The notes under the pieces are model-generated. The model saw nothing but the letters and a program-made list of their open reading frames with translations, was not told the DNA's origin and did not search any database. The position numbers and the translations under genes are program-made. A DNA stretch of 64,000 nucleotides from Kangiella sediminilitoris (GTDB taxonomy: Bacteria > Pseudomonadota > Gammaproteobacteria > Enterobacterales > Kangiellaceae), in the NCBI RefSeq assembly GCF_001708405.1, contig NZ_CP012418.1, forward strand, positions 2,012,501 to 2,076,500, in the 5' to 3' direction. Positions 1-64,000 of this stretch are shown here, piece after piece. Position 1 is the first letter of the stretch. The number at the start of each line of letters is the position of its first letter.

Positions 1-46
1 GCTTTTCCAATTTCTCACGATCCAATATTGTTAAAACATCTCAGGC

Positions 47-77
47 AAAAAAAAGCACCACCCGCAGGCAGTGCTTT
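47..77 (-). terminator. Terminator after hppA
   Basis: Read on the minus strand, arms at 77-67 and 62-52 form an 11-bp stem with two G-U pairs around a TGCG loop. A run of T follows (the A run at 47-54 on the plus strand). It lies 15 bases beyond the hppA stop codon and is a standard intrinsic terminator for that gene. Confidence 0.85.
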
Positions 78-91
78 ATTAGTTCTAACGT

Positions 92-2095
92 TTACAGTAG
101 TGGAGCAATAACAAGCGATACAATTGCCATCACGTTAATCAGAATGTTCATTGATGGGCCTGAAGTATCTTTAAAGGGATCACCAACGGTGTCGCCAACC
201 ACGGTTGCGGCATGAGTATCGGAACCCTTACCACCATGATTGCCTTTTTCTACATACTTTTTAGCGTTATCCCAGGCACCACCTGCGTTAGCCATCATCA
301 AGGCTAAAGCCACGGCGCTGACCAGAGCTCCGCCCAACATACCACCGAGAGCTTCAGGACCTAACAGGAAGCCCACCAGTGGGGGTGCAGCGACAGCAAT
401 TACGCCCGGTAAAACCATTTTCTTCAAGGCCGCTGTGGTCGCAATCTCGATACACTTAGTTGTATCTGGGTCGGCATTACCCTCCAGTAAACCTTTGATC
501 TCCCTAAACTGACGGCGGATCTCATGGATCATGGCAAAAGCCGCATCTCCAACTGCCGTCATGGTAATCGAGGCTATCAGGAACGGAATAACACAGCCGA
601 TGAATAACCCCATCAGAACGGTTGGGTCGCCAATATGCAGGATGAATGGCTCTGCCCCATTTTGCGCATCCAGAGTTTCAACGAATGCTGCAATAATCGC
701 CAGAGCGGCTAAAGCTGCCGCCCCAATCGCAAAACCTTTACCGATTGCCGCAGTCGTATTGCCCAGCTCGTCTAAGGAGTCTGTAATTTTACGAGTTTCT
801 TCGCCCAGGCCACCCATCTCAGCGATACCACCAGCGTTATCAGCTACTGGACCGTAGGCATCGATGGCCATGGTAATTCCGACTGTTGCCAGCATACCCA
901 CGGCAGCGATTCCAACGCCATAGAGACCCGCCAGCTCAGTTGATATATAGATAATGGCAGCAATGGTCAGAATGGGTAAGACAACTGATTGCATACCAAC
1001 CGAGAGGCCGGTAATCATCACGGTTGCGGAACCAGTCTCACCTGACTGAGCAATCTTACGAATGGGTTTCGCGGAAGTGTAATACTCCGTAACTAAACCA
1101 ATAATAATCCCGCCGACAGCTCCGGATAAAACGGCTAACCAGACATAGGTAGAGATCTCCATCCAGCTAAGCAGAAAGAAGGCCGCAATAACGAACAGTA
1201 CAGCTGCGCCAATGGTTCCAACACGCAATGCGACTTCAGGGCTTTTGCTCGACATACTTTTAACCAGCAAGATTCCCAGAATTGAGCAAATCAAACCAAC
1301 AGATGCCAAAGCCAGTGGTGCTGACATCAATGCGTTTTTAGTTCCGAGATCAGTCCCCACCAACGTTGCGGCGATGGCAATGGAAGCGATCATCGAGCCG
1401 CAATATGACTCAAAGATATCCGATCCCATACCTGCTACGTCACCCACGTTATCACCTACATTATCGGCAATAACACCGGGGTTTCTTGGATCGTCTTCAG
1501 GAATACCTGCTTCAACTTTGCCTACAAGATCTGCGCCCACATCCGCAGACTTGGTATAGATCCCACCACCAACACGGCTGAATAAAGCAACTGATGAAGC
1601 GCCCATGCCGAAGCCATGAATATAATGAGCGGTTGAAGGATCAGATCCGAAGTACCAGTAAAGAGACCCAAGCCCGATTAGACCAAGCGAGGCAACACAG
1701 AGTCCCATAATCGAGCCACCGAAGAAAGCTACACTTAAAGCTTCAGCGGCTCCTTTGGTATGAGCAGCAGTGGTTGTTCTTACATTTGCCTTAGTTGCTG
1801 TATACATGCCGATATAACCGGCTAAGGCGGATGATATCGCTCCAACGGCAAATGCAAGCGCTGTTTTATAGCCTAGAGGTGAAAACCAAAGAATAATTAG
1901 CAAAATGCCCGCAAAGATAGCGAGCATTTTATATTCACGGTGCATGAAGGTCATAGCCCCCGAATGAATAGCGTCTGCTATTTTCTTAACTCCGCTATCT
2001 CCTTCCGGGTATTTCTTGACCACACCGTAAATCACAAAGGCAATGATTAAGCCCAGCACCCCTAGTGCCGGTGGCAGGTAAAGCATCTCTTGCAT
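92..2095 (-). CDS. hppA: Membrane-bound ion-translocating pyrophosphatase, K+-dependent type
   Basis: Integral inner-membrane pump that couples hydrolysis of pyrophosphate to export of H+ and/or Na+. The 667-residue length and about 16 hydrophobic segments are typical. The substrate-site motif [11 protein letters not shown] and the acidic stretch [16 protein letters not shown] are seen near residues 180-230. Near residues 444-455 the sequence reads [11 protein letters not shown]+-independent enzymes carry Lys at the second A of this motif (GNTTKA), so this one should need K+. The sequence alone does not settle whether H+ or Na+ is pumped. It is divergent from soluble ppa, so both pyrophosphate sinks share one intergenic region of 192 bp. 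Confidence 0.95.
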
Positions 2096-2214
2096 AAAGC
2101 CCCCATTAGATTTATCTCATTGAATGTTATACAAATTTTATTTTTCGCAACTTCAGTCTATAGCAGTTTCATCATTTGTACAATTTATATACAAGGTGAT
2201 TAGTAAACCAGCAA

Positions 2215-2243
2215 TTTATTTTGTGAACAAAGACCGTTATAAT
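2215..2243 (+). promoter_or_regulatory. Probable ppa promoter
   Basis: A perfect -10 hexamer TATAAT at 2238-2243 is preceded, 17 bases upstream, by a weak -35 (TTTATT, 2215-2220). The transcript would start near 2250, about 38 bases before the ppa ATG. The -10 is convincing; the -35 is a poor match. Confidence 0.45.
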
Positions 2244-2287
2244 ACGCGCCCTCTATAGAGCCCTAACACGCAATTAAAGGTAAAGTA

Positions 2288-2818
2288 ATGAGTTTGGACA
2301 ACGTACCTGCGGGTAAAAATATCCCAGAAGAAATAAATGTCATCATTGAGATCCCTGCACACAGCGATCCAATTAAATACGAAGTCGATAAGGAAACAGG
2401 CGCCCTATTTGTAGATCGCTTCATGGCGACTTGCATGCACTACCCTACAAACTACGGTTATGTTAACCAAACTTTGTCAGCCGATGGCGACCCAGTTGAC
2501 GTATTAGTACCAACGCCATTTCCGCTAATTCCTGGTTGCGTAATTCCTTGCCGCCCAATCGGTGTTTTGAAAATGACTGACGAGTCTGGCGAAGATGCGA
2601 AAGTAGTTGCCATTCCAACTGGTAAGCTAAGCAGCATGTATCAGGGTATCCATGAAGTAGATGAGCTACCTGAATTACTACGTAATCAGATTGAACACTT
2701 CTTCCAGCACTATAAAGATCTAGAGCCTGGTAAATGGGTTAAAATCGCTGGCTGGGAAGGCGCAGAAGCTGCTAAGAAAGAAATTTTAGACAGCATCGAG
2801 ACTTATAAAAATAGCTAA
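2288..2818 (+). CDS. ppa: Inorganic pyrophosphatase, family I (soluble)
   Basis: Cytoplasmic Mg2+-dependent enzyme hydrolysing pyrophosphate to two phosphates, pulling biosynthetic reactions forward. The 176-residue length equals that of bacterial family I hexameric enzymes. The metal-binding signature DGDPVDVLV is at about residues 66-74. The ATG is preceded by TTAAAGGTAAAGTA, which supplies an AAAGG ribosome-binding site. The gene stands alone between the divergent hppA and the convergent ECF operon. Confidence 0.97.
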
Positions 2819-2839
2819 GCTATTTTAAGCGCTACAAAA

Positions 2840-2879
2840 AAAGCCTGCTGAAACAGAATAGTTTTAGCGGGCTTTTTAT
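2840..2879. terminator. Bidirectional terminator between ppa and the ECF operon
   Basis: Arms 2840-2854 and 2861-2875 form a 15-bp near-perfect stem with a 6-base loop. An A run lies on one side and a T run on the other, so the hairpin can stop ppa on the plus strand and the anti-sigma gene on the minus strand. Confidence 0.85.
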
Positions 2880-2892
2880 ATTAAGGGACAGT

Positions 2893-3402
2893 TTAAGCTA
2901 CCAGTATTTGTCTGAGCAGTTCGCGCTCCTTTTGATACAGCCAAAATAAACGCTGTTTTGCTTTTCCATTATCAGGCTCTTGAGCTAATACCTGGCGATA
3001 CTGCTGTTGGGCGTCACGTAAACTTTCCAAGGACACTCTAGTTTTTTCTGATAACCAAATCTCTTCTGCTCTTATTTGCTGTCCAAGAACCGCATAATAA
3101 GTTGCATTAGCCTGCTGCAAACTTTGGATAGTTAAAGCGAATACCTGATTATGATCGTCTGATTTCTTGTCCGTTGTTACTACTGAGTCAGTTCCTGTCT
3201 GCTGCCCTTCTGGTAAAAACAGAGTAGATACAATAGCAGCCACCAGCAGGCTGGCCGCAATAGCCATACTCCACCACGGCTTTTGTTTACTTGTTGCTGA
3301 CTCAGATTCAATCTGCTGACGAATTTCAGACCAGCGATCAGGTGCATTCGCCGCGTCGGGCAAATTGTTCAACTGCTTTAATAAGTCCTGTTCGTTATTC
3401 AT
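2893..3402 (-). CDS. Putative anti-sigma factor, single-pass membrane protein
   Basis: 169-residue protein with an acidic/polar N-terminal region of about 42 residues, one membrane segment near residues 43-64 (WWSMAIAASLLVAAIVSTLF), then a polar, Gln-rich, probably periplasmic and helical region. It starts three bases after the stop codon of the ECF sigma gene. That arrangement and topology are typical of a cognate anti-sigma factor holding the sigma factor at the membrane. No zinc-binding HxxxCxxC motif is seen, so it is not a ZAS-type anti-sigma. The function is inferred from context and topology. Confidence 0.6.
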   Translation of the reverse strand: MNNEQDLLKQLNNLPDAANAPDRWSEIRQQIESESATSKQKPWWSMAIAASLLVAAIVSTLFLPEGQQTGTDSVVTTDKKSDDHNQVFALTIQSLQQANATYYAVLGQQIRAEEIWLSEKTRVSLESLRDAQQQYRQVLAQEPDNGKAKQRLFWLYQKERELLRQILVA

Positions 3403-3405
3403 AGA

Positions 3406-3951
3406 TTACTCTAACGTCTCTCTCAGCATAGTCCGGGCTCGGCTAAGATGTGCTTTACTGGTGCCCGGAGCTATGTCTAATTGCGAACCAATTTCTTGAT
3501 GGGTCATTCCCATCAGGTCATGTAATACTAACACATGCCTAGCCTGCGAAGGCAAAGTGGCAATAGCCTTTTCCAAATCTATCTGCTGTCGGTTATGGCT
3601 ATCGTTGAGGCTCTGTTCAAATTCTCTTTCCCAGTCAGGGTCCCGAACTAAGTCCAGCGATTTTTTGCGTTTATCCGCCAATACCGTATTCACCGCTATG
3701 CGATAAATCCATGTAGAAAACCGACTGTCGCCTTTAAAACTGTTTAGAGACTGCCAAGCTTTGATGAAAGTCTCCTGCATAAAGTCTTCGGCGTAGCTTT
3801 TGCATCCTGACATACGCAGACACAGCAGAAATACCTGATTCGAGTGCTCTCGATACAGGCCTTCAAAGGCACTGACAGAACCATCCTGAGCCTGTTTTAC
3901 CAGCTCCCTGGTCGCCTGTGTTTGTAATTTCGTTACTTCTGCTGCCGACAA
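3406..3951 (-). CDS. RNA polymerase ECF-type sigma-70 factor
   Basis: 181-residue sigma factor with only regions 2 and 4. Region 2 (about residues 20-95) has the usual YAEDFMQETFIKAWQ and FSTWIYRIAVNTVLAD blocks. Region 4 (about 125-181) has the helix-turn-helix MTHQEIGSQLDIAPGTSKAHLSRA. The first in-frame start is TTG at 3951 with no clear ribosome-binding site, and an in-frame stop lies just upstream, so the true start is uncertain by a few codons. It is followed directly by the putative anti-sigma gene. Its stimulus cannot be read from the sequence, and the upstream DNA has no RpoE-like GAACTT/TCTA pair. Confidence 0.9.
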   Translation of the reverse strand: MSAAEVTKLQTQATRELVKQAQDGSVSAFEGLYREHSNQVFLLCLRMSGCKSYAEDFMQETFIKAWQSLNSFKGDSRFSTWIYRIAVNTVLADKRKKSLDLVRDPDWEREFEQSLNDSHNRQQIDLEKAIATLPSQARHVLVLHDLMGMTHQEIGSQLDIAPGTSKAHLSRARTMLRETLE

Positions 3952-4029
3952 AATAAGAATTATTCACCGTTTACTCATTAGATGATGATTACAGCAAAAG
4001 GGTTTAATGGCAAAAATAATATTTTAGGC

Positions 4030-4060
4030 AAAAAAATACCCCGCTTGGGGAACGGGGTAA
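4030..4060 (-). terminator. Intrinsic terminator upstream of the ECF sigma gene
   Basis: On the minus strand a 7-bp GC-rich stem (arms 4059-4053 and 4043-4037, sequence TACCCCG/CGGGGTA) is followed by a run of seven T. It lies about 80 bases upstream of the sigma start and about 330 bases past the DUF2333 stop. It therefore ends either an intergenic RNA or a leader transcript. Confidence 0.75.
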
Positions 4061-4300
4061 AAAGTCATATCAAAAAGGTATCTAGGGAAAGATATGACTC
4101 AGGCAGCATCCTTGCTAACTACTATCTTTTCACCAGTATGTGTGAGAATTACCAACGCTTTTAGACTAAAACATTAAATGTGAAGAAAGCGTCAATGCAG
4201 TAGTAAAAGGTGATTAATTCAACTAATAGGCTATTAATCAATAAGTTACATGATGGGGTTGTCATGCAGCTATTAGCCGCTTGGCTAACTTATCACCCTA
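4030..4300 (-). ncRNA. Candidate structured small RNA or regulatory leader
   Basis: The 441-bp gap between the ECF sigma and DUF2333 genes holds, on the minus strand, a good promoter, a chain of hairpins and a terminator. The hairpins are TTAGCC/GGCTAA with a 4-base loop (4273-4288), GATTAAT/ATTAATC (4212-4239), an imperfect ACGCTTT pairing near 4153-4192, and a perfect 9-bp AGTCATATC/GATATGACT with a 19-base loop (4063-4099). It does not resemble tmRNA, RNase P RNA, 6S or SRP RNA. It could be a free sRNA of about 270 nt or an attenuated leader of the ECF operon. Confidence 0.45.
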
Positions 4301-4306
4301 AATGTA

Positions 4307-4334
4307 ATTATAAGAAAAGCTGAATGGTTGTTAA
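4307..4334 (-). promoter_or_regulatory. Promoter of the candidate ncRNA
   Basis: On the minus strand TTAACA (4334-4329) is separated by 16 bases from a perfect TATAAT (4312-4307). This sigma-70 style promoter fires into the hairpin-rich gap and ends at the terminator at 4030-4060. Confidence 0.55.
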
Positions 4335-4353
4335 AATTGATAAGTTTGATGCC

Positions 4354-4376
4354 AGTGATAGCAAATAGCTATCACT
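4354..4376. repeat. Perfect 9-bp inverted repeat
   Basis: AGTGATAGC and GCTATCACT flank a 5-base AT loop, 17 bases beyond the DUF2333 stop codon. No T run follows on either strand, so it is not a standard intrinsic terminator. It may protect the 3' end of the DUF2333 mRNA or be an operator next to the ncRNA promoter. Confidence 0.5.
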
Positions 4377-4392
4377 AAACCTGCTCAGGGTT

Positions 4393-5403
4393 TTAACCGC
4401 GCTTAAGCAACTCAATGAGATCAATTATTGCTGCATTTGCTCTTGATATATAGGAAGACATGACCAGCGAGTGATTTGCCAGAAACCCGAACTCACTGCC
4501 ATTCACGATCATTGGGCTCCAGATGGTTTCCTGTGTAGCTTCCAGCTCCATGATGATCTGCTGAAAGGAAGCTACAGCGTTTTTATCACGCAGCACGCTG
4601 TCAAAGTCATGCTCGACAGCTTTCAAAAACTGGATCAAGGCCCATGTTGAGCCTCGAGCTTCCCAGAATACATCATCAATTTCCATCCAAGGTGTTTCTA
4701 CAGTGACAATCTGTCCCTTACCTGTGGACTGTGTTGCAGAGGGATCGTTGGCCAGATCCGTATTTATACGACTTTTACCAACGCTTGCACTCAAACGTTG
4801 AGATAAACCACCCAAACGTTTATTGACCAGGTATAGCCAGGAGCGAAGGTTATCCGCACGCGCATAAAACTGGGTATTGGAGTCTGACGGGTCAGTTAAA
4901 CGATCACGATAATCCCGCAAAAGCTCAATGCCTTTGCGATACTCTCTTTCCGCCCTTGGGAACAACCACTTTTTGTGGTTAATATTAAATGCAGGCTCAG
5001 CAAACTTTAAAGCTTCGTCTTCCATAGATTGAGATTGAGACCGACTGATGTCATTTCGGAGAACCTGTGTAATATCCCTTATCTGCACTAAAGCTCCAAA
5101 CTCGTAGGACGGCATATTGTCCATGAATACACTTGGGGGAGTTATGTCGTTACTTAAATACCCCCCTTTTTTATCCAACAGCTTTTCAGCAACTTGAGCA
5201 ACGGTCTCGACGGTAACATATCCAACGGGTGGCTCGCCGGGGTATTCTTTAATTAAAGTATGGGTATCAACCGGGTCAGGTTCCGAGCTCCAGATGAAAA
5301 TAAAGACAAACATTAATATCAGCAGCAATATGAAGCCGGTTAAAATCCAAGTCCACTTGCTGCTTTTACCTGTCTTTTCAAGGGGCGTATCAACGTTCAT
5401 CAA
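4393..5403 (-). CDS. DUF2333 family inner-membrane protein
   Basis: 336-residue protein with a short cytoplasmic tail, one membrane segment near residues 17-39 and a large extracytoplasmic domain. The block GGYLSNDITPPSVFMDN near residues 80-95 and the later YRKGIELLRDYRDRL block resemble the DUF2333 family of gammaproteobacteria as I recall it. No enzymatic motif is visible and the function is unknown. It lies 28 bases downstream of the PCu(A)C lipoprotein gene on the same strand, so the two may be co-transcribed. The family assignment is from memory. Confidence 0.7.
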   Translation of the reverse strand: MMNVDTPLEKTGKSSKWTWILTGFILLLILMFVFIFIWSSEPDPVDTHTLIKEYPGEPPVGYVTVETVAQVAEKLLDKKGGYLSNDITPPSVFMDNMPSYEFGALVQIRDITQVLRNDISRSQSQSMEDEALKFAEPAFNINHKKWLFPRAEREYRKGIELLRDYRDRLTDPSDSNTQFYARADNLRSWLYLVNKRLGGLSQRLSASVGKSRINTDLANDPSATQSTGKGQIVTVETPWMEIDDVFWEARGSTWALIQFLKAVEHDFDSVLRDKNAVASFQQIIMELEATQETIWSPMIVNGSEFGFLANHSLVMSSYISRANAAIIDLIELLKRG

Positions 5404-5431
5404 TCTATCCTCAGAATCCGTCAGAGTTTAC

Positions 5432-5893
5432 TTATTTAGAATTACGTACTTCGGCCTTAACATCAAGCGTCGGCTTGTTAGCAAAATGTAACTTCATGTT
5501 ATAGCTTTTGGTGGCCTCAGTAACACTTAGCCCCATAACCATCACATGCTTGCCTCCTGGCTCAAATCTCACTTCATTATCAATAATGACCTTATCCAGA
5601 TGCACCATTTTTGCCATGTCATCAACAACTTTTGTCTCATGCATCATGACATGATCTGCACCCTCGATACTGACACCAGTCAAAGTGACGGGTTCTCCCG
5701 TATGATTGAGTATAGTAAAAAACGCAGCTGTATTAGTAACGCCCGAGGGCATTTTTCTAATCCACCCATCTCTAACTTCAATCCCTTCTTTAGGCGTTGA
5801 GTCCGAGCATGAGAGCAGGCTTAACCCAGCCAGCAACACCCAACAAATGTTGATTAAGCTTTTAAATAATGGAGAGTTCACGTAGTTTTCCAT
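5432..5893 (-). CDS. Copper chaperone PCu(A)C family lipoprotein
   Basis: Periplasmic Cu(I) carrier of the type that delivers copper to cytochrome oxidase. I start it at the ATG at 5893 rather than at the TTG at 5938. From there a hydrophobic segment ends in the lipobox LLSC with Cys at residue 29, so it should be an outer- or inner-membrane lipoprotein. The DUF461 fold has the Met/His-rich copper site: VMMHETKVVDDMAKMVHL, then KHVMVM. It overlaps no other gene and diverges from the FAH-family gene. The cbb3 oxidase locus 30 kb away is a plausible client, by inference. Confidence 0.85.
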   Translation of the reverse strand: MENYVNSPLFKSLINICWVLLAGLSLLSCSDSTPKEGIEVRDGWIRKMPSGVTNTAAFFTILNHTGEPVTLTGVSIEGADHVMMHETKVVDDMAKMVHLDKVIIDNEVRFEPGGKHVMVMGLSVTEATKSYNMKLHFANKPTLDVKAEVRNSK

Positions 5894-5954
5894 TGGCAAA
5901 TTTTGCAATAGTGTTATTGTACTTATATTCCCCGACAAACTCTATGTTATCCCA

Positions 5955-6638
5955 ATGACAACACTCTTTCCGATTCCAGAGCATTCTCAAGTTCCCGTCC
6001 TTGGCAGCGATCTTACTTTTCCTGTGCGACGGGTCTATTGTGTCGGACGCAATTATGTAGCCCATGCGAAAGAGATGGGGCATAACGAACGAGAAACACC
6101 ATTCTTTTTTAACAAACCTGCAGATGCTCTGGTGGTTAACCCAAAGTCAGTTCCTTACCCCACCATGACAGAAGAGTTACATCATGAGGTTGAGCTGGTT
6201 TTAGCTATTAATCAGGAAGTCAGCGATGCGGATGAAGCCGAAGCTCAAGCCTGTATTTATGGTTATGCCCTTGGTATAGATTTAACCAAGAGGGATCTTC
6301 AGGACGAAGCTAAACTTAAAGGACGTCCGTGGGATCTCTCCAAGGGTTTTGATCAGTCAGCTCCAATATCATCGATACTACCGCTAGATGATATTAAAGA
6401 TATTGAGAAGGGACCTATTAGTTTATCGGTAAATGACGAGATCAGGCAGGAAGGTGAATTAAACCAGATGATTTGGTCTCCTACTGAAATCGTTCAGGAA
6501 CTTTCAAGGCATATTATCCTTAAGCCCGGTGATTTGATATTTACTGGTACTCCTTCAGGAGTCGGCTCGGTTGAGCGGGGGGATAGAGTCGTAGCCAAAG
6601 TAAATGAGGCGCTAGATTTAGACTTTATCGTTGAATAA
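5955..6638 (+). CDS. Fumarylacetoacetate hydrolase (FAH) family protein
   Basis: 227-residue single-domain member of the FAH superfamily, which cleaves or decarboxylates acylpyruvate-like 2-oxo acids with a divalent metal. The N-terminal VRRVYCVGRNYVAHAKEMG, the middle EVELVLAI metal-binding acidic block and the C-terminal GDLIFTGTPSGVG are all present. The size and start resemble YcgM/fumarylpyruvate hydrolase-like proteins (acylpyruvases). The substrate is not determined by the sequence or the neighbours. It is convergent with the metallo-hydrolase gene. Confidence 0.88.
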   Translation: MTTLFPIPEHSQVPVLGSDLTFPVRRVYCVGRNYVAHAKEMGHNERETPFFFNKPADALVVNPKSVPYPTMTEELHHEVELVLAINQEVSDADEAEAQACIYGYALGIDLTKRDLQDEAKLKGRPWDLSKGFDQSAPISSILPLDDIKDIEKGPISLSVNDEIRQEGELNQMIWSPTEIVQELSRHIILKPGDLIFTGTPSGVGSVERGDRVVAKVNEALDLDFIVE

Positions 6639-6642
6639 GAAA

Positions 6643-6664
6643 CGGGCTGGAGAATCCCAGCCCG
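6643..6664. terminator. Bidirectional terminator hairpin
   Basis: Perfect 8-bp stem CGGGCTGG/CCAGCCCG with a 6-base loop in the 43-bp gap between two convergent genes. The minus strand continues TTTCTTATTC, a modest T-rich tail. The plus strand has no T run, so termination is clearer for the minus gene. Confidence 0.65.
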
Positions 6665-6681
6665 CATCAATTACTTAAAGT

Positions 6682-7584
6682 TTAAAGACTGTTATAAATA
6701 AAAGTCACAATTTGCTTTGGCTTTATAAACGCCTGGCCATTATCGGCGTCATATTCAGCGCTAGGATTTGCTGCTATGACCTCGTCTAATGACATGCCTT
6801 TATCTTTCAACGCCGCAACTTTTTGACGCAGATCTTTCAGCATATCGCCAAACTCCTGCAGCTCTTTTTTGTTAGACATAGGACCGTGGCCGGGAATGAT
6901 TTTAGTATTATCATCTGCCAGTTCTAATCCACGCTCGACAGCGGCAATGTAACCATCAATCGAACCGCCACTTCCCGTATCAATATAGGGATAACCAATA
7001 TTAAAGTAGGTGTCCCCCATGTGTAATACATTATCTTTTTCAAAATAGATAATGGCGTCACCGTCTGTATGAGCATTGGCAACATGATAAGCGCGCATAT
7101 CATCGCCATTCAGATGTAAACTAATTTCGCTGTCGAAGGTTACAACCGGTAATGCAGCTTTTGGTGAAGCTGGCGTGACGCGGCCAAAGAACTTACTGAC
7201 CTGCTCTGTACTCATACGTTGACGAACATTGTCATGAGCAACAATAACCGCACCTGCTTTCCCAAAGTTTTCGTTGCCGCCAGTATGATCACCGTGCCAA
7301 TGTGTATTAATAACAAATCGAACAGGTTTATCGGTCAGTTCATCAATTGCTTTATTAATTTTTTCAGAAAGAGGAGCGTACTGATCATCAATGATGTAAA
7401 CGCCATCATCTCCAACCGACACCCCTATGTTCCCGCCTTGGCCAAACAGAACATAAATTCCATCAGATAACTTCTCAGTTTTAATGGTGACCTCAGGCTT
7501 TTCTTCGCTGTGGGCCTGAACTGAAGGGCTAAAACAAAATGGTAATACCGAAAAAACTACCATTGAAATGCCTAACTTATTCAT
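6682..7584 (-). CDS. Periplasmic metallo-beta-lactamase-fold hydrolase
   Basis: 300-residue secreted zinc hydrolase. A signal peptide covers residues 1-24 and ends in VQA. The metal ligands are complete: HWHGDH at 95-100 (His95, His97, Asp99, His100), His172, Asp191 and His233. The family includes class B beta-lactamases, glyoxalase II-like and quinoprotein-relay hydrolases. The ligand pattern with Asp191 fits the general MBL superfamily, not the B1 lactamases, which use Cys. The substrate is unknown and I would not call it an antibiotic resistance gene. It is alone on the minus strand between OMPLA and the convergent FAH-family gene. Confidence 0.85.
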   Translation of the reverse strand: MNKLGISMVVFSVLPFCFSPSVQAHSEEKPEVTIKTEKLSDGIYVLFGQGGNIGVSVGDDGVYIIDDQYAPLSEKINKAIDELTDKPVRFVINTHWHGDHTGGNENFGKAGAVIVAHDNVRQRMSTEQVSKFFGRVTPASPKAALPVVTFDSEISLHLNGDDMRAYHVANAHTDGDAIIYFEKDNVLHMGDTYFNIGYPYIDTGSGGSIDGYIAAVERGLELADDNTKIIPGHGPMSNKKELQEFGDMLKDLRQKVAALKDKGMSLDEVIAANPSAEYDADNGQAFIKPKQIVTFIYNSL

Positions 7585-7678
7585 AAAAGACTCCTGCTTC
7601 TACCTAAAATAATAGAGTTAGATTAGCACACCAACATCAAATTTATGTCAATACCATATAGTTACAGCATACCTCTAA

Positions 7679-8809
7679 TTACAACCAATCGGTTAGAACG
7701 AAGCCCACTCCCAAACGATTGACGTGTCGATTATAATCAATCAGGCTTTCGCCATACCCATTGAAGTACTGGATATAACCACGCAACTTCCCATCGTCAT
7801 CTAAAGGAAAAGTCCAGTCAAACTGTACCGCGCCTTTATTATCGCTACGCAGATTATTTCTCAATAGCACACCGAAGTTATGGTCATCCCATTGGTAGGC
7901 GGAATAAAGCTCAAAGTAACCCATGTAATCGTCAATATCAGGGTTATCATCGCCATCAGGGTCTAACGGGTCTTCTTTTTCATCTTCTGGGATACGCCAC
8001 CAGGGTTTAAATGCAATAACCCAGCGGTCATTCTCAAAAGCAAACTCCGTATAAACACGGTTCCAGCTGCGAGAGTATAGTCCACTCTGTCCATTAGACT
8101 GGTGGGAGACGCCCATCGAAAAGTAAGGTATCTGCCACTCACCCAGGGCCCAGTCGGTTGCCCATGCAGCGAATATTTCAGGTTCATGGTTAGTCTCGCG
8201 GAAAGGACTGGATACGTCTTTGTTATAAGCCTGCCAATAAGACTGTCCGGTATAAGCAAAGAATAATGCACTATCCTTACCAAAAGGCTCTTCCCAGAAT
8301 GGGGTTTTAAAGCTTACCTGAAATTTAATTTCGGTATTATCCACCTCTCGCTCGTCACCAGTAGCCTGCAAACTGTCTTCATTAGGTCGTCGGTTATAGG
8401 TCAGTGGTAGGAGATAATTAGGTTTATGCGGAATAATTGCGAAGCGGTTATCCCGAATTCGGTATTCCAGACGAAGGCGTTTTTTTAATAATGTCGACTC
8501 TTCACTCTCACCTTCAGCTTGCCCTGAAGCATCTTCTGAGTCAGCTGGATCGGACGCAAATAAGTCTTTGCTGCGACGAAAGAAAGCTCTATCACTCTCT
8601 CTTTCACAATACTCCTTTATCTCTTTAATAGAAGTATCATCACTAACCACATCCATACGCTGAAGCAAGCATTGATCATAATCTTGAGAGTAGGCAGCGG
8701 AAGATGCTTCTTCCTCTTCGCTGGCGAGAGATAGTACAGGAGCCATCAGCAAAGAAGGCAGGAGTATAGTGTAAACGGTAGCTCGATTGGGCTTAACGTC
8801 AAACGTCAT
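7679..8809 (-). CDS. pldA: Outer-membrane phospholipase A (OMPLA)
   Basis: Outer-membrane beta-barrel phospholipase A1/A2 that degrades mislocalised phospholipid in the outer leaflet. A signal peptide covers about residues 1-30. The catalytic signature HQSNGQSG...SRSWNR is intact, with His236, Ser238 and Asn250 spaced exactly as in the E. coli His142/Ser144/Asn156 triad. The region of residues 35-110 before the barrel is Ser/Glu/Asp-rich and longer than in E. coli. The C-terminus (RLGVGFVLTDWL) ends in a beta-signal-like strand. It is monocistronic. Confidence 0.9.
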   Translation of the reverse strand: MTFDVKPNRATVYTILLPSLLMAPVLSLASEEEEASSAAYSQDYDQCLLQRMDVVSDDTSIKEIKEYCERESDRAFFRRSKDLFASDPADSEDASGQAEGESEESTLLKKRLRLEYRIRDNRFAIIPHKPNYLLPLTYNRRPNEDSLQATGDEREVDNTEIKFQVSFKTPFWEEPFGKDSALFFAYTGQSYWQAYNKDVSSPFRETNHEPEIFAAWATDWALGEWQIPYFSMGVSHQSNGQSGLYSRSWNRVYTEFAFENDRWVIAFKPWWRIPEDEKEDPLDPDGDDNPDIDDYMGYFELYSAYQWDDHNFGVLLRNNLRSDNKGAVQFDWTFPLDDDGKLRGYIQYFNGYGESLIDYNRHVNRLGVGFVLTDWL

Positions 8810-8875
8810 GGTTTATGTCCGGTCATCATTTGGGGTAAATTGTAGCAAATCCGTTCGGTATAAACATACCAAACG

Positions 8876-8903
8876 AAAAAAAGCCCCGGATACATCCGGG
8901 GCT
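8876..8903 (-). terminator. Terminator after the SRPBCC gene
   Basis: Perfect 8-bp stem AGCCCCGG/CCGGGGCT with a 6-base loop (8882-8903). On the minus strand it is followed by seven T. It sits 15 bases past the stop codon of the SRPBCC gene. Confidence 0.9.
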
Positions 8904-8918
8904 CACTCTAATCAAAAA

Positions 8919-9455
8919 TTAGCTTTCAATTTGCTGCTTCAATGATCGCAACCCTTTCTGGTACTCAGGTCCCAACATATCATCCATAAAAATGCCGTAG
9001 TAGCGACCTATGAGGTTGCTGCCAAAATCAATGTCGAAGGTCCAGGTCAGCTTTGTTTTCTGGATACCCACTTCTTCGATAATAAATTCAGCATAACTAG
9101 GTTCCGGCTCCTCACCAAAATATATTTCCGCTTTAACATATTCAGGGTAGTCGCTTTCGATAATTTCCTGAGTCCCATTGCCCACTTGAGGATTATCGCT
9201 CTGCCATGACATTTTAGCTCCTACCCCGCTATCAGGGCCAGAGTACTGATATGCTGCGTTCGGATCACGCTCAAACCAGGGCGACCAGCTATTATAGTCT
9301 TCAAAACTATTCACTTTCTGGAAAACGGTGTCTCTGGAAGCATCAATTGTAATTGAGCGCTCTACGTGTGCAGTTTGCGGTAAGAAAAAGCCAACAACGA
9401 TAAGGACAATAGCAATAGCAGCTATAATTAGTAATAAATTCTTCAAAATCTTCAT
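8919..9455 (-). CDS. SRPBCC (START-like) family protein with N-terminal membrane anchor
   Basis: 178 residues: an N-terminal hydrophobic segment near 5-24, then a single SRPBCC/polyketide-cyclase-like domain opening with HVERSITIDASRDTVFQKVNSFEDYNSWSPW-type sequence (about residues 30-62). The domain binds hydrophobic ligands in a deep pocket. The anchor places it in the membrane or periplasm. The ligand is unknown. It follows the three Sel1-like genes on the same strand after a gap of 77 bases and is closed by a strong terminator. Confidence 0.8.
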   Translation of the reverse strand: MKILKNLLLIIAAIAIVLIVVGFFLPQTAHVERSITIDASRDTVFQKVNSFEDYNSWSPWFERDPNAAYQYSGPDSGVGAKMSWQSDNPQVGNGTQEIIESDYPEYVKAEIYFGEEPEPSYAEFIIEEVGIQKTKLTWTFDIDFGSNLIGRYYGIFMDDMLGPEYQKGLRSLKQQIES

Positions 9456-9532
9456 AACCCACCCTCAGATTTCTGTTAACCAGTTCACTTTAGACCAAAA
9501 AATAGTCTGTGTGCAAGAACTCTTTATGTGGG

Positions 9533-10513
9533 TTAATCAGAGTAACAGTCCCTAATCATGGCCTTTGTAAAGCTTTCCAAGTCTTTTCCTATCAGGTCAG
9601 GATAAACCTCCTGCCCTTTCAACTCCCTATTCCGAACCCAATCCTCTTTAAGCCTTTCAAACTTAAGCTGTCCTTCTCTCTGTATTTCTTTTAACAACTC
9701 ATCATGGTTTTCTTTTTTGGGGTATATTCTCCAAATCCGCCGCTTTAAAGCTTTTTCCTGAGACATCATTTTTACGAATAACGCATTGCTCTTCATGATT
9801 TCTTGTTGTAGCAAGTCATAGGCATGACTGGTTGCCAGGGATCCGTTGATCTGTTCTTCGTCCCAGGAACGCTCCTTCATTTGGTATGCAAGTATTCTGT
9901 GATACAGCTGAACTTCTAAAAATGCTGCGAACTTACCTTCTTCTGCCGCGCGATGAATATACTCGACTCCCTCATTGAACTGTTCCAAATCCGGTTCATG
10001 GGATATTCTTTGTTCTTTGACCTCCTCCACTCGGTGCTGACGCTCCAACTCAGCTCTTTTCAATGACGAGAGTCCCAAAGCAGCCATCTGCATGAGCTCA
10101 ACACCATAAAAAATCATGGCATCTTTATCACCCGAGTCAGCAAAAGACTTTAAGCTCTCCACTGGCATATTGGTATAACTATTACCTTCAGGATAAAGAT
10201 AAGAGATATCAATAGAGATATCTTCCTGGATTTTTTGTATACCCCCCCATTCAGGTCGAGAAGAGTATCGCTGATAACAACTGAGCCCTTTTTTATTGGT
10301 TTTAGTTGATTCCTGAGTAGTGATTACCTCTTTAAGAGGCTTCTTATTATCAATAGGCTCAGTTTTAACAGTATCATTCCCTGAAGCATCCATTGAGTCA
10401 GTAGCTACAGCACTTTGCTCCTTAGTCTTAGAGCTAGGACTTGGCTGAAAAAATACAGTATATAGAATAAATAGGATACCTATAGTGACCAAAGGTATTA
10501 TTATTTTCTTCAT
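9533..10513 (-). CDS. Sel1-like membrane-anchored protein, third of three tandem paralogs
   Basis: About 326 residues. I place the start at ATG 10513, one base after the stop of the preceding paralog, rather than at the GTG at 10525, which sits too close to its GGGAG. The N-terminus is a membrane segment, followed by a Ser/Lys/Thr-rich linker. A Sel1/TPR-like helical region contains SLKSFADSGDKDAMIFYGVELM and a second half YIHRAAEEGKFAAFLEV. The C-terminal part is charged. It has the same domain order as the next two genes upstream but is divergent in detail. No catalytic motif is seen. The function is unknown. Confidence 0.75.
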   Translation of the reverse strand: MKKIIIPLVTIGILFILYTVFFQPSPSSKTKEQSAVATDSMDASGNDTVKTEPIDNKKPLKEVITTQESTKTNKKGLSCYQRYSSRPEWGGIQKIQEDISIDISYLYPEGNSYTNMPVESLKSFADSGDKDAMIFYGVELMQMAALGLSSLKRAELERQHRVEEVKEQRISHEPDLEQFNEGVEYIHRAAEEGKFAAFLEVQLYHRILAYQMKERSWDEEQINGSLATSHAYDLLQQEIMKSNALFVKMMSQEKALKRRIWRIYPKKENHDELLKEIQREGQLKFERLKEDWVRNRELKGQEVYPDLIGKDLESFTKAMIRDCYSD

Positions 10514-10514
10514 A

Positions 10515-11489
10515 TCAGGATCCACACTCCCGTTTCATATCCGCAAGGAACTGATCTAACCTTGGACTTATTACATCGGGGAACGGCTCTAAGCCTAAAC
10601 GGTGCCTGTCAGCTTCCCACTTATCAATTAGCTTGCTCGAAAACACTTGAGTTTTTTGTGTGATTTCGTGTTCTATTTCAGGTGGGATATTTTCCTCACC
10701 GTAAATAACCTCTAACCCTTCCTGTAGTTCATCCCCGCTTTTAAAAATACTTACAAGACTTGGATCATTAGTATGAATTTTTTCCATTAAACCTAAATAA
10801 CTCAGCCGGTGAACAAGCACATCTTCCAAGGTTGAAACAGGGAACTCGGCTTTGACCATTCGGCGGATTAATCCATTTTCCACGGCGGTAATTTCTAAAA
10901 TCCCTCCCAGCCGGCCTTGTACGGCAGCTTGATAGGCATAATCAGTGCCATTTAAAAACTGCTCCAAATCCGGCTTATGATCCTGCACCTGCTGTTTGAA
11001 ATCTTTTGATGACAATACAGGTTCTCGATTGACGGTATTCATATGAACACCAAAAGCGGCTTTCCACATGACTTCTGAGCCATAGTGAAACATGGCATCT
11101 TTATCGCCTGCATCGGCATAAGACTTTACAGCTTCTAGCGGTATTTGTTGAAAGGTTCCTTCTCCAGCGGCTTCCTCACCACTCATATAGATAGCGCTTA
11201 TCACCCCTTCAATCTCTTTCCATTCTGGCTTTTGACGATACCTTTGGGAACAGGAAAGCTCTTCTTTTTTGAGGGTCACATTTTTATCACTTTCGATGAC
11301 CAGCCCAGCCTCCTGTTTGATTGGATAGTCTCCTTCCAACTTCACAGGGTTTTTCTTAATATTTGTCGTGATAAATTCTTTTTGTTGCTCTTTCTTTAAT
11401 TGGATTGGAGACTCTTTTACCGGCCATAAAAACCAAACCCATAACAAAGCAGCTACAATAAATAGAACACCCGATATTATTTTCTTCAT
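10515..11489 (-). CDS. Sel1-like membrane-anchored protein, second of three tandem paralogs
   Basis: 324 residues with an N-terminal membrane segment (about residues 5-22), a basic linker, and two Sel1-like helical units: VKSYADAGDKDAMFHYGSEVM and YAYQAAVQGRLGGILEI. The C-terminal tail ends with PFPDVISPRLDQF, matching PYPKFFTKEEEKI and VYPDLIGKDLESF in its paralogs. It is spaced 10 bases from the first paralog and one base from the third, so the three are co-transcribed. Function unknown. Sel1 units usually mediate protein-protein contacts. Confidence 0.75.
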   Translation of the reverse strand: MKKIISGVLFIVAALLWVWFLWPVKESPIQLKKEQQKEFITTNIKKNPVKLEGDYPIKQEAGLVIESDKNVTLKKEELSCSQRYRQKPEWKEIEGVISAIYMSGEEAAGEGTFQQIPLEAVKSYADAGDKDAMFHYGSEVMWKAAFGVHMNTVNREPVLSSKDFKQQVQDHKPDLEQFLNGTDYAYQAAVQGRLGGILEITAVENGLIRRMVKAEFPVSTLEDVLVHRLSYLGLMEKIHTNDPSLVSIFKSGDELQEGLEVIYGEENIPPEIEHEITQKTQVFSSKLIDKWEADRHRLGLEPFPDVISPRLDQFLADMKRECGS

Positions 11490-11499
11490 TGATTGTCCC

Positions 11500-12477
11500 T
11501 TATTTTTCTACAGATAACTCCGTTAGCTTTTGCTCACATTCCTCAGGCATTTCTTTGAAGTAAATTTTCTCTTCTTCTTTTGTGAAAAATTTTGGGTAAG
11601 GTTTTTTCCCTATGTACTCTCTATCTGATTCCCACTCAGACTTTAGTTGGGAGTAATTAATTTGTGCTTTTGCCAGTAAATCCTTTTTAACCGATTCGAT
11701 TTCACTCTCGGGTAATCCAAGTTTGATGTAATCATCAATTGTTATTGCATTTATATATTTGTCCTCGCCGAGAATTCTATCTTTTTCCATGATTTTCTGT
11801 GCCATCAAATGATAGCTATAACCTTTCACAATATGCTGCTTGATTAAAGATTTTTTGTAGCCTTTTTGACGCAGTTTCTTGAGGCTTTTTTTATACATCG
11901 AAGCGATTTCGTACAGTCCCATGACTCGCCCCTTTACCGCAGCTTTATAAATATAGTCTCTTCCCTGTTTAAATAGGTTTATGTCGGGGCCACTGATTTT
12001 TAATTTTCTTGTTCCATCGCTTAAGAGTTCTCTCGTTTGCCACTGAGAATTCATATGAACTCCCAAACCTCCCTTCCACATTAGCTCAGACCCATATATA
12101 TACATTGCTTCTGAATCTCCAGCCTCTGCATAGGACTTTAAGCTTTCGAACGGCAACTGCTGATAATGATGATCACCTGAATGAGCTAACAGAGGCAAGC
12201 TGAGTGAATATTGTTTGTAGTATATGGGGGCTAACGCTTTATAGTAAGACTCTTGTAACTTCATACACTGGGTGAGGCTTAACGTGTTATCTTCCCCGCC
12301 CTCACGGCTAACTTTACCCTTATCCATTTTAGGGCCGCTATTCACTTCTGAAGTACTGTTCTTGTTTGTGTTTGGTAAAGTACTCTCATTAGACTCTGAG
12401 CTCTTTCCATAAAAATAATTCGAAAAAAGTAGAGCAAAAATAATGATCGTTATCGTAATCCCTGTATTTTTTTTCAT
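11500..12477 (-). CDS. Sel1-like membrane-anchored protein, first of three tandem paralogs
   Basis: 325 residues, N-terminal membrane segment (about 6-24), Ser/Asn-rich linker, then Sel1-like units SLKSYAEAGDSEAMYIYGSELM and YIYKAAVKGRVMGLYEIA. It shares with the second paralog the phrase MWKxxxGVHMN. It is more Lys/Ile-rich than its neighbours. It begins 20 bases after the dusA stop codon, so it may be transcribed from the dusA promoter. Function unknown. Confidence 0.75.
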   Translation of the reverse strand: MKKNTGITITIIIFALLFSNYFYGKSSESNESTLPNTNKNSTSEVNSGPKMDKGKVSREGGEDNTLSLTQCMKLQESYYKALAPIYYKQYSLSLPLLAHSGDHHYQQLPFESLKSYAEAGDSEAMYIYGSELMWKGGLGVHMNSQWQTRELLSDGTRKLKISGPDINLFKQGRDYIYKAAVKGRVMGLYEIASMYKKSLKKLRQKGYKKSLIKQHIVKGYSYHLMAQKIMEKDRILGEDKYINAITIDDYIKLGLPESEIESVKKDLLAKAQINYSQLKSEWESDREYIGKKPYPKFFTKEEEKIYFKEMPEECEQKLTELSVEK

Positions 12478-12497
12478 TGTTTTCTCATTTTTAATTA

Positions 12498-13469
12498 TTA
12501 TCTAAACAGTTCTAATGCTTCCTCTATCACTTCCAGCCCGGCACCTTTTTTATAAGCATTTTCACTCAGATGTCGACGCCACAGTTTTCCTTTAGGCTGA
12601 GCATAAAACAGCCCCAGAATATGTCGTGTCATGTGCCCTAGATACACGTCATTATCCAATTGTTTCTGTACATAGTTGCTGAAATCTTCAGCCACAGCTA
12701 TACGGCTTGGCACATCATATTTCTGACCATAAAAACGATTATCAACGTCCGCCAGAAAGTATGGGTTATGGTAGGCTTCTCGGCCTATCATGGCGCCATC
12801 CAGATGCTTCATGTGTTCTTCGGCCTGATCCAGAGTGGTGACACCTCCATTTAGAATCACTTCCAGCTCGGGAAAGTCTTTTTTCACCTGGTAGGCAACG
12901 TCGTATCTTAATGGCGGCACCTCTCGGTTTTCTTTCGGGCTTAAGCCTGATAACCACGCTTTACGTGCATGAATAATAAAGGTTTCGACTCCTGCCTGCT
13001 TCACGGTATCCACAAACCGATATAGGTGCTCATAAGAGTCCATGTCATCAATTCCAATGCGTGTTTTTACCGTAACCGGTATATCGACCACCCGAGCCAT
13101 GGCATCCATACACTCGGCAACGAGCTCCGGCTCGGCCATCAGGCAGGCACCAAATCGGCCGTTCTGAACCCGGTCACTGGGACAGCCTACATTGAGGTTA
13201 ATCTCATCGTAGCCATAATCCTCACAAACTTTTGCGCAATGGGCTAAATCCTTAGGATCGCTGCCACCAAGCTGTATCGCCACAGGATGCTCTTCCTGGT
13301 TGTATTGCAAGTGTCGCTCTTCACCACCATGGATAATGGCGCCAGTAGTTATCATCTCCGTATACAGTACGGCATGCTTGGTAATAGAGCGCATAAACCG
13401 TCGCTGATGGCGATCGGTCCAGTCCAGCATCGGAGCAATACAAATTTTTCTATCGAGAGGCACAGTCAC
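12498..13469 (-). CDS. dusA: tRNA-dihydrouridine(20/20a) synthase
   Basis: FMN-dependent reductase that converts U20/U20a of tRNA to dihydrouridine. The TIM-barrel start IAPMLDWTDRHQRRFMR, the NLNVGCPSDRVQNGRFGACLM block with the catalytic Cys, and the VKTRIGIDD and LNGGV phosphate-binding loops identify the DusA subgroup. At 323 residues it is full length. The start codon is GTG. The three Sel1-like genes follow on the same strand. Confidence 0.95.
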   Translation of the reverse strand: MTVPLDRKICIAPMLDWTDRHQRRFMRSITKHAVLYTEMITTGAIIHGGEERHLQYNQEEHPVAIQLGGSDPKDLAHCAKVCEDYGYDEINLNVGCPSDRVQNGRFGACLMAEPELVAECMDAMARVVDIPVTVKTRIGIDDMDSYEHLYRFVDTVKQAGVETFIIHARKAWLSGLSPKENREVPPLRYDVAYQVKKDFPELEVILNGGVTTLDQAEEHMKHLDGAMIGREAYHNPYFLADVDNRFYGQKYDVPSRIAVAEDFSNYVQKQLDNDVYLGHMTRHILGLFYAQPKGKLWRRHLSENAYKKGAGLEVIEEALELFR

Positions 13470-13625
13470 AGGAAAATACTTTTCATAGGAAATTTCATTC
13501 TGGGACGCTATTATATGATCCTTTAGCGTCAGACCCTAATCCTGTACTGAAATATTCAGCCAGGCTTTAGGAAACCTATGGTAAAAACATCAGGGATAAA
13601 TCGAATAATTTAAAAGAGTATTTGT

Positions 13626-14174
13626 ATGAATTTAAAGTATTTAGCGGGTGGTTTAATTATTTTGGGGTTGCTATCAGGGTGTGCAACACTGTCTGAGACT
13701 GAGTGTGTCGCTGGTAACTGGCAGCAGATTGGCTACCAGGACGGCAAATTTGGTCGCGACTCTGATTACGTTCTAAAGCATGAGTCAGCCTGCATGGAAT
13801 ATGGCGTCCAGGTCGATCGTGAGGCCTATGAAGCTGGCCGTCAGCAAGGGCTAGACCAATATTGCACGGCTAATAACGGCTTCAATCGCGGCAGTTCAGG
13901 CTCGTACCCAAATCCAAGCTGTAACGGAGGATATCCGGGATATCATGATGCCTACTATGATGGGCTGTTAGCACGTAACGACAGCCTCAGGATACAGCTG
14001 GATGAAGCTCTAAGAGAGCACGAAGTATTAACGGAAGTTCAACGCAGAGTTAAGGATGAAGAGGAAGTCGCCAGGATTAACCATGAACTTGAAGATTTAG
14101 ATGCTGAAATAAACTCAATCACCAACCAAATTGACAAGATTAATAGTCTGATACGTCGCTATAGACCCCAATAA
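13626..14174 (+). CDS. DUF2799 family lipoprotein
   Basis: 182-residue lipoprotein with the lipobox LLSGC at residues 15-19. The N-terminal third contains the NWQQIGYQDGKFGR phrase typical of DUF2799. A Gly/Tyr repeat (YEAGRQQGLDQYC, GYHDAYYDGLLARND) follows, and the last 50 residues form a coiled coil rich in Glu, Ile and Asn. Four further Cys may pair in the periplasm. Function unknown. The gene is alone on the plus strand and convergent with htpX. Confidence 0.8.
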   Translation: MNLKYLAGGLIILGLLSGCATLSETECVAGNWQQIGYQDGKFGRDSDYVLKHESACMEYGVQVDREAYEAGRQQGLDQYCTANNGFNRGSSGSYPNPSCNGGYPGYHDAYYDGLLARNDSLRIQLDEALREHEVLTEVQRRVKDEEEVARINHELEDLDAEINSITNQIDKINSLIRRYRPQ

Positions 14175-14175
14175 A

Positions 14176-14202
14176 AAACGGGGCATGCTGCCCCGTTTTT
14201 AG
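14176..14202. terminator. Bidirectional terminator between the DUF2799 gene and htpX
   Basis: Stem AACGGGGC/GCCCCGTT with a 5-base loop, flanked by A6 on the left and T5 on the right. It can therefore serve both convergent genes. It begins just after the DUF2799 stop codon. Confidence 0.9.
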
Positions 14203-14219
14203 TTTTACTATTCGCTGTA

Positions 14220-15116
14220 TTAGCGGTTACGTAAAGCTTCAATACGCGCGTCCAGAGGTGGATGTGACATGAATAAATGACCAAATTTCTCCTGGAATGA
14301 ACCCGTACGGCCGTTTTTCAGACCAAAAGCGGTAAAGGTCTCGCCCATATCAGACGGCATGTCATACTCAACCTTTAATTTCTCCAGAGCTCCAATCATG
14401 GCCCCTGTGCCTGCCAGTTGAGCACCGGCTTCGTCCGCTCTAAATTCACGACGACGTGAGAACCACATAACAACCATGCTGGCCAAGATAGTCAGTATGA
14501 TTTGCGCTACCATCACTGAAATAAAGTAGCCGATACCGTGACCCTGTTCATTTTTAAGGATAACGCGATCAACAAAATGACCAATGACTCGTGAGAAGAA
14601 CAGTACAAAGGTATTAACCACTCCCTGGATTAGAGTGAGGGTAACCATATCACCATTGGCAACGTGGCCGATTTCATGAGCGAGAACTGCTCTCACTTCG
14701 TCTCGGTTCATCCTTTGTAGCAACCCCTCACTGACCGCTACCAGCGAGTTGTTCTTATTCCAACCAGTAGCGAAAGCGTTGGATTGCGGTGAAGGGAAAA
14801 TGCCCACTTCCGGCATACCAACACCCGCATCCTTTGCCAGAGTTTCAACTGTATTGACCAGCCACTGCTCCGTCTCGCTACGAGGCTTATCAATCATTTT
14901 AACGTGCATGAATCGCTTCGCCATCCATTTCGACGCAAACAACGAAATGAAGGAACCAGCGAAGCCGATCACGGCACACCAGACTAACAGTGCTGTCAGG
15001 TTAAGATCGACACCGTTTTGCGCCATGATGCTGTCGAAGCCAAAAAAGCTCAGTACCGCACCAGCCAGTATTAAAATTGCAAAGTTGGTTAATAGAAACA
15101 AACCAATTCTTAACAT
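14220..15116 (-). CDS. htpX: Membrane zinc metalloprotease HtpX
   Basis: M48-family inner-membrane endopeptidase that degrades misfolded membrane proteins alongside FtsH. I start it at the ATG at 15116, giving MLRIGLFLLTN as in E. coli HtpX. A GGAG lies 6 bases upstream, so the TTG at 15128 is not needed. The zinc site HEIGH is at residues 147-151 and the third ligand lies in REFRADEAGA. There are two N-terminal membrane helices and a hydrophobic pair after the zinc site. The length is about 298 residues, as usual for the family. Confidence 0.95.
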   Translation of the reverse strand: MLRIGLFLLTNFAILILAGAVLSFFGFDSIMAQNGVDLNLTALLVWCAVIGFAGSFISLFASKWMAKRFMHVKMIDKPRSETEQWLVNTVETLAKDAGVGMPEVGIFPSPQSNAFATGWNKNNSLVAVSEGLLQRMNRDEVRAVLAHEIGHVANGDMVTLTLIQGVVNTFVLFFSRVIGHFVDRVILKNEQGHGIGYFISVMVAQIILTILASMVVMWFSRRREFRADEAGAQLAGTGAMIGALEKLKVEYDMPSDMGETFTAFGLKNGRTGSFQEKFGHLFMSHPPLDARIEALRNR

Positions 15117-15227
15117 TGATATCTCCAATAAAGATCAATTAACTGTATTAATTATGGGGGTTAGTCGGTAGGAAACAAGTGAATTTCAATGTCACCTAAA
15201 GCAAATTTGTAAATATTCGTGTCGGCT

Positions 15228-15332
15228 TTACAGCAGATAATCAAAAATCAATAACTTAATAAGCCAGTATGCGCCAAAAATGATGATGATTGACGCTATT
15301 ACTGCTTTCCATTGAAGCTTTTTCTTCGACAT
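15228..15332 (-). CDS. 34-residue single-pass membrane microprotein
   Basis: An ATG-initiated ORF of 34 codons starts one base after the stop codon of the PepSY gene. It encodes a basic N-terminus (MSKKKLQWK), one hydrophobic helix of about 20 residues (VIASIIIIFGAYWLIKLLIF) and a short tail. A weak GGA lies 6-8 bases before the ATG, and the position suggests translational coupling. The topology (positive inside) and tight linkage argue for a real gene. It might be a partner subunit of the PepSY protein. No family is recognised. Confidence 0.55.
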   Translation of the reverse strand: MSKKKLQWKAVIASIIIIFGAYWLIKLLIFDYLL

Positions 15333-15333
15333 T

Positions 15334-16035
15334 TTATGTCCGTCTTTTAGGCTTAAAAAAGATCAGCTTAATGACCAGATAAAGACCACTGATACTCATC
15401 AATATAGCCAGAAGTGCAGCAAAAATAAGAAGCGGATTATTAAAGTCGGTACGCTCATCATAATCCATTATGTGCAGCATCCAGAAAAAATCAAACAGTC
15501 GCCAGGTATTATTTCTTCGAGCTACAACTTCACCACTTTGCTGCGACACATAGATTCGAGTCTCATCATCGTCGCTAAAGATTACCTGCCACAAAGGGTA
15601 ATTTTTTCCTCTAGCTTCGCCCACGGGCTCTGTAATAAGCTTAATCTGCTCTACCGGCTCCTCACCCAAGAAGTCAGCCTCGGCGACCTGGCGTGCAGTT
15701 ATCTCAGGCAGGGGGGTAATCAGCTCACCCTGAGTGGCATCAATCAGTGCTTGTGATTCTTCACCATTTACTAGCCACACTGGCTTATTTAGCCACGACT
15801 TTAATACCACCTGCTCGGCATCTATCCCGGACAGTCTAATCGCCTCTGCGGCAGACACTGCTAAAGGCTGAGATAGGTCGGCGACAGCTTGCTCAGCAAT
15901 GCGATCTTCCCCGCGGACTTCTTCAATATCGAAAAAGCTCATAACGAAACCGCCCACAACCCAGAGCAACAACTGGATTCCAATGATTAAGCCAAGCCAC
16001 TTGTGGAATTTACGGAAAAAAACAACAGGTTTCAT
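15334..16035 (-). CDS. PepSY domain-containing inner-membrane protein
   Basis: About 233 residues. The ATG at 16035 follows the yjbQ stop by one base and is preferred to the GTG at 16044. It has an N-terminal membrane helix (about residues 13-33), an extracytoplasmic PepSY-like region and a C-terminal membrane helix before a basic tail (IFFKPKRRT). The layout FRKFHKWLGLIIGIQLLLW...GGFVMSFFDIEEVRGE resembles the PepSY-associated membrane family found with iron or flavin reductases. Function unknown. It lies in the chain dnaB-alr-yjbQ-PepSY-microprotein. Confidence 0.75.
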   Translation of the reverse strand: MKPVVFFRKFHKWLGLIIGIQLLLWVVGGFVMSFFDIEEVRGEDRIAEQAVADLSQPLAVSAAEAIRLSGIDAEQVVLKSWLNKPVWLVNGEESQALIDATQGELITPLPEITARQVAEADFLGEEPVEQIKLITEPVGEARGKNYPLWQVIFSDDDETRIYVSQQSGEVVARRNNTWRLFDFFWMLHIMDYDERTDFNNPLLIFAALLAILMSISGLYLVIKLIFFKPKRRT

Positions 16036-16036
16036 A

Positions 16037-16450
16037 CTACTCACTTATATGTAGAATTATTCTTCTTTGCTGTCCTTGGTGTCGATGCTCCCAGAGATAA
16101 ATCCCTTGCCAGGTGCCAAGTGCCAGTCGTCCATCAATGATGGGTATGCTTAAAGACACGTTCGTTAATATTGCTTTAATATGTGCCGGCATATCATCCG
16201 GCCCTTCCATGGTGTGGGTATATAGAGGATCGTTCTCTGGAACCAAACGGTTCAGCCAGTTTTCCAGATCTGTTCTGGCGCTAGGGTCGGCATTCTCCTG
16301 AATCGTTAGGCTACAGGAGGTGTGCTGAATAAACACATGGCAAACCCCAGCTGTAACCTGCTGCTCTTTAACCCACGACTCTACATCTCGGGTAAATTCA
16401 TACAGCCCCTGACCGTGTGTCGATACTCTTAGTATGTCTTGATGACTCAC
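16037..16450 (-). CDS. yjbQ: YjbQ family protein (UPF0047)
   Basis: 137-residue cytoplasmic trimer-forming protein of the UPF0047 family, which has weak thiamine-phosphate synthase activity in E. coli but no settled role. The conserved CHVFIQHTSCSLTIQENADP block (residues about 38-57) and the GTWQGIYLWEHR end block are present. Its start overlaps the alr stop by four bases (ATGA), so the two are translationally coupled. Confidence 0.92.
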   Translation of the reverse strand: MSHQDILRVSTHGQGLYEFTRDVESWVKEQQVTAGVCHVFIQHTSCSLTIQENADPSARTDLENWLNRLVPENDPLYTHTMEGPDDMPAHIKAILTNVSLSIPIIDGRLALGTWQGIYLWEHRHQGQQRRIILHISE

Positions 16451-17532
16451 CAGCGCTTACCTTTATAAATCATATGCACTCGCCCGGTAACACCGCAGCT
16501 TAAGGTATAAGGAATCGTGTCCGCATGCTCAGCGACTATTTCAGCCGGTAACTCTTTTCCCCACAGCACCACACGATCACCAATGTTTTCATTATGGTCA
16601 GGCCCCAGCTCCACCGCCAGCATATCCATCGATACGCGACCGACCAGAGGAACCGTTCGACCATTTACCCAGACTGGCGTGCCATTTTTTGCGTGGCGAG
16701 GATAACCATCACCGTAGCCAATAGCTACCAGGCCTATCACTGTATCCTTCTCAGCAAACCAATGACGCCCATAACCTGTCGACTCACCTTTTTTCAGGTT
16801 CTTTATCGACATGATCTGTGACTCCAGATTCATCACAGGCTGTAGTCCATAATCAGCACCCACAGAGCCTATCATTGGAGAGCAACCATACAAAATCAGG
16901 CCCGGTCTTATCCAGTCAAAATGGGCATCTTTAGCTTCAAGGATACCGGCGGAATTGGCCATAGACCGCTCCCAGGTCAGGTGCTTTGTGGTACTGACAA
17001 AGGTCTCCAGCTGCTGCTCGGTAAAGCTGTCGTTAACATCGTCAGCACTGGCAAAATGAGACATCAGCCGTATCGGCTTTTCGATACATTCAATCGTGGC
17101 AAGCTGTTTTTCTATTTCGGGTAATTCGTCAATCTTAAATCCAAGACGGTTCATTCCAGAGTCGACTTTCAGCCAGACCTTAATTTTTTTCGTTGTGTTT
17201 AGATTGGCTAGCGCTTCGATCTGTGGACTGTGGTGAACAACAATCTGAAGATCATTGTTCACAATTTTAGGTAACTCGCGAGCCTCAAAGAACCCTTCCA
17301 GCAAAAGAATGGGCTGCTGAATTCCAGCTTTTCTTAATGTATACGCTTCTGCAGGTGTCGCTACGGCGAACATTTCGGCTTCGGGTAGCGCTTTGGCAAC
17401 TTTAGATAAGCCATGACCATAGGCATTGGCCTTGACCACAGCAATAACACGACTGTTGGGTGCTATTTTCTGGACAGTCTGAAAGTTATGGCGTAGCGCA
17501 TCGAGATCGATAACGGCCTTAGTAGGTCGCAT
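16447..17532 (-). CDS. alr: Alanine racemase
   Basis: PLP enzyme interconverting L- and D-alanine for peptidoglycan. The PLP lysine is Lys34 in VVKANAYGHG, and the second catalytic residue is Tyr273 in GYGDGYPR. At 361 residues it is full length. It begins four bases after the dnaB stop codon, the usual dnaB-alr order of gammaproteobacteria, and overlaps yjbQ. Confidence 0.97.
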   Translation of the reverse strand: MRPTKAVIDLDALRHNFQTVQKIAPNSRVIAVVKANAYGHGLSKVAKALPEAEMFAVATPAEAYTLRKAGIQQPILLLEGFFEARELPKIVNNDLQIVVHHSPQIEALANLNTTKKIKVWLKVDSGMNRLGFKIDELPEIEKQLATIECIEKPIRLMSHFASADDVNDSFTEQQLETFVSTTKHLTWERSMANSAGILEAKDAHFDWIRPGLILYGCSPMIGSVGADYGLQPVMNLESQIMSIKNLKKGESTGYGRHWFAEKDTVIGLVAIGYGDGYPRHAKNGTPVWVNGRTVPLVGRVSMDMLAVELGPDHNENIGDRVVLWGKELPAEIVAEHADTIPYTLSCGVTGRVHMIYKGKRW

Positions 17533-17536
17533 ACGG

Positions 17537-18928
17537 CTAGTATCCTTCCCCCATTGCTTCGTAATCGTTATGCGCTAAATTGTCAAAACGGGAATATTGT
17601 CCCTGGAAACTTAACTCTACCGAGCCAATTGGACCGTTACGCTGTTTACCAATTTTGATTTCAGCAATGCCCTTACGCTCAGTTTCAGGATGATAGACTT
17701 CGTCTCGGTAAATAAACAGAATCAAGTCCGCATCCTGCTCAATAGCACCCGATTCACGCAAATCCGACATTACTGGGCGGCGGTCACTTCGCTGCTCCAA
17801 AGAACGGTTCAGCTGAGACAATGCGATAACTGGAACTTCCAGCTCTTTGGCCAAGGCTTTTAATGATCGCGATATTTCACTGACTTCCAGCGTACGGTTA
17901 TCGCTCATGCCAGGTACCTGCATCAACTGCAAGTAATCCACCATAATCAGAGCCACGCCACCATGTTCTCGCGCGACACGTCTCGCACGTGAACGCATCT
18001 CTGCCGGAGATAGACCCGCGGTATCATCAATAAGTAATTTTGTGTGATTTTTTAACTGCAGAACACCGCTATTAAATTTGTCCCAGTCTTCTTTAGACTG
18101 AATTTGTCCGCTACGAATTTTATTTTGCTCAAGACGGCCTAAGGAAGAAATCGAACGCATAATAATTGATTCGCTCGGCATCTCAAGACTGAATACCAGT
18201 ACAGGTAAGTCACTGGCTAGCGCAGCATTTTCCACGATATTCATGGCAAAAGTCGTTTTACCCATCGAAGGACGCGCCGCGATAATGACCAGATCGGCCT
18301 TCTGAAGCCCTGAGGTCATGTTGTCTAAGTCGGTAAAGCCTGTTGATAGACCGGTAACGCCACCTTTAGTCTTCTGAATTTGCTCAATTCGCTCAATAGT
18401 CGACTTGAGGATATCTTCAACTTTACTCGGGCCTTCGCCACTGGTCTCTCGCGATTCAGCAATCGCAAAAACTTTTCGCTCTGCCAGATCCAATAACTCC
18501 GCCAGACCTCTGCCCTGAGGGTTAAAGCTGGCATCCGCGATTTCATTCGACGCTGAAATCAGCTGACGAACAATGGCTTTTTCTCGAACGATCTCAGCAT
18601 AGGCACGAATGTTAGCGACCGTAGGCGTGTTCTGTGCTAATTCACCAAGATACGATAAACCAATATCGGTCTCGCCTGTCTGCTCCAAATGCTCGGACAA
18701 CGTAATAACGTCCATCGGCTTGGCCATATTGGCCAGCTCAGCCATCGCCTTGAAGATCTCACGGTGGTTTTTAACGTAAAAGTCCGTCGACAGCAGGATT
18801 TCTTCTACTTTCTCCCACTGGTCGTTATCAATCATGACACCGCCAAGCACTGACTGCTCAGCTTCGATTGAATGCGGAGGAACTTTTAAATCTTTGATTT
18901 TGTTGTCAGATTGTTGTGCTGATAGCAT
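17537..18928 (-). CDS. dnaB: Replicative DNA helicase DnaB
   Basis: Hexameric 5'-3' helicase of the replication fork. An N-terminal DnaB domain begins with PPHSIEAEQSVLGG. A RecA-like domain carries the Walker A motif ARPSMGKTTFA near residues 215-226, a Walker B near ALIMVDYLQLM and the DnaB-specific RSLKALAKELEVPVIALSQLNR block. At 463 residues it is standard length. There is no intein. In most relatives rplI lies immediately upstream; here about 5 kb of plus-strand genes separates them. Confidence 0.97.
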   Translation of the reverse strand: MLSAQQSDNKIKDLKVPPHSIEAEQSVLGGVMIDNDQWEKVEEILLSTDFYVKNHREIFKAMAELANMAKPMDVITLSEHLEQTGETDIGLSYLGELAQNTPTVANIRAYAEIVREKAIVRQLISASNEIADASFNPQGRGLAELLDLAERKVFAIAESRETSGEGPSKVEDILKSTIERIEQIQKTKGGVTGLSTGFTDLDNMTSGLQKADLVIIAARPSMGKTTFAMNIVENAALASDLPVLVFSLEMPSESIIMRSISSLGRLEQNKIRSGQIQSKEDWDKFNSGVLQLKNHTKLLIDDTAGLSPAEMRSRARRVAREHGGVALIMVDYLQLMQVPGMSDNRTLEVSEISRSLKALAKELEVPVIALSQLNRSLEQRSDRRPVMSDLRESGAIEQDADLILFIYRDEVYHPETERKGIAEIKIGKQRNGPIGSVELSFQGQYSRFDNLAHNDYEAMGEGY

Positions 18929-19036
18929 GGCTTGCTTCTAATTATCAAATTGGATGGCTATGTAATACAGGTAAACCCAAAGAGCCTACTTGAAACTATT
19001 CTATATACTAACAGTTTTTAGGCAATACAATAAGTC

Positions 19037-19045
19037 TGTGGATAA
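19037..19045 (-). promoter_or_regulatory. DnaA box upstream of dnaB
   Basis: A perfect 9-mer TTATCCACA on the minus strand, 109 bases before the dnaB start, inside an AT-rich gap with related ATAAGT-TGTG sequence nearby. It could be a DnaA operator or chance, since one or two strict matches are expected in a window this long. Confidence 0.35.
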
Positions 19046-19168
19046 GTTCTGAATAAGTTTGTGTGCTATATTATTATGTAATATTTAACATCTTATAGTA
19101 TTATTCGTAACATAATTAATACACTAGTAAATGGAAAATTTATTAGAAATAACAAATAAGGGAGCACC

Positions 19169-19588
19169 GTGAAAAGGCAATGCCCAAACTGTAAAAATCA
19201 AAGCGTATATTATAAGTTTATAGCTTTACACAAGTATATGAAGTGTCAAACCTGTGAAGCTTTGTATACCTACTCAATAACCATGAACTTTGCATTTTTC
19301 ATTACTTACATTAGCTATTTCATAATAATGCCTATTTTTGGACCTAGCTTATTTCCAATCATTTTCATGTTAATAGGCACTATGATAGTTGTCGCCCTAA
19401 TTACCAAGTACTTACCGTTAAAGCAAATTGAAAATGAAGACATCGCTTTTGTCTTGCCTACAAAAGTCAATTTCGAAAAAACAGATGATGTTAATACCAA
19501 TATTAAACGTTACAGAGAGGCCATAAAAAAAGCAAAAGAAGCAAGACTAGATAAAAAAACAAACAAAATTCTTAAATGGCTGCAATAA
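19169..19588 (+). CDS. Small membrane protein with N-terminal zinc ribbon
   Basis: 139 residues starting at GTG with a good GGGAG ribosome-binding site. The N-terminus has CPNC (residues 4-7) and CQTC about 21 residues later, a likely zinc ribbon. It is followed by two adjacent membrane helices (about residues 45-90) and a Lys-rich cytoplasmic tail. No family is recognised. It is clearly AT-richer than the dnaB block, suggesting acquired DNA. Its 3' end overlaps the start of the DCC-family gene by 13 bases. Confidence 0.65.
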   Translation: MKRQCPNCKNQSVYYKFIALHKYMKCQTCEALYTYSITMNFAFFITYISYFIIMPIFGPSLFPIIFMLIGTMIVVALITKYLPLKQIENEDIAFVLPTKVNFEKTDDVNTNIKRYREAIKKAKEARLDKKTNKILKWLQ

Positions 19589-19968
19589 TTCTTTTCGATG
19601 GTGAGTGCGCCTTATGCTCTAGATGGGTGCCCTTTGTCATAAAACGTGATCCTGGGGCGCATTTCAAATTCTGCTCAGTGCAGTCCCCAAAAGGACAAGA
19701 GCTACTACAGTTCCTCGGACTGCCAACAAAAGAATACCAGACCATGGTCTTACTAAAAGGTGAAACACCCTACTACCGCTCAGAAGCTTTTTTCGAAGTT
19801 ATCAAGGATCTTAAAAAGCCCTGGCCTTGGCTACGATTATTTCGAATCTTTCCCCTCAGGTTAAGAGACTGGGTCTATGACCGCATAGCACTCAACCGCT
19901 ATAAGCTGTTTGGGAAGCATGATTACTGTATGCTTCCTTCAAAAGAACTTACGGACCGATTTTTATAA
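19576..19968 (+). CDS. DCC family (DUF393) thiol-oxidoreductase-like protein
   Basis: 130-residue protein with the family's N-terminal LFDGECALCSRWVPFVIKRD block. The motif DGECALC (residues 7-13) carries the two Cys that give the DCC family its name (B. subtilis YuxK relatives). The thioredoxin-like activity is presumed for the family, not proven. The C-terminal part RLFRIFPLRLRDWVYDRIALNRY is also typical. The start ATG lies within the end of the upstream ORF. Confidence 0.85.
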   Translation: MAAIILFDGECALCSRWVPFVIKRDPGAHFKFCSVQSPKGQELLQFLGLPTKEYQTMVLLKGETPYYRSEAFFEVIKDLKKPWPWLRLFRIFPLRLRDWVYDRIALNRYKLFGKHDYCMLPSKELTDRFL

Positions 19969-19979
19969 TAAGGATTATC

Positions 19980-20399
19980 ATGACAAAAGTTCTCATGACA
20001 AAAGTTCTCGCTTCTCTAACACTGCTACTATTCCCGCTTTGTGCAATAGCCTGTAATGAAACGGATCAACCTAAACTGATACTGGAAACAATATCAGAGC
20101 ATGACTCGGGGTGTACTTCTTTCTATGTGATAACGCCTAATACTTTTAATGGTACTGAGATTGAGAGTGTGCTTTTTTCTAGTGAAAATCCCTCCATGCA
20201 ATTCAGACTTGAAGCAGCTCCGGATAAAGATTTAAACCTCGCCTACAGCATTATTTGTGTCAACCAAACGCTTCTAAGCAAATCAGAGCTAACTTTATAT
20301 TATCGAGAACCGGTTGGCGCAGATGGGGGCATGAGGCTATGTCTGGATGAGTACAAATATACTGACCTCCTCCAATACGTAATCAAGGAAGGCGAGTAA
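19980..20399 (+). CDS. Small exported protein of unknown function
   Basis: 139 residues with an N-terminal signal peptide (hydrophobic core ASLTLLLFPLCAIA, followed by Cys). The first ATG has AAGGA at good spacing. A 15-base direct repeat ATGACAAAAGTTCTC occurs twice in tandem at 19980, so the ORF holds two possible in-frame starts five codons apart. The mature part has several Cys (residues about 25, 41, 88, 120) that may form disulfides. No family recognised. One base separates its stop from the racemase gene. Confidence 0.6.
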   Translation: MTKVLMTKVLASLTLLLFPLCAIACNETDQPKLILETISEHDSGCTSFYVITPNTFNGTEIESVLFSSENPSMQFRLEAAPDKDLNLAYSIICVNQTLLSKSELTLYYREPVGADGGMRLCLDEYKYTDLLQYVIKEGE

Positions 20400-20400
20400 A

Positions 20401-21099
20401 ATGCCTATGAAAACTATCGGCCTACTCGGCGGTATGAGCTGGGAATCCACAGCAAATTACTACAAAGCAATTAACCAGGAGGTTAAGCAGCGCCTGGGCG
20501 GTCTTAGCTCAGCCAAGATATGTTTATACAGCGTGAACTTTGCCGAGATTGAGCAGCTACAACATCAGGAGGAGTGGCAAAAGACCGCGGATATATTGTC
20601 CGAAGCAGCCCAGTTGGTCGAAAAAGCAGGTGCTGACTTTCTGCTGATTTGCACTAACACCATGCACAAGGTCGCTCCAGAAGTTGAATCAGCGATCAAT
20701 ATACCGCTGCTTCATATCGCTGATACCACTGGACAACAACTCGTTCAGAACGGCATCAAGTCAGTAGGTCTGCTGGGTACTCAGTTCACCATGGAGCAGG
20801 ACTTTTATAAAAAGCGCTTAACCGATAAGTTTGGCATCGATGTATTAGTTCCACAAGACAAAGAACGTAAGCAGGTGCATGAGATAATCTATAACGAGCT
20901 GTGTCGAGGTGAGATCAATCAGAGCTCAAAAGAGACCTATCTCGATGTCATCAATAATTTAAAACAAGCAGGAGCAGAGGCGATTATTCTTGGGTGTACC
21001 GAAATTGCCATGCTGGTTAAACCCGAAGATACTTCAGTACCGCTTTACGACACCGCAGCCATCCATGCCTCGGCGGCAGTCGATCTGGCCCTGTTATAG
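20401..21099 (+). CDS. Aspartate/glutamate racemase family protein
   Basis: 232-residue cofactor-independent amino-acid racemase family member. It has the N-terminal GLLGGMSWESTANYYKAIN, the catalytic Cys in CTNTMHK (about residue 82) and the second Cys in LGCTEIAML (about residue 199). It most resembles YgeA-like broad-specificity racemases. The substrate is not defined. It is in a plus-strand run of small unrelated genes between dnaB and rplI. Confidence 0.88.
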   Translation: MPMKTIGLLGGMSWESTANYYKAINQEVKQRLGGLSSAKICLYSVNFAEIEQLQHQEEWQKTADILSEAAQLVEKAGADFLLICTNTMHKVAPEVESAINIPLLHIADTTGQQLVQNGIKSVGLLGTQFTMEQDFYKKRLTDKFGIDVLVPQDKERKQVHEIIYNELCRGEINQSSKETYLDVINNLKQAGAEAIILGCTEIAMLVKPEDTSVPLYDTAAIHASAAVDLALL

Positions 21100-21112
21100 G
21101 ACACTATAAATA

Positions 21113-21520
21113 ATGACATTTACCGAAAAGTGGCTCAAAGGAATCGCAATAACCCATATTATTGGCGGCATGCTGTTACCTATCATGGTTTTCACGCCAA
21201 TCGCCGCTCCCTACTTTAATCAACTGCTGGAAGCATTCCCGCAAGGCGACCTAACGTCAATGAAATTTCTGATTGGTGTTTTTGGACCCACTGTGGCCAG
21301 CTGGGGGCTGTTATTTTATTACGGTGTCGGTAAAGCTTTTCAAAGCAAAACTCCCAAAGACTGGTGGTTCCTCGTCTTTGCTATTTTGGCCTGGGTGTTG
21401 CTGGACACCGTTTATTCACTGTTTTTTAACGTCATTTCACATCTCTATATCAATGGAGCAATAGCGCTTTTATTAATAACGCCACTTATCTTCCAAAAGT
21501 CGAAATTTTCTGCACAATAG
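21113..21520 (+). CDS. Four-helix membrane protein of unknown function
   Basis: 135 residues with four predicted membrane segments (about residues 10-32, 48-70, 80-100, 104-125) and short loops. No family recognised. It starts 13 bases after the racemase stop codon and is likely co-transcribed with it. Confidence 0.6.
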   Translation: MTFTEKWLKGIAITHIIGGMLLPIMVFTPIAAPYFNQLLEAFPQGDLTSMKFLIGVFGPTVASWGLLFYYGVGKAFQSKTPKDWWFLVFAILAWVLLDTVYSLFFNVISHLYINGAIALLLITPLIFQKSKFSAQ

Positions 21521-21563
21521 TGGTAAGGTATTTCCTTAATACAAATAGAGAGGAGTGGTGGCT

Positions 21564-21965
21564 ATGTCAAACAAAGGCTCATGTCTATGCGGTGAGGTCC
21601 AGTTTGAGATCGAGGGTGACTTTAACAAATTCTTTTTGTGTCACTGTTCGCGCTGCCGTAAAGGTACCGGAACGGCTCATGCCGCCAATTTATTCTCCAG
21701 CACAGCTACTATCAATTGGTTGTCTGGCAAAGAACGGATAAAAACTTATCACCTGCCCGAAACGCAACACGCCAGAAGCTTCTGTACCAACTGTGGTTCA
21801 GTGCTACCCATAGAAATTGCTGGTGGTAAGTTAATCATGGTTCCAGCAGGTGGCCTGGATGATGATGTATCAATTAAGCCCACAGCGCATATATTTATGG
21901 ACGACCGAGCGAACTGGGAAGACTCGCTCAACGACACTGAAAGGTTCAAAACAATACCAAAGTAA
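21564..21965 (+). CDS. GFA/CENP-V family zinc protein
   Basis: About 133 residues. I start it at the ATG at 21564, since GAGGAG lies 8 bases upstream; the in-frame GTGs at 21555 and 21558 sit inside that region. The zinc ligands of the glutathione-dependent formaldehyde-activating fold are present: CLCG (about residues 6-9), CHCSRC (about 27-32) and CTNCG (about 77-81). Real activity in this family is doubtful and it may act on other thiol adducts. Confidence 0.85.
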   Translation: MSNKGSCLCGEVQFEIEGDFNKFFLCHCSRCRKGTGTAHAANLFSSTATINWLSGKERIKTYHLPETQHARSFCTNCGSVLPIEIAGGKLIMVPAGGLDDDVSIKPTAHIFMDDRANWEDSLNDTERFKTIPK

Positions 21966-22056
21966 CTAAATTAGAATACAAACTTCCATTTTAGTTTCTC
22001 GACTATAATTAAGTAACTGTTATCACAACAATGAATAATAAAACAAAGGGATAATA

Positions 22057-22869
22057 ATGAAACACGTAGTATTGGTTTTATGTATTTTTATAATTTCTTG
22101 TAAAACAACAAACGTTCAAAATAACTCAGAACCCAAACCTGAGGCAGGTGTTGATCTAACAATGTTTTATACACCTCAGGAGCTTACAAAAATAGAATTT
22201 ATAGAAAGTACAGGCAGGCTAATTTGGATTAAAGATTCACTTGCGTGGCAGGCTACAGACATATTGTTAGAAGCTATTGACCCTGCTCAGCTTAAAAACA
22301 GTAAAGGCTGGGTGGTACATTTAAATAAACCTGAAAGCCCCACAGTTACTTTCTACCAAGAACTGAATCAAAAGTTAGATGTAATTGCCGACGTCGTCTT
22401 TGATAAAAACTTTCAAAACCCAAATTTAATATTAGCTCCAGAAAGAACTGTCACAAAACGTGAGTATAATATGGTAACCGCCTTGAATACTGTTAGATCC
22501 AGTCTCAAAACAGCATGCTCACCAACAGTAAACTCTGTTGTTTTACCAATGGAAAATGGCTGGCAGGTATACATTCTGACCGCAACAAAAGAGCCTGGTG
22601 TAATCCCTATTGGAGGTCATAAACAATACATTACAAGCCCCGATGGAAAGACTATTTTATCCGAAGAAGCATATTCCAAAAGCTGTATTAAACTCCAAGA
22701 ACCCAAAGACCCTACCATAGCAATGGGACTCACTCATATTGTTGATGATTTTCCAGCACCAACTCATGTCTTTCATAACCTACAGACCGGGTTTATCTTT
22801 TATATTAAAACCGAAAAAGGAATCTGGAAGATTGTAGAGGGTGAAATTACACTTCTTCAAGATACTTAA
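22057..22869 (+). CDS. AT-rich lipoprotein of unknown function
   Basis: 270 residues beginning with a signal sequence and lipobox IISC (Cys15). The mature protein is mixed alpha/beta by appearance, with two Cys (about residues 146 and 208) and no recognised domain. A GGGATAATA precedes the ATG. Composition is AT-rich like the next gene, in contrast with the ribosomal genes beyond. It is in the accessory segment between dnaB and rplI. Confidence 0.65.
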   Translation: MKHVVLVLCIFIISCKTTNVQNNSEPKPEAGVDLTMFYTPQELTKIEFIESTGRLIWIKDSLAWQATDILLEAIDPAQLKNSKGWVVHLNKPESPTVTFYQELNQKLDVIADVVFDKNFQNPNLILAPERTVTKREYNMVTALNTVRSSLKTACSPTVNSVVLPMENGWQVYILTATKEPGVIPIGGHKQYITSPDGKTILSEEAYSKSCIKLQEPKDPTIAMGLTHIVDDFPAPTHVFHNLQTGFIFYIKTEKGIWKIVEGEITLLQDT

Positions 22870-22999
22870 GGTCTATAGTCACCTTGAGTCAGTGAATAAG
22901 AATGCCATAGCTAACCCTAGTCTGGGATTAATGTTTTCACCATAAAAACCAACGGGTAATTTAGTGATTTGACACAGGGAACCTATTAAATCACTATTA

Positions 23000-23836
23000 A
23001 TGAAAATAAAAATTAGACTAAGTACGATGCCTTATAGACTTTCCACTATTTTACTATTAGTTTTTTACACTTTGGGTTTTAAGAGTTTTGAAACATGGCA
23101 AGATATCGATAAACAAGACTCAACATATATAAAGCTCTTTTATGAGGGCAAGTATCAAAAAGCCTTGCCTCAAATTAAACGCTTGGCTAAAAATGGTGAT
23201 GCTGTTGCCCAATATACATTAGCAAAAATGTATGATCGTGGTAGACATTGGATTAGCTGTAGAGCATATCGCAACTGTTACCCTAATAACTTTAAGCCGG
23301 AAGACGATTTTGATTTCTCAAAATCCAAAGCAAAACTCTGGTATAAAAAAGCTATTAGTAATGGACACCCTTATGCTGCCTACATGCTTACAGAACATAT
23401 AGTAAAAGATCGAAATCCAATGCCTGAAAAAAATAAAAAGCTGTCAATTGAAACTCTATTACCAAGAGTAAAGGCAGGGGATGCAGTGGCAACTTACATG
23501 TATTACGAACTAACAAGCTATACATTCGCTATAACGCCACAAACCTCTGATACCTCTAATCAAAAAGCTAGAGAAAATCTTGAAATGATCATTGAGATTT
23601 TATTGAAAGAGGCTCAGCAAGGTAGAGTTCTTGCAATGCATTACTTAGGTAAAGCATACTTCCATCTGTTGGACTACCCAAAATCCTTTGCCTGGTTTAC
23701 TGCAGCTTCACAGAGAGGCTTTTCACCTTCCGGAGTCCATCAATTAATGGTGCTTAAATTTATTGAAAAGGAGGACCAGGAAAGTGAAACTGCTAAGGAG
23801 ATTTATAAAGTCCGAACAATGCTAGAAAGTGGCTAA
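23000..23836 (+). CDS. Sel1-like repeat protein
   Basis: 278 residues with a signal-like hydrophobic segment (about 14-26). Sel1 units follow: LAKNGDAVAQYTLAKMYDRG (about residues 59-78), WYKKAISNGHPYAAYML, LPRVKAGDAVATYMYYEL and KEAQQGRVLAMHYLGKAYF. Cys are present near residues 89 and 94. It probably acts as a periplasmic or surface protein-binding scaffold; the partner is unknown. No Shine-Dalgarno is clear, and an 8-bp inverted repeat (AGTGATTT/AAATCACT, 22963-22995) lies just before the ATG. An internal ATG at 23030 is a possible alternative start. Confidence 0.65.
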   Translation: MKIKIRLSTMPYRLSTILLLVFYTLGFKSFETWQDIDKQDSTYIKLFYEGKYQKALPQIKRLAKNGDAVAQYTLAKMYDRGRHWISCRAYRNCYPNNFKPEDDFDFSKSKAKLWYKKAISNGHPYAAYMLTEHIVKDRNPMPEKNKKLSIETLLPRVKAGDAVATYMYYELTSYTFAITPQTSDTSNQKARENLEMIIEILLKEAQQGRVLAMHYLGKAYFHLLDYPKSFAWFTAASQRGFSPSGVHQLMVLKFIEKEDQESETAKEIYKVRTMLESG

Positions 23837-23925
23837 TCAAAAAAGCGACTACCCGTAAACTTAACATCCCAATATTAATCTGTTTTTATAAGCGAAGTCT
23901 GGGCGATGAATAAACGATAGAAACA

Positions 23926-23951
23926 AAAAAAGCACCCGAAGGTGCCTTTTT
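23926..23951 (-). terminator. Terminator after rplI
   Basis: On the minus strand a stem GGCACC/GGTGC around TTCG-like loop sequence is flanked by A and T runs (T7 after the stem). It lies 25 bases past the rplI stop codon, so the ribosomal operon is ended here and does not run on to dnaB. Confidence 0.85.
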
Positions 23952-23975
23952 GTAACTCGGCTTTAGCTTAATGAA

Positions 23976-24440
23976 TTAAGCTTGAGCTTCGTCGAATTCA
24001 CCAACAACAACAACTTTGATGTTAGCTTCAACTTCCGGGTGTAAATGTACTTCGAAAGTGAATTCGCCCGTCTGACGGATAGCGCCTTCTGGCATACGAA
24101 CTTCTTTCTTTTCTAATTCAACACCTTGCTCAGTAACAGCTTCAGCGATGTCAGCAGTACCAACTGAGCCGAAAAGTTTACCTTCTTCGCCAGCGTTAGC
24201 AGCGATAGTAACTTCTAGACCAGCTAGTTTATCAGCGCGCTCTTGAGCTGCTTTAAGTACTTCTGCAGCTTTCGCTTCTAGCTCAGCACGACGCTCTTCG
24301 AAGTGCTTGATGTTTTCTTTTGTCGCAGGGACTGCTTTACCGTTAGGGATAAGGAAGTTACGACCATAGCCAGCAGCTACAGTTACAGTATCACCTAAAT
24401 CACCAAGGTTGCGACGTTTTTCAAGTAAAATGACGTTCAT
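23976..24440 (-). CDS. rplI: 50S ribosomal protein L9
   Basis: 154-residue large-subunit protein with the conserved N-terminal [22 protein letters not shown] domain, a long connecting helix rich in Glu/Ala/Lys, and the C-terminal domain. The length is standard. It is the third gene of rpsF-rpsR-rplI. Its usual downstream neighbour, dnaB, has been moved away by intervening DNA. Confidence 0.98.
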
Positions 24441-24464
24441 CGTTATACCCTCTCAAAATGCCGC

Positions 24465-24692
24465 TTATTCGTGGCTATCAGTGTATGGCAAAAGAGCCAA
24501 GAAGCGCGCACGCTTAACAGCGCTAGCTAATTGACGTTGGTATTTTGCGCTAGTACCGGTAATACGGCTAGGAACAATTTTACCAGTTTCAGTGATGTAG
24601 TTTTTCAACATAGCTGTATCTTTATAATCGATCTCAGTTATGCCTTCAGCCGAGAAACGGCAGAACTTACGACGACGGTTAAAACGTGCCAT
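24465..24692 (-). CDS. rpsR: 30S ribosomal protein S18
   Basis: 75-residue small-subunit protein, start [13 protein letters not shown], with the conserved [33 protein letters not shown] helices. It lies between rpsF and rplI. There is no priB between rpsF and rpsR: the gap is 14 bases, unlike E. coli. Confidence 0.98.
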
Positions 24693-24706
24693 GATATGTC
24701 TCCTTA

Positions 24707-25099
24707 TTACTCAGCCGCAGCTTCAGTTGATTCTTCTTTCTTAGCTTCTTTAGCAGGCTTTTCGTCACGAGCAGGTTTCTCGTCTTTCTTAGCCATTGGA
24801 GAAGCTTCGGTAATAGCTTCTTTACGACGCATGATCATGTTACGTAGAACAGCATCGTTGTAGCGGAAGCTATCTTCTAATTCTTCGATAGTTTCACCAG
24901 CGGCTTCAACGTTCATAAGAACATAGTGCGCTTTGTGAAGCTTATTGATTGGGTATGCAAGCTGACGGCGGCCCCAGTCTTCAAGACGGTGAACAGTACC
25001 AGCAGCATCAGTGATCATCTTGCTGTAACGCTCGATCATGCCTGGAACTTGGTCAGACTGATCTGGGTGCACCAAGAATACGATTTCGTAGTGTCTCAT
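24707..25099 (-). CDS. rpsF: 30S ribosomal protein S6
   Basis: 130 residues: the RRM-like S6 fold (start [25 protein letters not shown]) followed by a low-complexity tail of about 28 residues in which Lys, Glu, Pro and Ala predominate. The tail contains [18 protein letters not shown]. In E. coli S6 the C-terminus is glutamylated. Here the tail is longer and mixed-charge. It is the first gene of the operon. Confidence 0.98.
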
Positions 25100-25374
25100 T
25101 TAAAGTCTCCTTTCGGTTTCCAGCCACCTATGGCTCTTAATAACCATAAGCAACAAGGAGTAAACCTGATTGTATAAAACTTGGCCACAATGACCAAGGG
25201 CGCGTATTTTAAGGGCTTCTGGGCTAAAGATCAACCAATTTAAGTGCTCTGGATATTATTGCAATTTTAGGGGTTTAACCATTCAGGCTCCTAACAGGTG
25301 CAACTTTACTTACGATTCAGTCAAATCGTTGCGGGATTTCTTAATTATCTGTAACCTCATGACAAAACAGAACC

Positions 25375-26604
25375 ATGAGCCACATTATGCCAAAATTTAA
25401 AATATCCATTGGCCCGGCAGCATTAGTCGCTGCTGCATTTATAGGTCCGGGAACCGTAACCATGGCAACCAAAGCAGGTGCCAGCTTTGGATTCAGTTTA
25501 CTCTGGGCATTATTATTTTCCATTATCGCGACCATGATCTTAAAGGAAATGACGGCACGACTCGGGGTCGTCGGTCAAAAAGGTCTGGGCGAAGCCATAC
25601 GCGAACTTATTAAAAACCCTGTCATAAAGGCCTTCTCAATTTTGCTTGTTGTTAGCGCCATCATTATAGGTAATGCGGCTTATGAAGGCGGAAATATTGC
25701 TGGTGCGACACTGGGTATTCAGGCAGTCTGGGACTACTCAGAACTTGTTGGCTTTGACTTCACTGCAATAATTATCGGACTTGTAGCTTTTGTCATTCTG
25801 TGGACAGGCAGCTATCGATTTATTGAAAAAGCCTTAATCGGTGTTGTTATTCTGATGAGCATCGCTTTTCTGGTAACTTTCTTCATGACAAAGCCTGATT
25901 GGGGAGATCTGTTTACCGGTTTGTTCGTGCCGTCATTACCTGACGGTTCTACACTGACGGTCATTGCTTTAATTGGTACTACCGTTGTCCCTTATAACTT
26001 ATTCCTTCACTCATCCAGCGCAAAAAAGAAGTGGCATACTCCAGAAGAATTGCCAGAAGCCAAAAGAGATATTTATATAGCCATTCCTTTTGGCGGCTTG
26101 ATTTCAATTGCTATCGTCTCGACGGCAGCCAGTGCATTTTTCGGTAGTCAATTGGAGATTAATAATGCTGCGGATATGGCAAAAAGTATTGAGCCTGCTT
26201 TCGGCAACCTGGCCAAGTACATGATCGCAGTAGGCTTTTTTGCTGCCGGTATTTCTTCAGCAATCACTGCACCACTCGCCTCAGCCTATGCTCTCACTGG
26301 CCTGCTGAATATACCCGAGGATTTAAAGTCATTTAAATTCCGAGCGGTATGGATTGCTATTCTAGTATTTGGTGTTGTCGCAGCCTCCCTCGGCTTAAAA
26401 CCAATTTCTGTTATTTGGTTCGCTCAGGTTGCTAATGGTCTACTATTGCCGATTATTGTTATCTTCTTGCTGTGGGCTATGAACCAGAGCTTCCTTGGTG
26501 ATTACCGAAACAACTGGTGGAAAAATTTACTGGGGCTGATCGTGGTTGTCGTTTCTATCATTCTTGGCGGTAAGAGTCTACTAGCCGCCTTTGAGTTGTT
26601 ATAA
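25375..26604 (+). CDS. Nramp-fold (YcsG-like) transporter lacking canonical metal ligands
   Basis: 409-residue inner-membrane protein with about 11 membrane helices and the Nramp/LeuT-fold pattern. Canonical Nramp metal transporters carry DPGN in helix 1 and MPH in helix 6. Here the corresponding places read GPGT (residues 24-27) and VPYN (205-208), so the Asp, Asn and Met metal ligands are all replaced. It is directly followed by pxpA, pxpB and pxpC, as is the B. subtilis homolog YcsG near ycsF-kipI-kipA. I infer that it imports 5-oxoproline or a related compound rather than a metal. An ATG at 25387 is an alternative start. Confidence 0.8.
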   Translation: MSHIMPKFKISIGPAALVAAAFIGPGTVTMATKAGASFGFSLLWALLFSIIATMILKEMTARLGVVGQKGLGEAIRELIKNPVIKAFSILLVVSAIIIGNAAYEGGNIAGATLGIQAVWDYSELVGFDFTAIIIGLVAFVILWTGSYRFIEKALIGVVILMSIAFLVTFFMTKPDWGDLFTGLFVPSLPDGSTLTVIALIGTTVVPYNLFLHSSSAKKKWHTPEELPEAKRDIYIAIPFGGLISIAIVSTAASAFFGSQLEINNAADMAKSIEPAFGNLAKYMIAVGFFAAGISSAITAPLASAYALTGLLNIPEDLKSFKFRAVWIAILVFGVVAASLGLKPISVIWFAQVANGLLLPIIVIFLLWAMNQSFLGDYRNNWWKNLLGLIVVVVSIILGGKSLLAAFELL

Positions 26605-26611
26605 TCAAATC

Positions 26612-27373
26612 ATGCGTATGACAATTGATATAAATTGCGATTTAGGCGAAAGCACTAACCCGGAGCACTGGGAGAGTGATGCATTGCTTATGCCTTATAT
26701 CTCCTCCTGTAATATCGCCTGTGGGGGGCATGCCGGTAATGAAGCCAGCGTAAGAGCATCTGTCAGAAATGCTTACTCGCATAATTTGTCAATTGGCGCA
26801 CATCCTTCTTATCCCGATAAAGAAAACTTTGGTCGTCGCTCGATTCCAATTGACGATGACTCTCTACGACAAACCATTTCTGAGCAAATCACCCTGGTTT
26901 TGAGAGAGTGTGAATCGCAACAGACCAAACTTTCTCACGTCAAGCCACACGGAGCTTTGTATAACGATGCAGCCAAAGATCTCAGCCTGGCACTTTTAGT
27001 AGCAGAGGAAGTGGCAAAAATTTCACCAGAATTAAAACTGATGGGTTTAGCTGAATCTGAAATGTATGAAGCAGCTAAAAAAGCAGGGCTGGAATTTATT
27101 CATGAAGGTTTTATGGATAGAAACTATCAGGCGGATAAAACTCTTGTTCCCCGAACAGAGAATAATGCTTTGCATGAGTCATTGGAAGACAGTTTAAATC
27201 AGGCGCTTAGCTTTGCTCTAGGCTCCCCCATTCAGACACCTGATAACGTCGAGCTTCAAATTATTATCGACTCAATCTGCCTGCATGGAGATAACCCTAA
27301 TGCATTATCAATGGCGAAACAGCTTTACCAGCGACTTGAGGAACATGATTTTAAGGTAAGGGCCCCTATCTAG
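26612..27373 (+). CDS. pxpA: 5-oxoprolinase subunit A (LamB/YcsF family)
   Basis: About 253 residues. The start at ATG 26612 (or the ATG at 26618) is chosen over the TTG at 26591, which lies within the transporter gene. The family start TIDINCDLGES, the SCNIACGGHAGN metal/active-site block, the IGAHPSYPDKENFGRR block and the HVKPHGALYND motif are all intact. With PxpB and PxpC it forms the ATP-dependent 5-oxoprolinase that opens pyroglutamate to glutamate. Confidence 0.93.
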   Translation: MRMTIDINCDLGESTNPEHWESDALLMPYISSCNIACGGHAGNEASVRASVRNAYSHNLSIGAHPSYPDKENFGRRSIPIDDDSLRQTISEQITLVLRECESQQTKLSHVKPHGALYNDAAKDLSLALLVAEEVAKISPELKLMGLAESEMYEAAKKAGLEFIHEGFMDRNYQADKTLVPRTENNALHESLEDSLNQALSFALGSPIQTPDNVELQIIIDSICLHGDNPNALSMAKQLYQRLEEHDFKVRAPI

Positions 27374-28054
27374 ATGGCAAAACCAGAGCTTCACATTAAT
27401 AGCGACAACTCTATCATCATTGAATTTAATGCTGAGATTAGCATTGAGCTAACACGCCTTATTCTTGGAACCAAAGAAAGCATTGAGGCTGCCAAACTTG
27501 ATGGTTTTGTCGAGGTAGTGCCCGCCTACGACAGTTTACTGATCATATTTAAGGCAGAACAATTCAAACCAGAAGCTTGTCTGCAACAAATAGAGTCTAT
27601 TGTAACCTCAGCAACACCCGTTAAAGAGGGTCAGCATCAACATCACCGGATCCCAGTATGCTATGACAAATCATTTGCACCGGATTTGGAGTATGTTGCT
27701 GATTATTGCGGACTGACAACGGATGAGTTGATCCGTTTACATTGTAGCTCCGAGTACCCGGTATTCATGCTAGGTTTTCTGCCAGGATTTCTTTATCTCG
27801 GTGAGCTTGATGAGCGACTCCATTGCCCGAGACGCTCGGAGCCAAGACCAAGAATAGAAGCAGGCTCTGTTGCCATTGGTGGTACTCAAACGGGAGTATA
27901 TCCGATAAATAGCCCTGGTGGTTGGCATATTATTGGCAAAACACCAATAAAGATGTTTGATGTTGCCAAGGAGCCGCCGGCTATAGCCAGCCCTTTGGAT
28001 ACTATCAGCTTTGAACCAATCAGCCTGGAGGAGTTTGAGCGTTATGGCGATTAA
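27374..28054 (+). CDS. pxpB: 5-oxoprolinase subunit B (KipI family)
   Basis: 226-residue protein that begins immediately after the pxpA stop codon. The carboxyltransferase-like C-terminal half shows VFMLGFLPGFLYLGELDERLHCPRR and GSVAIGGTQTGVYPINSPGGWHIIG (pieces near residues 132-200), typical of the PxpB/KipI family. Subunit of ATP-dependent 5-oxoprolinase. The regulatory role of B. subtilis KipI on sporulation kinase does not apply here. Confidence 0.93.
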   Translation: MAKPELHINSDNSIIIEFNAEISIELTRLILGTKESIEAAKLDGFVEVVPAYDSLLIIFKAEQFKPEACLQQIESIVTSATPVKEGQHQHHRIPVCYDKSFAPDLEYVADYCGLTTDELIRLHCSSEYPVFMLGFLPGFLYLGELDERLHCPRRSEPRPRIEAGSVAIGGTQTGVYPINSPGGWHIIGKTPIKMFDVAKEPPAIASPLDTISFEPISLEEFERYGD

Positions 28055-28985
28055 AGTCCACAAGGCTGGCTTACAGACGACGGTTCAAGATTCAGGCCGT
28101 AGCGGATACCGTAAATATGGCGTTGCTAATAACGGAGCTCTGGATGAATACAGCCACCGTTTGGCAAACTGGTTAGTAGGGAAAGAAAAAGATAGCCCGA
28201 CTCTGGAGGTCACTCAGATAGGTCCAGTCCTTGAATTTACAACGGCCACAACCATTGGGATTGCCGGTGCGGAGTTTGAGCTATTCATTAATGATCAGGC
28301 TGTACCAATTAACCAGACATTACATATTAAGGCTGGAGACACACTGAGCTTTGGTCACCTAAAGTCAGGGGCAAGAGCTTATATCGCCTTCTCCGGTGAT
28401 CTTGAGATACCGAGCATTATGCAAAGCAGGTCAACCAACCTACTGGCAAGTTTTGGTGGATTGAATGGTCGAGCACTTCAAGATGGTGATTGCCTGTCTA
28501 TATCTTCAGAGCTTTTTGCGCAAGAGCGTACGGTTCCAGAAGAGCTGTTAATGGAACACCACCACAACCTCAAGCAAAAGCATATTATAGTTCGTATGAT
28601 ACCGGGTAGAGAGTTCTCCTGCCTGGAAAAAGGTAGTAAAGAAAAATTTCTATGCAGCGACTTTGAAGTTAACAGCTACAGCAATCGAATGGCCATTAAG
28701 CTTGACGGAGCCGAACTATCGACCAGAGAAGAACAGTCGATGATTACGAGTCCAATTGTACCCGGAACCGTACAGCTGCCTTCCAATGGCCAGCCCATCA
28801 TCATTCTTGCTGATGGTCAAACAGCAGGAGGTTATCCTCGTATCGGTCAGGTAATCACAGCCGACCTCAGCTTATTGGCTCAGCTTAAACCTCATGATCG
28901 TCTATCGTTCTATCCCATTGATATTCAGCAGGCAAAAAAAATCCTGCTTCAGAAGCAGGATTTTATCTCTAACTTAATTAAATGA
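28044..28985 (+). CDS. pxpC: 5-oxoprolinase subunit C (KipA/biotin-dependent carboxyltransferase family)
   Basis: About 313 residues. The start ATG at 28044 overlaps the end of pxpB by 11 bases and has GGAGGAG upstream. The N-terminus IKVHKAGLQTTVQDSGRSGYRKYG is the family signature; ADGQTAGGYPRIGQV near the C-terminus is another. Third subunit of 5-oxoprolinase. The last 20 codons overlap the terminator hairpin of rlmB, leaving only 2 bases between the two convergent genes. Confidence 0.93.
   Translation: MAIKVHKAGLQTTVQDSGRSGYRKYGVANNGALDEYSHRLANWLVGKEKDSPTLEVTQIGPVLEFTTATTIGIAGAEFELFINDQAVPINQTLHIKAGDTLSFGHLKSGARAYIAFSGDLEIPSIMQSRSTNLLASFGGLNGRALQDGDCLSISSELFAQERTVPEELLMEHHHNLKQKHIIVRMIPGREFSCLEKGSKEKFLCSDFEVNSYSNRMAIKLDGAELSTREEQSMITSPIVPGTVQLPSNGQPIIILADGQTAGGYPRIGQVITADLSLLAQLKPHDRLSFYPIDIQQAKKILLQKQDFISNLIK
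28934..28964. terminator. Terminator embedded in the 3' coding end of pxpC
   Basis: Perfect 12-bp stem AAAATCCTGCTT/AAGCAGGATTTT with a 3-base loop (28938-28964). On the minus strand it is followed by a further four T (eight in all), which suits rlmB, whose stop is at 28988. The plus-strand tail is TTTTATC, so pxpC transcription could also stop before its own stop codon at 28983-28985. Confidence 0.85.
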
Positions 28986-28987
28986 TA

Positions 28988-29728
28988 CTAACTAGACCTC
29001 TGCCTAACCGCCTCAAATAAGGTTACTCCCGTCGCCACGGATACATTTAGGCTGGATACTTCTCCTGCCATTGGGATCTTAATCAAGAAGTCGCAGTTTT
29101 CACGAGTCAATCGTCTCATGCCATCGCCTTCAGCACCCATCACAATGGCCAGGCCACCTTTTAAATTGGCCTGATAGATATCCTGCTCAGCTTCACCTGC
29201 GGTTCCTGCTATCCAGACACCATGTTCCTGTAATACTTTCATGGTTCTAACAAGGTTTGTTACCTGAATAAATGGCACAGACTCAGCAGCACCGCAGGCA
29301 ACTTTTCTCACCACATCAGTTATTCCAACCGCATTGTCTTTTGGAGCAATGACCATATGTACACCTGCTGCATCAGCACTACGCAAACAGGCGCCTAAAT
29401 TATGAGGATCAGTAACACCGTCTAAAATCAATATGAACGGTGATTCTTCTAACTCATTGAGCAGTTCGGGAATATGTTTCTCATGATAATTTTTTTGTTT
29501 TTTCTGAAGACTGATCGCTATCACACCCTGATGTCGCTGGTCGGTCATTTCATCAAGCTCTTCGCGACTCTTTTGAGTCACAGGAATATTTTTTTCTTGA
29601 GCAAGCTTCACTAACTTGTGCGCGCGTTGATCGTGCCGGTTACTCTGAATAAAAAGCCTCTCGACACTTTTACTATTTCGTTTTAATAAAACTTCTACTG
29701 CATGTAGACCATAAACAATTTCAGACAT
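28988..29728 (-). CDS. rlmB: 23S rRNA (guanosine(2251)-2'-O)-methyltransferase RlmB
   Basis: 246-residue SPOUT-class enzyme that methylates G2251 of the ribosomal P-loop. It starts IVYGLHAVEVLLKRNSKSVERL. The conserved motifs are LDGVTDPHNLGACLRSADAAG, IVMGAEGDGMRRLTRENCD and IPMAGEVSSLNVSVATGV, the last carrying the AdoMet-knot residues. It follows rnr on the same strand, the usual gammaproteobacterial rnr-rlmB order. Confidence 0.96.
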   Translation of the reverse strand: MSEIVYGLHAVEVLLKRNSKSVERLFIQSNRHDQRAHKLVKLAQEKNIPVTQKSREELDEMTDQRHQGVIAISLQKKQKNYHEKHIPELLNELEESPFILILDGVTDPHNLGACLRSADAAGVHMVIAPKDNAVGITDVVRKVACGAAESVPFIQVTNLVRTMKVLQEHGVWIAGTAGEAEQDIYQANLKGGLAIVMGAEGDGMRRLTRENCDFLIKIPMAGEVSSLNVSVATGVTLFEAVRQRSS

Positions 29729-29746
29729 ACTTACCTACAATTGATG

Positions 29747-32116
29747 TTAACGACGATTCTTTTTACCGCTTTTACCACGTTTCTTTTTGGCATTTTTACC
29801 GCCTTTACTGGCACCATTTTTCTTCCCTTTATGGCCACTTTTATCACCACTCTTAGCTACAGAACCTGAGCGTTTGGCTTTGTTAAAAAGTTTCTTACGC
29901 TCTGAACCACGAACTTTTTCACGTTTTACCTTGTCACGCTCTATAAGTTCAAAGTCTATATTTCGTTGTTCCAGATCGACATGGCTGACCTTAATTTTTA
30001 CTCGATCACCGACCCTGAAAGTTTGGTGAGTACGTTCACCAATTAATCGCATTTTTGCCGCATCAAAATGGTAATAATCATCGCCAAGTTCGCTAATATG
30101 CACCAAACCTTCTACGTACAATTCGTCCAGCGCAATAAACACACCAAAACTAGTGACTGAAGAGACCGTTCCCCAGTACTCATCACCCACCCTGGTCAAC
30201 ATATATTCACATTTTAACCAGTCGACAACATCACGTGTAGCCAGGTCAGCACGTCGCTCAGTCATTGAACTATGTTCAGACAGCTGCACCAGTTCCTGTT
30301 CATTGTACTTTCGTCCGCCATCCGTTCCGACGACATTATCTGACTTGAGTAATGCTTTAATAATGCGATGCACCAGCAGATCCGGGTAACGGCGGATAGG
30401 AGATGTGAAGTGGGTATAGGAGTCAAAAGCCAATCCAAAATGCCCCTCATTCTGAGGGCTGTAAACAGCCTGCATCATAGAACGAAGCATCATGGTCTGG
30501 ATTAACTCATAATCTGGCCGTTCCTTGATAGCATCATGCAGTTCACGGTAATGCTTCGGCTCTGGCTTTTCACCACCAAAAAGAAATATTCCTAATTCGC
30601 CAAGGAAAGCTCTAAAAGATTCTAGCCTGTCTTCCGATGGCCCTTCATGCACACGATAGATGCCGGGCAAAGGACTTTGTTCGATAAATTGAGCTGCCGC
30701 CACGTTGGCGCAAATCATGCACTCTTCGATAATTTTATGAGCATCATTACGATGGCTCGCTACGATGTTTTCAATCTTGCGATTTTCATCGAAAATGATC
30801 TGTGTCTCTGTGGTTTCAAACTCAATGGCTCCCCGAGCGTTTTTAATCGCCAGTCGAGCTTTAAATAGCTCATAAAGCTCTTCAAGTTCAGGTACGCGAT
30901 CGGAATATTGCTGACGGAGTTCTTCATCTCCACTTAATATTGACCATACCTTGTCGTAGGTAAAACGCGCATGCGAGTGCATCACTGCAGGATAAAACTG
31001 ACTATCAACAACATTACCTTTTGGGTCAAGATCCATTTCTGCAACCATGCACAGGCGATCAACATCTGGATTCAACGAGCAAAGGCCATTCGACAAAAGC
31101 TCGGGTAACATCGGTACCACATACTCAGGAAAGTAGACGGAATTACCACGCTCAATCGCTTCTTTGTCTAAAGCACTTTCGGGACGCACATAATGGCTTA
31201 CATCAGCAATGGCGACCCAAAGCTTCCAGCCGCCACTTGCCTGTTTTTCACAATAAACAGCATCATCGAAATCTCTGGCGTCGGCGCCATCAATCGTAAC
31301 TAAAGGTAGCTTCCTTAAGTCCACGCGACCTTCCCAATCCTGGTCTCTGACTTCAACTGGAAGATCGGTGACTTCAGAATTCACATCTCTTGGCCATTCG
31401 TGCGGAATCTGATGATTCCGGATGGCGATTTCGATTTCCATTCCCGCAGAAAGGTGATCACCTAAAACCTCGGTAATAATGCCGTGGGCGTGTCGATTTT
31501 TCTTCGGGCGCTGGGTTATTTCAGCAACTACAACCTGACCTTTACTGGCTCCAAGAGTATCGTCCGGTGAAATAATCAGGTCGTGCAAAATTCGGGGGTC
31601 TTCGGATGAAACGAAAAGGAGACCGCTTTCTTCAAACAGGCGTCCTACAACGTAGTTGGTAGAGCCGTCAAGAATCTCCACAATCGCACCTTCTGTGCGA
31701 CCTCTTCGATCTACTTTTTTTACTCTGGCGAGTACCTTATCTCCGTGGAAAACACTGTGCATTTCGCGGGGTGACAGATACCAGTCATCACCGCCCTCTT
31801 CCAGCGCAAGATATCCATAGCCGTCACGATGCGCCAAGACCTTCCCTCGCTTGAGATCCGTAGCATCCACCAGGCAATATCGACCTTTTCGGTTACAGAT
31901 TAACTGCCCATCACGCTCCATAGCGTTAAGACGCTTATCTAGCGCTCGCTTCTGTTCTGACTTATTAATATCAGCTTTCTTAGCTATGGTCTCAAACGAT
32001 ACAGGTTCACCAGCCTCTTCCAATAGCTGTAAGATAAATTGGCGACTGGCTATAGGGTTGTCGTAACGCTGAGCTTCGAGCTCGGCCTGTGGGTCTTGCT
32101 TGGTTTTCTTTGGCAT
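29747..32116 (-). CDS. rnr: Ribonuclease R
   Basis: 789-residue 3'-5' exoribonuclease able to digest structured RNA. Domains in order: an N-terminal helix-turn-helix (about 25-85), cold-shock domains (to about 240), the RNB catalytic domain with DGADARDFDDAV near residues 278-290, an S1 domain near 650-735, and a Lys/Gly-rich tail of about 55 residues. Such basic tails bind RNA and, in E. coli, contact tmRNA-SmpB. Length is near the family norm. It is the first gene of rnr-rlmB. Confidence 0.97.
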   Translation of the reverse strand: MPKKTKQDPQAELEAQRYDNPIASRQFILQLLEEAGEPVSFETIAKKADINKSEQKRALDKRLNAMERDGQLICNRKGRYCLVDATDLKRGKVLAHRDGYGYLALEEGGDDWYLSPREMHSVFHGDKVLARVKKVDRRGRTEGAIVEILDGSTNYVVGRLFEESGLLFVSSEDPRILHDLIISPDDTLGASKGQVVVAEITQRPKKNRHAHGIITEVLGDHLSAGMEIEIAIRNHQIPHEWPRDVNSEVTDLPVEVRDQDWEGRVDLRKLPLVTIDGADARDFDDAVYCEKQASGGWKLWVAIADVSHYVRPESALDKEAIERGNSVYFPEYVVPMLPELLSNGLCSLNPDVDRLCMVAEMDLDPKGNVVDSQFYPAVMHSHARFTYDKVWSILSGDEELRQQYSDRVPELEELYELFKARLAIKNARGAIEFETTETQIIFDENRKIENIVASHRNDAHKIIEECMICANVAAAQFIEQSPLPGIYRVHEGPSEDRLESFRAFLGELGIFLFGGEKPEPKHYRELHDAIKERPDYELIQTMMLRSMMQAVYSPQNEGHFGLAFDSYTHFTSPIRRYPDLLVHRIIKALLKSDNVVGTDGGRKYNEQELVQLSEHSSMTERRADLATRDVVDWLKCEYMLTRVGDEYWGTVSSVTSFGVFIALDELYVEGLVHISELGDDYYHFDAAKMRLIGERTHQTFRVGDRVKIKVSHVDLEQRNIDFELIERDKVKREKVRGSERKKLFNKAKRSGSVAKSGDKSGHKGKKNGASKGGKNAKKKRGKSGKKNRR

Positions 32117-32198
32117 ATATTCATCCTAATTTTTTAACATTGTATCGGTTATCCCCCTCTCCCACCAAACCTAATTGAGGAATATGCCCTCATAGAGC

Positions 32199-32226
32199 AA
32201 AAAAGCGGCTCAAAGGCCGCTTTTTA
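32199..32226 (-). terminator. Terminator after the small lipoprotein gene
   Basis: Stem AAAAGCGGC/GCCGCTTTT (9 bp plus flanking A/T pairs) with a 5-7 base loop. It lies 19 bases past the stop of the 97-residue lipoprotein on the minus strand and is followed by T. Confidence 0.88.
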
Positions 32227-32244
32227 TTTATTAAACAGTGATTT

Positions 32245-32538
32245 TTAGCCTTTTCTAGACTCTCTGATGTAATAACGTGCTTTTTCTGAATTTTCAACGC
32301 AGGCGTCATAACTTTCGAATGTTTGATTGGTTTTTGCAGCAGTCAACAAGCTGGCTGCTTTAGTATAGTTAACCGTCCCAGCGAAACCTTCGCTTTTAGC
32401 AAAACTCAGCTCTTTATACGCTGTATCTATTGCCTGCCTGCATTGAGCTGCGCTCGAACCTTTTCTTGCCCCGGCACAAGACGCTAATAACAAGGCAATA
32501 GCACTTAAGATCAAAATTACTTTTATATCTTTCATCAT
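32245..32538 (-). CDS. Small lipoprotein of unknown function
   Basis: 97 residues with a signal sequence and lipobox LLASC near residues 17-21. The mature part is short and helical with two Cys that could pair (about residues 33 and 80). A run ELSFAKSEGFAGTVNYTKAASLLTAAKTNQTF looks like a TPR-like helical hairpin, similar to the tiny lipoproteins found beside rnr or hldE in some relatives. Function unknown. It is monocistronic with its own terminator. Confidence 0.7.
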   Translation of the reverse strand: MMKDIKVILILSAIALLLASCAGARKGSSAAQCRQAIDTAYKELSFAKSEGFAGTVNYTKAASLLTAAKTNQTFESYDACVENSEKARYYIRESRKG

Positions 32539-32679
32539 TTACCTCCGGCGAGAAGCCATTTTTTTTACAGTTTACCTGCAAACTGCTTGATATAACACAA
32601 AATACCTCTCAACTCTTACATCACTCAGGGTAACGCGCTATCATTAACACACACTTAATATACCCATTGAGTAGATGGT

Positions 32680-34101
32680 TTGAACTTTAATCTTCCAAAA
32701 TTTAACAAAGCTAGAGTATTAGTAATCGGCGATATCATGCTTGATCGCTACTGGCATGGTGAAACATCACGCGTGTCCCCGGAAGCTCCGGTACCCGTGG
32801 TTAATGTCAGCCAAACCGAAGATCGGGCAGGCGGAGCAGGCAACGTTGCATTAAATATTGCCGTATTAGGCTGTCAGGTGACACTCTGCGGTGTAACAGG
32901 TAACGATGAAGCAGCGCAAAGTTTAGAGGAGATTTTGGAACATCAACAGGTGAACTGTGAGTTTGAAAAGCGCCCTCATCAACAAACCATCACCAAGCTT
33001 CGTCTGATGAGTCGTCACCAGCAATTATTAAGGGCCGACTTTGAGAAAGATTTTGCCCTGGATAACGGTATCGCGCTAGAAACTTTTGAGAAGCTTATCG
33101 AGCAGCATGACATAGTCGTTTTATCTGATTATGGGAAAGGCACCTTAAAAGATCCCCAGTCTGTTATTCAGGCTGCTGTATTACAAAACAAACCCGTGAT
33201 TGTTGATCCCAAGGGCAGTGACTTTACAAAATACCGTCAAGCGACCCTAATCACCCCGAATCAATCTGAATTTGATACTATCGCCGGCAAGTCAGAATCC
33301 GAAGAAGATTTTCTAGAGAAGGCTCGCGAAGTTAGAAACCAACTTGATATTGATAGCCTGCTGGTGACCCGTAGCGAAAAAGGTATGGCGTTATTCTCGG
33401 CTGATAAAGAACCTTACATGCAGGCAACTCAAGCTCAGGAAGTGTTTGATGTGACTGGCGCCGGTGATACCGTTGTGGCGACTCTTGCCAGTGCCATGGC
33501 TGCCGGGGCTACCATGAAAGAGTCCGTGCAAATAGCTAATCTTGCAGCTGGAATTGTCGTTGGCAAACTTGGTACAGCAACGGTTTCCACCCAAGAACTA
33601 CATCACGCCATGCTGAGCCATCAACCACTTCAAAAAGGCGTTGTTTCGGAACTTACCTTACTGGATCTGATTGCTCAGGCTAAAGCGTCCGGTGAGAAAA
33701 TTGTTATGACCAATGGCTGCTTCGATATTTTACACTCAGGACATGTCAGTTACCTTAAACAGGCTGCTGAACTTGGCGATAGGTTAATTGTGGCCGTTAA
33801 CAGCGACGACTCTGTGAAACGCTTAAAAGGGGAAAGTCGTCCTCTAAATCCTTGCCCACAGAGAATGATGGTTCTATCCGAACTGTCTAGCGTAGACTGG
33901 GTTGTTGAGTTTACTGAAGACACTCCTAAACGGCTTATAGAAGCTCTGGTTCCTGACGTCCTGGTAAAAGGTGGCGATTATAAGGTTGAGGAAATTGCAG
34001 GAGCAGATAGCGTCATTGCCAACGGAGGAAACGTAGTAATTCTCGATTTTGTTGATGGCGTATCCACCACCAATATCATTAACAAAGCTAAAAGCCACTA
34101 A
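32680..34101 (+). CDS. hldE: Bifunctional D-glycero-beta-D-manno-heptose-7-P kinase / heptose-1-P adenylyltransferase
   Basis: 473-residue cytoplasmic enzyme making ADP-heptose for the lipopolysaccharide inner core. The N-terminal ribokinase-like domain has VIGDIMLDRYWHG and the GAGD active-site motif in DVTGAGDTVVAT (about 260). The C-terminal nucleotidyltransferase domain (from about 345) has TNGCFDILHSGHV with the HxGH site. The start is TTG at 32680, matching the E. coli N-terminus in length. There is no ATG choice nearby. Confidence 0.96.
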   Translation: MNFNLPKFNKARVLVIGDIMLDRYWHGETSRVSPEAPVPVVNVSQTEDRAGGAGNVALNIAVLGCQVTLCGVTGNDEAAQSLEEILEHQQVNCEFEKRPHQQTITKLRLMSRHQQLLRADFEKDFALDNGIALETFEKLIEQHDIVVLSDYGKGTLKDPQSVIQAAVLQNKPVIVDPKGSDFTKYRQATLITPNQSEFDTIAGKSESEEDFLEKAREVRNQLDIDSLLVTRSEKGMALFSADKEPYMQATQAQEVFDVTGAGDTVVATLASAMAAGATMKESVQIANLAAGIVVGKLGTATVSTQELHHAMLSHQPLQKGVVSELTLLDLIAQAKASGEKIVMTNGCFDILHSGHVSYLKQAAELGDRLIVAVNSDDSVKRLKGESRPLNPCPQRMMVLSELSSVDWVVEFTEDTPKRLIEALVPDVLVKGGDYKVEEIAGADSVIANGGNVVILDFVDGVSTTNIINKAKSH

Positions 34102-34105
34102 AAAC

Positions 34106-34135
34106 AACAAAGCCTCGATACAACGAGGCTTTGTT
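34106..34135. terminator. Bidirectional terminator between hldE and the Yip1 gene
   Basis: Perfect 12-bp stem AACAAAGCCTCG/CGAGGCTTTGTT with a 6-base loop, five bases after the hldE stop codon. The minus-strand tail (TTGTTTTT) is the stronger T tract. The plus-strand tail is TTAATTAA. Confidence 0.85.
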
Positions 34136-34149
34136 AATTAAACTTTGAA

Positions 34150-34746
34150 TTATCGGGTAAACACAGGACCAACGCCATTTGCCCAGAATAAGACACTCAT
34201 GGCTAATGCAGCTACTACCAACACTAGGCCAACTGTGATGATCGAGTTTGAGAAAAAGAAAGCTTTCTCGTCACCAATCCCCATCATGATAGGCGTTCCC
34301 AAAAATAGTAACCTGACTGAAAAGGCAACAGCAACAAGGGTGAATAGCATATCCAGCCATAGAACCGGGTAGGCACTGAGGACACTGACTAGAAATAGAG
34401 GAATACAAGAGTATACAACTAGCGCGAAGCAGTCAGAGAGGCTCGCATCAGAACCATACGTTTTTGCCATCCAGTGTATTAGACGTGAAAAAATATAGGC
34501 ACCCACCAAAATAGCCAGATAAGCAGCAATAGAAATACTGAGCGCGCTTTCCCAGGTCAGTTTCACGGGGTCTTCATTACCAATTTTCCACCCACTGTAA
34601 ACAGCACCGATAAACGCAAAGAACGGCGGCAATAAAGCCATTACGATCAATACTCGAAGATAAACCTGTGGAATACTAAAGTTTTTTTCTTTTATGTGCT
34701 TCCAGGTATCTTCCGGTTTGTACAAAATATTAAATCGATTTTTCAT
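34150..34746 (-). CDS. Yip1 domain-containing inner-membrane protein
   Basis: About 198 residues. I start it at the ATG at 34746 because GAGGGGG lies 5 bases upstream and because the longer ORF would run into fnr. It begins FNILYKPEDTWKHIKEKN, the usual entry to the Yip1/YohC family, followed by five membrane segments. Function unknown. It is 25 bases downstream of fnr on the same strand and may be co-transcribed. Confidence 0.82.
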   Translation of the reverse strand: MKNRFNILYKPEDTWKHIKEKNFSIPQVYLRVLIVMALLPPFFAFIGAVYSGWKIGNEDPVKLTWESALSISIAAYLAILVGAYIFSRLIHWMAKTYGSDASLSDCFALVVYSCIPLFLVSVLSAYPVLWLDMLFTLVAVAFSVRLLFLGTPIMMGIGDEKAFFFSNSIITVGLVLVVAALAMSVLFWANGVGPVFTR

Positions 34747-34771
34747 ATTTGCCCCCTCAATACCAAATCGA

Positions 34772-35479
34772 TTAGTGACAACGACTTCCAGCCAGCTCAC
34801 TTAACGCCTTAAAGTCCGAAATTGTTATTTCTTTTTCTTTAACCGAGATCAGTGACTGTTGCTGTAACTTTGAGAAAAGTCTGCTGACCGTTTCGACGGC
34901 TAATCCAAGGTAGTTCGCTATATCGCTTCGAGTCATCGTCAGATTAAAACAGGTTCTTGATAAGCCCCTACTGGCAAAACGACTCGACATATTCATCAAA
35001 AATGCGGCCAAACGCTCATCTGCACTTTTCTTACTGAGCAGTAACAGTAACTCCTGATCGTCATGAATTTCTCGACTCATGACACGCAATAGTTGCTGGC
35101 GTAAACCCGGTATCTCACCAGATAGCATTTCCAACTTATTAAATGGAATCGTGCAGACCGATGATGTTTCTATAGCTTTTGCCATACTGGGGTGTTTTTG
35201 ACGGTTGATTGCGTCTAGCCCAATAATTTCACCTGGCAAGTGAAAGCCTGTTATTTGCTCTTCACCACTTTCTGAAATGGTATAAGACTTTATACACCCT
35301 GAGCGTACAGCATAAATGGCTTTAAACTCATCGCCAGCATGAAAAAGCATTTCACTCTTTTTCAATGGACGTCGCCTTTGGATAATACTATCCAAGTGCT
35401 CAACTTCAGCTTCAACCAGCATTACAGGAAGGCATAACTGGTTGATACTACAGTTCTGACATTTTACAGAAGGCAGCAT
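34772..35479 (-). CDS. fnr: FNR-type oxygen-sensing transcriptional regulator
   Basis: 235-residue Crp/Fnr family regulator. The 4Fe-4S cluster ligands are present: Cys7, Cys10, Cys16 in [10 protein letters not shown], and Cys109 in TSSVCTIPF, which matches E. coli Cys122. A cAMP-binding-like fold precedes the C-terminal helix-turn-helix with [24 protein letters not shown]. The recognition residues ETVSR are those of E. coli FNR, so it should bind TTGAT-N4-ATCAA. Two such sites occur upstream of hemN and ccoN. Confidence 0.95.
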
Positions 35480-35532
35480 AAATAAGTCCCTAGAATCAAT
35501 ATGAGTAAAGTATAGATCTAAACTAAACTAAG

Positions 35533-36909
35533 TTAAATGGCTTTTGAATAAATCTGCAATGCCTTTAATTCTTTAAAGTATTCATCAAAGGTCATACAAA
35601 TATTTCTAATGAGTAAACGACCGGTATCAGTAACCTCAATACCCTCATCATCCATACTTAATAGCCCATCGGCCTCCATAGTCTTTAGCTCTTCTATTTC
35701 ACTCGCAAAATGCTGCCTGAAGTCAATGCCGTGTGTCCTTTCTATCTCTTTATATTTTAGGTTAAACAGGCAGATAAGCTGCATGATTACGTCGTGTCGT
35801 AGCTTATCTTCTGCCGTAGATTCGTATCCTCTCCATAGTGCATAACTATCATTCTCAACACATTCATAGTAAGTAGTTAAGTCACGTTGATTCTGGATGA
35901 AGCAATTACTGACCTGACTAATAGATGACACCCCAAGACCCAGTAAGTCACAGTCAGCGTTAGTAGTATAACCCTGGAAGTTTCGATGCAAATCACCGTT
36001 TTGTTGAGCATGAGTGAGTTCATCATGGGGTAGTGCAAAATGGTCCATACCAATATAAACGTAGCCTGCTTTGGTAAGCTTCTGGATGGTCATCTCCAAA
36101 ATGGCTAACTTTTCTGAGGGTGATGGCAAATCTTTTGCATCAATGCGACGTTGCGGTTTAAAGCGGTGTGGTAAATGTGCGTAATTGAATACCGACAGTC
36201 GATCCGGTGCCATTTCAATAATTTTATCAACGGTCTCGGAAAAACTTTTTTCGCTTTGAAATGGAAGACCATAAATCAAGTCCACGTTAATTGACTCAAA
36301 GCCATACTTTCTGGCATTAATGAGTACATTGCGGGTCATACTTTCTGGCTGAATCCGGTTTACAGCTTTTTGAACCTTCTCATCAAAATCCTGCACACCG
36401 AGACTGATTCGATTAAAACCCAGTCGCGATAATTCTGGCAGGGTCTTATGATCCATTCTTCTGGGGTCAATTTCGATCGAATAATCACCTTCTTCTGCGA
36501 AGTTAAAATACTCTTTCAGGGTATTAACTACCTCAGCAATCTCCTCATTGTTGAGAAAAGTCGGAGTACCACCACCCCAATGCATTTGCTGAACTTCTCG
36601 CCCCTTAACATGTGCTGCAATACGCTTCGCCTCAGCCAATAAAGCGGCTATATAACGTTTTGTTTTGCTTCTGTCCTTGGTGATCACTTTATTGCATGCA
36701 CAGTAGTAGCAAATGTTCTCACAGAAGGGAATATGAATATAAATCGACAGTGGTTTGGTCGCGTCTCCCTGCTCCAGTACTTCAACTAGTCGTTGCTCAC
36801 TAAAACCGTCTTCTTCAAACTGCAGCGCCGTTGGGTACGACGTATATCGTGGACCAGAAATACTGTACTTTTCAATTAAGGAGCTATCCCACAAAACCTT
36901 GGTATTCAT
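35533..36909 (-). CDS. hemN: Oxygen-independent coproporphyrinogen III oxidase (radical SAM)
   Basis: 458-residue radical SAM enzyme that converts coproporphyrinogen III to protoporphyrinogen IX without oxygen. The cluster motif CENICYYC gives Cys63, Cys67 and Cys70, with an extra Cys72 as in E. coli HemN. The GGGTPTFL block (about residues 112-119) and QDFDEKVQKAVNR are also diagnostic. It is the true HemN, not HemW. It has an FNR box and -10 upstream; fnr follows it on the same strand. Confidence 0.96.
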   Translation of the reverse strand: MNTKVLWDSSLIEKYSISGPRYTSYPTALQFEEDGFSEQRLVEVLEQGDATKPLSIYIHIPFCENICYYCACNKVITKDRSKTKRYIAALLAEAKRIAAHVKGREVQQMHWGGGTPTFLNNEEIAEVVNTLKEYFNFAEEGDYSIEIDPRRMDHKTLPELSRLGFNRISLGVQDFDEKVQKAVNRIQPESMTRNVLINARKYGFESINVDLIYGLPFQSEKSFSETVDKIIEMAPDRLSVFNYAHLPHRFKPQRRIDAKDLPSPSEKLAILEMTIQKLTKAGYVYIGMDHFALPHDELTHAQQNGDLHRNFQGYTTNADCDLLGLGVSSISQVSNCFIQNQRDLTTYYECVENDSYALWRGYESTAEDKLRHDVIMQLICLFNLKYKEIERTHGIDFRQHFASEIEELKTMEADGLLSMDDEGIEVTDTGRLLIRNICMTFDEYFKELKALQIYSKAI

Positions 36910-36966
36910 AACCTGAACGAGTTAATAACTGATAGGCTAAGGATAGTTGAGTAGGATTTCGGACAG

Positions 36967-36980
36967 TTGATCTAGATCAA
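36967..36980 (-). promoter_or_regulatory. FNR box upstream of hemN
   Basis: Perfect palindrome TTGATCTAGATCAA. If the start site is near 36932, the box is centred at -41.5 and a -10-like TATCCT falls at -13 to -8, the class II arrangement. The 5' leader of hemN would be about 22 bases. Confidence 0.85.
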
Positions 36981-36996
36981 CTTAGTAGAATACAGA

Positions 36997-37704
36997 TCAC
37001 TGTGTTTGATGATGTTGGTGTGTGTGCTGACCTGCGGGGTTAGTGATCATGCTCGAAACATTGTATAGCTGGAAGCTACCCCACAAAATAAAGATGACTC
37101 CTATCAAGCTCCTCACCACCTGACGTCGAAAAAAATGTATCAGCTGTTTAGCAAATAAGCCGGTGACATATAGGGCAGGAAGTGTCCCCAAACCAAAGGC
37201 CAGCATAGTAACTGTTCCTTGAGCAGCTCCTCCGCTGGCAGCGGCCATGGCCAGAGCACTATAAACTAAACCACATGGCAACAATCCCCAAAGTAAACCT
37301 ATTGGTATGGCCTGAGAAACTCTTCTGAGAGGCAAAAAGCGCTTCTGTAATGGTTGCAATATCTTCCATAATCTTCCACCCTGCTTTTCCAGGTAGGTTA
37401 ACAGGCTCCATTGTCCCATCAGATATAGCCCCATCATGATCAGCAAGAAACCTGCCAGAAACAGCAGAATAGGAAAGTCTGTCCAACGGGTTATGACCGC
37501 CCCAAGGCTGCCCACTATAGTACCTAGTATGGCGTAACTGACTATTCTGAAGAGTTGGTAGACCAAAGATAGGAGAGCCTGCTTTTGAGGTTCACAGCCT
37601 GAACTTAATGCAACGGTCAAACCACCACACATTCCGAGGCAGTGAGAACTTCCCAAAAGACCCATCATAAATGCGGGTAACCATACGACCGTTAATTCAG
37701 TCAT
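36997..37704 (-). CDS. Sulfite-exporter TauE/SafE-family membrane protein of the cbb3 locus
   Basis: About 235 residues. The start ATG at 37704 overlaps the ccoS stop by 8 bases, so I prefer it to the earlier in-frame codons. Six membrane segments and the motif GSSHCLGMCGG near residues 18-28 mark the family often found beside ccoS. The C-terminus ends in a His-rich tail (HTHQHHQTQ). Copper handling for the oxidase is plausible but inferred from position and Cys/His content. TauE-type sulfite export is not supported. Confidence 0.78.
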   Translation of the reverse strand: MTELTVVWLPAFMMGLLGSSHCLGMCGGLTVALSSGCEPQKQALLSLVYQLFRIVSYAILGTIVGSLGAVITRWTDFPILLFLAGFLLIMMGLYLMGQWSLLTYLEKQGGRLWKILQPLQKRFLPLRRVSQAIPIGLLWGLLPCGLVYSALAMAAASGGAAQGTVTMLAFGLGTLPALYVTGLFAKQLIHFFRRQVVRSLIGVIFILWGSFQLYNVSSMITNPAGQHTHQHHQTQ

Positions 37705-37918
37705 CTGCTTTAGCCTTATCACTGCTGTTCTGATTACTGGCTGATTGCTGCTGTTCCTCAGCATCATCTTCTTCAGGCGACTCTTGATCAAAAATAATAC
37801 GGTGCGCTTCTTTATCCAGATCCGAGTATTGATCGTTATTAACGGCCCAGAAGAATACCGCGATGGCGACTATCAACAGGATAAACGTAATAGGTATCAG
37901 TAAAAATATGGCATCCAT
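37697..37918 (-). CDS. ccoS: cbb3-type oxidase assembly protein CcoS
   Basis: 73-residue single-pass membrane protein: hydrophobic helix residues about 4-26 then an acidic tail with FFWAVNNDQYSDLDKEAHRIIFD, the CcoS hallmark. Required in other bacteria for cofactor insertion into the cbb3 oxidase. It sits between ccoI and the SafE-like gene. Confidence 0.92.
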   Translation of the reverse strand: MDAIFLLIPITFILLIVAIAVFFWAVNNDQYSDLDKEAHRIIFDQESPEEDDAEEQQQSASNQNSSDKAKADD

Positions 37919-37924
37919 AATGGT

Positions 37925-40339
37925 TTACTTTTTTAATCTCAAAGAATTAATAACAACCACGACCGAGCTGAACGACATCCCCAGTGCTGCCAGGTAAGGA
38001 GGAATGAATCCCATCGCAGCTACCGGTATCATCGTAACATTGTAAACCAAAGCCCATAATAGGTTTTGCTTGATCACACTTTGTGTTTGTTTCGATTTAT
38101 TCAAAGCAAAATCTATGTCCGACAAATTATCTGATAACAAATAACAGTCAGCACTGACTCGTGTCATATCGGCGGCATCGGCCATCGCCATAGATGCATC
38201 AGCAATACTCATCACCGGGGCATCGTTGATACCGTCACCGACCATCAAAACTTTGCTTCCGTTTTCCTGTAATAATTTAACGTAAGACAACTTGTCTTCT
38301 GGCTGGGCGTTATTCTTCCAGCAATCAAGGTTAAGCTGTTGGCTAACCACCTCAACCTGAGATGATGGGTCACCACTCAATAAATGCAACTTAAATCCCT
38401 GCTCTTTAAGACGGCTACTAATCTCCTTTGCTTCCGCCCGTAAGGTATCTTTCAGCAGAATCTTAGCCACCACAATTTTCTCCTGCATTAACCATAAGGC
38501 ATCAAGATCAGAAGCTTGCTGTTGAAAATCGCTGTCGACTTCTCTGATACAATCTGCATTTCCAAAAGTATACCTTGTCTGCTCCACGTCACCGGTTACC
38601 CCTTTAAATGGAATAAAGTGCACATTGGTAGCTAAACATTGAGGGGTTTCGTAAGTCTTAAAAGCCAATCCTATCGGGTGCTCCGACTGTGCTTCAAGGG
38701 CCGCGATAATTTGCAGTGCTTTTTGCTCAGTTAGCGAACCAAAAACTTCAACGCTGTCTACGGATAGTTGACCACGAGTTAGTGTGCCCGTCTTATCGAA
38801 AACGATATCTGTAATTTCGCTAGAAGCCTGTAGAAAAGATTGTCCTTTCACTAGTATGTTTCGTTGATTGTAAGCAAGCGTTCCGCATGTCATGGCAATC
38901 GGTGTTGCAAGAGATAAGGCACAAGGGCAGCTGACCACCAGAACAGACAGCGTGATCCATAGCGCATCTTCTGAGCCCGCATTGACCCAGTAGAAAGCGA
39001 CACCTGTTGCAATTAGCAGGATTCCCGCAACAAAATACCGAGCAATTTTATCAGCCAGCAACCCTATTTTTGGCTTATCCAGTAATGCCGCCTCTTGCAG
39101 CCTTAATAACTTTTGCCAGTAATTCCCCTGCTCGTTTACTCGAGCTCTCATCACAAAGGGTTGATGCGTATTTATACTGCCAGCAAGTACAGTTTGACCA
39201 TGGTCCACCTTGGCCGGCAAAAATTCACCATTGAGCATAGATACATTCAGCTCAGCCTGCTCGCTCACCAACTCACCATCTACGGCTACACTTTTACCTG
39301 CACGAACCAGCAACATGTCGCCGTCCTCTATGGCCTTTATTGCTATGGCTTCCGTCTCACCTGTAAGTGCGTCATATTTCTCAGCATGATTTAGTTTCTG
39401 TGCACTCCCTTTATAAATTCTTTCGCTTATTTGCTGCCTCACTCGGAACTCAATGTAGCGGCCGATGAGCAAGAAAAAAACGAACATTGTTACCGAGTCA
39501 AAATAAACCTCTCCACCTGAAGTGAATAGCGCCCAGATACTGGCCCCATAGGCGATAAATAAGGCCAGAGTTATTGGTACATCCATATTCAGCTGTTTAT
39601 TCCTCAAGGAAGCAACTCCACTTGAATAGAAGGGATAGCCAGCATAAAACAATACTGGTGTAGCAATTAGAAAACTGACAGCCCGAATGAGCCATTCATA
39701 TTCTTCAGCCATACCGCTGAATGCTCCGAGATATAGCGCTACGGCAAACATCATCACCTGCATCATCCCCAGACCCGCCATTCCTAAACGTTTCAACCAT
39801 GATTTCTGAGTAATTTTTTGCTGATTTAGGGTGTCTTCCGGTTTATAGGGAGTAGCGGTATACCCCAAATGATGAAGCTGCTTTAGTATAGTGCTTAGAG
39901 CCACGTCCTCAGGTCGCCACTTCAGATGTATGACTTGTGAGGTAACGTTTACCTGAACCGAGTTAACGCCATTAAGCTTATTAATCTTTCTCTCAATCAG
40001 CCAGGCACAAGCACTGCAACGGACCTGCTCTGAATACAGCAAAACACTTTTTTCTGTTTCTGAGGAGGAGTCCAGCAAATAGTCTTCCTGAACCTGCTGT
40101 TGATCATAGGCTGCAAGCTCGGATTCAAGATGCGTTACATGCTCCGGCTTATCTGCAGTTTCTGTCCGGAACTTATAATAATCATCCAGCTTGCTAGTGA
40201 CGATCATATCCGCAACAGCGTAACACCCTTCACAGCAAAAAAGACGCTCCTTGCCTAAAACCTCGAGCGACTTTTTGGTATTTGCTGGGATGGGTAAGCC
40301 ACAATGATAACAATCGTTGCCGCTATATTGTTGATCCAT
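37925..40339 (-). CDS. ccoI: Copper-translocating P1B-type ATPase for cbb3 oxidase maturation
   Basis: 804 residues. N-terminal Cys-rich region CYHCG and CCEGC, a heavy-metal domain with CSACAW (about residue 94-99), eight membrane segments with the CPCAL ion-path motif, the phosphorylation site DKTGTLT, HPIG, and GDGINDAP. In other bacteria CcoI supplies Cu(I) to the CuB centre. It lies between ccoH and ccoS in the standard ccoGHIS order. Confidence 0.95.
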   Translation of the reverse strand: MDQQYSGNDCYHCGLPIPANTKKSLEVLGKERLFCCEGCYAVADMIVTSKLDDYYKFRTETADKPEHVTHLESELAAYDQQQVQEDYLLDSSSETEKSVLLYSEQVRCSACAWLIERKINKLNGVNSVQVNVTSQVIHLKWRPEDVALSTILKQLHHLGYTATPYKPEDTLNQQKITQKSWLKRLGMAGLGMMQVMMFAVALYLGAFSGMAEEYEWLIRAVSFLIATPVLFYAGYPFYSSGVASLRNKQLNMDVPITLALFIAYGASIWALFTSGGEVYFDSVTMFVFFLLIGRYIEFRVRQQISERIYKGSAQKLNHAEKYDALTGETEAIAIKAIEDGDMLLVRAGKSVAVDGELVSEQAELNVSMLNGEFLPAKVDHGQTVLAGSINTHQPFVMRARVNEQGNYWQKLLRLQEAALLDKPKIGLLADKIARYFVAGILLIATGVAFYWVNAGSEDALWITLSVLVVSCPCALSLATPIAMTCGTLAYNQRNILVKGQSFLQASSEITDIVFDKTGTLTRGQLSVDSVEVFGSLTEQKALQIIAALEAQSEHPIGLAFKTYETPQCLATNVHFIPFKGVTGDVEQTRYTFGNADCIREVDSDFQQQASDLDALWLMQEKIVVAKILLKDTLRAEAKEISSRLKEQGFKLHLLSGDPSSQVEVVSQQLNLDCWKNNAQPEDKLSYVKLLQENGSKVLMVGDGINDAPVMSIADASMAMADAADMTRVSADCYLLSDNLSDIDFALNKSKQTQSVIKQNLLWALVYNVTMIPVAAMGFIPPYLAALGMSFSSVVVVINSLRLKK

Positions 40340-40834
40340 TTAATAGCCTAATTTGACATCGGTACTGCTGGGTAAGGTAACTTTCTTTTTTATTTCCCAG
40401 CCTCCTTGATAGGGGTATACTTTTATATACCAGCTACCATCAATTTGCTGATTAAGCTGAGAATAAAACTGCCCCTTACCATCTCGGGTTAAGGACACCT
40501 TGAAGTCTTTACTTGATAATGTTGAGTGCTGAAAATCTACAAACAAGCTATCTTTCATAGGCTTATTCGACTTGAGGTCAACGGTCAATAGTTCATCGGA
40601 AAAAACCAGGGTGGCCTGAACTCCCAACTGCTTTGCTTTTTCCTGTTTAGCCAATGACTCGTTGATTGCCAACCCATCTTTATAATAGTTATCCACTACC
40701 ATGCTATCGGTTGTATTACTGGCAATAATAAACGTTGTAATACCGGCGATTACCGATGACAAAGGCAAGGCAATTAAAAACCATGGCCAAAATTGTTTAT
40801 ACCAAGGTTTCATATCTTGTTGTTGCTCTTGCAT
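40340..40834 (-). CDS. ccoH: FixH/CcoH family oxidase assembly protein
   Basis: 164-residue membrane protein with one N-terminal helix (about residues 17-40) and a periplasmic beta-rich domain. The FixH-like YYKDGLAINESLAKQEKA motif (about 47-63) is clear. Its stop abuts the ccoI start. CcoH helps assemble the cbb3 complex in related organisms. Confidence 0.9.
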   Translation of the reverse strand: MQEQQQDMKPWYKQFWPWFLIALPLSSVIAGITTFIIASNTTDSMVVDNYYKDGLAINESLAKQEKAKQLGVQATLVFSDELLTVDLKSNKPMKDSLFVDFQHSTLSSKDFKVSLTRDGKGQFYSQLNQQIDGSWYIKVYPYQGGWEIKKKVTLPSSTDVKLGY

Positions 40835-40837
40835 TGT

Positions 40838-42250
40838 CTAACGTCCTCTACGTTGCACAGGGCCAATGAAACTGGCTGGCTGTGTCACTTCAATAGACTT
40901 GTCGTCTATACTTTCAAGTTGAAATTCAATATCCATGCTGGTTGATTTAAGCAGATAAGGGTCGATAGCAACCCGTACAGGAACCTCTTTCGTACTTTCA
41001 GGCGATAATGTTACCTGTTGTGGACCTTCATACTCAATGCCGTCGTAACCACTCACAGAAATTTTATAGGTATGCTCGCTCTGATCTTTATTCAGAACTC
41101 TGAGCTTGTAAATATTGACGATAAACCCTTCTGAGTTAGTCAGGTAAAGTCGGTTCCTGTCTTTAATAATGTCAAGTTCAAGCGGCGTTCTCATCCAGAC
41201 TGATAATACGAATATAGCCGCCATCAGCATCAGAATAAGACCATAACCTATGGTTTTTGGCCTGAAAGGATTCAATTCTCCTCCGGCATCATGATTTTCT
41301 GACGTATATCGAATTAAGTTCTTCTCATACCCCATTTTTTCCATTACATCATCACAAGCATCAATACAGGCAGCACAGGCAATGCACTCATACTGCAGAC
41401 CATCTCTGATATCAATACCCGTGGGACAGACATGAACACATTGCATGCAATCAATACAGTCACCGAGCCCTTCACTCTGGTACTCTTCTTTACTCAATGA
41501 TTTTTTACGTGCGCCCCGTTTTTCGCCCCGCTTTTCGTCGTAAGCAATAATCAAGGTATCTTTATCAAACATCGAGCTCTGGAAACGTGCGTAAGGACAC
41601 ATATAAATACAGACCTGCTCTCGCAGCATGCCGGCATTTCCCCAGGTGGCAAAACTGTAAAATAGAATCCAGAACCACTCCCAGCCACTGAATGATAACG
41701 TCCATAGTGATTCTGTTAATTCACGAATAGGGGTGAAGTAGCCGACAAAGGTGTAACCGGTAAAAAGTGCAAATAGAATCCAAAGAACATGTTTTGTAAA
41801 TCGTAGTCTTACCTTCCGAAAACTCCAGGGCGCTTTGTCCAATTTAATCTGTTTATTTCGGTCACCCTCAACCAAACGCTCCATCCATAAGAAGGCTTCA
41901 GTCCACACAGTTTGAGGGCATGCATAACCACACCATAAACGTCCAGCTACCGCCGTAAAGAAAAATAAAGCCAGAGCGGCTATGATTAGCAGCATGGTCA
42001 AAAAGATAAAGTCCTGAGGCCAGAAGGTTAAGCCAAAAATTTGAAATTTTCGGGCTGGCAGGTCGAATAAAATGGCCTGTTGACCATTCCAGGTCACCCA
42101 GGGCATTAAATAATATAAACCTAATAGAAGCCAGGCAGAAAGAACTCGAAAGTTATTAAATTTCCCGGAAACAATTTTAGGAAATATTTTTTGGCGCTTT
42201 TGGTAGAGGCTTGTCTCATCCCCTACCACATAAACATTTTCATCAGACAT
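40838..42250 (-). CDS. ccoG: Cytochrome c oxidase accessory protein CcoG
   Basis: 470-residue inner-membrane ferredoxin-type protein. Several helices lie in the N-terminal half. Two 4Fe-4S clusters are built by CIDCMQCVHVCP and CIACAACIDACD (about residues 253-290), with further WCGYACPQTVW and CIYMCPYARFQ blocks. A C-terminal Ig-like domain is present. CcoG reduces Cu(II) to Cu(I) in other bacteria. Located directly after ccoP. Confidence 0.95.
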   Translation of the reverse strand: MSDENVYVVGDETSLYQKRQKIFPKIVSGKFNNFRVLSAWLLLGLYYLMPWVTWNGQQAILFDLPARKFQIFGLTFWPQDFIFLTMLLIIAALALFFFTAVAGRLWCGYACPQTVWTEAFLWMERLVEGDRNKQIKLDKAPWSFRKVRLRFTKHVLWILFALFTGYTFVGYFTPIRELTESLWTLSFSGWEWFWILFYSFATWGNAGMLREQVCIYMCPYARFQSSMFDKDTLIIAYDEKRGEKRGARKKSLSKEEYQSEGLGDCIDCMQCVHVCPTGIDIRDGLQYECIACAACIDACDDVMEKMGYEKNLIRYTSENHDAGGELNPFRPKTIGYGLILMLMAAIFVLSVWMRTPLELDIIKDRNRLYLTNSEGFIVNIYKLRVLNKDQSEHTYKISVSGYDGIEYEGPQQVTLSPESTKEVPVRVAIDPYLLKSTSMDIEFQLESIDDKSIEVTQPASFIGPVQRRGR

Positions 42251-42267
42251 TCTTTTGTTACCTGATT

Positions 42268-43173
42268 CTATTTAGACTGCTCACCCTCATGGGAAAGGCT
42301 GTAAACGTAAGCAGCTACCAGATGAATTTTATGGTCACCTAAAATTTCATCATGCGGCGGCATGTTTGCACTCACGCCATTTCGTATAACATTCTTAATC
42401 ATGCTGATTGAGCCACCATGTAACCATACGTCATCTTTCAGGTTCGGCGCGCCGAGAGCAGTGTTACCACTGAGGTCTGGGCTGTGACAGGCCTGACAAT
42501 AGGTTTGGTAAACGCCTTTTCCTTCTGCTACCAGCCCTTCACGGAAAGTTCTCTCAACTTGATTCTCACTTAAGATATAATGCAAAACGGCAGATAACTT
42601 TTCCTCTCCGAGGGTCTCCCCCCATGGTGGCATCATGCCCTGACGTCCCTCTTCAATAGAGTAGATAATATCCTCTGGCGTCCCCCCATAAATCCATTCA
42701 TCATCAGTTAAATTCGGGAAGCCGATACCACCACGTCCATCCGCGCCATGACAGCCGAAACAAGTATTAGCAAATATAGACTGTCCCATTGCCAGAGCCT
42801 CAGGTTCATCCTGTAGGTCCTTTATGCTCATGGATGCATATTGCTCAAACAAAGGTAGATACTTCGCATCAGCTTCAGCCACTTCTTCTTCATACTGTTT
42901 GACTTGAGACCATCCCAGGATCCCCTGAAACTTACCCAGTCCCGGATACAAAATTAAATAAATGACGGAGAAAATGATGGTGATATAAAACATCCATAAC
43001 CACCAACGAGGCAGTGGGTTATCGTATTCCTCAATCCCATCATAGACATGACCCGTTGTTTCATTTTCATTCGCTTCAGACTTTTTTCTGCGAGTAAAGA
43101 ACAGTAGTGCCGCACAACCAATAATATTGATTGCCGTTATTACTATGATGTAGCCACTCCAAAAATCACTCAT
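42268..43173 (-). CDS. ccoP: cbb3-type cytochrome c oxidase subunit III (CcoP)
   Basis: 301-residue dihaem c subunit: an N-terminal helix, a short second helix, and two haem-binding CXXCH motifs, CFGCH (about residues 137-141) and CQACH (about 225-229), each followed by its haem Met ligand region. The length is usual. Its start overlaps ccoQ by 8 bases (ATGAGTGA). Confidence 0.96.
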   Translation of the reverse strand: MSDFWSGYIIVITAINIIGCAALLFFTRRKKSEANENETTGHVYDGIEEYDNPLPRWWLWMFYITIIFSVIYLILYPGLGKFQGILGWSQVKQYEEEVAEADAKYLPLFEQYASMSIKDLQDEPEALAMGQSIFANTCFGCHGADGRGGIGFPNLTDDEWIYGGTPEDIIYSIEEGRQGMMPPWGETLGEEKLSAVLHYILSENQVERTFREGLVAEGKGVYQTYCQACHSPDLSGNTALGAPNLKDDVWLHGGSISMIKNVIRNGVSANMPPHDEILGDHKIHLVAAYVYSLSHEGEQSK

Positions 43174-43339
43174 CTCGCTTTACCTCATTATTCTTAATGG
43201 AAGCATTCTCTTCCAAGGCCATCTTTGAAGCCTCTTCATATTGACTTTTACGCTTCTTAGAGAAGACCCAAAAGCAGAGTCCGATAAATAGAACCAACAG
43301 AATGACAGTTAATATGCCTCGAATTAAATTAATATCCAT
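43166..43339 (-). CDS. ccoQ: cbb3-type cytochrome oxidase subunit CcoQ/FixQ
   Basis: 57-residue ORF between ccoO and ccoP. It begins two bases after the ccoO stop codon. One hydrophobic helix (about residues 9-26) is followed by FSKKRKSQYEEASKMAL and an acidic tail, the standard FixQ pattern. The stop TGA lies inside the ccoP start region. It completes the oxidase gene set and stabilises the complex in other bacteria. Confidence 0.93.
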   Translation of the reverse strand: MDINLIRGILTVILLVLFIGLCFWVFSKKRKSQYEEASKMALEENASIKNNEVKRDE

Positions 43340-43341
43340 GA

Positions 43342-43980
43342 CTACTGCTCCGCTGCCTCTTTATCCGTACCCGAATTTGCCGCGGTATGCTCCCGCCCCA
43401 ATGATTGTAAATAAGCTATCAGGGCATCAATTTCCGTCACCCCTTTTACTTGTTCCGCAGCATTTGCGATCTCTTCATCTGTATATGGCACTCCCAAAGT
43501 CTGCATGGCCTTCATCTTTTTCGCTGTATCCTCACCAGTCAATTCATTCTCCGCTAACCATGGGAAAGCAGGCATATTGGACTCAGGTACAGGAACTCGA
43601 GGATCCATTAAATGAGTATAGTGCCAGTCATCAGAATAACGGCCACCCACGCGGGATAGGTCAGGACCTGTTCGTTTTGAGCCCCAAAGGAAAGGACGCT
43701 CATATACATCTTCGCCAGCCACTGAGTAATGACCATAGCGTTCCGTCTCAGCTCGGAAAGGACGAACCATTTGCGTATGGCAGACGTGGCAACCTTCACG
43801 GATGTAAATATCGCGACCTTCAAGCTCAACGGGTGAATAAGGCTCAAGCGTTGCCATAGGCTCTGTTGTATCTTTCATAAAAAACAATGGGACAATTTCT
43901 GCCAGGCCACCAAAACTAATAGCAACCACAATCAAGATGCCCATTAAACCGATATTTTTCTCTACTTTTTCGTGTTTCAT
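43342..43980 (-). CDS. ccoO: cbb3-type cytochrome c oxidase subunit II (CcoO)
   Basis: 212-residue monohaem subunit with one N-terminal membrane helix and a CHVCH haem site near residues 60-64 followed by [10 protein letters not shown], as in FixO/CcoO. The periplasmic domain has [16 protein letters not shown]. Directly downstream of ccoN. Confidence 0.96.
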
Positions 43981-43991
43981 GGTGTCGTCTC

Positions 43992-45422
43992 CTAATGTGC
44001 TGGCTGTGGAATTTTAGTGTCAGCTTTTCCTGGGTTACTGACTGTTTTAATGACGTTATAAGCCATTACGAACATACCCGCCAGGAAGATTAAGCCACCC
44101 ACCAGGCGAATACCATAATACGGATAAGTCGCTTCTAAACTTTGAACAAAACTATAAGTTAAGGTACCGTCGGGATTTGTCGCTCGCCACATTAAACCCT
44201 GTGTCACACCGGCAATCCACATGGCCGCAATGTAAAGAACAACACCAATGGTTGATAACCAGAAGTGTAAATTGATCAGGCTAGTGCTATACATTTTTGC
44301 CTTCCCGAAGACACTTGGGATCATTGCATATAAAGCACCAATAGAAACCATCGCAACCCAGCCCAGTGCGCCTGAGTGAACGTGACCAATAGTCCAATCG
44401 GTATTATGAGAAAGAGCGTTCACCGTTTTAATCGCCATCATGGGTCCTTCGAAAGTAGACATACCGTAGAACGATAGCGATACGATAAGGAACTTGATAA
44501 TAGGATCCGTTCTCAATTTATGCCAAGCGCCAGAAAGCGTCATGATACCGTTGATCATGCCACCCCAAGAAGGTGCTAAAAGGATAATAGAGAAAATCAT
44601 ACCCGCTGACTGCGCCCAGTCAGGTAATGAACTGTAATGTAAATGGTGAGGTCCAGCCCACATATATACCGCTATTAATGCCCAGAAGTGAACAATTGAC
44701 AAACGATAAGAATAAACTGGGCGCTCAGCCTGTTTTGGCACGAAATAATACATAATGCCGAGGAAACCAGCAGTCAGGTAAAAACCAACTGCATTGTGCC
44801 CGTACCACCACTGCACCATGGCGTCGATAGCACCGGCATAAGCCGAGTAAGATTTAAAAGAAGTCCAGTCAATCGGTAGTGCTGCACTGTTTACAATATG
44901 GAGTATTGCTACGGTGATGATAAAGGCACCAAAGAACCAGTTTGCAACATAAATGTGAGACACTTTACGCTTAATGATGGTGCCAAAGAATACGATGGCA
45001 TAGGCCACCCAGACAATGGCAATCAAAATATCAATCGGCCACTCAAGCTCAGCATATTCTTTACTGCTTGTTAAGCCCATGGGTAAGGTGATAACTGCGG
45101 CAACAATAACCGCTTGCCAGCCCCAGAAAACAAATGAAGCCAACTTATCGCTGAACAGTCTGGCATAACTGGTTCGCTGCACACAGTAGAAGGAGGTTCC
45201 CATCAATACACAGCCACCGAATGCAAAAATAACCGCATTAGTGTGTAGCGGACGCAATCTACCAAAGCTTAACCAGGACGTATCGAAGTTTAGGGCGGGG
45301 AACATTAATTGCGCAGCAATCCATACCCCAAGCGCCATACCGACAATACCCCAAACTACAGACATAATGGCAAACTGCCTGATAACCTTGTAGTTATAGT
45401 TGTGTTCTTTTACTTCACTCAT
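43992..45422 (-). CDS. ccoN: cbb3-type cytochrome c oxidase subunit I (CcoN)
   Basis: About 476 residues and 12 membrane helices, the catalytic subunit with haem b, haem b3 and CuB. The start ATG at 45422 has AAGGTGAGG ideally placed; the GTG at 45431 is not needed. Haem ligand regions [27 protein letters not shown] and [11 protein letters not shown] are intact. It heads the ccoNOQP operon behind an FNR box. Confidence 0.97.
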
Positions 45423-45500
45423 TGACCTCACCTTAGATAAGAGACTTAAAACACTCGTATTTTTATACAGTGCATCTTAAGTAAGCTCCGCTCTTACCAC

Positions 45501-45514
45501 TTGATCTAGATCAA
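45501..45514 (-). promoter_or_regulatory. FNR box upstream of ccoN
   Basis: Perfect TTGATCTAGATCAA, identical to the hemN site. With a start near 45466 it would be centred at -41.5 and a -10-like TAAGAT would lie at -13 to -8. The leader to ccoN would be about 44 bases. Confidence 0.85.
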
Positions 45515-45685
45515 CCTTTTTAACAATAACTGGCTATTAACAGCGAAAACTTTTAACTACTTAAAATTGCACTATAAAACAACCACTTATAAGAAAAGTC
45601 AGAGTAATCAAAAGTCCGCTTTTACTTATAAAAACTAATCCACTCAAGGCCATCATACATGTCGTTGAACGTTTTTTCACCAATC

Positions 45686-47002
45686 TTAATCTAACAACTC
45701 TTTTAAACGCTTCTCAATCCTATCTAAGAGTAGATTTCCGCAACTTCCTGGCGAAGTCCTCTGTTCTATAGAGATCTCTGCTTGACGCTCTTCCAGCTCC
45801 TGATAGTTGTCCTTGATATGTCGGTATGCATCACGAAATGCCATGCCATCTTCAATAACTAACTCCACAGCTTTATCCGTTGCAAACATGGATGCCTCGA
45901 TTGCCTGTTCACATTGCTTATGATTAATTGTCATCCCCACCAACAGATGAGGTACCAACTGTAAGCACTGCAAGGATGAAGATACTCCTTTTAATAAAGG
46001 TTCCTTAGTATTTTGCAGATCTCGCTGATAGCCACTGGGTAGAGAAAGCAGTGACTCTAGCTCGGCATAACAACCAACTAGCTTGGCATACTCAGCCCGC
46101 ATCAACTCTACTGCATCGGGGTTATGCTTGTTTGGCATAATCGAGGATCCCGTACTGAAGTCATTCCCAATTTCAATGAAGTTATACTCACCGGTAGAAA
46201 ATAAACTTAAGTCCCAGGCCATTCGACGTAAATCGAGTAGTGCGTTCTTAAAACATCCAAGCACCTGCAGCTCAACCTTGCCACGACTGTTCTGCACATA
46301 CATAGGGTTTATCTGCAGGCGGTTAAAGCCAAGTGTCTTAGTGGTATAGTCCCTGTCCAACTTGAGGTTTACCCCATATCCTGCAGCCGATCCCAGGGGA
46401 TTACTTCCTATAAGCTCCAGTACCTGCTGCGCGGCCTTTGCATTATCACAAAATGCCTCTGCAAACGAAGCGAACCATAGCCCCCAGCTGGACACTACAG
46501 CCCTCTGCAGGTGTGTATAGCCTGGCAGCACATCTTTTTCATGCTGCTTAGCCAGCTTGAGGCAAGTGAATGAAACATCCAGGCACAGTTGATTTAATTG
46601 TTTTAATGACTCACAGCAAAACAATCGAGTCGCTACCGATACCTGATCGTTTCGACTTCTGCCCGTATGAATTTTTTTGCCTAGCTCACCCAGTTTGTCC
46701 GTCAGATACCACTCAATAGCAGAGTGCCCATCCTCGAAGCGTTCATCTAGTATAAATTGACCCTTCTCAAAATCCTTTAATAGCTGATCAAGGCTTTGGT
46801 TGATGATCATACTTTCCTGCTCTGATAAAACGCCGATCCGTGCCAATCCCTCTGCATGAGCCTTACTAGCCTGAATATCAAATGCCAAAAGCTGCTGATC
46901 CAGAATGACGTCTCGTCCCGACATAAAAAGCATGATATCTTCGCTTAGCCTGGATTTACTTTTGGTTGATTCTTTACTCCATAATGGTTGTGACATAATC
47001 AT
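45686..47002 (-). CDS. argH: Argininosuccinate lyase
   Basis: 438-residue enzyme of the fumarase/aspartase superfamily, final step of arginine synthesis. The signature GSSIMPNKHNPDAVELMRA (about residues 286-304) and the HTGRSRNDQV block are intact. ATGs at 47002 and 46996 are both possible starts; AGGTGA lies just upstream. It is the last gene of the arg operon and no terminator hairpin is visible after it. Confidence 0.96.
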   Translation of the reverse strand: MIMSQPLWSKESTKSKSRLSEDIMLFMSGRDVILDQQLLAFDIQASKAHAEGLARIGVLSEQESMIINQSLDQLLKDFEKGQFILDERFEDGHSAIEWYLTDKLGELGKKIHTGRSRNDQVSVATRLFCCESLKQLNQLCLDVSFTCLKLAKQHEKDVLPGYTHLQRAVVSSWGLWFASFAEAFCDNAKAAQQVLELIGSNPLGSAAGYGVNLKLDRDYTTKTLGFNRLQINPMYVQNSRGKVELQVLGCFKNALLDLRRMAWDLSLFSTGEYNFIEIGNDFSTGSSIMPNKHNPDAVELMRAEYAKLVGCYAELESLLSLPSGYQRDLQNTKEPLLKGVSSSLQCLQLVPHLLVGMTINHKQCEQAIEASMFATDKAVELVIEDGMAFRDAYRHIKDNYQELEERQAEISIEQRTSPGSCGNLLLDRIEKRLKELLD

Positions 47003-47006
47003 TCAC

Positions 47007-47939
47007 CTACTCTAAAACAATGCCTGCCAGCTGTGGTAACTGGAAAGCTAAATTAATATTTTGTATAGCCTGTGTGGCAGCACCTTTGAGTAAATTATCC
47101 AGCGCACAATTTACCGCCAGATGTTTCCCATCTTGAGATAACTCCCATCCTCCGACAATGGCACCATGACGGTATGTGGCCTGTGCAACCTGAGGGGGAG
47201 ATTTTTGTAATGAAACCAGTGGGGCTTCACTGTAGAACTGCTGATAAAGGCTTTCCACATCACTAAGCTTCAAGCTCTCCTGTAAAGTAATGTGGCTAGT
47301 TAAACTAATCCCTCGGAAAAAGTTCGCAACATGGGGGGAAAACTTCAGACTAAATCCAAGGTGACGGGATACTTCCTGTTCATGTATATGTTCGGCTAAT
47401 TTATAAGGCATAATATTGTCACGTAATAAGTCTGGATTATTCTTATCTGATGGCGTTGTACCTGCGCCACTATAACCAGAAACTCCAAAACAGCTAACAT
47501 GCCCCCCAACCAGCTTTTTCACTGGAGCAACACTCAGCTGCATCGCTGTTGCATAACACCCTGGGTTACTTATCCTTTTAGATGTCTCCGTCGGATATAC
47601 CTCTGGCAGACCATAGTGCCACTGGTCATCGAATCGGAAGTCAGCACTCAGATCGATAACAACCGTTTCCGCTATTTCTCTCTCAATAACTTCAACGAAT
47701 CGACTGGCCAGGCCGTTGGGTAACGCCAGAATAACCAGCTCTGGTTTTAACTTAACCAGGTCTTGAGGAGAAAGTTCCTCATAAACCAAGGTCGCTTTGC
47801 TGTAACCAGCTATATCTTTGCCAGCCAGTTCTCTGGAGCTGGCGGCCAGCAGGTCTATACTAGGATGGCGGGACAGAATAGAAATGATTTCATTCCCAAC
47901 ATACCCTCTTGCTCCAACTAATACCGCTTTAATGGACAT
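47007..47939 (-). CDS. argC: N-acetyl-gamma-glutamyl-phosphate reductase
   Basis: 310-residue NADPH-dependent reductase. The dinucleotide loop VGARGYVGNEI is at the N-terminus; the catalytic Cys is in SNPGCYATAMQL (about residue 130). The later SPHVANFFRGI block is also typical. Its start overlaps the end of the argBA gene by 11 bases, where a GGAGG serves as ribosome-binding site. Confidence 0.95.
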   Translation of the reverse strand: MSIKAVLVGARGYVGNEIISILSRHPSIDLLAASSRELAGKDIAGYSKATLVYEELSPQDLVKLKPELVILALPNGLASRFVEVIEREIAETVVIDLSADFRFDDQWHYGLPEVYPTETSKRISNPGCYATAMQLSVAPVKKLVGGHVSCFGVSGYSGAGTTPSDKNNPDLLRDNIMPYKLAEHIHEQEVSRHLGFSLKFSPHVANFFRGISLTSHITLQESLKLSDVESLYQQFYSEAPLVSLQKSPPQVAQATYRHGAIVGGWELSQDGKHLAVNCALDNLLKGAATQAIQNINLAFQLPQLAGIVLE

Positions 47940-49260
47940 CCTGACCTCCCGCTGGAAGTAAAGTCTCAGGCTTTATAGAAGCCTCTTCGACACATTGCTG
48001 AATATCCTGATAGGAATTAATACCATTCCAGTAAACTCTCCACTGTCCTGACTTAATAAATCCATCGGCGACAGCAGCATAAAATTTGTTAATAGGGTTA
48101 TTAACATTGGCACGCCAGAATAATTGCCTGTGTTTTCGAGTGACCTTATCCCAAAGAGCTCTACCGATGCCTTCCCCCTTAGCTTTATGGCTAACCACAA
48201 ACTTATCGAGATAGGGTTTATCACTGCTGCCTGAGAGGACAATTGCCGCTCGATAACATTCGGTCACATATACTTTATACAATGGCAGTGAATTAAAATA
48301 ATCCGCGCACAATTCTTTCCCAAATGAAGACTCAATTAACTGTGCAAATCTTTTAGTATCTATTTCATCCCAGCTATCAGCAACCAATGCTCTTTCACCC
48401 ATATTGACCAAGGTGCCTGAACCTCTATCGGTGAATAATTCTTTGGCCAATAACTCTGGCTTGGTAATTGACACCGAGGTTGCTGAGGGAAGTGCCTGCA
48501 ATATACTTTTGATCATTTCCAACTTCAGCTTCATTCCAGAATGAACCCAGCTTTGCTGAATCAAATAATCGTAGTGATTTACGATACTGATGTTGGGAAT
48601 GATTTTATTGTGCTGATCCAGTACGCCTCCGGTTTCAGTCAAAAAGATAATTTTGTATGGCTCGATGGCTTTAGCCAGACTGAAGGTCGCTGCATCGGCA
48701 TTCACATTAACAATCTGGCCCTGCTCAGTTTCTCCTAAGGGACTAACGACAGGAATGCGGCCTTTAGCAACAGCTTTAAGTAACTGCTCAACTTCAACTG
48801 AAACAATATCTCCCACCAGACCAAGCTGCTCTTCACCCAATAATTCACAGTTAAAGATGCCAGAATAAAACGATGTTGCATCCACTCCGGCTTCTTTTAA
48901 TGTCGAGGTCAAATGATGGTTCTCTTCAATAAACACCTCTCTGGCAGCCTTCAGAACCTTCGGCGTAGTAACACGCTGACCATCCACAAACTTGGTAGTA
49001 ATATTTTGCTGTTCAAGTTTTTTATTCAGCTGGGGCCCCGCACCATGAACGACAATAGGAGTCAGGCCGACCTGCTTTAAGAAAGATAAAGAAGCCACCA
49101 GATGAGCCATTTCATCTTTAAGGATTTTCCCGCCAACTTTAATAACCGCAAACTTCAACCCTTCATCCGATGAAAACCGCTTCAAGTACTTCCGTATCTG
49201 AGTTTCACTGTCAATGACACTCAATAATTTATAGACGGTGTCTTTTACCTGATTACTCAT
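47929..49260 (-). CDS. argBA: Bifunctional N-acetylglutamate kinase / N-acetylglutamate synthase
   Basis: 443 residues, a fusion. The N-terminal two thirds is an amino-acid kinase domain (AVIKVGGKIL about 34-43, VVHGAGPQLNKKL, VNADAA). The last about 150 residues is a GNAT acetyltransferase with KAKGEGIGRALWDKVTRKH as the acetyl-CoA loop. This is the NAGK-NAGS architecture described in Xanthomonas and in vertebrate-like NAGS. It provides both the first and second steps of the arginine pathway in one protein. Overlaps argE by 8 bases. Confidence 0.93.
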   Translation of the reverse strand: MSNQVKDTVYKLLSVIDSETQIRKYLKRFSSDEGLKFAVIKVGGKILKDEMAHLVASLSFLKQVGLTPIVVHGAGPQLNKKLEQQNITTKFVDGQRVTTPKVLKAAREVFIEENHHLTSTLKEAGVDATSFYSGIFNCELLGEEQLGLVGDIVSVEVEQLLKAVAKGRIPVVSPLGETEQGQIVNVNADAATFSLAKAIEPYKIIFLTETGGVLDQHNKIIPNISIVNHYDYLIQQSWVHSGMKLKLEMIKSILQALPSATSVSITKPELLAKELFTDRGSGTLVNMGERALVADSWDEIDTKRFAQLIESSFGKELCADYFNSLPLYKVYVTECYRAAIVLSGSSDKPYLDKFVVSHKAKGEGIGRALWDKVTRKHRQLFWRANVNNPINKFYAAVADGFIKSGQWRVYWNGINSYQDIQQCVEEASIKPETLLPAGGQDVH

Positions 49261-50332
49261 GACCTAAAATTCTCCAGTATTGCCTCACAACCTGATCAAG
49301 CTGGTTAACACTGACCCATTCATTAGCCGTATGAGCCTGTTCAATGGAGCCGGGGCCAAACACAATTGAGGGGAAGCCTGCAGCTGAAAACAAAGCTGCT
49401 TCAGTCCAGAAATTGACGGGGGCGCCAATCTCGAAACCCAAAGTTTCTGCCAGTATTGAATTCTCTTCAGCACCTCCTTCCTTTGGCAAGGATGGCGCAT
49501 TAAAGCCCAGTGAAACCTGTTCATCTTTAATACCAGTGTAATAAAGAAGCTCGGACATCAGGCTTTTAGTATCCACTTCTGGTAATGGACGCAGTCCAAA
49601 CCGAATGTTGGTTTTTGGTGATATAACATTGGGTTTAACGCCACCTTCTATGTGACCAACATTGAAACAAGTTCCTGACAACCCATCATAAGTATCTGCA
49701 AGCTTGTCCTCTGCCCAACATATGGCCCTTGATATCCAGTGAGCCGCCTGGTGATTGCTGTTATCTTTCAATGCTCTAGGCTCGGAGCTGTGCCCGCTTT
49801 CGGCAGAAAGAGTCAAGTTTGCTGTAATAATGCCGCGGTGTGCCAACACGGCTTTTGCCTCAGTTGGCTCGGCAACAATAACGCCCAGGTAATCGTGCTT
49901 TTCTTCAAGAAAAGAACGAATACACAGACTACTACCATGCTCTTCATCGGAGGAAAATAAGACCGCATAATCATCAGCTCCCGCCTCTATACAAGCAAGC
50001 ATACAGGCGGCAGCCCCCTTAATATCGCAAGCTCCCAACCCATAAAGCTTGTCGTTTTGTTCTAGTATAGAGAACGGTTCCGATTGCCAACCCTCAGTAA
50101 CTGGAACAGTATCGATATGGTAATTGAATAGGTATCTGGGGTTTCCTTTGGTTGCTAAAATATTAACCGACCCCTCACCATGATCCGTCACAGTAACAGT
50201 CGCTCCAGGAAGGTTTTCCGATAAATATTCAACAATTCCAGACTGTTGGATCTTGCGTGGAGGATTGGTGGTATCAAACGCGACCAGATGTTGAAGATGC
50301 TTTTTTACCTGACTCAAAGTAGGCGCTGTCAT
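49253..50332 (-). CDS. argE: Acetylornithine/acetylcitrulline deacetylase (ArgE/DapE family)
   Basis: 359-residue M20 metallohydrolase. Metal-site blocks FNYHIDTVP, LYGLGACDIKGA and SSDEEHGS, VAEPTE and later FGPGSIEQAHTANEWV are intact. Because the pathway uses N-acetylornithine carbamoyltransferase, the natural substrate should be N-acetylcitrulline rather than N-acetylornithine (inference from pathway). It overlaps argG by 4 bases. Confidence 0.93.
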   Translation of the reverse strand: MTAPTLSQVKKHLQHLVAFDTTNPPRKIQQSGIVEYLSENLPGATVTVTDHGEGSVNILATKGNPRYLFNYHIDTVPVTEGWQSEPFSILEQNDKLYGLGACDIKGAAACMLACIEAGADDYAVLFSSDEEHGSSLCIRSFLEEKHDYLGVIVAEPTEAKAVLAHRGIITANLTLSAESGHSSEPRALKDNSNHQAAHWISRAICWAEDKLADTYDGLSGTCFNVGHIEGGVKPNVISPKTNIRFGLRPLPEVDTKSLMSELLYYTGIKDEQVSLGFNAPSLPKEGGAEENSILAETLGFEIGAPVNFWTEAALFSAAGFPSIVFGPGSIEQAHTANEWVSVNQLDQVVRQYWRILGHE

Positions 50333-51549
50333 ACCGCACTATCCTGCGACGCATTAACCGTCGCCCACGTGGCTGTACTTTGGCCAAATAACTTAATAAA
50401 ACCACTGGCCTCTTCGATACCCCAGTCCGCTTTTTGCGCATACTCGACATTCTTACTCATCAATAAATAAGGACTCGACACAGCGACTGCTTCGATATGA
50501 TTCGGTGCTAATTTTAGCTCAACAGTACCAGTAACCTTCTTCTGACTAGACTCTAGTAGAGCTTCAAGGTTTTTAGTTAGAGGGTCAAAGTAAAACCCCT
50601 GATAAACCAGATCGACCCATTTTTTAGCTACTAAGGGCTTGAAGTGGTTTTGCTGTTGAGTAAGAACAACCTCTTCTAGAGCGCGGTGTGCTTTTAATAA
50701 ACCCATCAGCGCGGGAGCTTCAAAGACTATGCGCCCTTTCAGACCGATTATGGTATCGCCGGTATAGATACCACGCCCAACTCCATATTCACCCAGTATT
50801 GAATTCATTTCCTGCAGGGCGGAAACGCCATCAATGTCTTTCCCATTAAGCTGGCTTAGTACTCCCTGCTCAAAAGTTAGAGAAATTAGCTGGGGTTTCA
50901 GTGTGTTGCTTTCGGGGTTCTGAGTTAAAACATAAGTGTTATCCTCAGGTGCCTGCCATTTATCAATTGCTCCCCCTGAAATGGTCACACCCAGCAGGTT
51001 TTCATTCACACTGTATTCTTTATGAACCACTGACACTTCATGGCCATGCTTACTCAGATAATCAATTTCATATTCTCTGACATTAACCACCTCTTTTTGA
51101 ATATCCCTGATAGGTGAGAGAATCGTAAGATCACTGAGTGCCTTTATCGAAAGATCAAACCTCACCTGATCGTTGCCCATACCTGTACAGCCGTGAGCGA
51201 CATATGATGTACCCAGCTGATGGCATAGTTTGACAGCCTCTTCTGCAATCAGGTACCTGTCAGCGCATAGTACCGGATACTGATCCTGGTATAACGCACT
51301 CCCCCAGATTAAAGGCTTGACTATCGTATTCCACAACTGCTCCTGTCCATTAATGTTCCAGTGTTTTTTGGCACCAAGTTGTATCGCGGTCGACTCAATA
51401 TCTTTCACCGCCTGCTCAGAAACACCACCGGTATTAACAAAAAGTGTATGCACCTCATATCCTTTATCAATTAAATAAGGAACACAAAAGCTGGTGTCCA
51501 GGCCACCTGAAAATGCTAAAACGACTTTTTCTTTACTCACAATATTCAC
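50329..51549 (-). CDS. argG: Argininosuccinate synthase
   Basis: 406-residue enzyme joining citrulline and aspartate with ATP. N-terminal PP-loop AFSGGLDTSFC (about residues 12-22), the YVAHGCTGMGNDQVRF block and GRKG-like IGLKGRIVFEAPA are present. One base separates it from argF'. It is the long-type argG of this pathway. Confidence 0.95.
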   Translation of the reverse strand: MNIVSKEKVVLAFSGGLDTSFCVPYLIDKGYEVHTLFVNTGGVSEQAVKDIESTAIQLGAKKHWNINGQEQLWNTIVKPLIWGSALYQDQYPVLCADRYLIAEEAVKLCHQLGTSYVAHGCTGMGNDQVRFDLSIKALSDLTILSPIRDIQKEVVNVREYEIDYLSKHGHEVSVVHKEYSVNENLLGVTISGGAIDKWQAPEDNTYVLTQNPESNTLKPQLISLTFEQGVLSQLNGKDIDGVSALQEMNSILGEYGVGRGIYTGDTIIGLKGRIVFEAPALMGLLKAHRALEEVVLTQQQNHFKPLVAKKWVDLVYQGFYFDPLTKNLEALLESSQKKVTGTVELKLAPNHIEAVAVSSPYLLMSKNVEYAQKADWGIEEASGFIKLFGQSTATWATVNASQDSAV

Positions 51550-51550
51550 C

Positions 51551-52552
51551 CTAAGAATGATTCATTAATGTATTCATGATTGATTTCTGAACGTGAAGCC
51601 TGTTTCCTGCTTCTTGAATAGCGACACAATTTTTTGAGTCCACAACAGCATCTGTTGCTTTGATATTTCGTCTTAATGGAAGGCAGTGGCTAAATAAGGC
51701 GTTATTGGTTTTTGCCATTTTCTGTTCGTCTACAATGAAGTGCTTATACTGATCCCGAATCACCTTTTCTTGTTGCCATTGTCCGAAGTAAGGTAGCGCA
51801 CCCCAGCTTTTGGCATAAACGATATCAGCATTGTCATAAGCTGAGTCAATATCATGAGAAACGGTTAGCTGATTACTATGCTCTGAGCTATAGGTGTGGC
51901 CAAGATTCATATAGTGTTCATCAAGGACATACTCTTCCGTCGGACAAAGCAGGGTGACGTCCATACCAAACTTGGTTGCAATCATCAGAGCAGAATTAGC
52001 AACTGCAGTATTCAGCGGTTTAGGATGATAGGTCCAAGTCAATACATATTTCTTTCCTTTCAGATCGCCCAGCTGCTCTTGTAAGGTCATGATATGAGCT
52101 AACTCCTGGCATGGGTGGGTAATGGTTTCCATGTTGATCACGGGAACAATGGAGTGTTCAGCCAGAGCATTGATGAGCTTGTCCTGACGATCTTCCTGCC
52201 AGTTTTTAAATTTGGGAAATGCTCTCACCGCAATAAGGTCACAGTACTCTGATAGGACTTGAGCAACTTCCTTAATATGCTCTTCTGCATCACCGTCCAT
52301 CACGGACCCTAGCTCAAACTCGATAGGCCAGGCATCTTTCCCGGGTTGCAAAACTACAGCTTGACCACCCAGCTGATGAACACCAAGTTCAAAACTGGTT
52401 CTTGTTCTAAGTGACGGATTAAAAAATAGCAGTGCAACAGACTTTTCTTTCAGTAATGGCTGAAATTTGTTTTGTTTTAACTCTACCGCAAAGTCAATCA
52501 GCTCCTGTAGCGAGGAGTGTGACCAATGCTCTGTCGTTAAAAAGTGCTTCAT
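51551..52552 (-). CDS. argF': N-acetylornithine carbamoyltransferase (AOTCase)
   Basis: 333-residue transcarbamylase. The carbamoyl-phosphate motif SLRTRTSFELG and the ETITHPCQELAH block fit the Xanthomonas-type AOTCase rather than OTCase, which carries HPxQ in a different setting. GDAEEHIKE supplies the Glu that distinguishes it from the succinyl enzyme (Pro/Lys there). LPLRRNIKATDAV carries the modified Lys position. It acts on N-acetylornithine, giving N-acetylcitrulline. First structural gene after the leader-attenuator. Confidence 0.93.
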   Translation of the reverse strand: MKHFLTTEHWSHSSLQELIDFAVELKQNKFQPLLKEKSVALLFFNPSLRTRTSFELGVHQLGGQAVVLQPGKDAWPIEFELGSVMDGDAEEHIKEVAQVLSEYCDLIAVRAFPKFKNWQEDRQDKLINALAEHSIVPVINMETITHPCQELAHIMTLQEQLGDLKGKKYVLTWTYHPKPLNTAVANSALMIATKFGMDVTLLCPTEEYVLDEHYMNLGHTYSSEHSNQLTVSHDIDSAYDNADIVYAKSWGALPYFGQWQQEKVIRDQYKHFIVDEQKMAKTNNALFSHCLPLRRNIKATDAVVDSKNCVAIQEAGNRLHVQKSIMNTLMNHS

Positions 52553-52602
52553 GGCAAATACCTTTCGGTCATGCCATCGGGAGGGAGTTTTTAGACGCTC
52601 AT

Positions 52603-52629
52603 AAAAAAACCCAGCCGATGGCTGGGTTT
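52603..52629 (-). terminator. Attenuator terminator of the arginine operon
   Basis: Perfect 10-bp stem AAACCCAGCC/GGCTGGGTTT with a 3-base loop, followed on the minus strand by T7 (A run at 52603-52609 on plus). It lies 50 bases before the argF' ATG and downstream of the leader peptide stop, so it ends transcription before the operon unless an alternative fold forms. Confidence 0.9.
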
Positions 52630-52688
52630 CAAATTCTTTAGTGATTTTCGTCAGGCACTAACAATTCCCAGCCGGCATAATACGGCTG
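52603..52688 (-). promoter_or_regulatory. Four-segment transcription attenuator
   Basis: On the minus-strand RNA: segment 1 CAGCCG (52688-52683) lies in the Arg codon run of the leader peptide; segment 2 CGGCTGGG (52674-52667) can pair either with 1 or with segment 3 CCCAGCC (52626-52620); segment 3 also pairs with segment 4 GGCTGGG (52616-52610) to form the terminator. A ribosome stalled on the Arg codons would mask segment 1, free segment 2 to pair with 3, and let transcription continue. Full translation would favour 3:4 and stop. Confidence 0.75.
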
Positions 52689-52747
52689 CGACGTCGTTGT
52701 TGTACTGAGCTGCAATCGGCAACTATGGTTAGTGTCTCTAAAATCAT
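52658..52747 (-). CDS. Arginine-rich leader peptide of the arg operon
   Basis: 29-codon ORF starting ATG at 52747 and ending TAG at 52660-52658. Codons 18-22 read CGA CGT CGC AGC CGT, giving Arg-Arg-Arg-Ser-Arg. The following residues IMPAGNC run through segment 2 of the attenuator. The Shine-Dalgarno is weak (GAAGAAACGA). The Arg run just before mutually exclusive hairpins and a terminator is the reason to call it a leader peptide. Product function is cis-regulatory. Confidence 0.75.
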   Translation of the reverse strand: MILETLTIVADCSSVQQRRRSRIMPAGNC

Positions 52748-52790
52748 TTCGTTTCTTCGTTTATTGGTTAAACTATCGTCAACGCAAAGA

Positions 52791-52819
52791 AATTTACACC
52801 GATTTGATTTGCTTGTAAA
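52791..52819 (-). promoter_or_regulatory. Probable arg operon promoter
   Basis: On the minus strand TTTACA (52819-52814) and TAAATT (52796-52791) are 17 bases apart. The transcript would start near 52784, about 37 bases before the leader ATG. No ArgR palindrome was recognised, in keeping with control by attenuation. Confidence 0.5.
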
Positions 52820-53094
52820 CACTAAATATCACTTTATCCACACCAGCACTGACTCTGCTCTATCAAAAACAACTCAGGTATTGAGCAAAGATATTGATTA
52901 CTAGAGAGTTTTTATCAAAAAGCACTGATAGAAATTTTTTTTGTGGTAACAGCCGAACTGATGACTTAGGTTGAAGTTCCCCGGAAGTCTTTGCCAGTAA
53001 TGTTTTCTTACATCTAACAGCTTTGCCCACCCTTCAATTACTTGGTAATCTTTGTAAACTTGTGAAATCCGTCCATTTTTATTGGGGAGAAACC

Positions 53095-54597
53095 ATGAAA
53101 CAGCTTGCCTACTCTATTTTTCTGGCCGTCAGCCTAACTCTGAGCAACCTGGCTCTAGCCGATGAAAAACAAGAGTCATCACCCAACCCTTATCCCGAAG
53201 AAAAAACAGTAGTCACTGATCACTCAGTAGAAATCGGTGGCAAAACCATAAAATATAAAGCCACAACGGGAAACTCCTTTGTCTATAACGATAACAATGA
53301 AGTTATAGGCTCTATCTTCTTCACTGCTTATACCAAGAAAGGGACCAATCCTGAAAATAGGCCTATAACTTTTGCCTATAATGGTGGGCCAGGCTCAGCA
53401 TCAGTCTGGTTGCACATGGGAGCTTTAGGCCCGAAGCGAGTCGTCATGGATAAAGAGGGATTTCCTCTAAAGCCACCTTTTGATCTTATCGATAACGAAT
53501 ACTCTCTTCTCGACCTAACAGATATTGTGTTCATTGATCCGGTAGGCACAGGCTACAGTCGTGCGCACGACAAAGGTACTGACAAGGATTTCCATGGCGT
53601 GTGGGAAGACATTCGTACAGTCTCTGAGTTTATTCGCCTTTACATGACACGTAATGAGCGCTGGAGTTCGCCTAAATTCCTGGCTGGCGAAAGCTATGGT
53701 ACGACTCGCTCTGCGGGTATTGCTTACCATATGGGACAAAATCATGGTGTTTACTTTAATGGCATCATGCTGATTTCGAGCGTCCTCGATTTCAGGCTTG
53801 ATGATTTTAATGATAAGAACGGCGTACTTGCTCCTATTACCATGCTACCTAGTTACACGGCGGCTGCCTGGTACCATAAAAAGCTCAATGCTCCTTTAAG
53901 TAATGATCTCCAAGGCTCGATCCAGCAGGCTAAGGAGTTCGCCATGAATGATTATGCGCTGGCATTATTACAAGGGGATGATCTAGAGCCAAGACGCAAG
54001 CTTGCAATCGCGGAGCGAGTTGCAGACTTCACCGGCTTGTCAGTTGATCTGGTTTTGGAGAAGGATCTAAGAATCACTCTAAATGACTTCCTGCATAATA
54101 TTAAACGTGATGAAGGCGAAACTGTAGGACGTTTAGACAGCCGTTTCACGACACCAGAGCTAGATGCAATGAATAAGCGCGGCTATCGTGATCCGAGCTA
54201 TATGGCGATTCACGGTACCTACACTGAAACCTTAATGACGTACCTGTCTAAGGAACTCAATTATAAGTCTGACTTGCCATATCATATTCTAGGTGGCGGC
54301 GTTAAAAGCTGGAACTATGAGGACTTCAACCGCCAGAGTAACGACATCAGCGACAAGCTGACCGATGCCATGTTGCGCAACCCTGATATGCAAGTTTATG
54401 TCGGTAATGGCTACTATGATTTCGCGACACCTTTCTTCGCCACAGAATATACGTTCTCACATATGGGTCTGCCTGCTGAACTTAAAGACAATGTTCATAT
54501 GTCTTACTACGAGTCAGGACACATGATGTATATTCGTGAGCATGACTTAATTAAATTGAAGAAAGATTTAGCCGAGTTCTTTAAGAAATCGCTGTAG
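53095..54597 (+). CDS. Exported S10-family serine carboxypeptidase
   Basis: About 500 residues. ATG 53095 has GGGGAG 6 bases upstream and opens a signal peptide ending in ALA; I prefer it to the upstream in-frame codon at 53023. Catalytic Ser200 is in GESYGTT; NGGPGSASVW is the oxyanion region; Asp in YVGNGYYDFATP and His in ESGHMMYI complete the triad. Periplasmic peptidase that likely trims C-terminal residues from peptides. Monocistronic. Confidence 0.92.
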   Translation: MKQLAYSIFLAVSLTLSNLALADEKQESSPNPYPEEKTVVTDHSVEIGGKTIKYKATTGNSFVYNDNNEVIGSIFFTAYTKKGTNPENRPITFAYNGGPGSASVWLHMGALGPKRVVMDKEGFPLKPPFDLIDNEYSLLDLTDIVFIDPVGTGYSRAHDKGTDKDFHGVWEDIRTVSEFIRLYMTRNERWSSPKFLAGESYGTTRSAGIAYHMGQNHGVYFNGIMLISSVLDFRLDDFNDKNGVLAPITMLPSYTAAAWYHKKLNAPLSNDLQGSIQQAKEFAMNDYALALLQGDDLEPRRKLAIAERVADFTGLSVDLVLEKDLRITLNDFLHNIKRDEGETVGRLDSRFTTPELDAMNKRGYRDPSYMAIHGTYTETLMTYLSKELNYKSDLPYHILGGGVKSWNYEDFNRQSNDISDKLTDAMLRNPDMQVYVGNGYYDFATPFFATEYTFSHMGLPAELKDNVHMSYYESGHMMYIREHDLIKLKKDLAEFFKKSL

Positions 54598-54599
54598 AC

Positions 54600-54812
54600 T
54601 TGCTGCGCTTTTTCTCCCCCTTGGAGTCAGCCGAAGCCGTTATAAAATGATAGAGCAAATTAGGCAGGGAAGCCTAATTTAGTCAAAACGAAACAGGACG
54701 TTTCGTTTGACGGCTCGTAATGATTTTTAATGGCAAGGGTAATCCGAAGGATCTGACGACGGGGGTAGCCTTCTTTTGGTTACTTTTCTTGGCTACGCAA
54801 GAAAAGTAACGT
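54600..54812. repeat. Structured intergenic repeat with three perfect inverted repeats
   Basis: Between the peptidase and efpL lies a 289-bp stretch with no gene. It contains AAATTAGGC/GCCTAATTT (54657-54680), AAACGAAAC/GTTTCGTTT (54686-54708) and GTTACTTTTCTTG/CAAGAAAAGTAAC (54779-54810), all perfect. The GGTAGCC-TTCTTTTGGTTACTTTT part recalls a widespread gammaproteobacterial dispersed repeat. It does not look like a simple terminator. No terminal inverted repeats or target duplication are obvious. Confidence 0.5.
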
Positions 54813-54886
54813 TCAAACTACTATGACTTTCCAATATTTCCCCATAACTATACAATAGCTCAATCTAAACAATTGAGACCATTCCA

Positions 54887-55456
54887 ATGGCAAAAGCTAG
54901 TGACATTAAAAGAAACATGGCCGTTGAACATAACGGTAAATTATTAGTGGTTAAGAATATTGAAGTCAGCAGTCCAAGTGCTCGTGGCGCAGCGACTTTA
55001 TACAAGATGCGTTTCACTGATGTTCAAGCAGGCACAAAAGTTGAACAGACATTCAAAGGCGATGACCAGCTTACTTTGGTCGATCTAACCAAACGCGCAG
55101 CGACCTACTCTTATGACGAAGGCGACAACATCATCTTCATGGACAGCGAAGACTACAGTCAGTACACCTTTAACCGCGAAGATATCGAAGACGAATTACT
55201 GTTTATCACCGATGAAATTCAAGATCTAAAAGTCGTTATCGCTGACGACAAAGTCGTAGGGTTGGAGCTTCCGCAATCGGTCGAAATGGTTATAGAACAA
55301 ACTGATCCGTCGATAAAAGGCGCTTCAGCAACCGCACGAACCAAACCCGCCGAATTTGCTACTGGCTTAACCATTCAGGTTCCTGAATATATTTCGACTG
55401 GCGAAAAAGTTAAGATTAACGTCGAAGAAAAGAAATTTATGAGCCGCGCTGACTAG
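54887..55456 (+). CDS. efpL: Elongation factor P-like protein EfpL (YeiP)
   Basis: 189-residue EF-P paralog. The SPSARGAATLYKMRFTD block places Arg at residue 33, the loop-tip Arg of EfpL, where EF-P has Lys34 for modification. The KOW-like N-domain and two OB domains are of normal length. EfpL helps ribosomes through Pro and other difficult motifs. Two small genes of unknown function follow on the same strand. Confidence 0.95.
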   Translation: MAKASDIKRNMAVEHNGKLLVVKNIEVSSPSARGAATLYKMRFTDVQAGTKVEQTFKGDDQLTLVDLTKRAATYSYDEGDNIIFMDSEDYSQYTFNREDIEDELLFITDEIQDLKVVIADDKVVGLELPQSVEMVIEQTDPSIKGASATARTKPAEFATGLTIQVPEYISTGEKVKINVEEKKFMSRAD

Positions 55457-55470
55457 TTTACTATATTGAA

Positions 55471-55965
55471 ATGGATATCAAGGAAGTCATAAAGTATCAG
55501 AAAGAACGCTATAATGATGAGTTACAGCGCTTCGACCATTTTGAAAATAAATGTTCAAGGTTTCTTAAGTCAATAACTTTAATTTTGGCTCTAATACCTA
55601 TTATTCTAAGCTTTAACCCGAACGTAATAAAGTTTCCAGAGAATATTTGGGAGTTCATTTCTGTCTTATCATTTTTTGTTGCAACAGCCTCACTAATCAG
55701 CTCTTGGTTTCACTGCCTGAGTGCAATTAGAATTGGTGATGTAACTGTCCTACCCTTCGACAAAATAACTACAGACTATCTTTTAGAGCAAGATGACGAA
55801 GTTTCTTATCAACACCTATTCAAATGTTATAACGACACAATTGCAGCTCTGAATTTGGATATTGAAATCAAGTCTAATTCTCTAGAGATTGCTTACAAGG
55901 ATTTGATTTTTTCTGCCTGGGGTTACATAGTACTTTTTATCACCATTTTAATTTCAGGTAACTAA
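55471..55965 (+). CDS. Small membrane protein with three hydrophobic helices
   Basis: 164 residues. A charged amphipathic N-terminus (YQKERYNDELQRFDHFENKC) precedes two adjacent helices (about residues 33-50 and 60-88), then a polar stretch and a third helix near the C-terminus (about 144-162). The layout recalls small membrane effectors such as DUF5706 or SLATT-type proteins, but no match is certain. It is AT-rich. A 36-residue Lys-rich ORF follows 2 bases later. Confidence 0.6.
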   Translation: MDIKEVIKYQKERYNDELQRFDHFENKCSRFLKSITLILALIPIILSFNPNVIKFPENIWEFISVLSFFVATASLISSWFHCLSAIRIGDVTVLPFDKITTDYLLEQDDEVSYQHLFKCYNDTIAALNLDIEIKSNSLEIAYKDLIFSAWGYIVLFITILISGN

Positions 55966-55967
55966 CA

Positions 55968-56078
55968 ATGACGAGCAAGCAACCAAGGAAGCATCAAAAC
56001 AATCAAAGTGACGCCCCTGACACAACGTCTAAAGTGAAAAAAGGTGCTTATAACTCCAACAATAAAAAGAAAAAATAG
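55968..56078 (+). CDS. 36-residue Lys/Asn-rich microprotein
   Basis: ATG-initiated ORF two bases after the stop of the 164-residue membrane protein. It is hydrophilic and basic: it begins MTSKQPRKHQNNQS and ends in KKKK. AGG lies about nine bases before the ATG. Its tight spacing suggests co-translation with the membrane protein. No family known. It is short enough that chance is possible. Confidence 0.45.
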   Translation: MTSKQPRKHQNNQSDAPDTTSKVKKGAYNSNNKKKK

Positions 56079-56150
56079 TAAAATTTATTATGAATTATGC
56101 TGGATAGGATGGGTTAGCTTTATAAAGCGTAACCCATCAACTTATCACAA

Positions 56151-57341
56151 TTATCTTGCTGCCCACTCATACCCTTTACGCCAGACGCCTTCTAATGGCC
56201 CGCGCTTGAAATAGTTAAACCATACAATGACAAACAGTAACTGGAAGCCCCAGATTCCAACGGTATATATCCACAGTTCACTGCGACTGACTTGTCCAAA
56301 CAAGTCGAAGCCGTAACCGTAAAATATTATTCCGCAAATTACGCTTTGCATAATGTACAGGGTAAACGCCATGCGCCCCGCTTTAGCCAATAGGTTCTGC
56401 AACGGCTTTAAGAAGCTGCTTTTACCCCACAGCATGACAAAACCTAAATAGCCTAGAGCTAACACTATGCTACCGATATAAAAGCCGACACTATTAATAC
56501 CAACAAAGACTGAGTAGCTAAAGCCTGAATCTACTAGGTACCAGGTCGCACCAAGCGATATGACCAGTCCTAATAGCAAACCCCATAGTGAAAAGTGCTT
56601 AAGAACTTGCGGTGATGTTAACGCACCTACTTTCCATAGCCCCATACCAAGCATCATCAAGCCACTACAACGCCACAGGGTAAAATAAATAAAATCTAAA
56701 GACTGCCTATCCCAGGCCGCAGCGACTCTACCCGGCGTCAATTCCCACCAGCTACCATTATACTTTTGTGATGCAGCCTGTTGTGCTGCTGTGGCATCTG
56801 GAATCCACCAATCGGGGGTTGCTGGAGGACTCACCATGGCCTGAATTGCATTCCATATATCAGGAGCAACCACACCAAAGCTCAACGTCAAGCCAAAGCC
56901 TATTAACCACACAGCTCCCAAATTTCGTAACCAGAAGACAATAAGGCCACAAAGAGCATAGGCAACTAATATGTCACCATCCCAAATCAAATAGGCATGA
57001 GCCAAACCAAATAGTAGTAGAAAAAGAGAACGAGAGACGAAGGGCTTGGTCGGGCTTACTCCTAATTTTTGGTATTTTCCGACGAACAGCATAATGCCAA
57101 CACCATACAATAACGCCAACAACGTCATAAAACGTTGCTTAACTAAACCATACTCAAACAGCCACACCCATTGGTCGAGTACTGAAAAATCTCCATAAGC
57201 TAATGGGTTATAGCGGATTAGGCTGGGGGTCGAGAAATAGTTAATGTTAATAATCAGGATAGCCAGAATCACAATCCCTCGCAGAACATCTAAGTTACCT
57301 AGACGCTGACTTTTCATCTCCATTGCTTCTAAAGTTGCCAC
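56151..57341 (-). CDS. DUF418 (YeiB-like) membrane protein
   Basis: 396 residues with about ten membrane segments. It starts near LGNLDVLRGIVILAILIININYF, which is typical, and the C-terminal DUF418 block ends FNYFKRGPLEGVWRKGYEWAAR. The start is uncertain: GTG at 57341 or ATG at 57323 or 57317. Function unknown. Monocistronic, upstream of the purA terminator. Confidence 0.85.
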   Translation of the reverse strand: MATLEAMEMKSQRLGNLDVLRGIVILAILIININYFSTPSLIRYNPLAYGDFSVLDQWVWLFEYGLVKQRFMTLLALLYGVGIMLFVGKYQKLGVSPTKPFVSRSLFLLLFGLAHAYLIWDGDILVAYALCGLIVFWLRNLGAVWLIGFGLTLSFGVVAPDIWNAIQAMVSPPATPDWWIPDATAAQQAASQKYNGSWWELTPGRVAAAWDRQSLDFIYFTLWRCSGLMMLGMGLWKVGALTSPQVLKHFSLWGLLLGLVISLGATWYLVDSGFSYSVFVGINSVGFYIGSIVLALGYLGFVMLWGKSSFLKPLQNLLAKAGRMAFTLYIMQSVICGIIFYGYGFDLFGQVSRSELWIYTVGIWGFQLLFVIVWFNYFKRGPLEGVWRKGYEWAAR

Positions 57342-57396
57342 AGTTTTTACCTGTTGTTTTTATAAGAAGCCGGTACTATACATTTTCACCCAACAT

Positions 57397-57426
57397 AAAA
57401 AAAGCGACCCGAGGGTCGCTTTTTTT
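57397..57426 (-). terminator. Terminator after purA
   Basis: Fourteen-bp stem of A7-GCGACCC paired with GGGTCGC-T7, loop GA. It lies 14 bases past the purA stop codon and ends in T7 on the minus strand. Confidence 0.92.
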
Positions 57427-57440
57427 ATAGTAGCTCTTTA

Positions 57441-58757
<1,317 letters not shown>

Positions 58758-58941
58758 CTACTTTTGTAGATGAATCGTTCGTTGCCCTGTATGGACACCA
58801 AACCGCGCATTTTACCGAGAAAAACACCGAAAATCCCCCTTTTTTTATAAAAAAGGCCATTTTTTCAGCGATTCTCTTCAGCCACCTTTATCAGGGTTTG
58901 AATATCAATCATTTATCGGTAAAAACTACAGTCAACTTTAA

Positions 58942-59127
58942 TTAACTGATGACAAATATCCAGCCCAAACCTACCATCATTAGAACTAGCCCCGTTATCC
59001 TCAACTGGCTATCCGTCTTCATGCTCATTTCCATGACTATTTTCTTCCAGGCTTTAGGCGCCAACGTTGGTATCAATCCTTCAAGAACCAGCACTAACCC
59101 CATTGCGATTAACCACTCTTCTGACAT
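58942..59127 (-). CDS. yjeT: DUF2065 family membrane protein YjeT
   Basis: 61-residue protein with two hydrophobic helices (about 5-22 and 43-60) separated by a basic loop. Its place between hflC and purA is the E. coli position of yjeT. Function unknown. Confidence 0.9.
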   Translation of the reverse strand: MSEEWLIAMGLVLVLEGLIPTLAPKAWKKIVMEMSMKTDSQLRITGLVLMMVGLGWIFVIS

Positions 59128-59142
59128 TTTTAACTCCCAATT

Positions 59143-59165
59143 AAAAAAGGCCAGCTAAGCTGGCC
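59143..59165 (-). terminator. Terminator between hflC and yjeT
   Basis: Perfect 7-bp stem GGCCAGC/GCTGGCC with a 3-base loop, followed on the minus strand by T6. It lies after the hflC stop codon, so yjeT either has its own promoter or receives only read-through. Confidence 0.85.
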
Positions 59166-59183
59166 CTATTCGAGAACTATTAG

Positions 59184-60074
59184 TTAATTAACGCCTTTAG
59201 CGTCTTTAAAGTATTTAAAGAACTCGCTATCCGGTTTAATCACTAAAATATCATCCTTGCCTTTAAATGACTCTTTATATGCATCGAGACTTCTCAAGAA
59301 GGCATAGAAATCACGGTTTTTGTTATAAGTTTTGGCGTACATTTCAGCAACTTCTGCATCAGCTTCACCACGACGTGTTCTAGCATACTCATCTGCTTCA
59401 GCTAGTGTCTGCTTCACTTCCGCATCCGTTTCTGCTCTGATGATATTAGCCTTTTGCTGGCCTTCACTTCGAATCGCTATGGCTTTTGCTTTACGCTCAG
59501 AAATAATCTGGTTATAAACATCAGCCAACACTCGGGAAGTATAGTTAACCTTCTTCACGCGCAGATCAACAAGTTCAATACCATATTCACTAACCTTAGG
59601 GTTAACGAAACCTTTGATATCGTCCATCAGATCATCTCGCTGCTCGGAAATAGCCTCTTCCAGAGTACGTTGACCAAACTGGTTACGTAAACCGTTATCG
59701 ATGAATCGCTCCAGACGGCCTTCAGCTTCATTAAAGTCACCGCCAGTTTTCAAATAAAACTGCGAAAAGTCATTAATTCGCCATTGTGCGTAGGTATCAA
59801 CATCAAGGAACTCTTTGTTTTCAGTGGTGAAAACATCTGGCTGTCCATCCATTGTTTGAGTTCGAGCATCCAGCTTAATGACACTCTCAATATATGGAAT
59901 CTTGAAGTGTATACCTGGAGCATAAACCGTTGGCATATTGTCAGCATCACGAGCGACTTTGCTAAATCTTAACTTTAGCGCTCTCTCCCCTTCGTCAATC
60001 ACGAAAATTGAACCGGAAAGAATCAATAGAATAATGACCGTAATAATTGCTATAAAGAAGTTTTTATTTGGCAT
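59184..60074 (-). CDS. hflC: FtsH regulator HflC (SPFH/band-7)
   Basis: 296-residue inner-membrane protein with one N-terminal helix (about 6-26) and a periplasmic SPFH/band-7 domain followed by a helical region. With HflK it forms the large cage around FtsH and tempers its proteolysis. The start overlaps the end of hflK by 11 bases. A terminator follows. Confidence 0.96.
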   Translation of the reverse strand: MPNKNFFIAIITVIILLILSGSIFVIDEGERALKLRFSKVARDADNMPTVYAPGIHFKIPYIESVIKLDARTQTMDGQPDVFTTENKEFLDVDTYAQWRINDFSQFYLKTGGDFNEAEGRLERFIDNGLRNQFGQRTLEEAISEQRDDLMDDIKGFVNPKVSEYGIELVDLRVKKVNYTSRVLADVYNQIISERKAKAIAIRSEGQQKANIIRAETDAEVKQTLAEADEYARTRRGEADAEVAEMYAKTYNKNRDFYAFLRSLDAYKESFKGKDDILVIKPDSEFFKYFKDAKGVN

Positions 60075-61098
60075 TGTTAACTCCCTTAGTATTTTTCATG
60101 ATTTTATCAAGCGGGATGTACATCATGTTGTTGCCACCTTCAACGTCTATAACGACTTTAGAAGTATTGGCTAACACTTGCTCCATCATATCGATATACA
60201 AACGAGTTCGCGTGATTTCAGGTGCTGCTTCGTATTGAGGTAGTAACTGTTCAAAACGTGCAACTTCACCTTTAGCTTTACCAAGAACCTGTGAGTAGTA
60301 ACCGTTAGCCAACTGCTTGATTTCTTCCGCTTTAGAAATGGCTAAAGGTAGCTCTCTATTTCTGTAAGCATCGGCTTCTTGCTCAAGTCTTTTTGCATCC
60401 TGAGACGCTCTATTCACCTCTTCGAAAGCATCATTCACTTCTTTCGGCGGCTTAGCACTCTCAAGAGTGATAGTACGTACTAACAAACCGCTGTTGTATG
60501 AGGTTAAGATTTCTGGAAGCAACGCCTGAAGCTCCGCCTGAATTTTAGCTTTGCCATCGGTAAGAATCGGATCAACATCAGAATTACCGACAACCTGTCT
60601 CAAGGCACTCTCAGAGGCCTGAATCAAGGCAGTCTTTGGGTTTTCCAGATTGAATAAATAATCTTTTGGCTTATTGACCTGATACTGAATACCAATATCA
60701 ACTTCGATAATATTGATATCTTTAGTCAGCATGATTGCACTGATTCTCTCTTCACGGATTTTATCAATATTAACTTTCTTGATTTTCTGGATACCAAAAG
60801 GAAGCCAACCAAGACCGGGGTTAACCGTTCTTGAATATTCACCGAAATGAAGGATGACACCACGCTCAGCTTCTTTGACCGTATAAAAACCTTTAACGAT
60901 GTAGAATATTGCGAATATTACAATGCCAATAACAAGGAAGTTCTTTCCTCCGCCATCAGAATTTTTGCCACCACCAAAAATGCCGCCTATTTTATCACCG
61001 ACTTTTTTGATCAGGTCTTCCAGATCATCGTTGTTTTGATTAGGACGTTTCTTGCCCCATGGGTCTTGATTGTTATTACCCGGTTCATTCCAGGCCAT
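60064..61098 (-). CDS. hflK: FtsH regulator HflK (SPFH/band-7)
   Basis: 344-residue partner of HflC. It starts MAWNEPGNNNQDPWGKKRPN, a Pro/Asn-rich cytoplasmic segment, then Gly-rich linker, a membrane helix (about 50-70) and the SPFH domain. The C-terminus carries coiled-coil features. It lies between hflX and hflC. Confidence 0.96.
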   Translation of the reverse strand: MAWNEPGNNNQDPWGKKRPNQNNDDLEDLIKKVGDKIGGIFGGGKNSDGGGKNFLVIGIVIFAIFYIVKGFYTVKEAERGVILHFGEYSRTVNPGLGWLPFGIQKIKKVNIDKIREERISAIMLTKDINIIEVDIGIQYQVNKPKDYLFNLENPKTALIQASESALRQVVGNSDVDPILTDGKAKIQAELQALLPEILTSYNSGLLVRTITLESAKPPKEVNDAFEEVNRASQDAKRLEQEADAYRNRELPLAISKAEEIKQLANGYYSQVLGKAKGEVARFEQLLPQYEAAPEITRTRLYIDMMEQVLANTSKVVIDVEGGNNMMYIPLDKIMKNTKGVNNAK

Positions 61099-61200
61099 AT
61101 AGACTTCTCCAATGTTTATCTATGAATTCACAAGCTTAAATAAAGTATGGGCATTTAGCCCAAATCCAACCAGTCTCTTGGTTTCAGGACACTTATAGTA

Positions 61201-62490
61201 TCATGAACTCAACACAAACTGGCTTAAATCTTTTCCTAGCTGTCGCCCCAGACGGATCCAGTCGGATTCATCTAATCGAACATCCAGAATCATGTCACCA
61301 TTGTCGCCACTATCTTCGTTTTCAACAGCCTGCAGCTCGTACAGCAACCCTCGCAACCGACCTTCCTGTGGTGGTAGTTGCAACCTGGCCTGAAACTGCT
61401 TCTCCTCTGCCAGTTCTTCAAGTGCCTGCAACAACAGGTCAATACCTTGATCTTCTACCGCCGAGGTCCATACTCTTATCGGTAACCCCTCGCTGTCCCT
61501 ATCTATTCGGGGCTTAGCCCCTTCGATCATATCAATTTTGTTATATACTTCCAGCGTACGTATTTTATCGGCACCAATATCTGAAAGTACTTCCATTACC
61601 TGCTCGATATTCTCGTCTCTGCGTTCACTGGCAGCATCAATAACATGAAGAAGAACGTCGGCCTCTACTGACTCTTCGAGCGTCGCTCTGAAAGCAGCAA
61701 CAAGCTCATGGGGCAGATGACGTATAAAACCAACGGTATCCGCTAAAATAACATCACTTCCCTGAGGAAGAGATACTCGCCTCAAGGTTGGATCCAGTGT
61801 TGCAAAAAGCTTATCCTCAGCCAGTACTTCAGCTTCTGTCAATCTATTAAACAGTGTGGATTTTCCCGCATTCGTGTAACCAACGATTGATACCGTCTTA
61901 ATATTTGCTCTTTTGCGCGAACGTCGACCCTGCTCTCGCTGTCTGCCCACTTTATCAAGACGTTTTTCAATGTATTTAATGCGGTCACGTACTAAACGTC
62001 TATCCGTTTCTAGCTGCGTCTCACCCGGACCACGCATACCAATACCACCTTTTTGCCTTTCAAGGTGAGTCCAGCCCCGTACGAGCCGAGTTGATAGGTG
62101 TCTAAGCTGCGCCAGCTCAACCTGTAACTTACCTTCAAAGGTGAAAGCCCGCTGAGCAAAAATATCCAGAATTAAGCCAATCCGGTCAATCACACGACAT
62201 TTAACTACCTGCTCAATATTTCGTTCCTGAGCAGGAGATAGGTTATGGTTAAAAATAACGACATTGGCATCCGTCGCTTGTTTAGCGCTAAGGATTTCAT
62301 CAATTTTGCCTTTACCAATAAAGAACTTGGGATCGGGCGTATGCCGCTTAGCTGTGATGATATCCATCACCTTCAGGCCAGCGGAGCGCACGAGCTCTAC
62401 AAACTCCTGTAAATCTTCCTGGTTAGCCTCTTGATCAAAATCAATGTGTACTAGAATGGCGGACTCGCCACCACTGTGTCGGTCAAACAA
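61201..62490 (-). CDS. hflX: Ribosome-rescue GTPase HflX
   Basis: 429-residue GTPase that splits stalled 70S ribosomes. N-terminal HflX domain, coiled-coil with GPGETQLETDRR, and G domain with GYTNAGKST (P-loop), DTVGFIRHLP (G3) and NKID (G4). Standard length. It follows hfq on the same strand after about 107 bases. Confidence 0.96.
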   Translation of the reverse strand: MFDRHSGGESAILVHIDFDQEANQEDLQEFVELVRSAGLKVMDIITAKRHTPDPKFFIGKGKIDEILSAKQATDANVVIFNHNLSPAQERNIEQVVKCRVIDRIGLILDIFAQRAFTFEGKLQVELAQLRHLSTRLVRGWTHLERQKGGIGMRGPGETQLETDRRLVRDRIKYIEKRLDKVGRQREQGRRSRKRANIKTVSIVGYTNAGKSTLFNRLTEAEVLAEDKLFATLDPTLRRVSLPQGSDVILADTVGFIRHLPHELVAAFRATLEESVEADVLLHVIDAASERRDENIEQVMEVLSDIGADKIRTLEVYNKIDMIEGAKPRIDRDSEGLPIRVWTSAVEDQGIDLLLQALEELAEEKQFQARLQLPPQEGRLRGLLYELQAVENEDSGDNGDMILDVRLDESDWIRLGRQLGKDLSQFVLSS

Positions 62491-62597
62491 TCAATAACCT
62501 CAGAATAGGATACTGCTTAGAATAGAATAGTGTAATGCTACCCGCCGGAATTAGCCAGCGAGTAGCTAAAAACTCTTACTGGTGATGTCGTTGGATG

Positions 62598-62948
62598 TTA
62601 CAGACCACCCATTGGGCCGCCGCTGTAACCGCCTCCGCTGCCGCTAGACATAGGACCGCCCATTCCTGGACCACCCATGCCACCTTGACCGCCCTGGCTG
62701 TCATTCTGTCCACCGTTCTCACCGTTATTCTGGTAATGGCCTCTGACATTCCGAATCGGCACAACGGTCGATATCGCATGCTTATAAACCATCTGGCTTA
62801 CGGTATTTTTCAGCAGGATTACAAACTGATCAAACGATTCAATTTGCCCCTGAAGTTTTATGCCATTTACTAAATATATTGAAACGGGAACTTTCTCACG
62901 ACGAAGTGCGTTCAAGAAAGGGTCTTGTAGTGATTGCCCTTTTGACAT
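62598..62948 (-). CDS. hfq: RNA chaperone Hfq
   Basis: 116-residue hexameric RNA chaperone. Sm1 motif [18 protein letters not shown] and Sm2 [11 protein letters not shown] are intact; the start is [23 protein letters not shown]. The C-terminal about 45 residues are Gly/Met/Ser-rich ([15 protein letters not shown]), longer and more Gly-rich than in E. coli. It follows miaA. Confidence 0.97.
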
Positions 62949-63129
62949 TGTTCTCTCCTGTTATTTATAAAATTTATCATTTCCGCATCAGTTTTTATTA
63001 TTAAAACATTGACGACGAAAGCTAATATTCTTTTACTACTTCTACAAATCTTAATCGGAACTCATTCCACTTTGAAGTGTACATGATTTAATCAAGCAGA
63101 TCGAGATATATCAATAAGATAGATCCTGC

Positions 63130-64000
63130 TCAATTCAGTTTTATTAAGTGTATCACGTCCTGATAAATCTCAGATGATGTCCTTTGAGAGTTAATCCAGT
63201 GCAGGTTAGGCCAGCTTCGTAGCCAGGTAAACTGACGCTTTGCTAATTGCCTGGTAGCGATGATACCTCTTTCAACAGCTTCCTCTAGACCCAGTTCACC
63301 CTCAAGGTACTGCCATAATTGCCGGTACCCCACCGATCTGATAGAAGGTAAATCTGCATGCAAGTCACCTCTCTGATATAGCGATTCGACCTCCTGCAAA
63401 AAGCCCTGCTCCATCATGAGTTCAAAGCGCTTATGAATGCGATGATGCAAAAACTGTCTATCCTCGGGGGCCAATGCTATTTGTGTCACCTCATAAGGAA
63501 ATTCTTCTGGCTCTTGCTCCCGATGTAGCTGGCTTAATGGTTTGCCAGTGATGTAATACACCTCGAGTGCTCGTAGCGTTCGCTGCGGGTCATTTTCATG
63601 GATTCTTTGTGCCGACTCGGGGTCAACCTGTTTTAACTCCTCATGCAGATGAGCCAGACCGCCCTGCTCCAGGCGATTCTGTAATTGATTTCTAACCTCT
63701 GGTTTAGAGTCTGGCAAGTTACTCATTCCCTCAAGCAATGCCTTGTAATAAAGCATGGTGCCACCAACAAGGAGAGGTGTATTTCCATGTGCTGTAATAT
63801 CTGCCATCTCAGTTAGCGCATCTTCACGAAACTGAGCCGCTGAATAGGATTCAGATGGATCGCATATATCAATCAAACGGTGTGGTGCCTGAGCCAACTC
63901 GTCAGCAGAAGGTTTAGCAGACCCAATATCCATCCCCTTGTAAATCATCGCAGAGTCGACGCTGATAATCTCGCACCGATGTTCTTTAACTAGTCGCATG
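63130..64000 (-). CDS. miaA: tRNA dimethylallyltransferase MiaA, N-terminus cut by window end
   Basis: Enzyme that adds dimethylallyl to A37 of tRNAs reading U. The visible part of 290 codons begins in the family's first third: [22 protein letters not shown], then [17 protein letters not shown] and the late [14 protein letters not shown]. The ATP-binding P-loop and about 25-35 first residues lie beyond position 64000. Downstream order miaA-hfq-hflX is conserved. Confidence 0.95.

Follow-up and report, generated by a model that had tools for sequence, protein, structure and literature searches.

The arginine biosynthesis operon in the window, the 64,000 nucleotides of Kangiella sediminilitoris DNA analysed here, is very probably controlled by a ribosome-mediated transcription attenuator with charged tRNA-Arg as its signal; the genes under its control would be argF′-argG-argE-argB(A)-argC-argH. 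The sequence anatomy of this element, its conservation, its association with argF′, and the lack of ArgR (PF01316) are observed; leader translation, ribosome stalling, premature termination, and the response to arginine are inferred, as no expression data were available. Leader-peptide attenuators of the trp, his, leu, thr, ilv, and phe type are known in proteobacteria, and the classical representatives respond to Trp, His, Leu, Ile/Val, Thr, and Phe. Our best reading is that the present element represents a new amino acid specificity, arginine, of this known mechanism, positioned before a whole operon and distributed over many genera, with its transcript ends, arginine response, and leader translation not yet shown. 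Arginine would then join the amino acids that have leader-peptide attenuators, and in genomes that lack the ArgR repressor the operon seems to bring its control with it. Annotators gain a leader-peptide and RNA signature before argF′ in many genera, and cultured carriers such as Kangiella spongicola (L031) make the attenuator directly testable.

The switch is encoded on the minus strand and begins with a leader ORF of 29 codons (MILETLTIVADCSSVQQRRRSRIMPAGNC and a stop; 52658–52747) that starts 195 nt before argF′ and has counterparts in relatives, where the N-terminal part is variable and the Arg run is conserved. Codons 18, 19, 20, and 22 encode Arg and codon 21 Ser, and this run, CGA CGT CGC AGC CGT (52682–52696), constitutes the putative sensor. 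Segment 1, CAGCCG (52683–52688), pairs with CGGCTG at 52674–52669. Segment 2, GGCTGGG (52667–52673), is the antiterminator arm, which is invariant across 12 genus sequences, is the exact 7-bp complement (52673–52667) of CCCAGCC within segment 3 (52626–52620), and retains its complementarity to segment 3 across the wider set of loci. Segment 3 (AAACCCAGCC, 52620–52629), assigned from sequence, folding, and covariation, forms the 5′ arm of an intrinsic terminator, and segment 4 (GGCTGGGTTT), together with the remaining T run, completes it (52603–52616), an assignment supported by 3:4 covariation. The terminator, AAACCCAGCC-ATC-GGCTGGGTTT, has a 10-bp stem, an ATC loop, and seven T residues ending at 52603, and sits 50 nt before the argF′ ATG (52552). 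The segments thus offer two mutually exclusive alternatives, 1:2 plus 3:4 or 2:3. A sequence-only reading of this DNA had described the 29-codon leader with CGA CGT CGC AGC CGT at codons 18–22, which is correct to the base; the alternative pairings that it proposed and its 10-bp 3:4 stem with T7, 50 nt before argF′, are borne out as well.

Folded alone, the terminator reaches −17.0 kcal/mol (z −5.7), and the whole leader folds at −49.1 kcal/mol (z −4.6), a value equalled by none of 200 shuffles. Two further features of the region are less secure. A possible linker hairpin, TTAGTG...CACTAA (52638–52661, minus strand), lies within the 2:3 loop; it was spotted by eye and is weak, the minimum-energy fold of the linker alone being a different hairpin and linker folds over 57 loci averaging z −1.0. 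A candidate sigma-70 promoter, TTTACA-17-TAAATT (52791–52819, minus strand), matches the consensus at 9 of 12 positions; the scan returned two promoter-like sites against a shuffle mean of 3.0, which on its own is weak support.

The genes downstream, all on the minus strand, were identified by protein family matches. The first gene of the operon is argF′, N-acetylornithine carbamoyltransferase (51551–52552; NCBIfam NF003384, 574 bits, cut-off 288), followed by argG, argininosuccinate synthase (50329–51549; NF003385, 615 bits, cut-off 603), and argE, acetylornithine deacetylase (49253–50332; NF006439, 471 bits, cut-off 345). Next is an acetylglutamate kinase that carries an additional part at its C terminus (47929–49260; NF003387, 606 bits, cut-off 426), which we take to be of the argB-argA type. 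An argC-like reductase (47007–47939; Pfam PF22698 and PF01118), whose name is inferred from its operon context, and argH, argininosuccinate lyase (45686–47002; TIGR00838, 303 bits, cut-off 279.5), complete the operon.

The element recurs in front of argF′ far beyond this genome. The argF′ samples comprised 18 of 295 order-sample genomes (matches above 500 bits), 13 of 20 genus genomes, and a set of named loci that are the best 80 of 108; two loci with too short an upstream sequence (L010 and L090) were left out, and 97 upstream regions were scanned. Under fixed rules that required a terminator within 330 nt, an upstream stretch complementary to the terminator 5′ arm, and an Arg-rich ORF (at least three Arg within six codons, the ORF lying before or at the complementary stretch), terminator, antiterminator, and Arg-run ORF were found together in 62 of the 97 regions. 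Three of these positives are doubtful owing to an odd segment 2 or ORF choice (L041, L043, and L088), and three are near-duplicates (L031–L033, whose leaders repeat those of L002, L006, and L007); all six were omitted from the 56-row alignment, geometry, and folding counts, and L088 was retained in the 57-locus linker set. Positive named loci come from Kangiella, Lysobacter, Luteimonas, Rhodanobacter, Oleiagrimonas, Rudaea, Pseudoxanthomonas, Alkalisalibacterium, Pseudofulvimonas, and one Wenzhouxiangella, among others. By the same scan, the element is absent from Phycisphaerales and Myxococcales-type MAGs, from two SAR86 loci, from several Wenzhouxiangellaceae, and from all but one of the alphaproteobacterial argF′ loci. 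Arg is also the residue that stands out: the next commonest at the same run threshold is Ala, in 6 of 97 regions. Relatives retain both the run of Arg codons and the spacing between it and the switch; a lack of such conservation, which would have refuted the sequence-only reading, was not seen.

A covariance model built from the 56 leaders (R1) sharpens this association. In the window's genome it scores the arg leader at 78.4 bits and the next site at 34.5 bits, with no other convincing site, and the region upstream of carA in that genome has no such element. In a class sample of 369 genomes, the five with NF003384 matches of at least 575 bits are also the five best R1 matches (at least 53 bits), all located at argF′, and eight others with NF003384 at 321–427 bits, above the family cut-off, yielded no such leader. 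R1 matches 249 of the 369 genomes at E 0.01, only five of which reach 53 bits; the matches below 53 bits are taken to be generic terminators, the loci of the better ones having been examined only by script. Within the genus, the model finds the leader in 13 of 20 genomes, exactly the 13 that have argF′ and argH over the cut-off. There, leader length and N-terminal residues vary, and CGA CGY CGC AGC, segment 2, and the terminator are kept. The remaining seven (G007, G032, G073, G091, G195, G296, and G297) lack argF′, argH over the cut-off, and the leader alike, and are perhaps arginine auxotrophs, with the caveat that G297 is only 86% complete.

The proposed mechanism follows the logic of classical attenuation. 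When arginyl-tRNA is scarce, the ribosome would stall on CGA CGT CGC and cover segment 1, leaving segment 2 free to pair with segment 3 as it emerges from RNA polymerase; with 2:3 in place, the 3:4 terminator would come too late, and the operon would be read. When arginyl-tRNA is plentiful, the ribosome would continue to the stop codon, which lies 7 nt beyond segment 2, and cover segment 2, or alternatively would leave and allow 1:2 to form. With segment 2 masked or held in 1:2, 3:4 would form, and transcription would halt before argF′. The earlier proposal that arginine starvation stalls the ribosome and opens the operon is supported, as the best explanation, by conservation and covariation, its effect on expression remaining an inference.

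The spacing of the leaders accords with these steps, given a ribosome footprint that we assumed to extend 12 nt ahead and 16 nt behind. In the window, the four Arg codons begin 23, 20, 17, and 11 nt upstream of segment 2. Every one of the 56 loci has two or more Arg codons at a distance of at least 12 nt before segment 2, so that a ribosome stalled on them would leave segment 2 free. A ribosome that has reached the stop codon would, under the assumed footprint, mask segment 2 in 44 of the 56, in four of which the stop precedes segment 2 and cover would be partial. The other 12 fail, six narrowly (stop 12–13 nt past segment 2) and six, all Kangiella, clearly (19–22 nt).

Predicted folding reproduces both outcomes and constrains how they can be reached. 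For all 56 loci, 2:3 is the predicted pairing with a stalled ribosome and segment 4 still unmade, and 3:4 is the predicted pairing once the ribosome sits at the stop. Once all segments are present alongside a stalled ribosome, the equilibrium favours 2:3 in only 13 of 56 loci (probability of 2:3 in the window, 0.02), and the switch must therefore be kinetic and co-transcriptional. If no ribosome is present and segment 4 has yet to be made, the window leader is predicted to form 1:2 (0.85); across the loci, 1:2 exceeds 0.5 in only 16 of 56, and 2:3 is favoured in 35 of 56. Folded alone, 1:2 is predicted in 12 of 12 genus sequences, with a sixth pair that is G-C, A-U, or U-A, and in competition between 1:2 and 2:3 among these 12 Kangiella sequences, 1:2 is favoured in seven and 2:3 is ahead in five. 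Members outside Kangiella often have a weak 1:2 protector, and their leader stop usually falls on or near segment 2. Most such members would thus need the ribosome itself to mask segment 2, and read-through would be expected if their leader were left untranslated. This refines the sequence-only reading, as does the range of the element, which extends far wider than Kangiella.

Comparison of the aligned leaders yields clear covariation for 3:4 and only weak covariation for 2:3. On the MAFFT alignment of 56 sequences (A1), 99.1% of 3:4 cells are paired and 32 are double-change cells, neither value being matched in 500 shuffles; the number of pair types is no higher than in shuffles. For 2:3 on the same alignment, 88.8% of cells are paired and 15 are double-change cells, a count reached by none of 500 shuffles; the percentage paired was reached by 18 of 500 and the covariation score by 28 of 500, and two of five measures failed to beat shuffles. 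A1 set segment 2 of three loci (L092, L094, and L103) one column off. A second, scripted alignment corrected these but put L055 in the wrong place, and L105 seems wrongly placed in either alignment; because of such misaligned rows, the 2:3 counts are conservative. After realignment, 2:3 has 16 double-change cells (reached by 4 of 1,000 shuffles), and its pairing percentage is reached by 73 of 1,000. In the most variable column, the segment 2-3-4 triples are TAT in 25 loci, CGC in 14, TGC (a wobble) in seven, CAT (2:3 broken) in five, AGC in three, and TGT and AAT in one each.

Changed cells are not independent events, and events were accordingly counted on an ArgF′ tree, where the state of segment 3 requires at least 11 changes. 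For 3:4, on well-supported branches, segment 4 followed in five of six independent pairs and opposed in none (p = 0.0625); for 2:3, segment 2 changed in the same sense in a mean of 2.2 and in the opposite sense in 0.7, which is not significant. The compensatory changes by which the sequence-only reading would have its model judged are thus clear for 3:4, and for 2:3 are weaker and not significant as independent events. Three Marinicella loci (L096, L104, and L109) keep the switch logic through another pairing, in which an 11-nt stretch, GCTCTTTGGYT, pairs with the terminator loop and both inner arm ends and not with the 5′ arm.

The choice of Arg codons is itself distinctive. Within 50 nt before segment 2, the 56 leaders use CGC 89 times, CGA 76, CGT 66, CGG 8, and AGA 1; the argF′ genes of the same loci use CGC 389 times, CGT 142, CGG 138, AGA 94, CGA 64, and AGG 57. 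CGC, CGA, and CGT together account for 231 of 240 leader codons versus 595 of 884 in argF′ (Fisher p = 2e-24), and CGA alone for 76 of 240 versus 64 of 884 (Fisher p = 2e-20), both without correction for relatedness. These three codons are presumably read by a single inosine-bearing tRNA-Arg.

A leader could also act through its peptide, which would bind arginine or a related molecule in the ribosomal tunnel and arrest the ribosome by virtue of its amino acid sequence, not for lack of charged tRNA. Such nascent-peptide arrest draws support from 25 Lysobacteraceae/Rhodanobacteraceae-type leaders that are conserved around a LTSARMAAGMTSRARR stretch beyond the Arg codons, with a pN/pS of 0.41 for the part before RARR. 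This value is mild, however, and the invariance of GxTSRARR arises partly by construction, as it served as the search key. Moreover, leaders of Kangiella and of other loci of the order are variable before the Arg run and keep only the run, and stalling at high arginine would activate the biosynthetic operon when arginine is abundant, opposite to the sign that this geometry requires. Nascent-peptide arrest is therefore improbable as the general mechanism; the data leave room for a contribution of the peptide itself in the Lysobacteraceae/Rhodanobacteraceae-type leaders, not in Kangiella.

The tRNA-sensing attenuator must also be weighed against an arrangement in which a constitutive terminator or processing site happens to follow an accidental ORF and the operon answers to an unknown DNA-binding regulator. 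Terminator-like hairpins are indeed common, with sites in the same genome scoring up to 34.5 bits with R1. The upstream neighbour, however, a Peptidase_S10 gene (53023–54597, plus strand), is divergent from the argF′ operon and so does not end at the hairpin, and we rejected the terminator as its constitutive 3′ end. Nor does the ORF behave as an accident: Arg run, spacing, and antiterminator co-occur in the 62 positive loci and in no control, neither in 1,148 regions upstream of other ORFs (mechanically called, at least 200 aa long, loci L031–L110) nor in 485 dinucleotide shuffles. Terminators themselves are rare among these controls (24 of 1,148 and 6 of 485), and where terminator and antiterminator are both present, an Arg run accompanies them in 62 of 64 argF′ regions versus none of 12 control regions and none of 5 shuffles. 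We consider this arrangement highly improbable, with the reservation that PF01316 was the only regulator family tested and AraC-type arginine regulators were not.

Arginine genes of gammaproteobacteria have been described as the core of the ArgR regulon, and ArgR has been reported absent outside the Gammaproteobacteria (PMC5343134). In the genome of the window, there is no match to PF01316, and no ArgR-box-like site (at most three mismatches to the consensus) occurs between 46684 and 54254, in keeping with the earlier remark that no ArgR box was seen. Control of the operon by ArgR was rejected on these two grounds. PF01316 is likewise missing from all 18 argF′ genomes of the order sample, 15 of which are listed without a match and three of which are not among the 240 matches listed; those matches cover 240 of 295 genomes, including four of the same family that have no strong argF′ match. 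It is also absent from 49 of 50 argF′ genomes tested among the 80 behind the named loci, whose completeness is not stated, which include many MAGs, and at least two of which, Kangiella species, are probably in the order sample too. The sole carrier, an Alteromonadaceae MAG (L048), has the Arg leader as well and may be either a true exception or a chimeric assembly. Nine of the 50 have neither leader nor ArgR. The absence of ArgR thus tracks argF′ or lineage and not the leader as such, and ArgR may have been replaced by something other than the leader. ArgR is also missing from five genus members that have no argF′.

The leader belongs to no RNA or peptide family that was searched. Against Rfam, positions 50000–55000 of the window gave only two weak matches in the leader (23.1 and 18.7 bits versus cut-offs of 55 and 49.5), and 11 loci, ten of them leader-bearing, gave no leader match, so that a T-box or other known RNA family was rejected for want of a match at the gathering score. 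The 29-aa leader has no Pfam match at E up to 1, including PF10940 (DUF2618), and no NCBIfam match; membership in the ORF34/SpeFL leaders was rejected because the PF10940 domain was not matched. The element resembles the trp, his, leu, thr, ilv, and phe attenuators in its leader ORF with a run of end-product codons, its alternative 1:2 plus 3:4 or 2:3 pairings, and its intrinsic terminator before the first structural gene. Unlike them, it senses arginine (as inferred), precedes an argF′ operon, and occurs in genomes nearly all of which lack PF01316; its members outside Kangiella often have a weak 1:2 and a stop on or near segment 2, and its three Marinicella antiterminators pair through the terminator loop.

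Published leaders of other genes offer partial parallels. The leader ORF orf34 of Salmonella speF has consecutive Arg codons that serve as the published arginine sensor, and shares the logic whereby ribosome pausing at low arginine alters RNA folding (PMC6386406). It differs in controlling ornithine decarboxylase through Rho-dependent termination, masking of the ribosome-binding site, and RNase G decay, and in having a DUF2618 domain (PMC6386406), to which the window leader has no match. Translational or Rho-linked control through slow translation of Arg codons, for which speF sets the precedent (PMC6386406), is scarcely credible here, given the intrinsic terminator and complementary segment 2 between leader and gene and the lack of any Pfam or NCBIfam match that would signal the orf34 domain. 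The Pseudomonas carA leader similarly encodes a peptide before an arginine-feeding gene, with attenuation proposed, but it precedes carAB, its arginine control is transcriptional, and attenuation is tied to pyrimidines (PMC4997734). The uORFC-8-2 cysS motif is likewise a uORF predicted to act by ribosome-mediated attenuation, there for Cys, in Rhodobacterales and upstream of a tRNA synthetase gene; the accessible part of that report describes no arg-operon leader (PMC8632094). No description of an arginine-operon attenuator of this kind was found in the open-licence full-text literature, a search that leaves out most subscription papers and all preprints.

On the ArgF′ tree, 28 of 94 argF′ loci lack the element. 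Presence there, and only there, includes seven loci scored by eye (L040, L045, L064, L096, L102, L104, and L109), of which, under later pairing rules, L040 and L045 lack a good segment 2 and L102 lacks a terminator; it also includes the doubtful L041, L043, and L088, and SAR86 L052 was scored absent. A broader conjecture, which we hold only as a tentative and rather unlikely one, is that these arginine attenuators constitute a family, old on the ArgF′ tree, that serves as the local control, by arginine, of arg operons of the N-acetylornithine pathway in several ArgR-less gammaproteobacterial lineages, using almost only the codons that we take to be read by one inosine tRNA-Arg, with CGA enriched about fourfold, and that, to judge from the conserved MTSRARR-type leader, its Lysobacteraceae branch has in part turned into a nascent-peptide sensor.

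Several minor observations accompany these results. In L052, an ORF ending in TRRRRRSI and a stop was seen by eye shortly before argF′ at 8001, with no adjoining terminator by scan; it is possibly a translational version of an arginine sensor, or a relic. In L054, L060, L065, L081, L087, and many others (Lysobacteraceae-type and otherwise), a −10-like hexamer ends 6–10 nt before the leader ATG, from which the leader mRNA would be nearly leaderless, on weak consensus scores and without a control. Within the window, 54651–54730 (plus strand) gives a near-threshold match to the TwoAYGGAY RNA (RF01731; 40.9 bits versus a gathering score of 43), about 150 nt before the elongation factor P gene (54887–55456).
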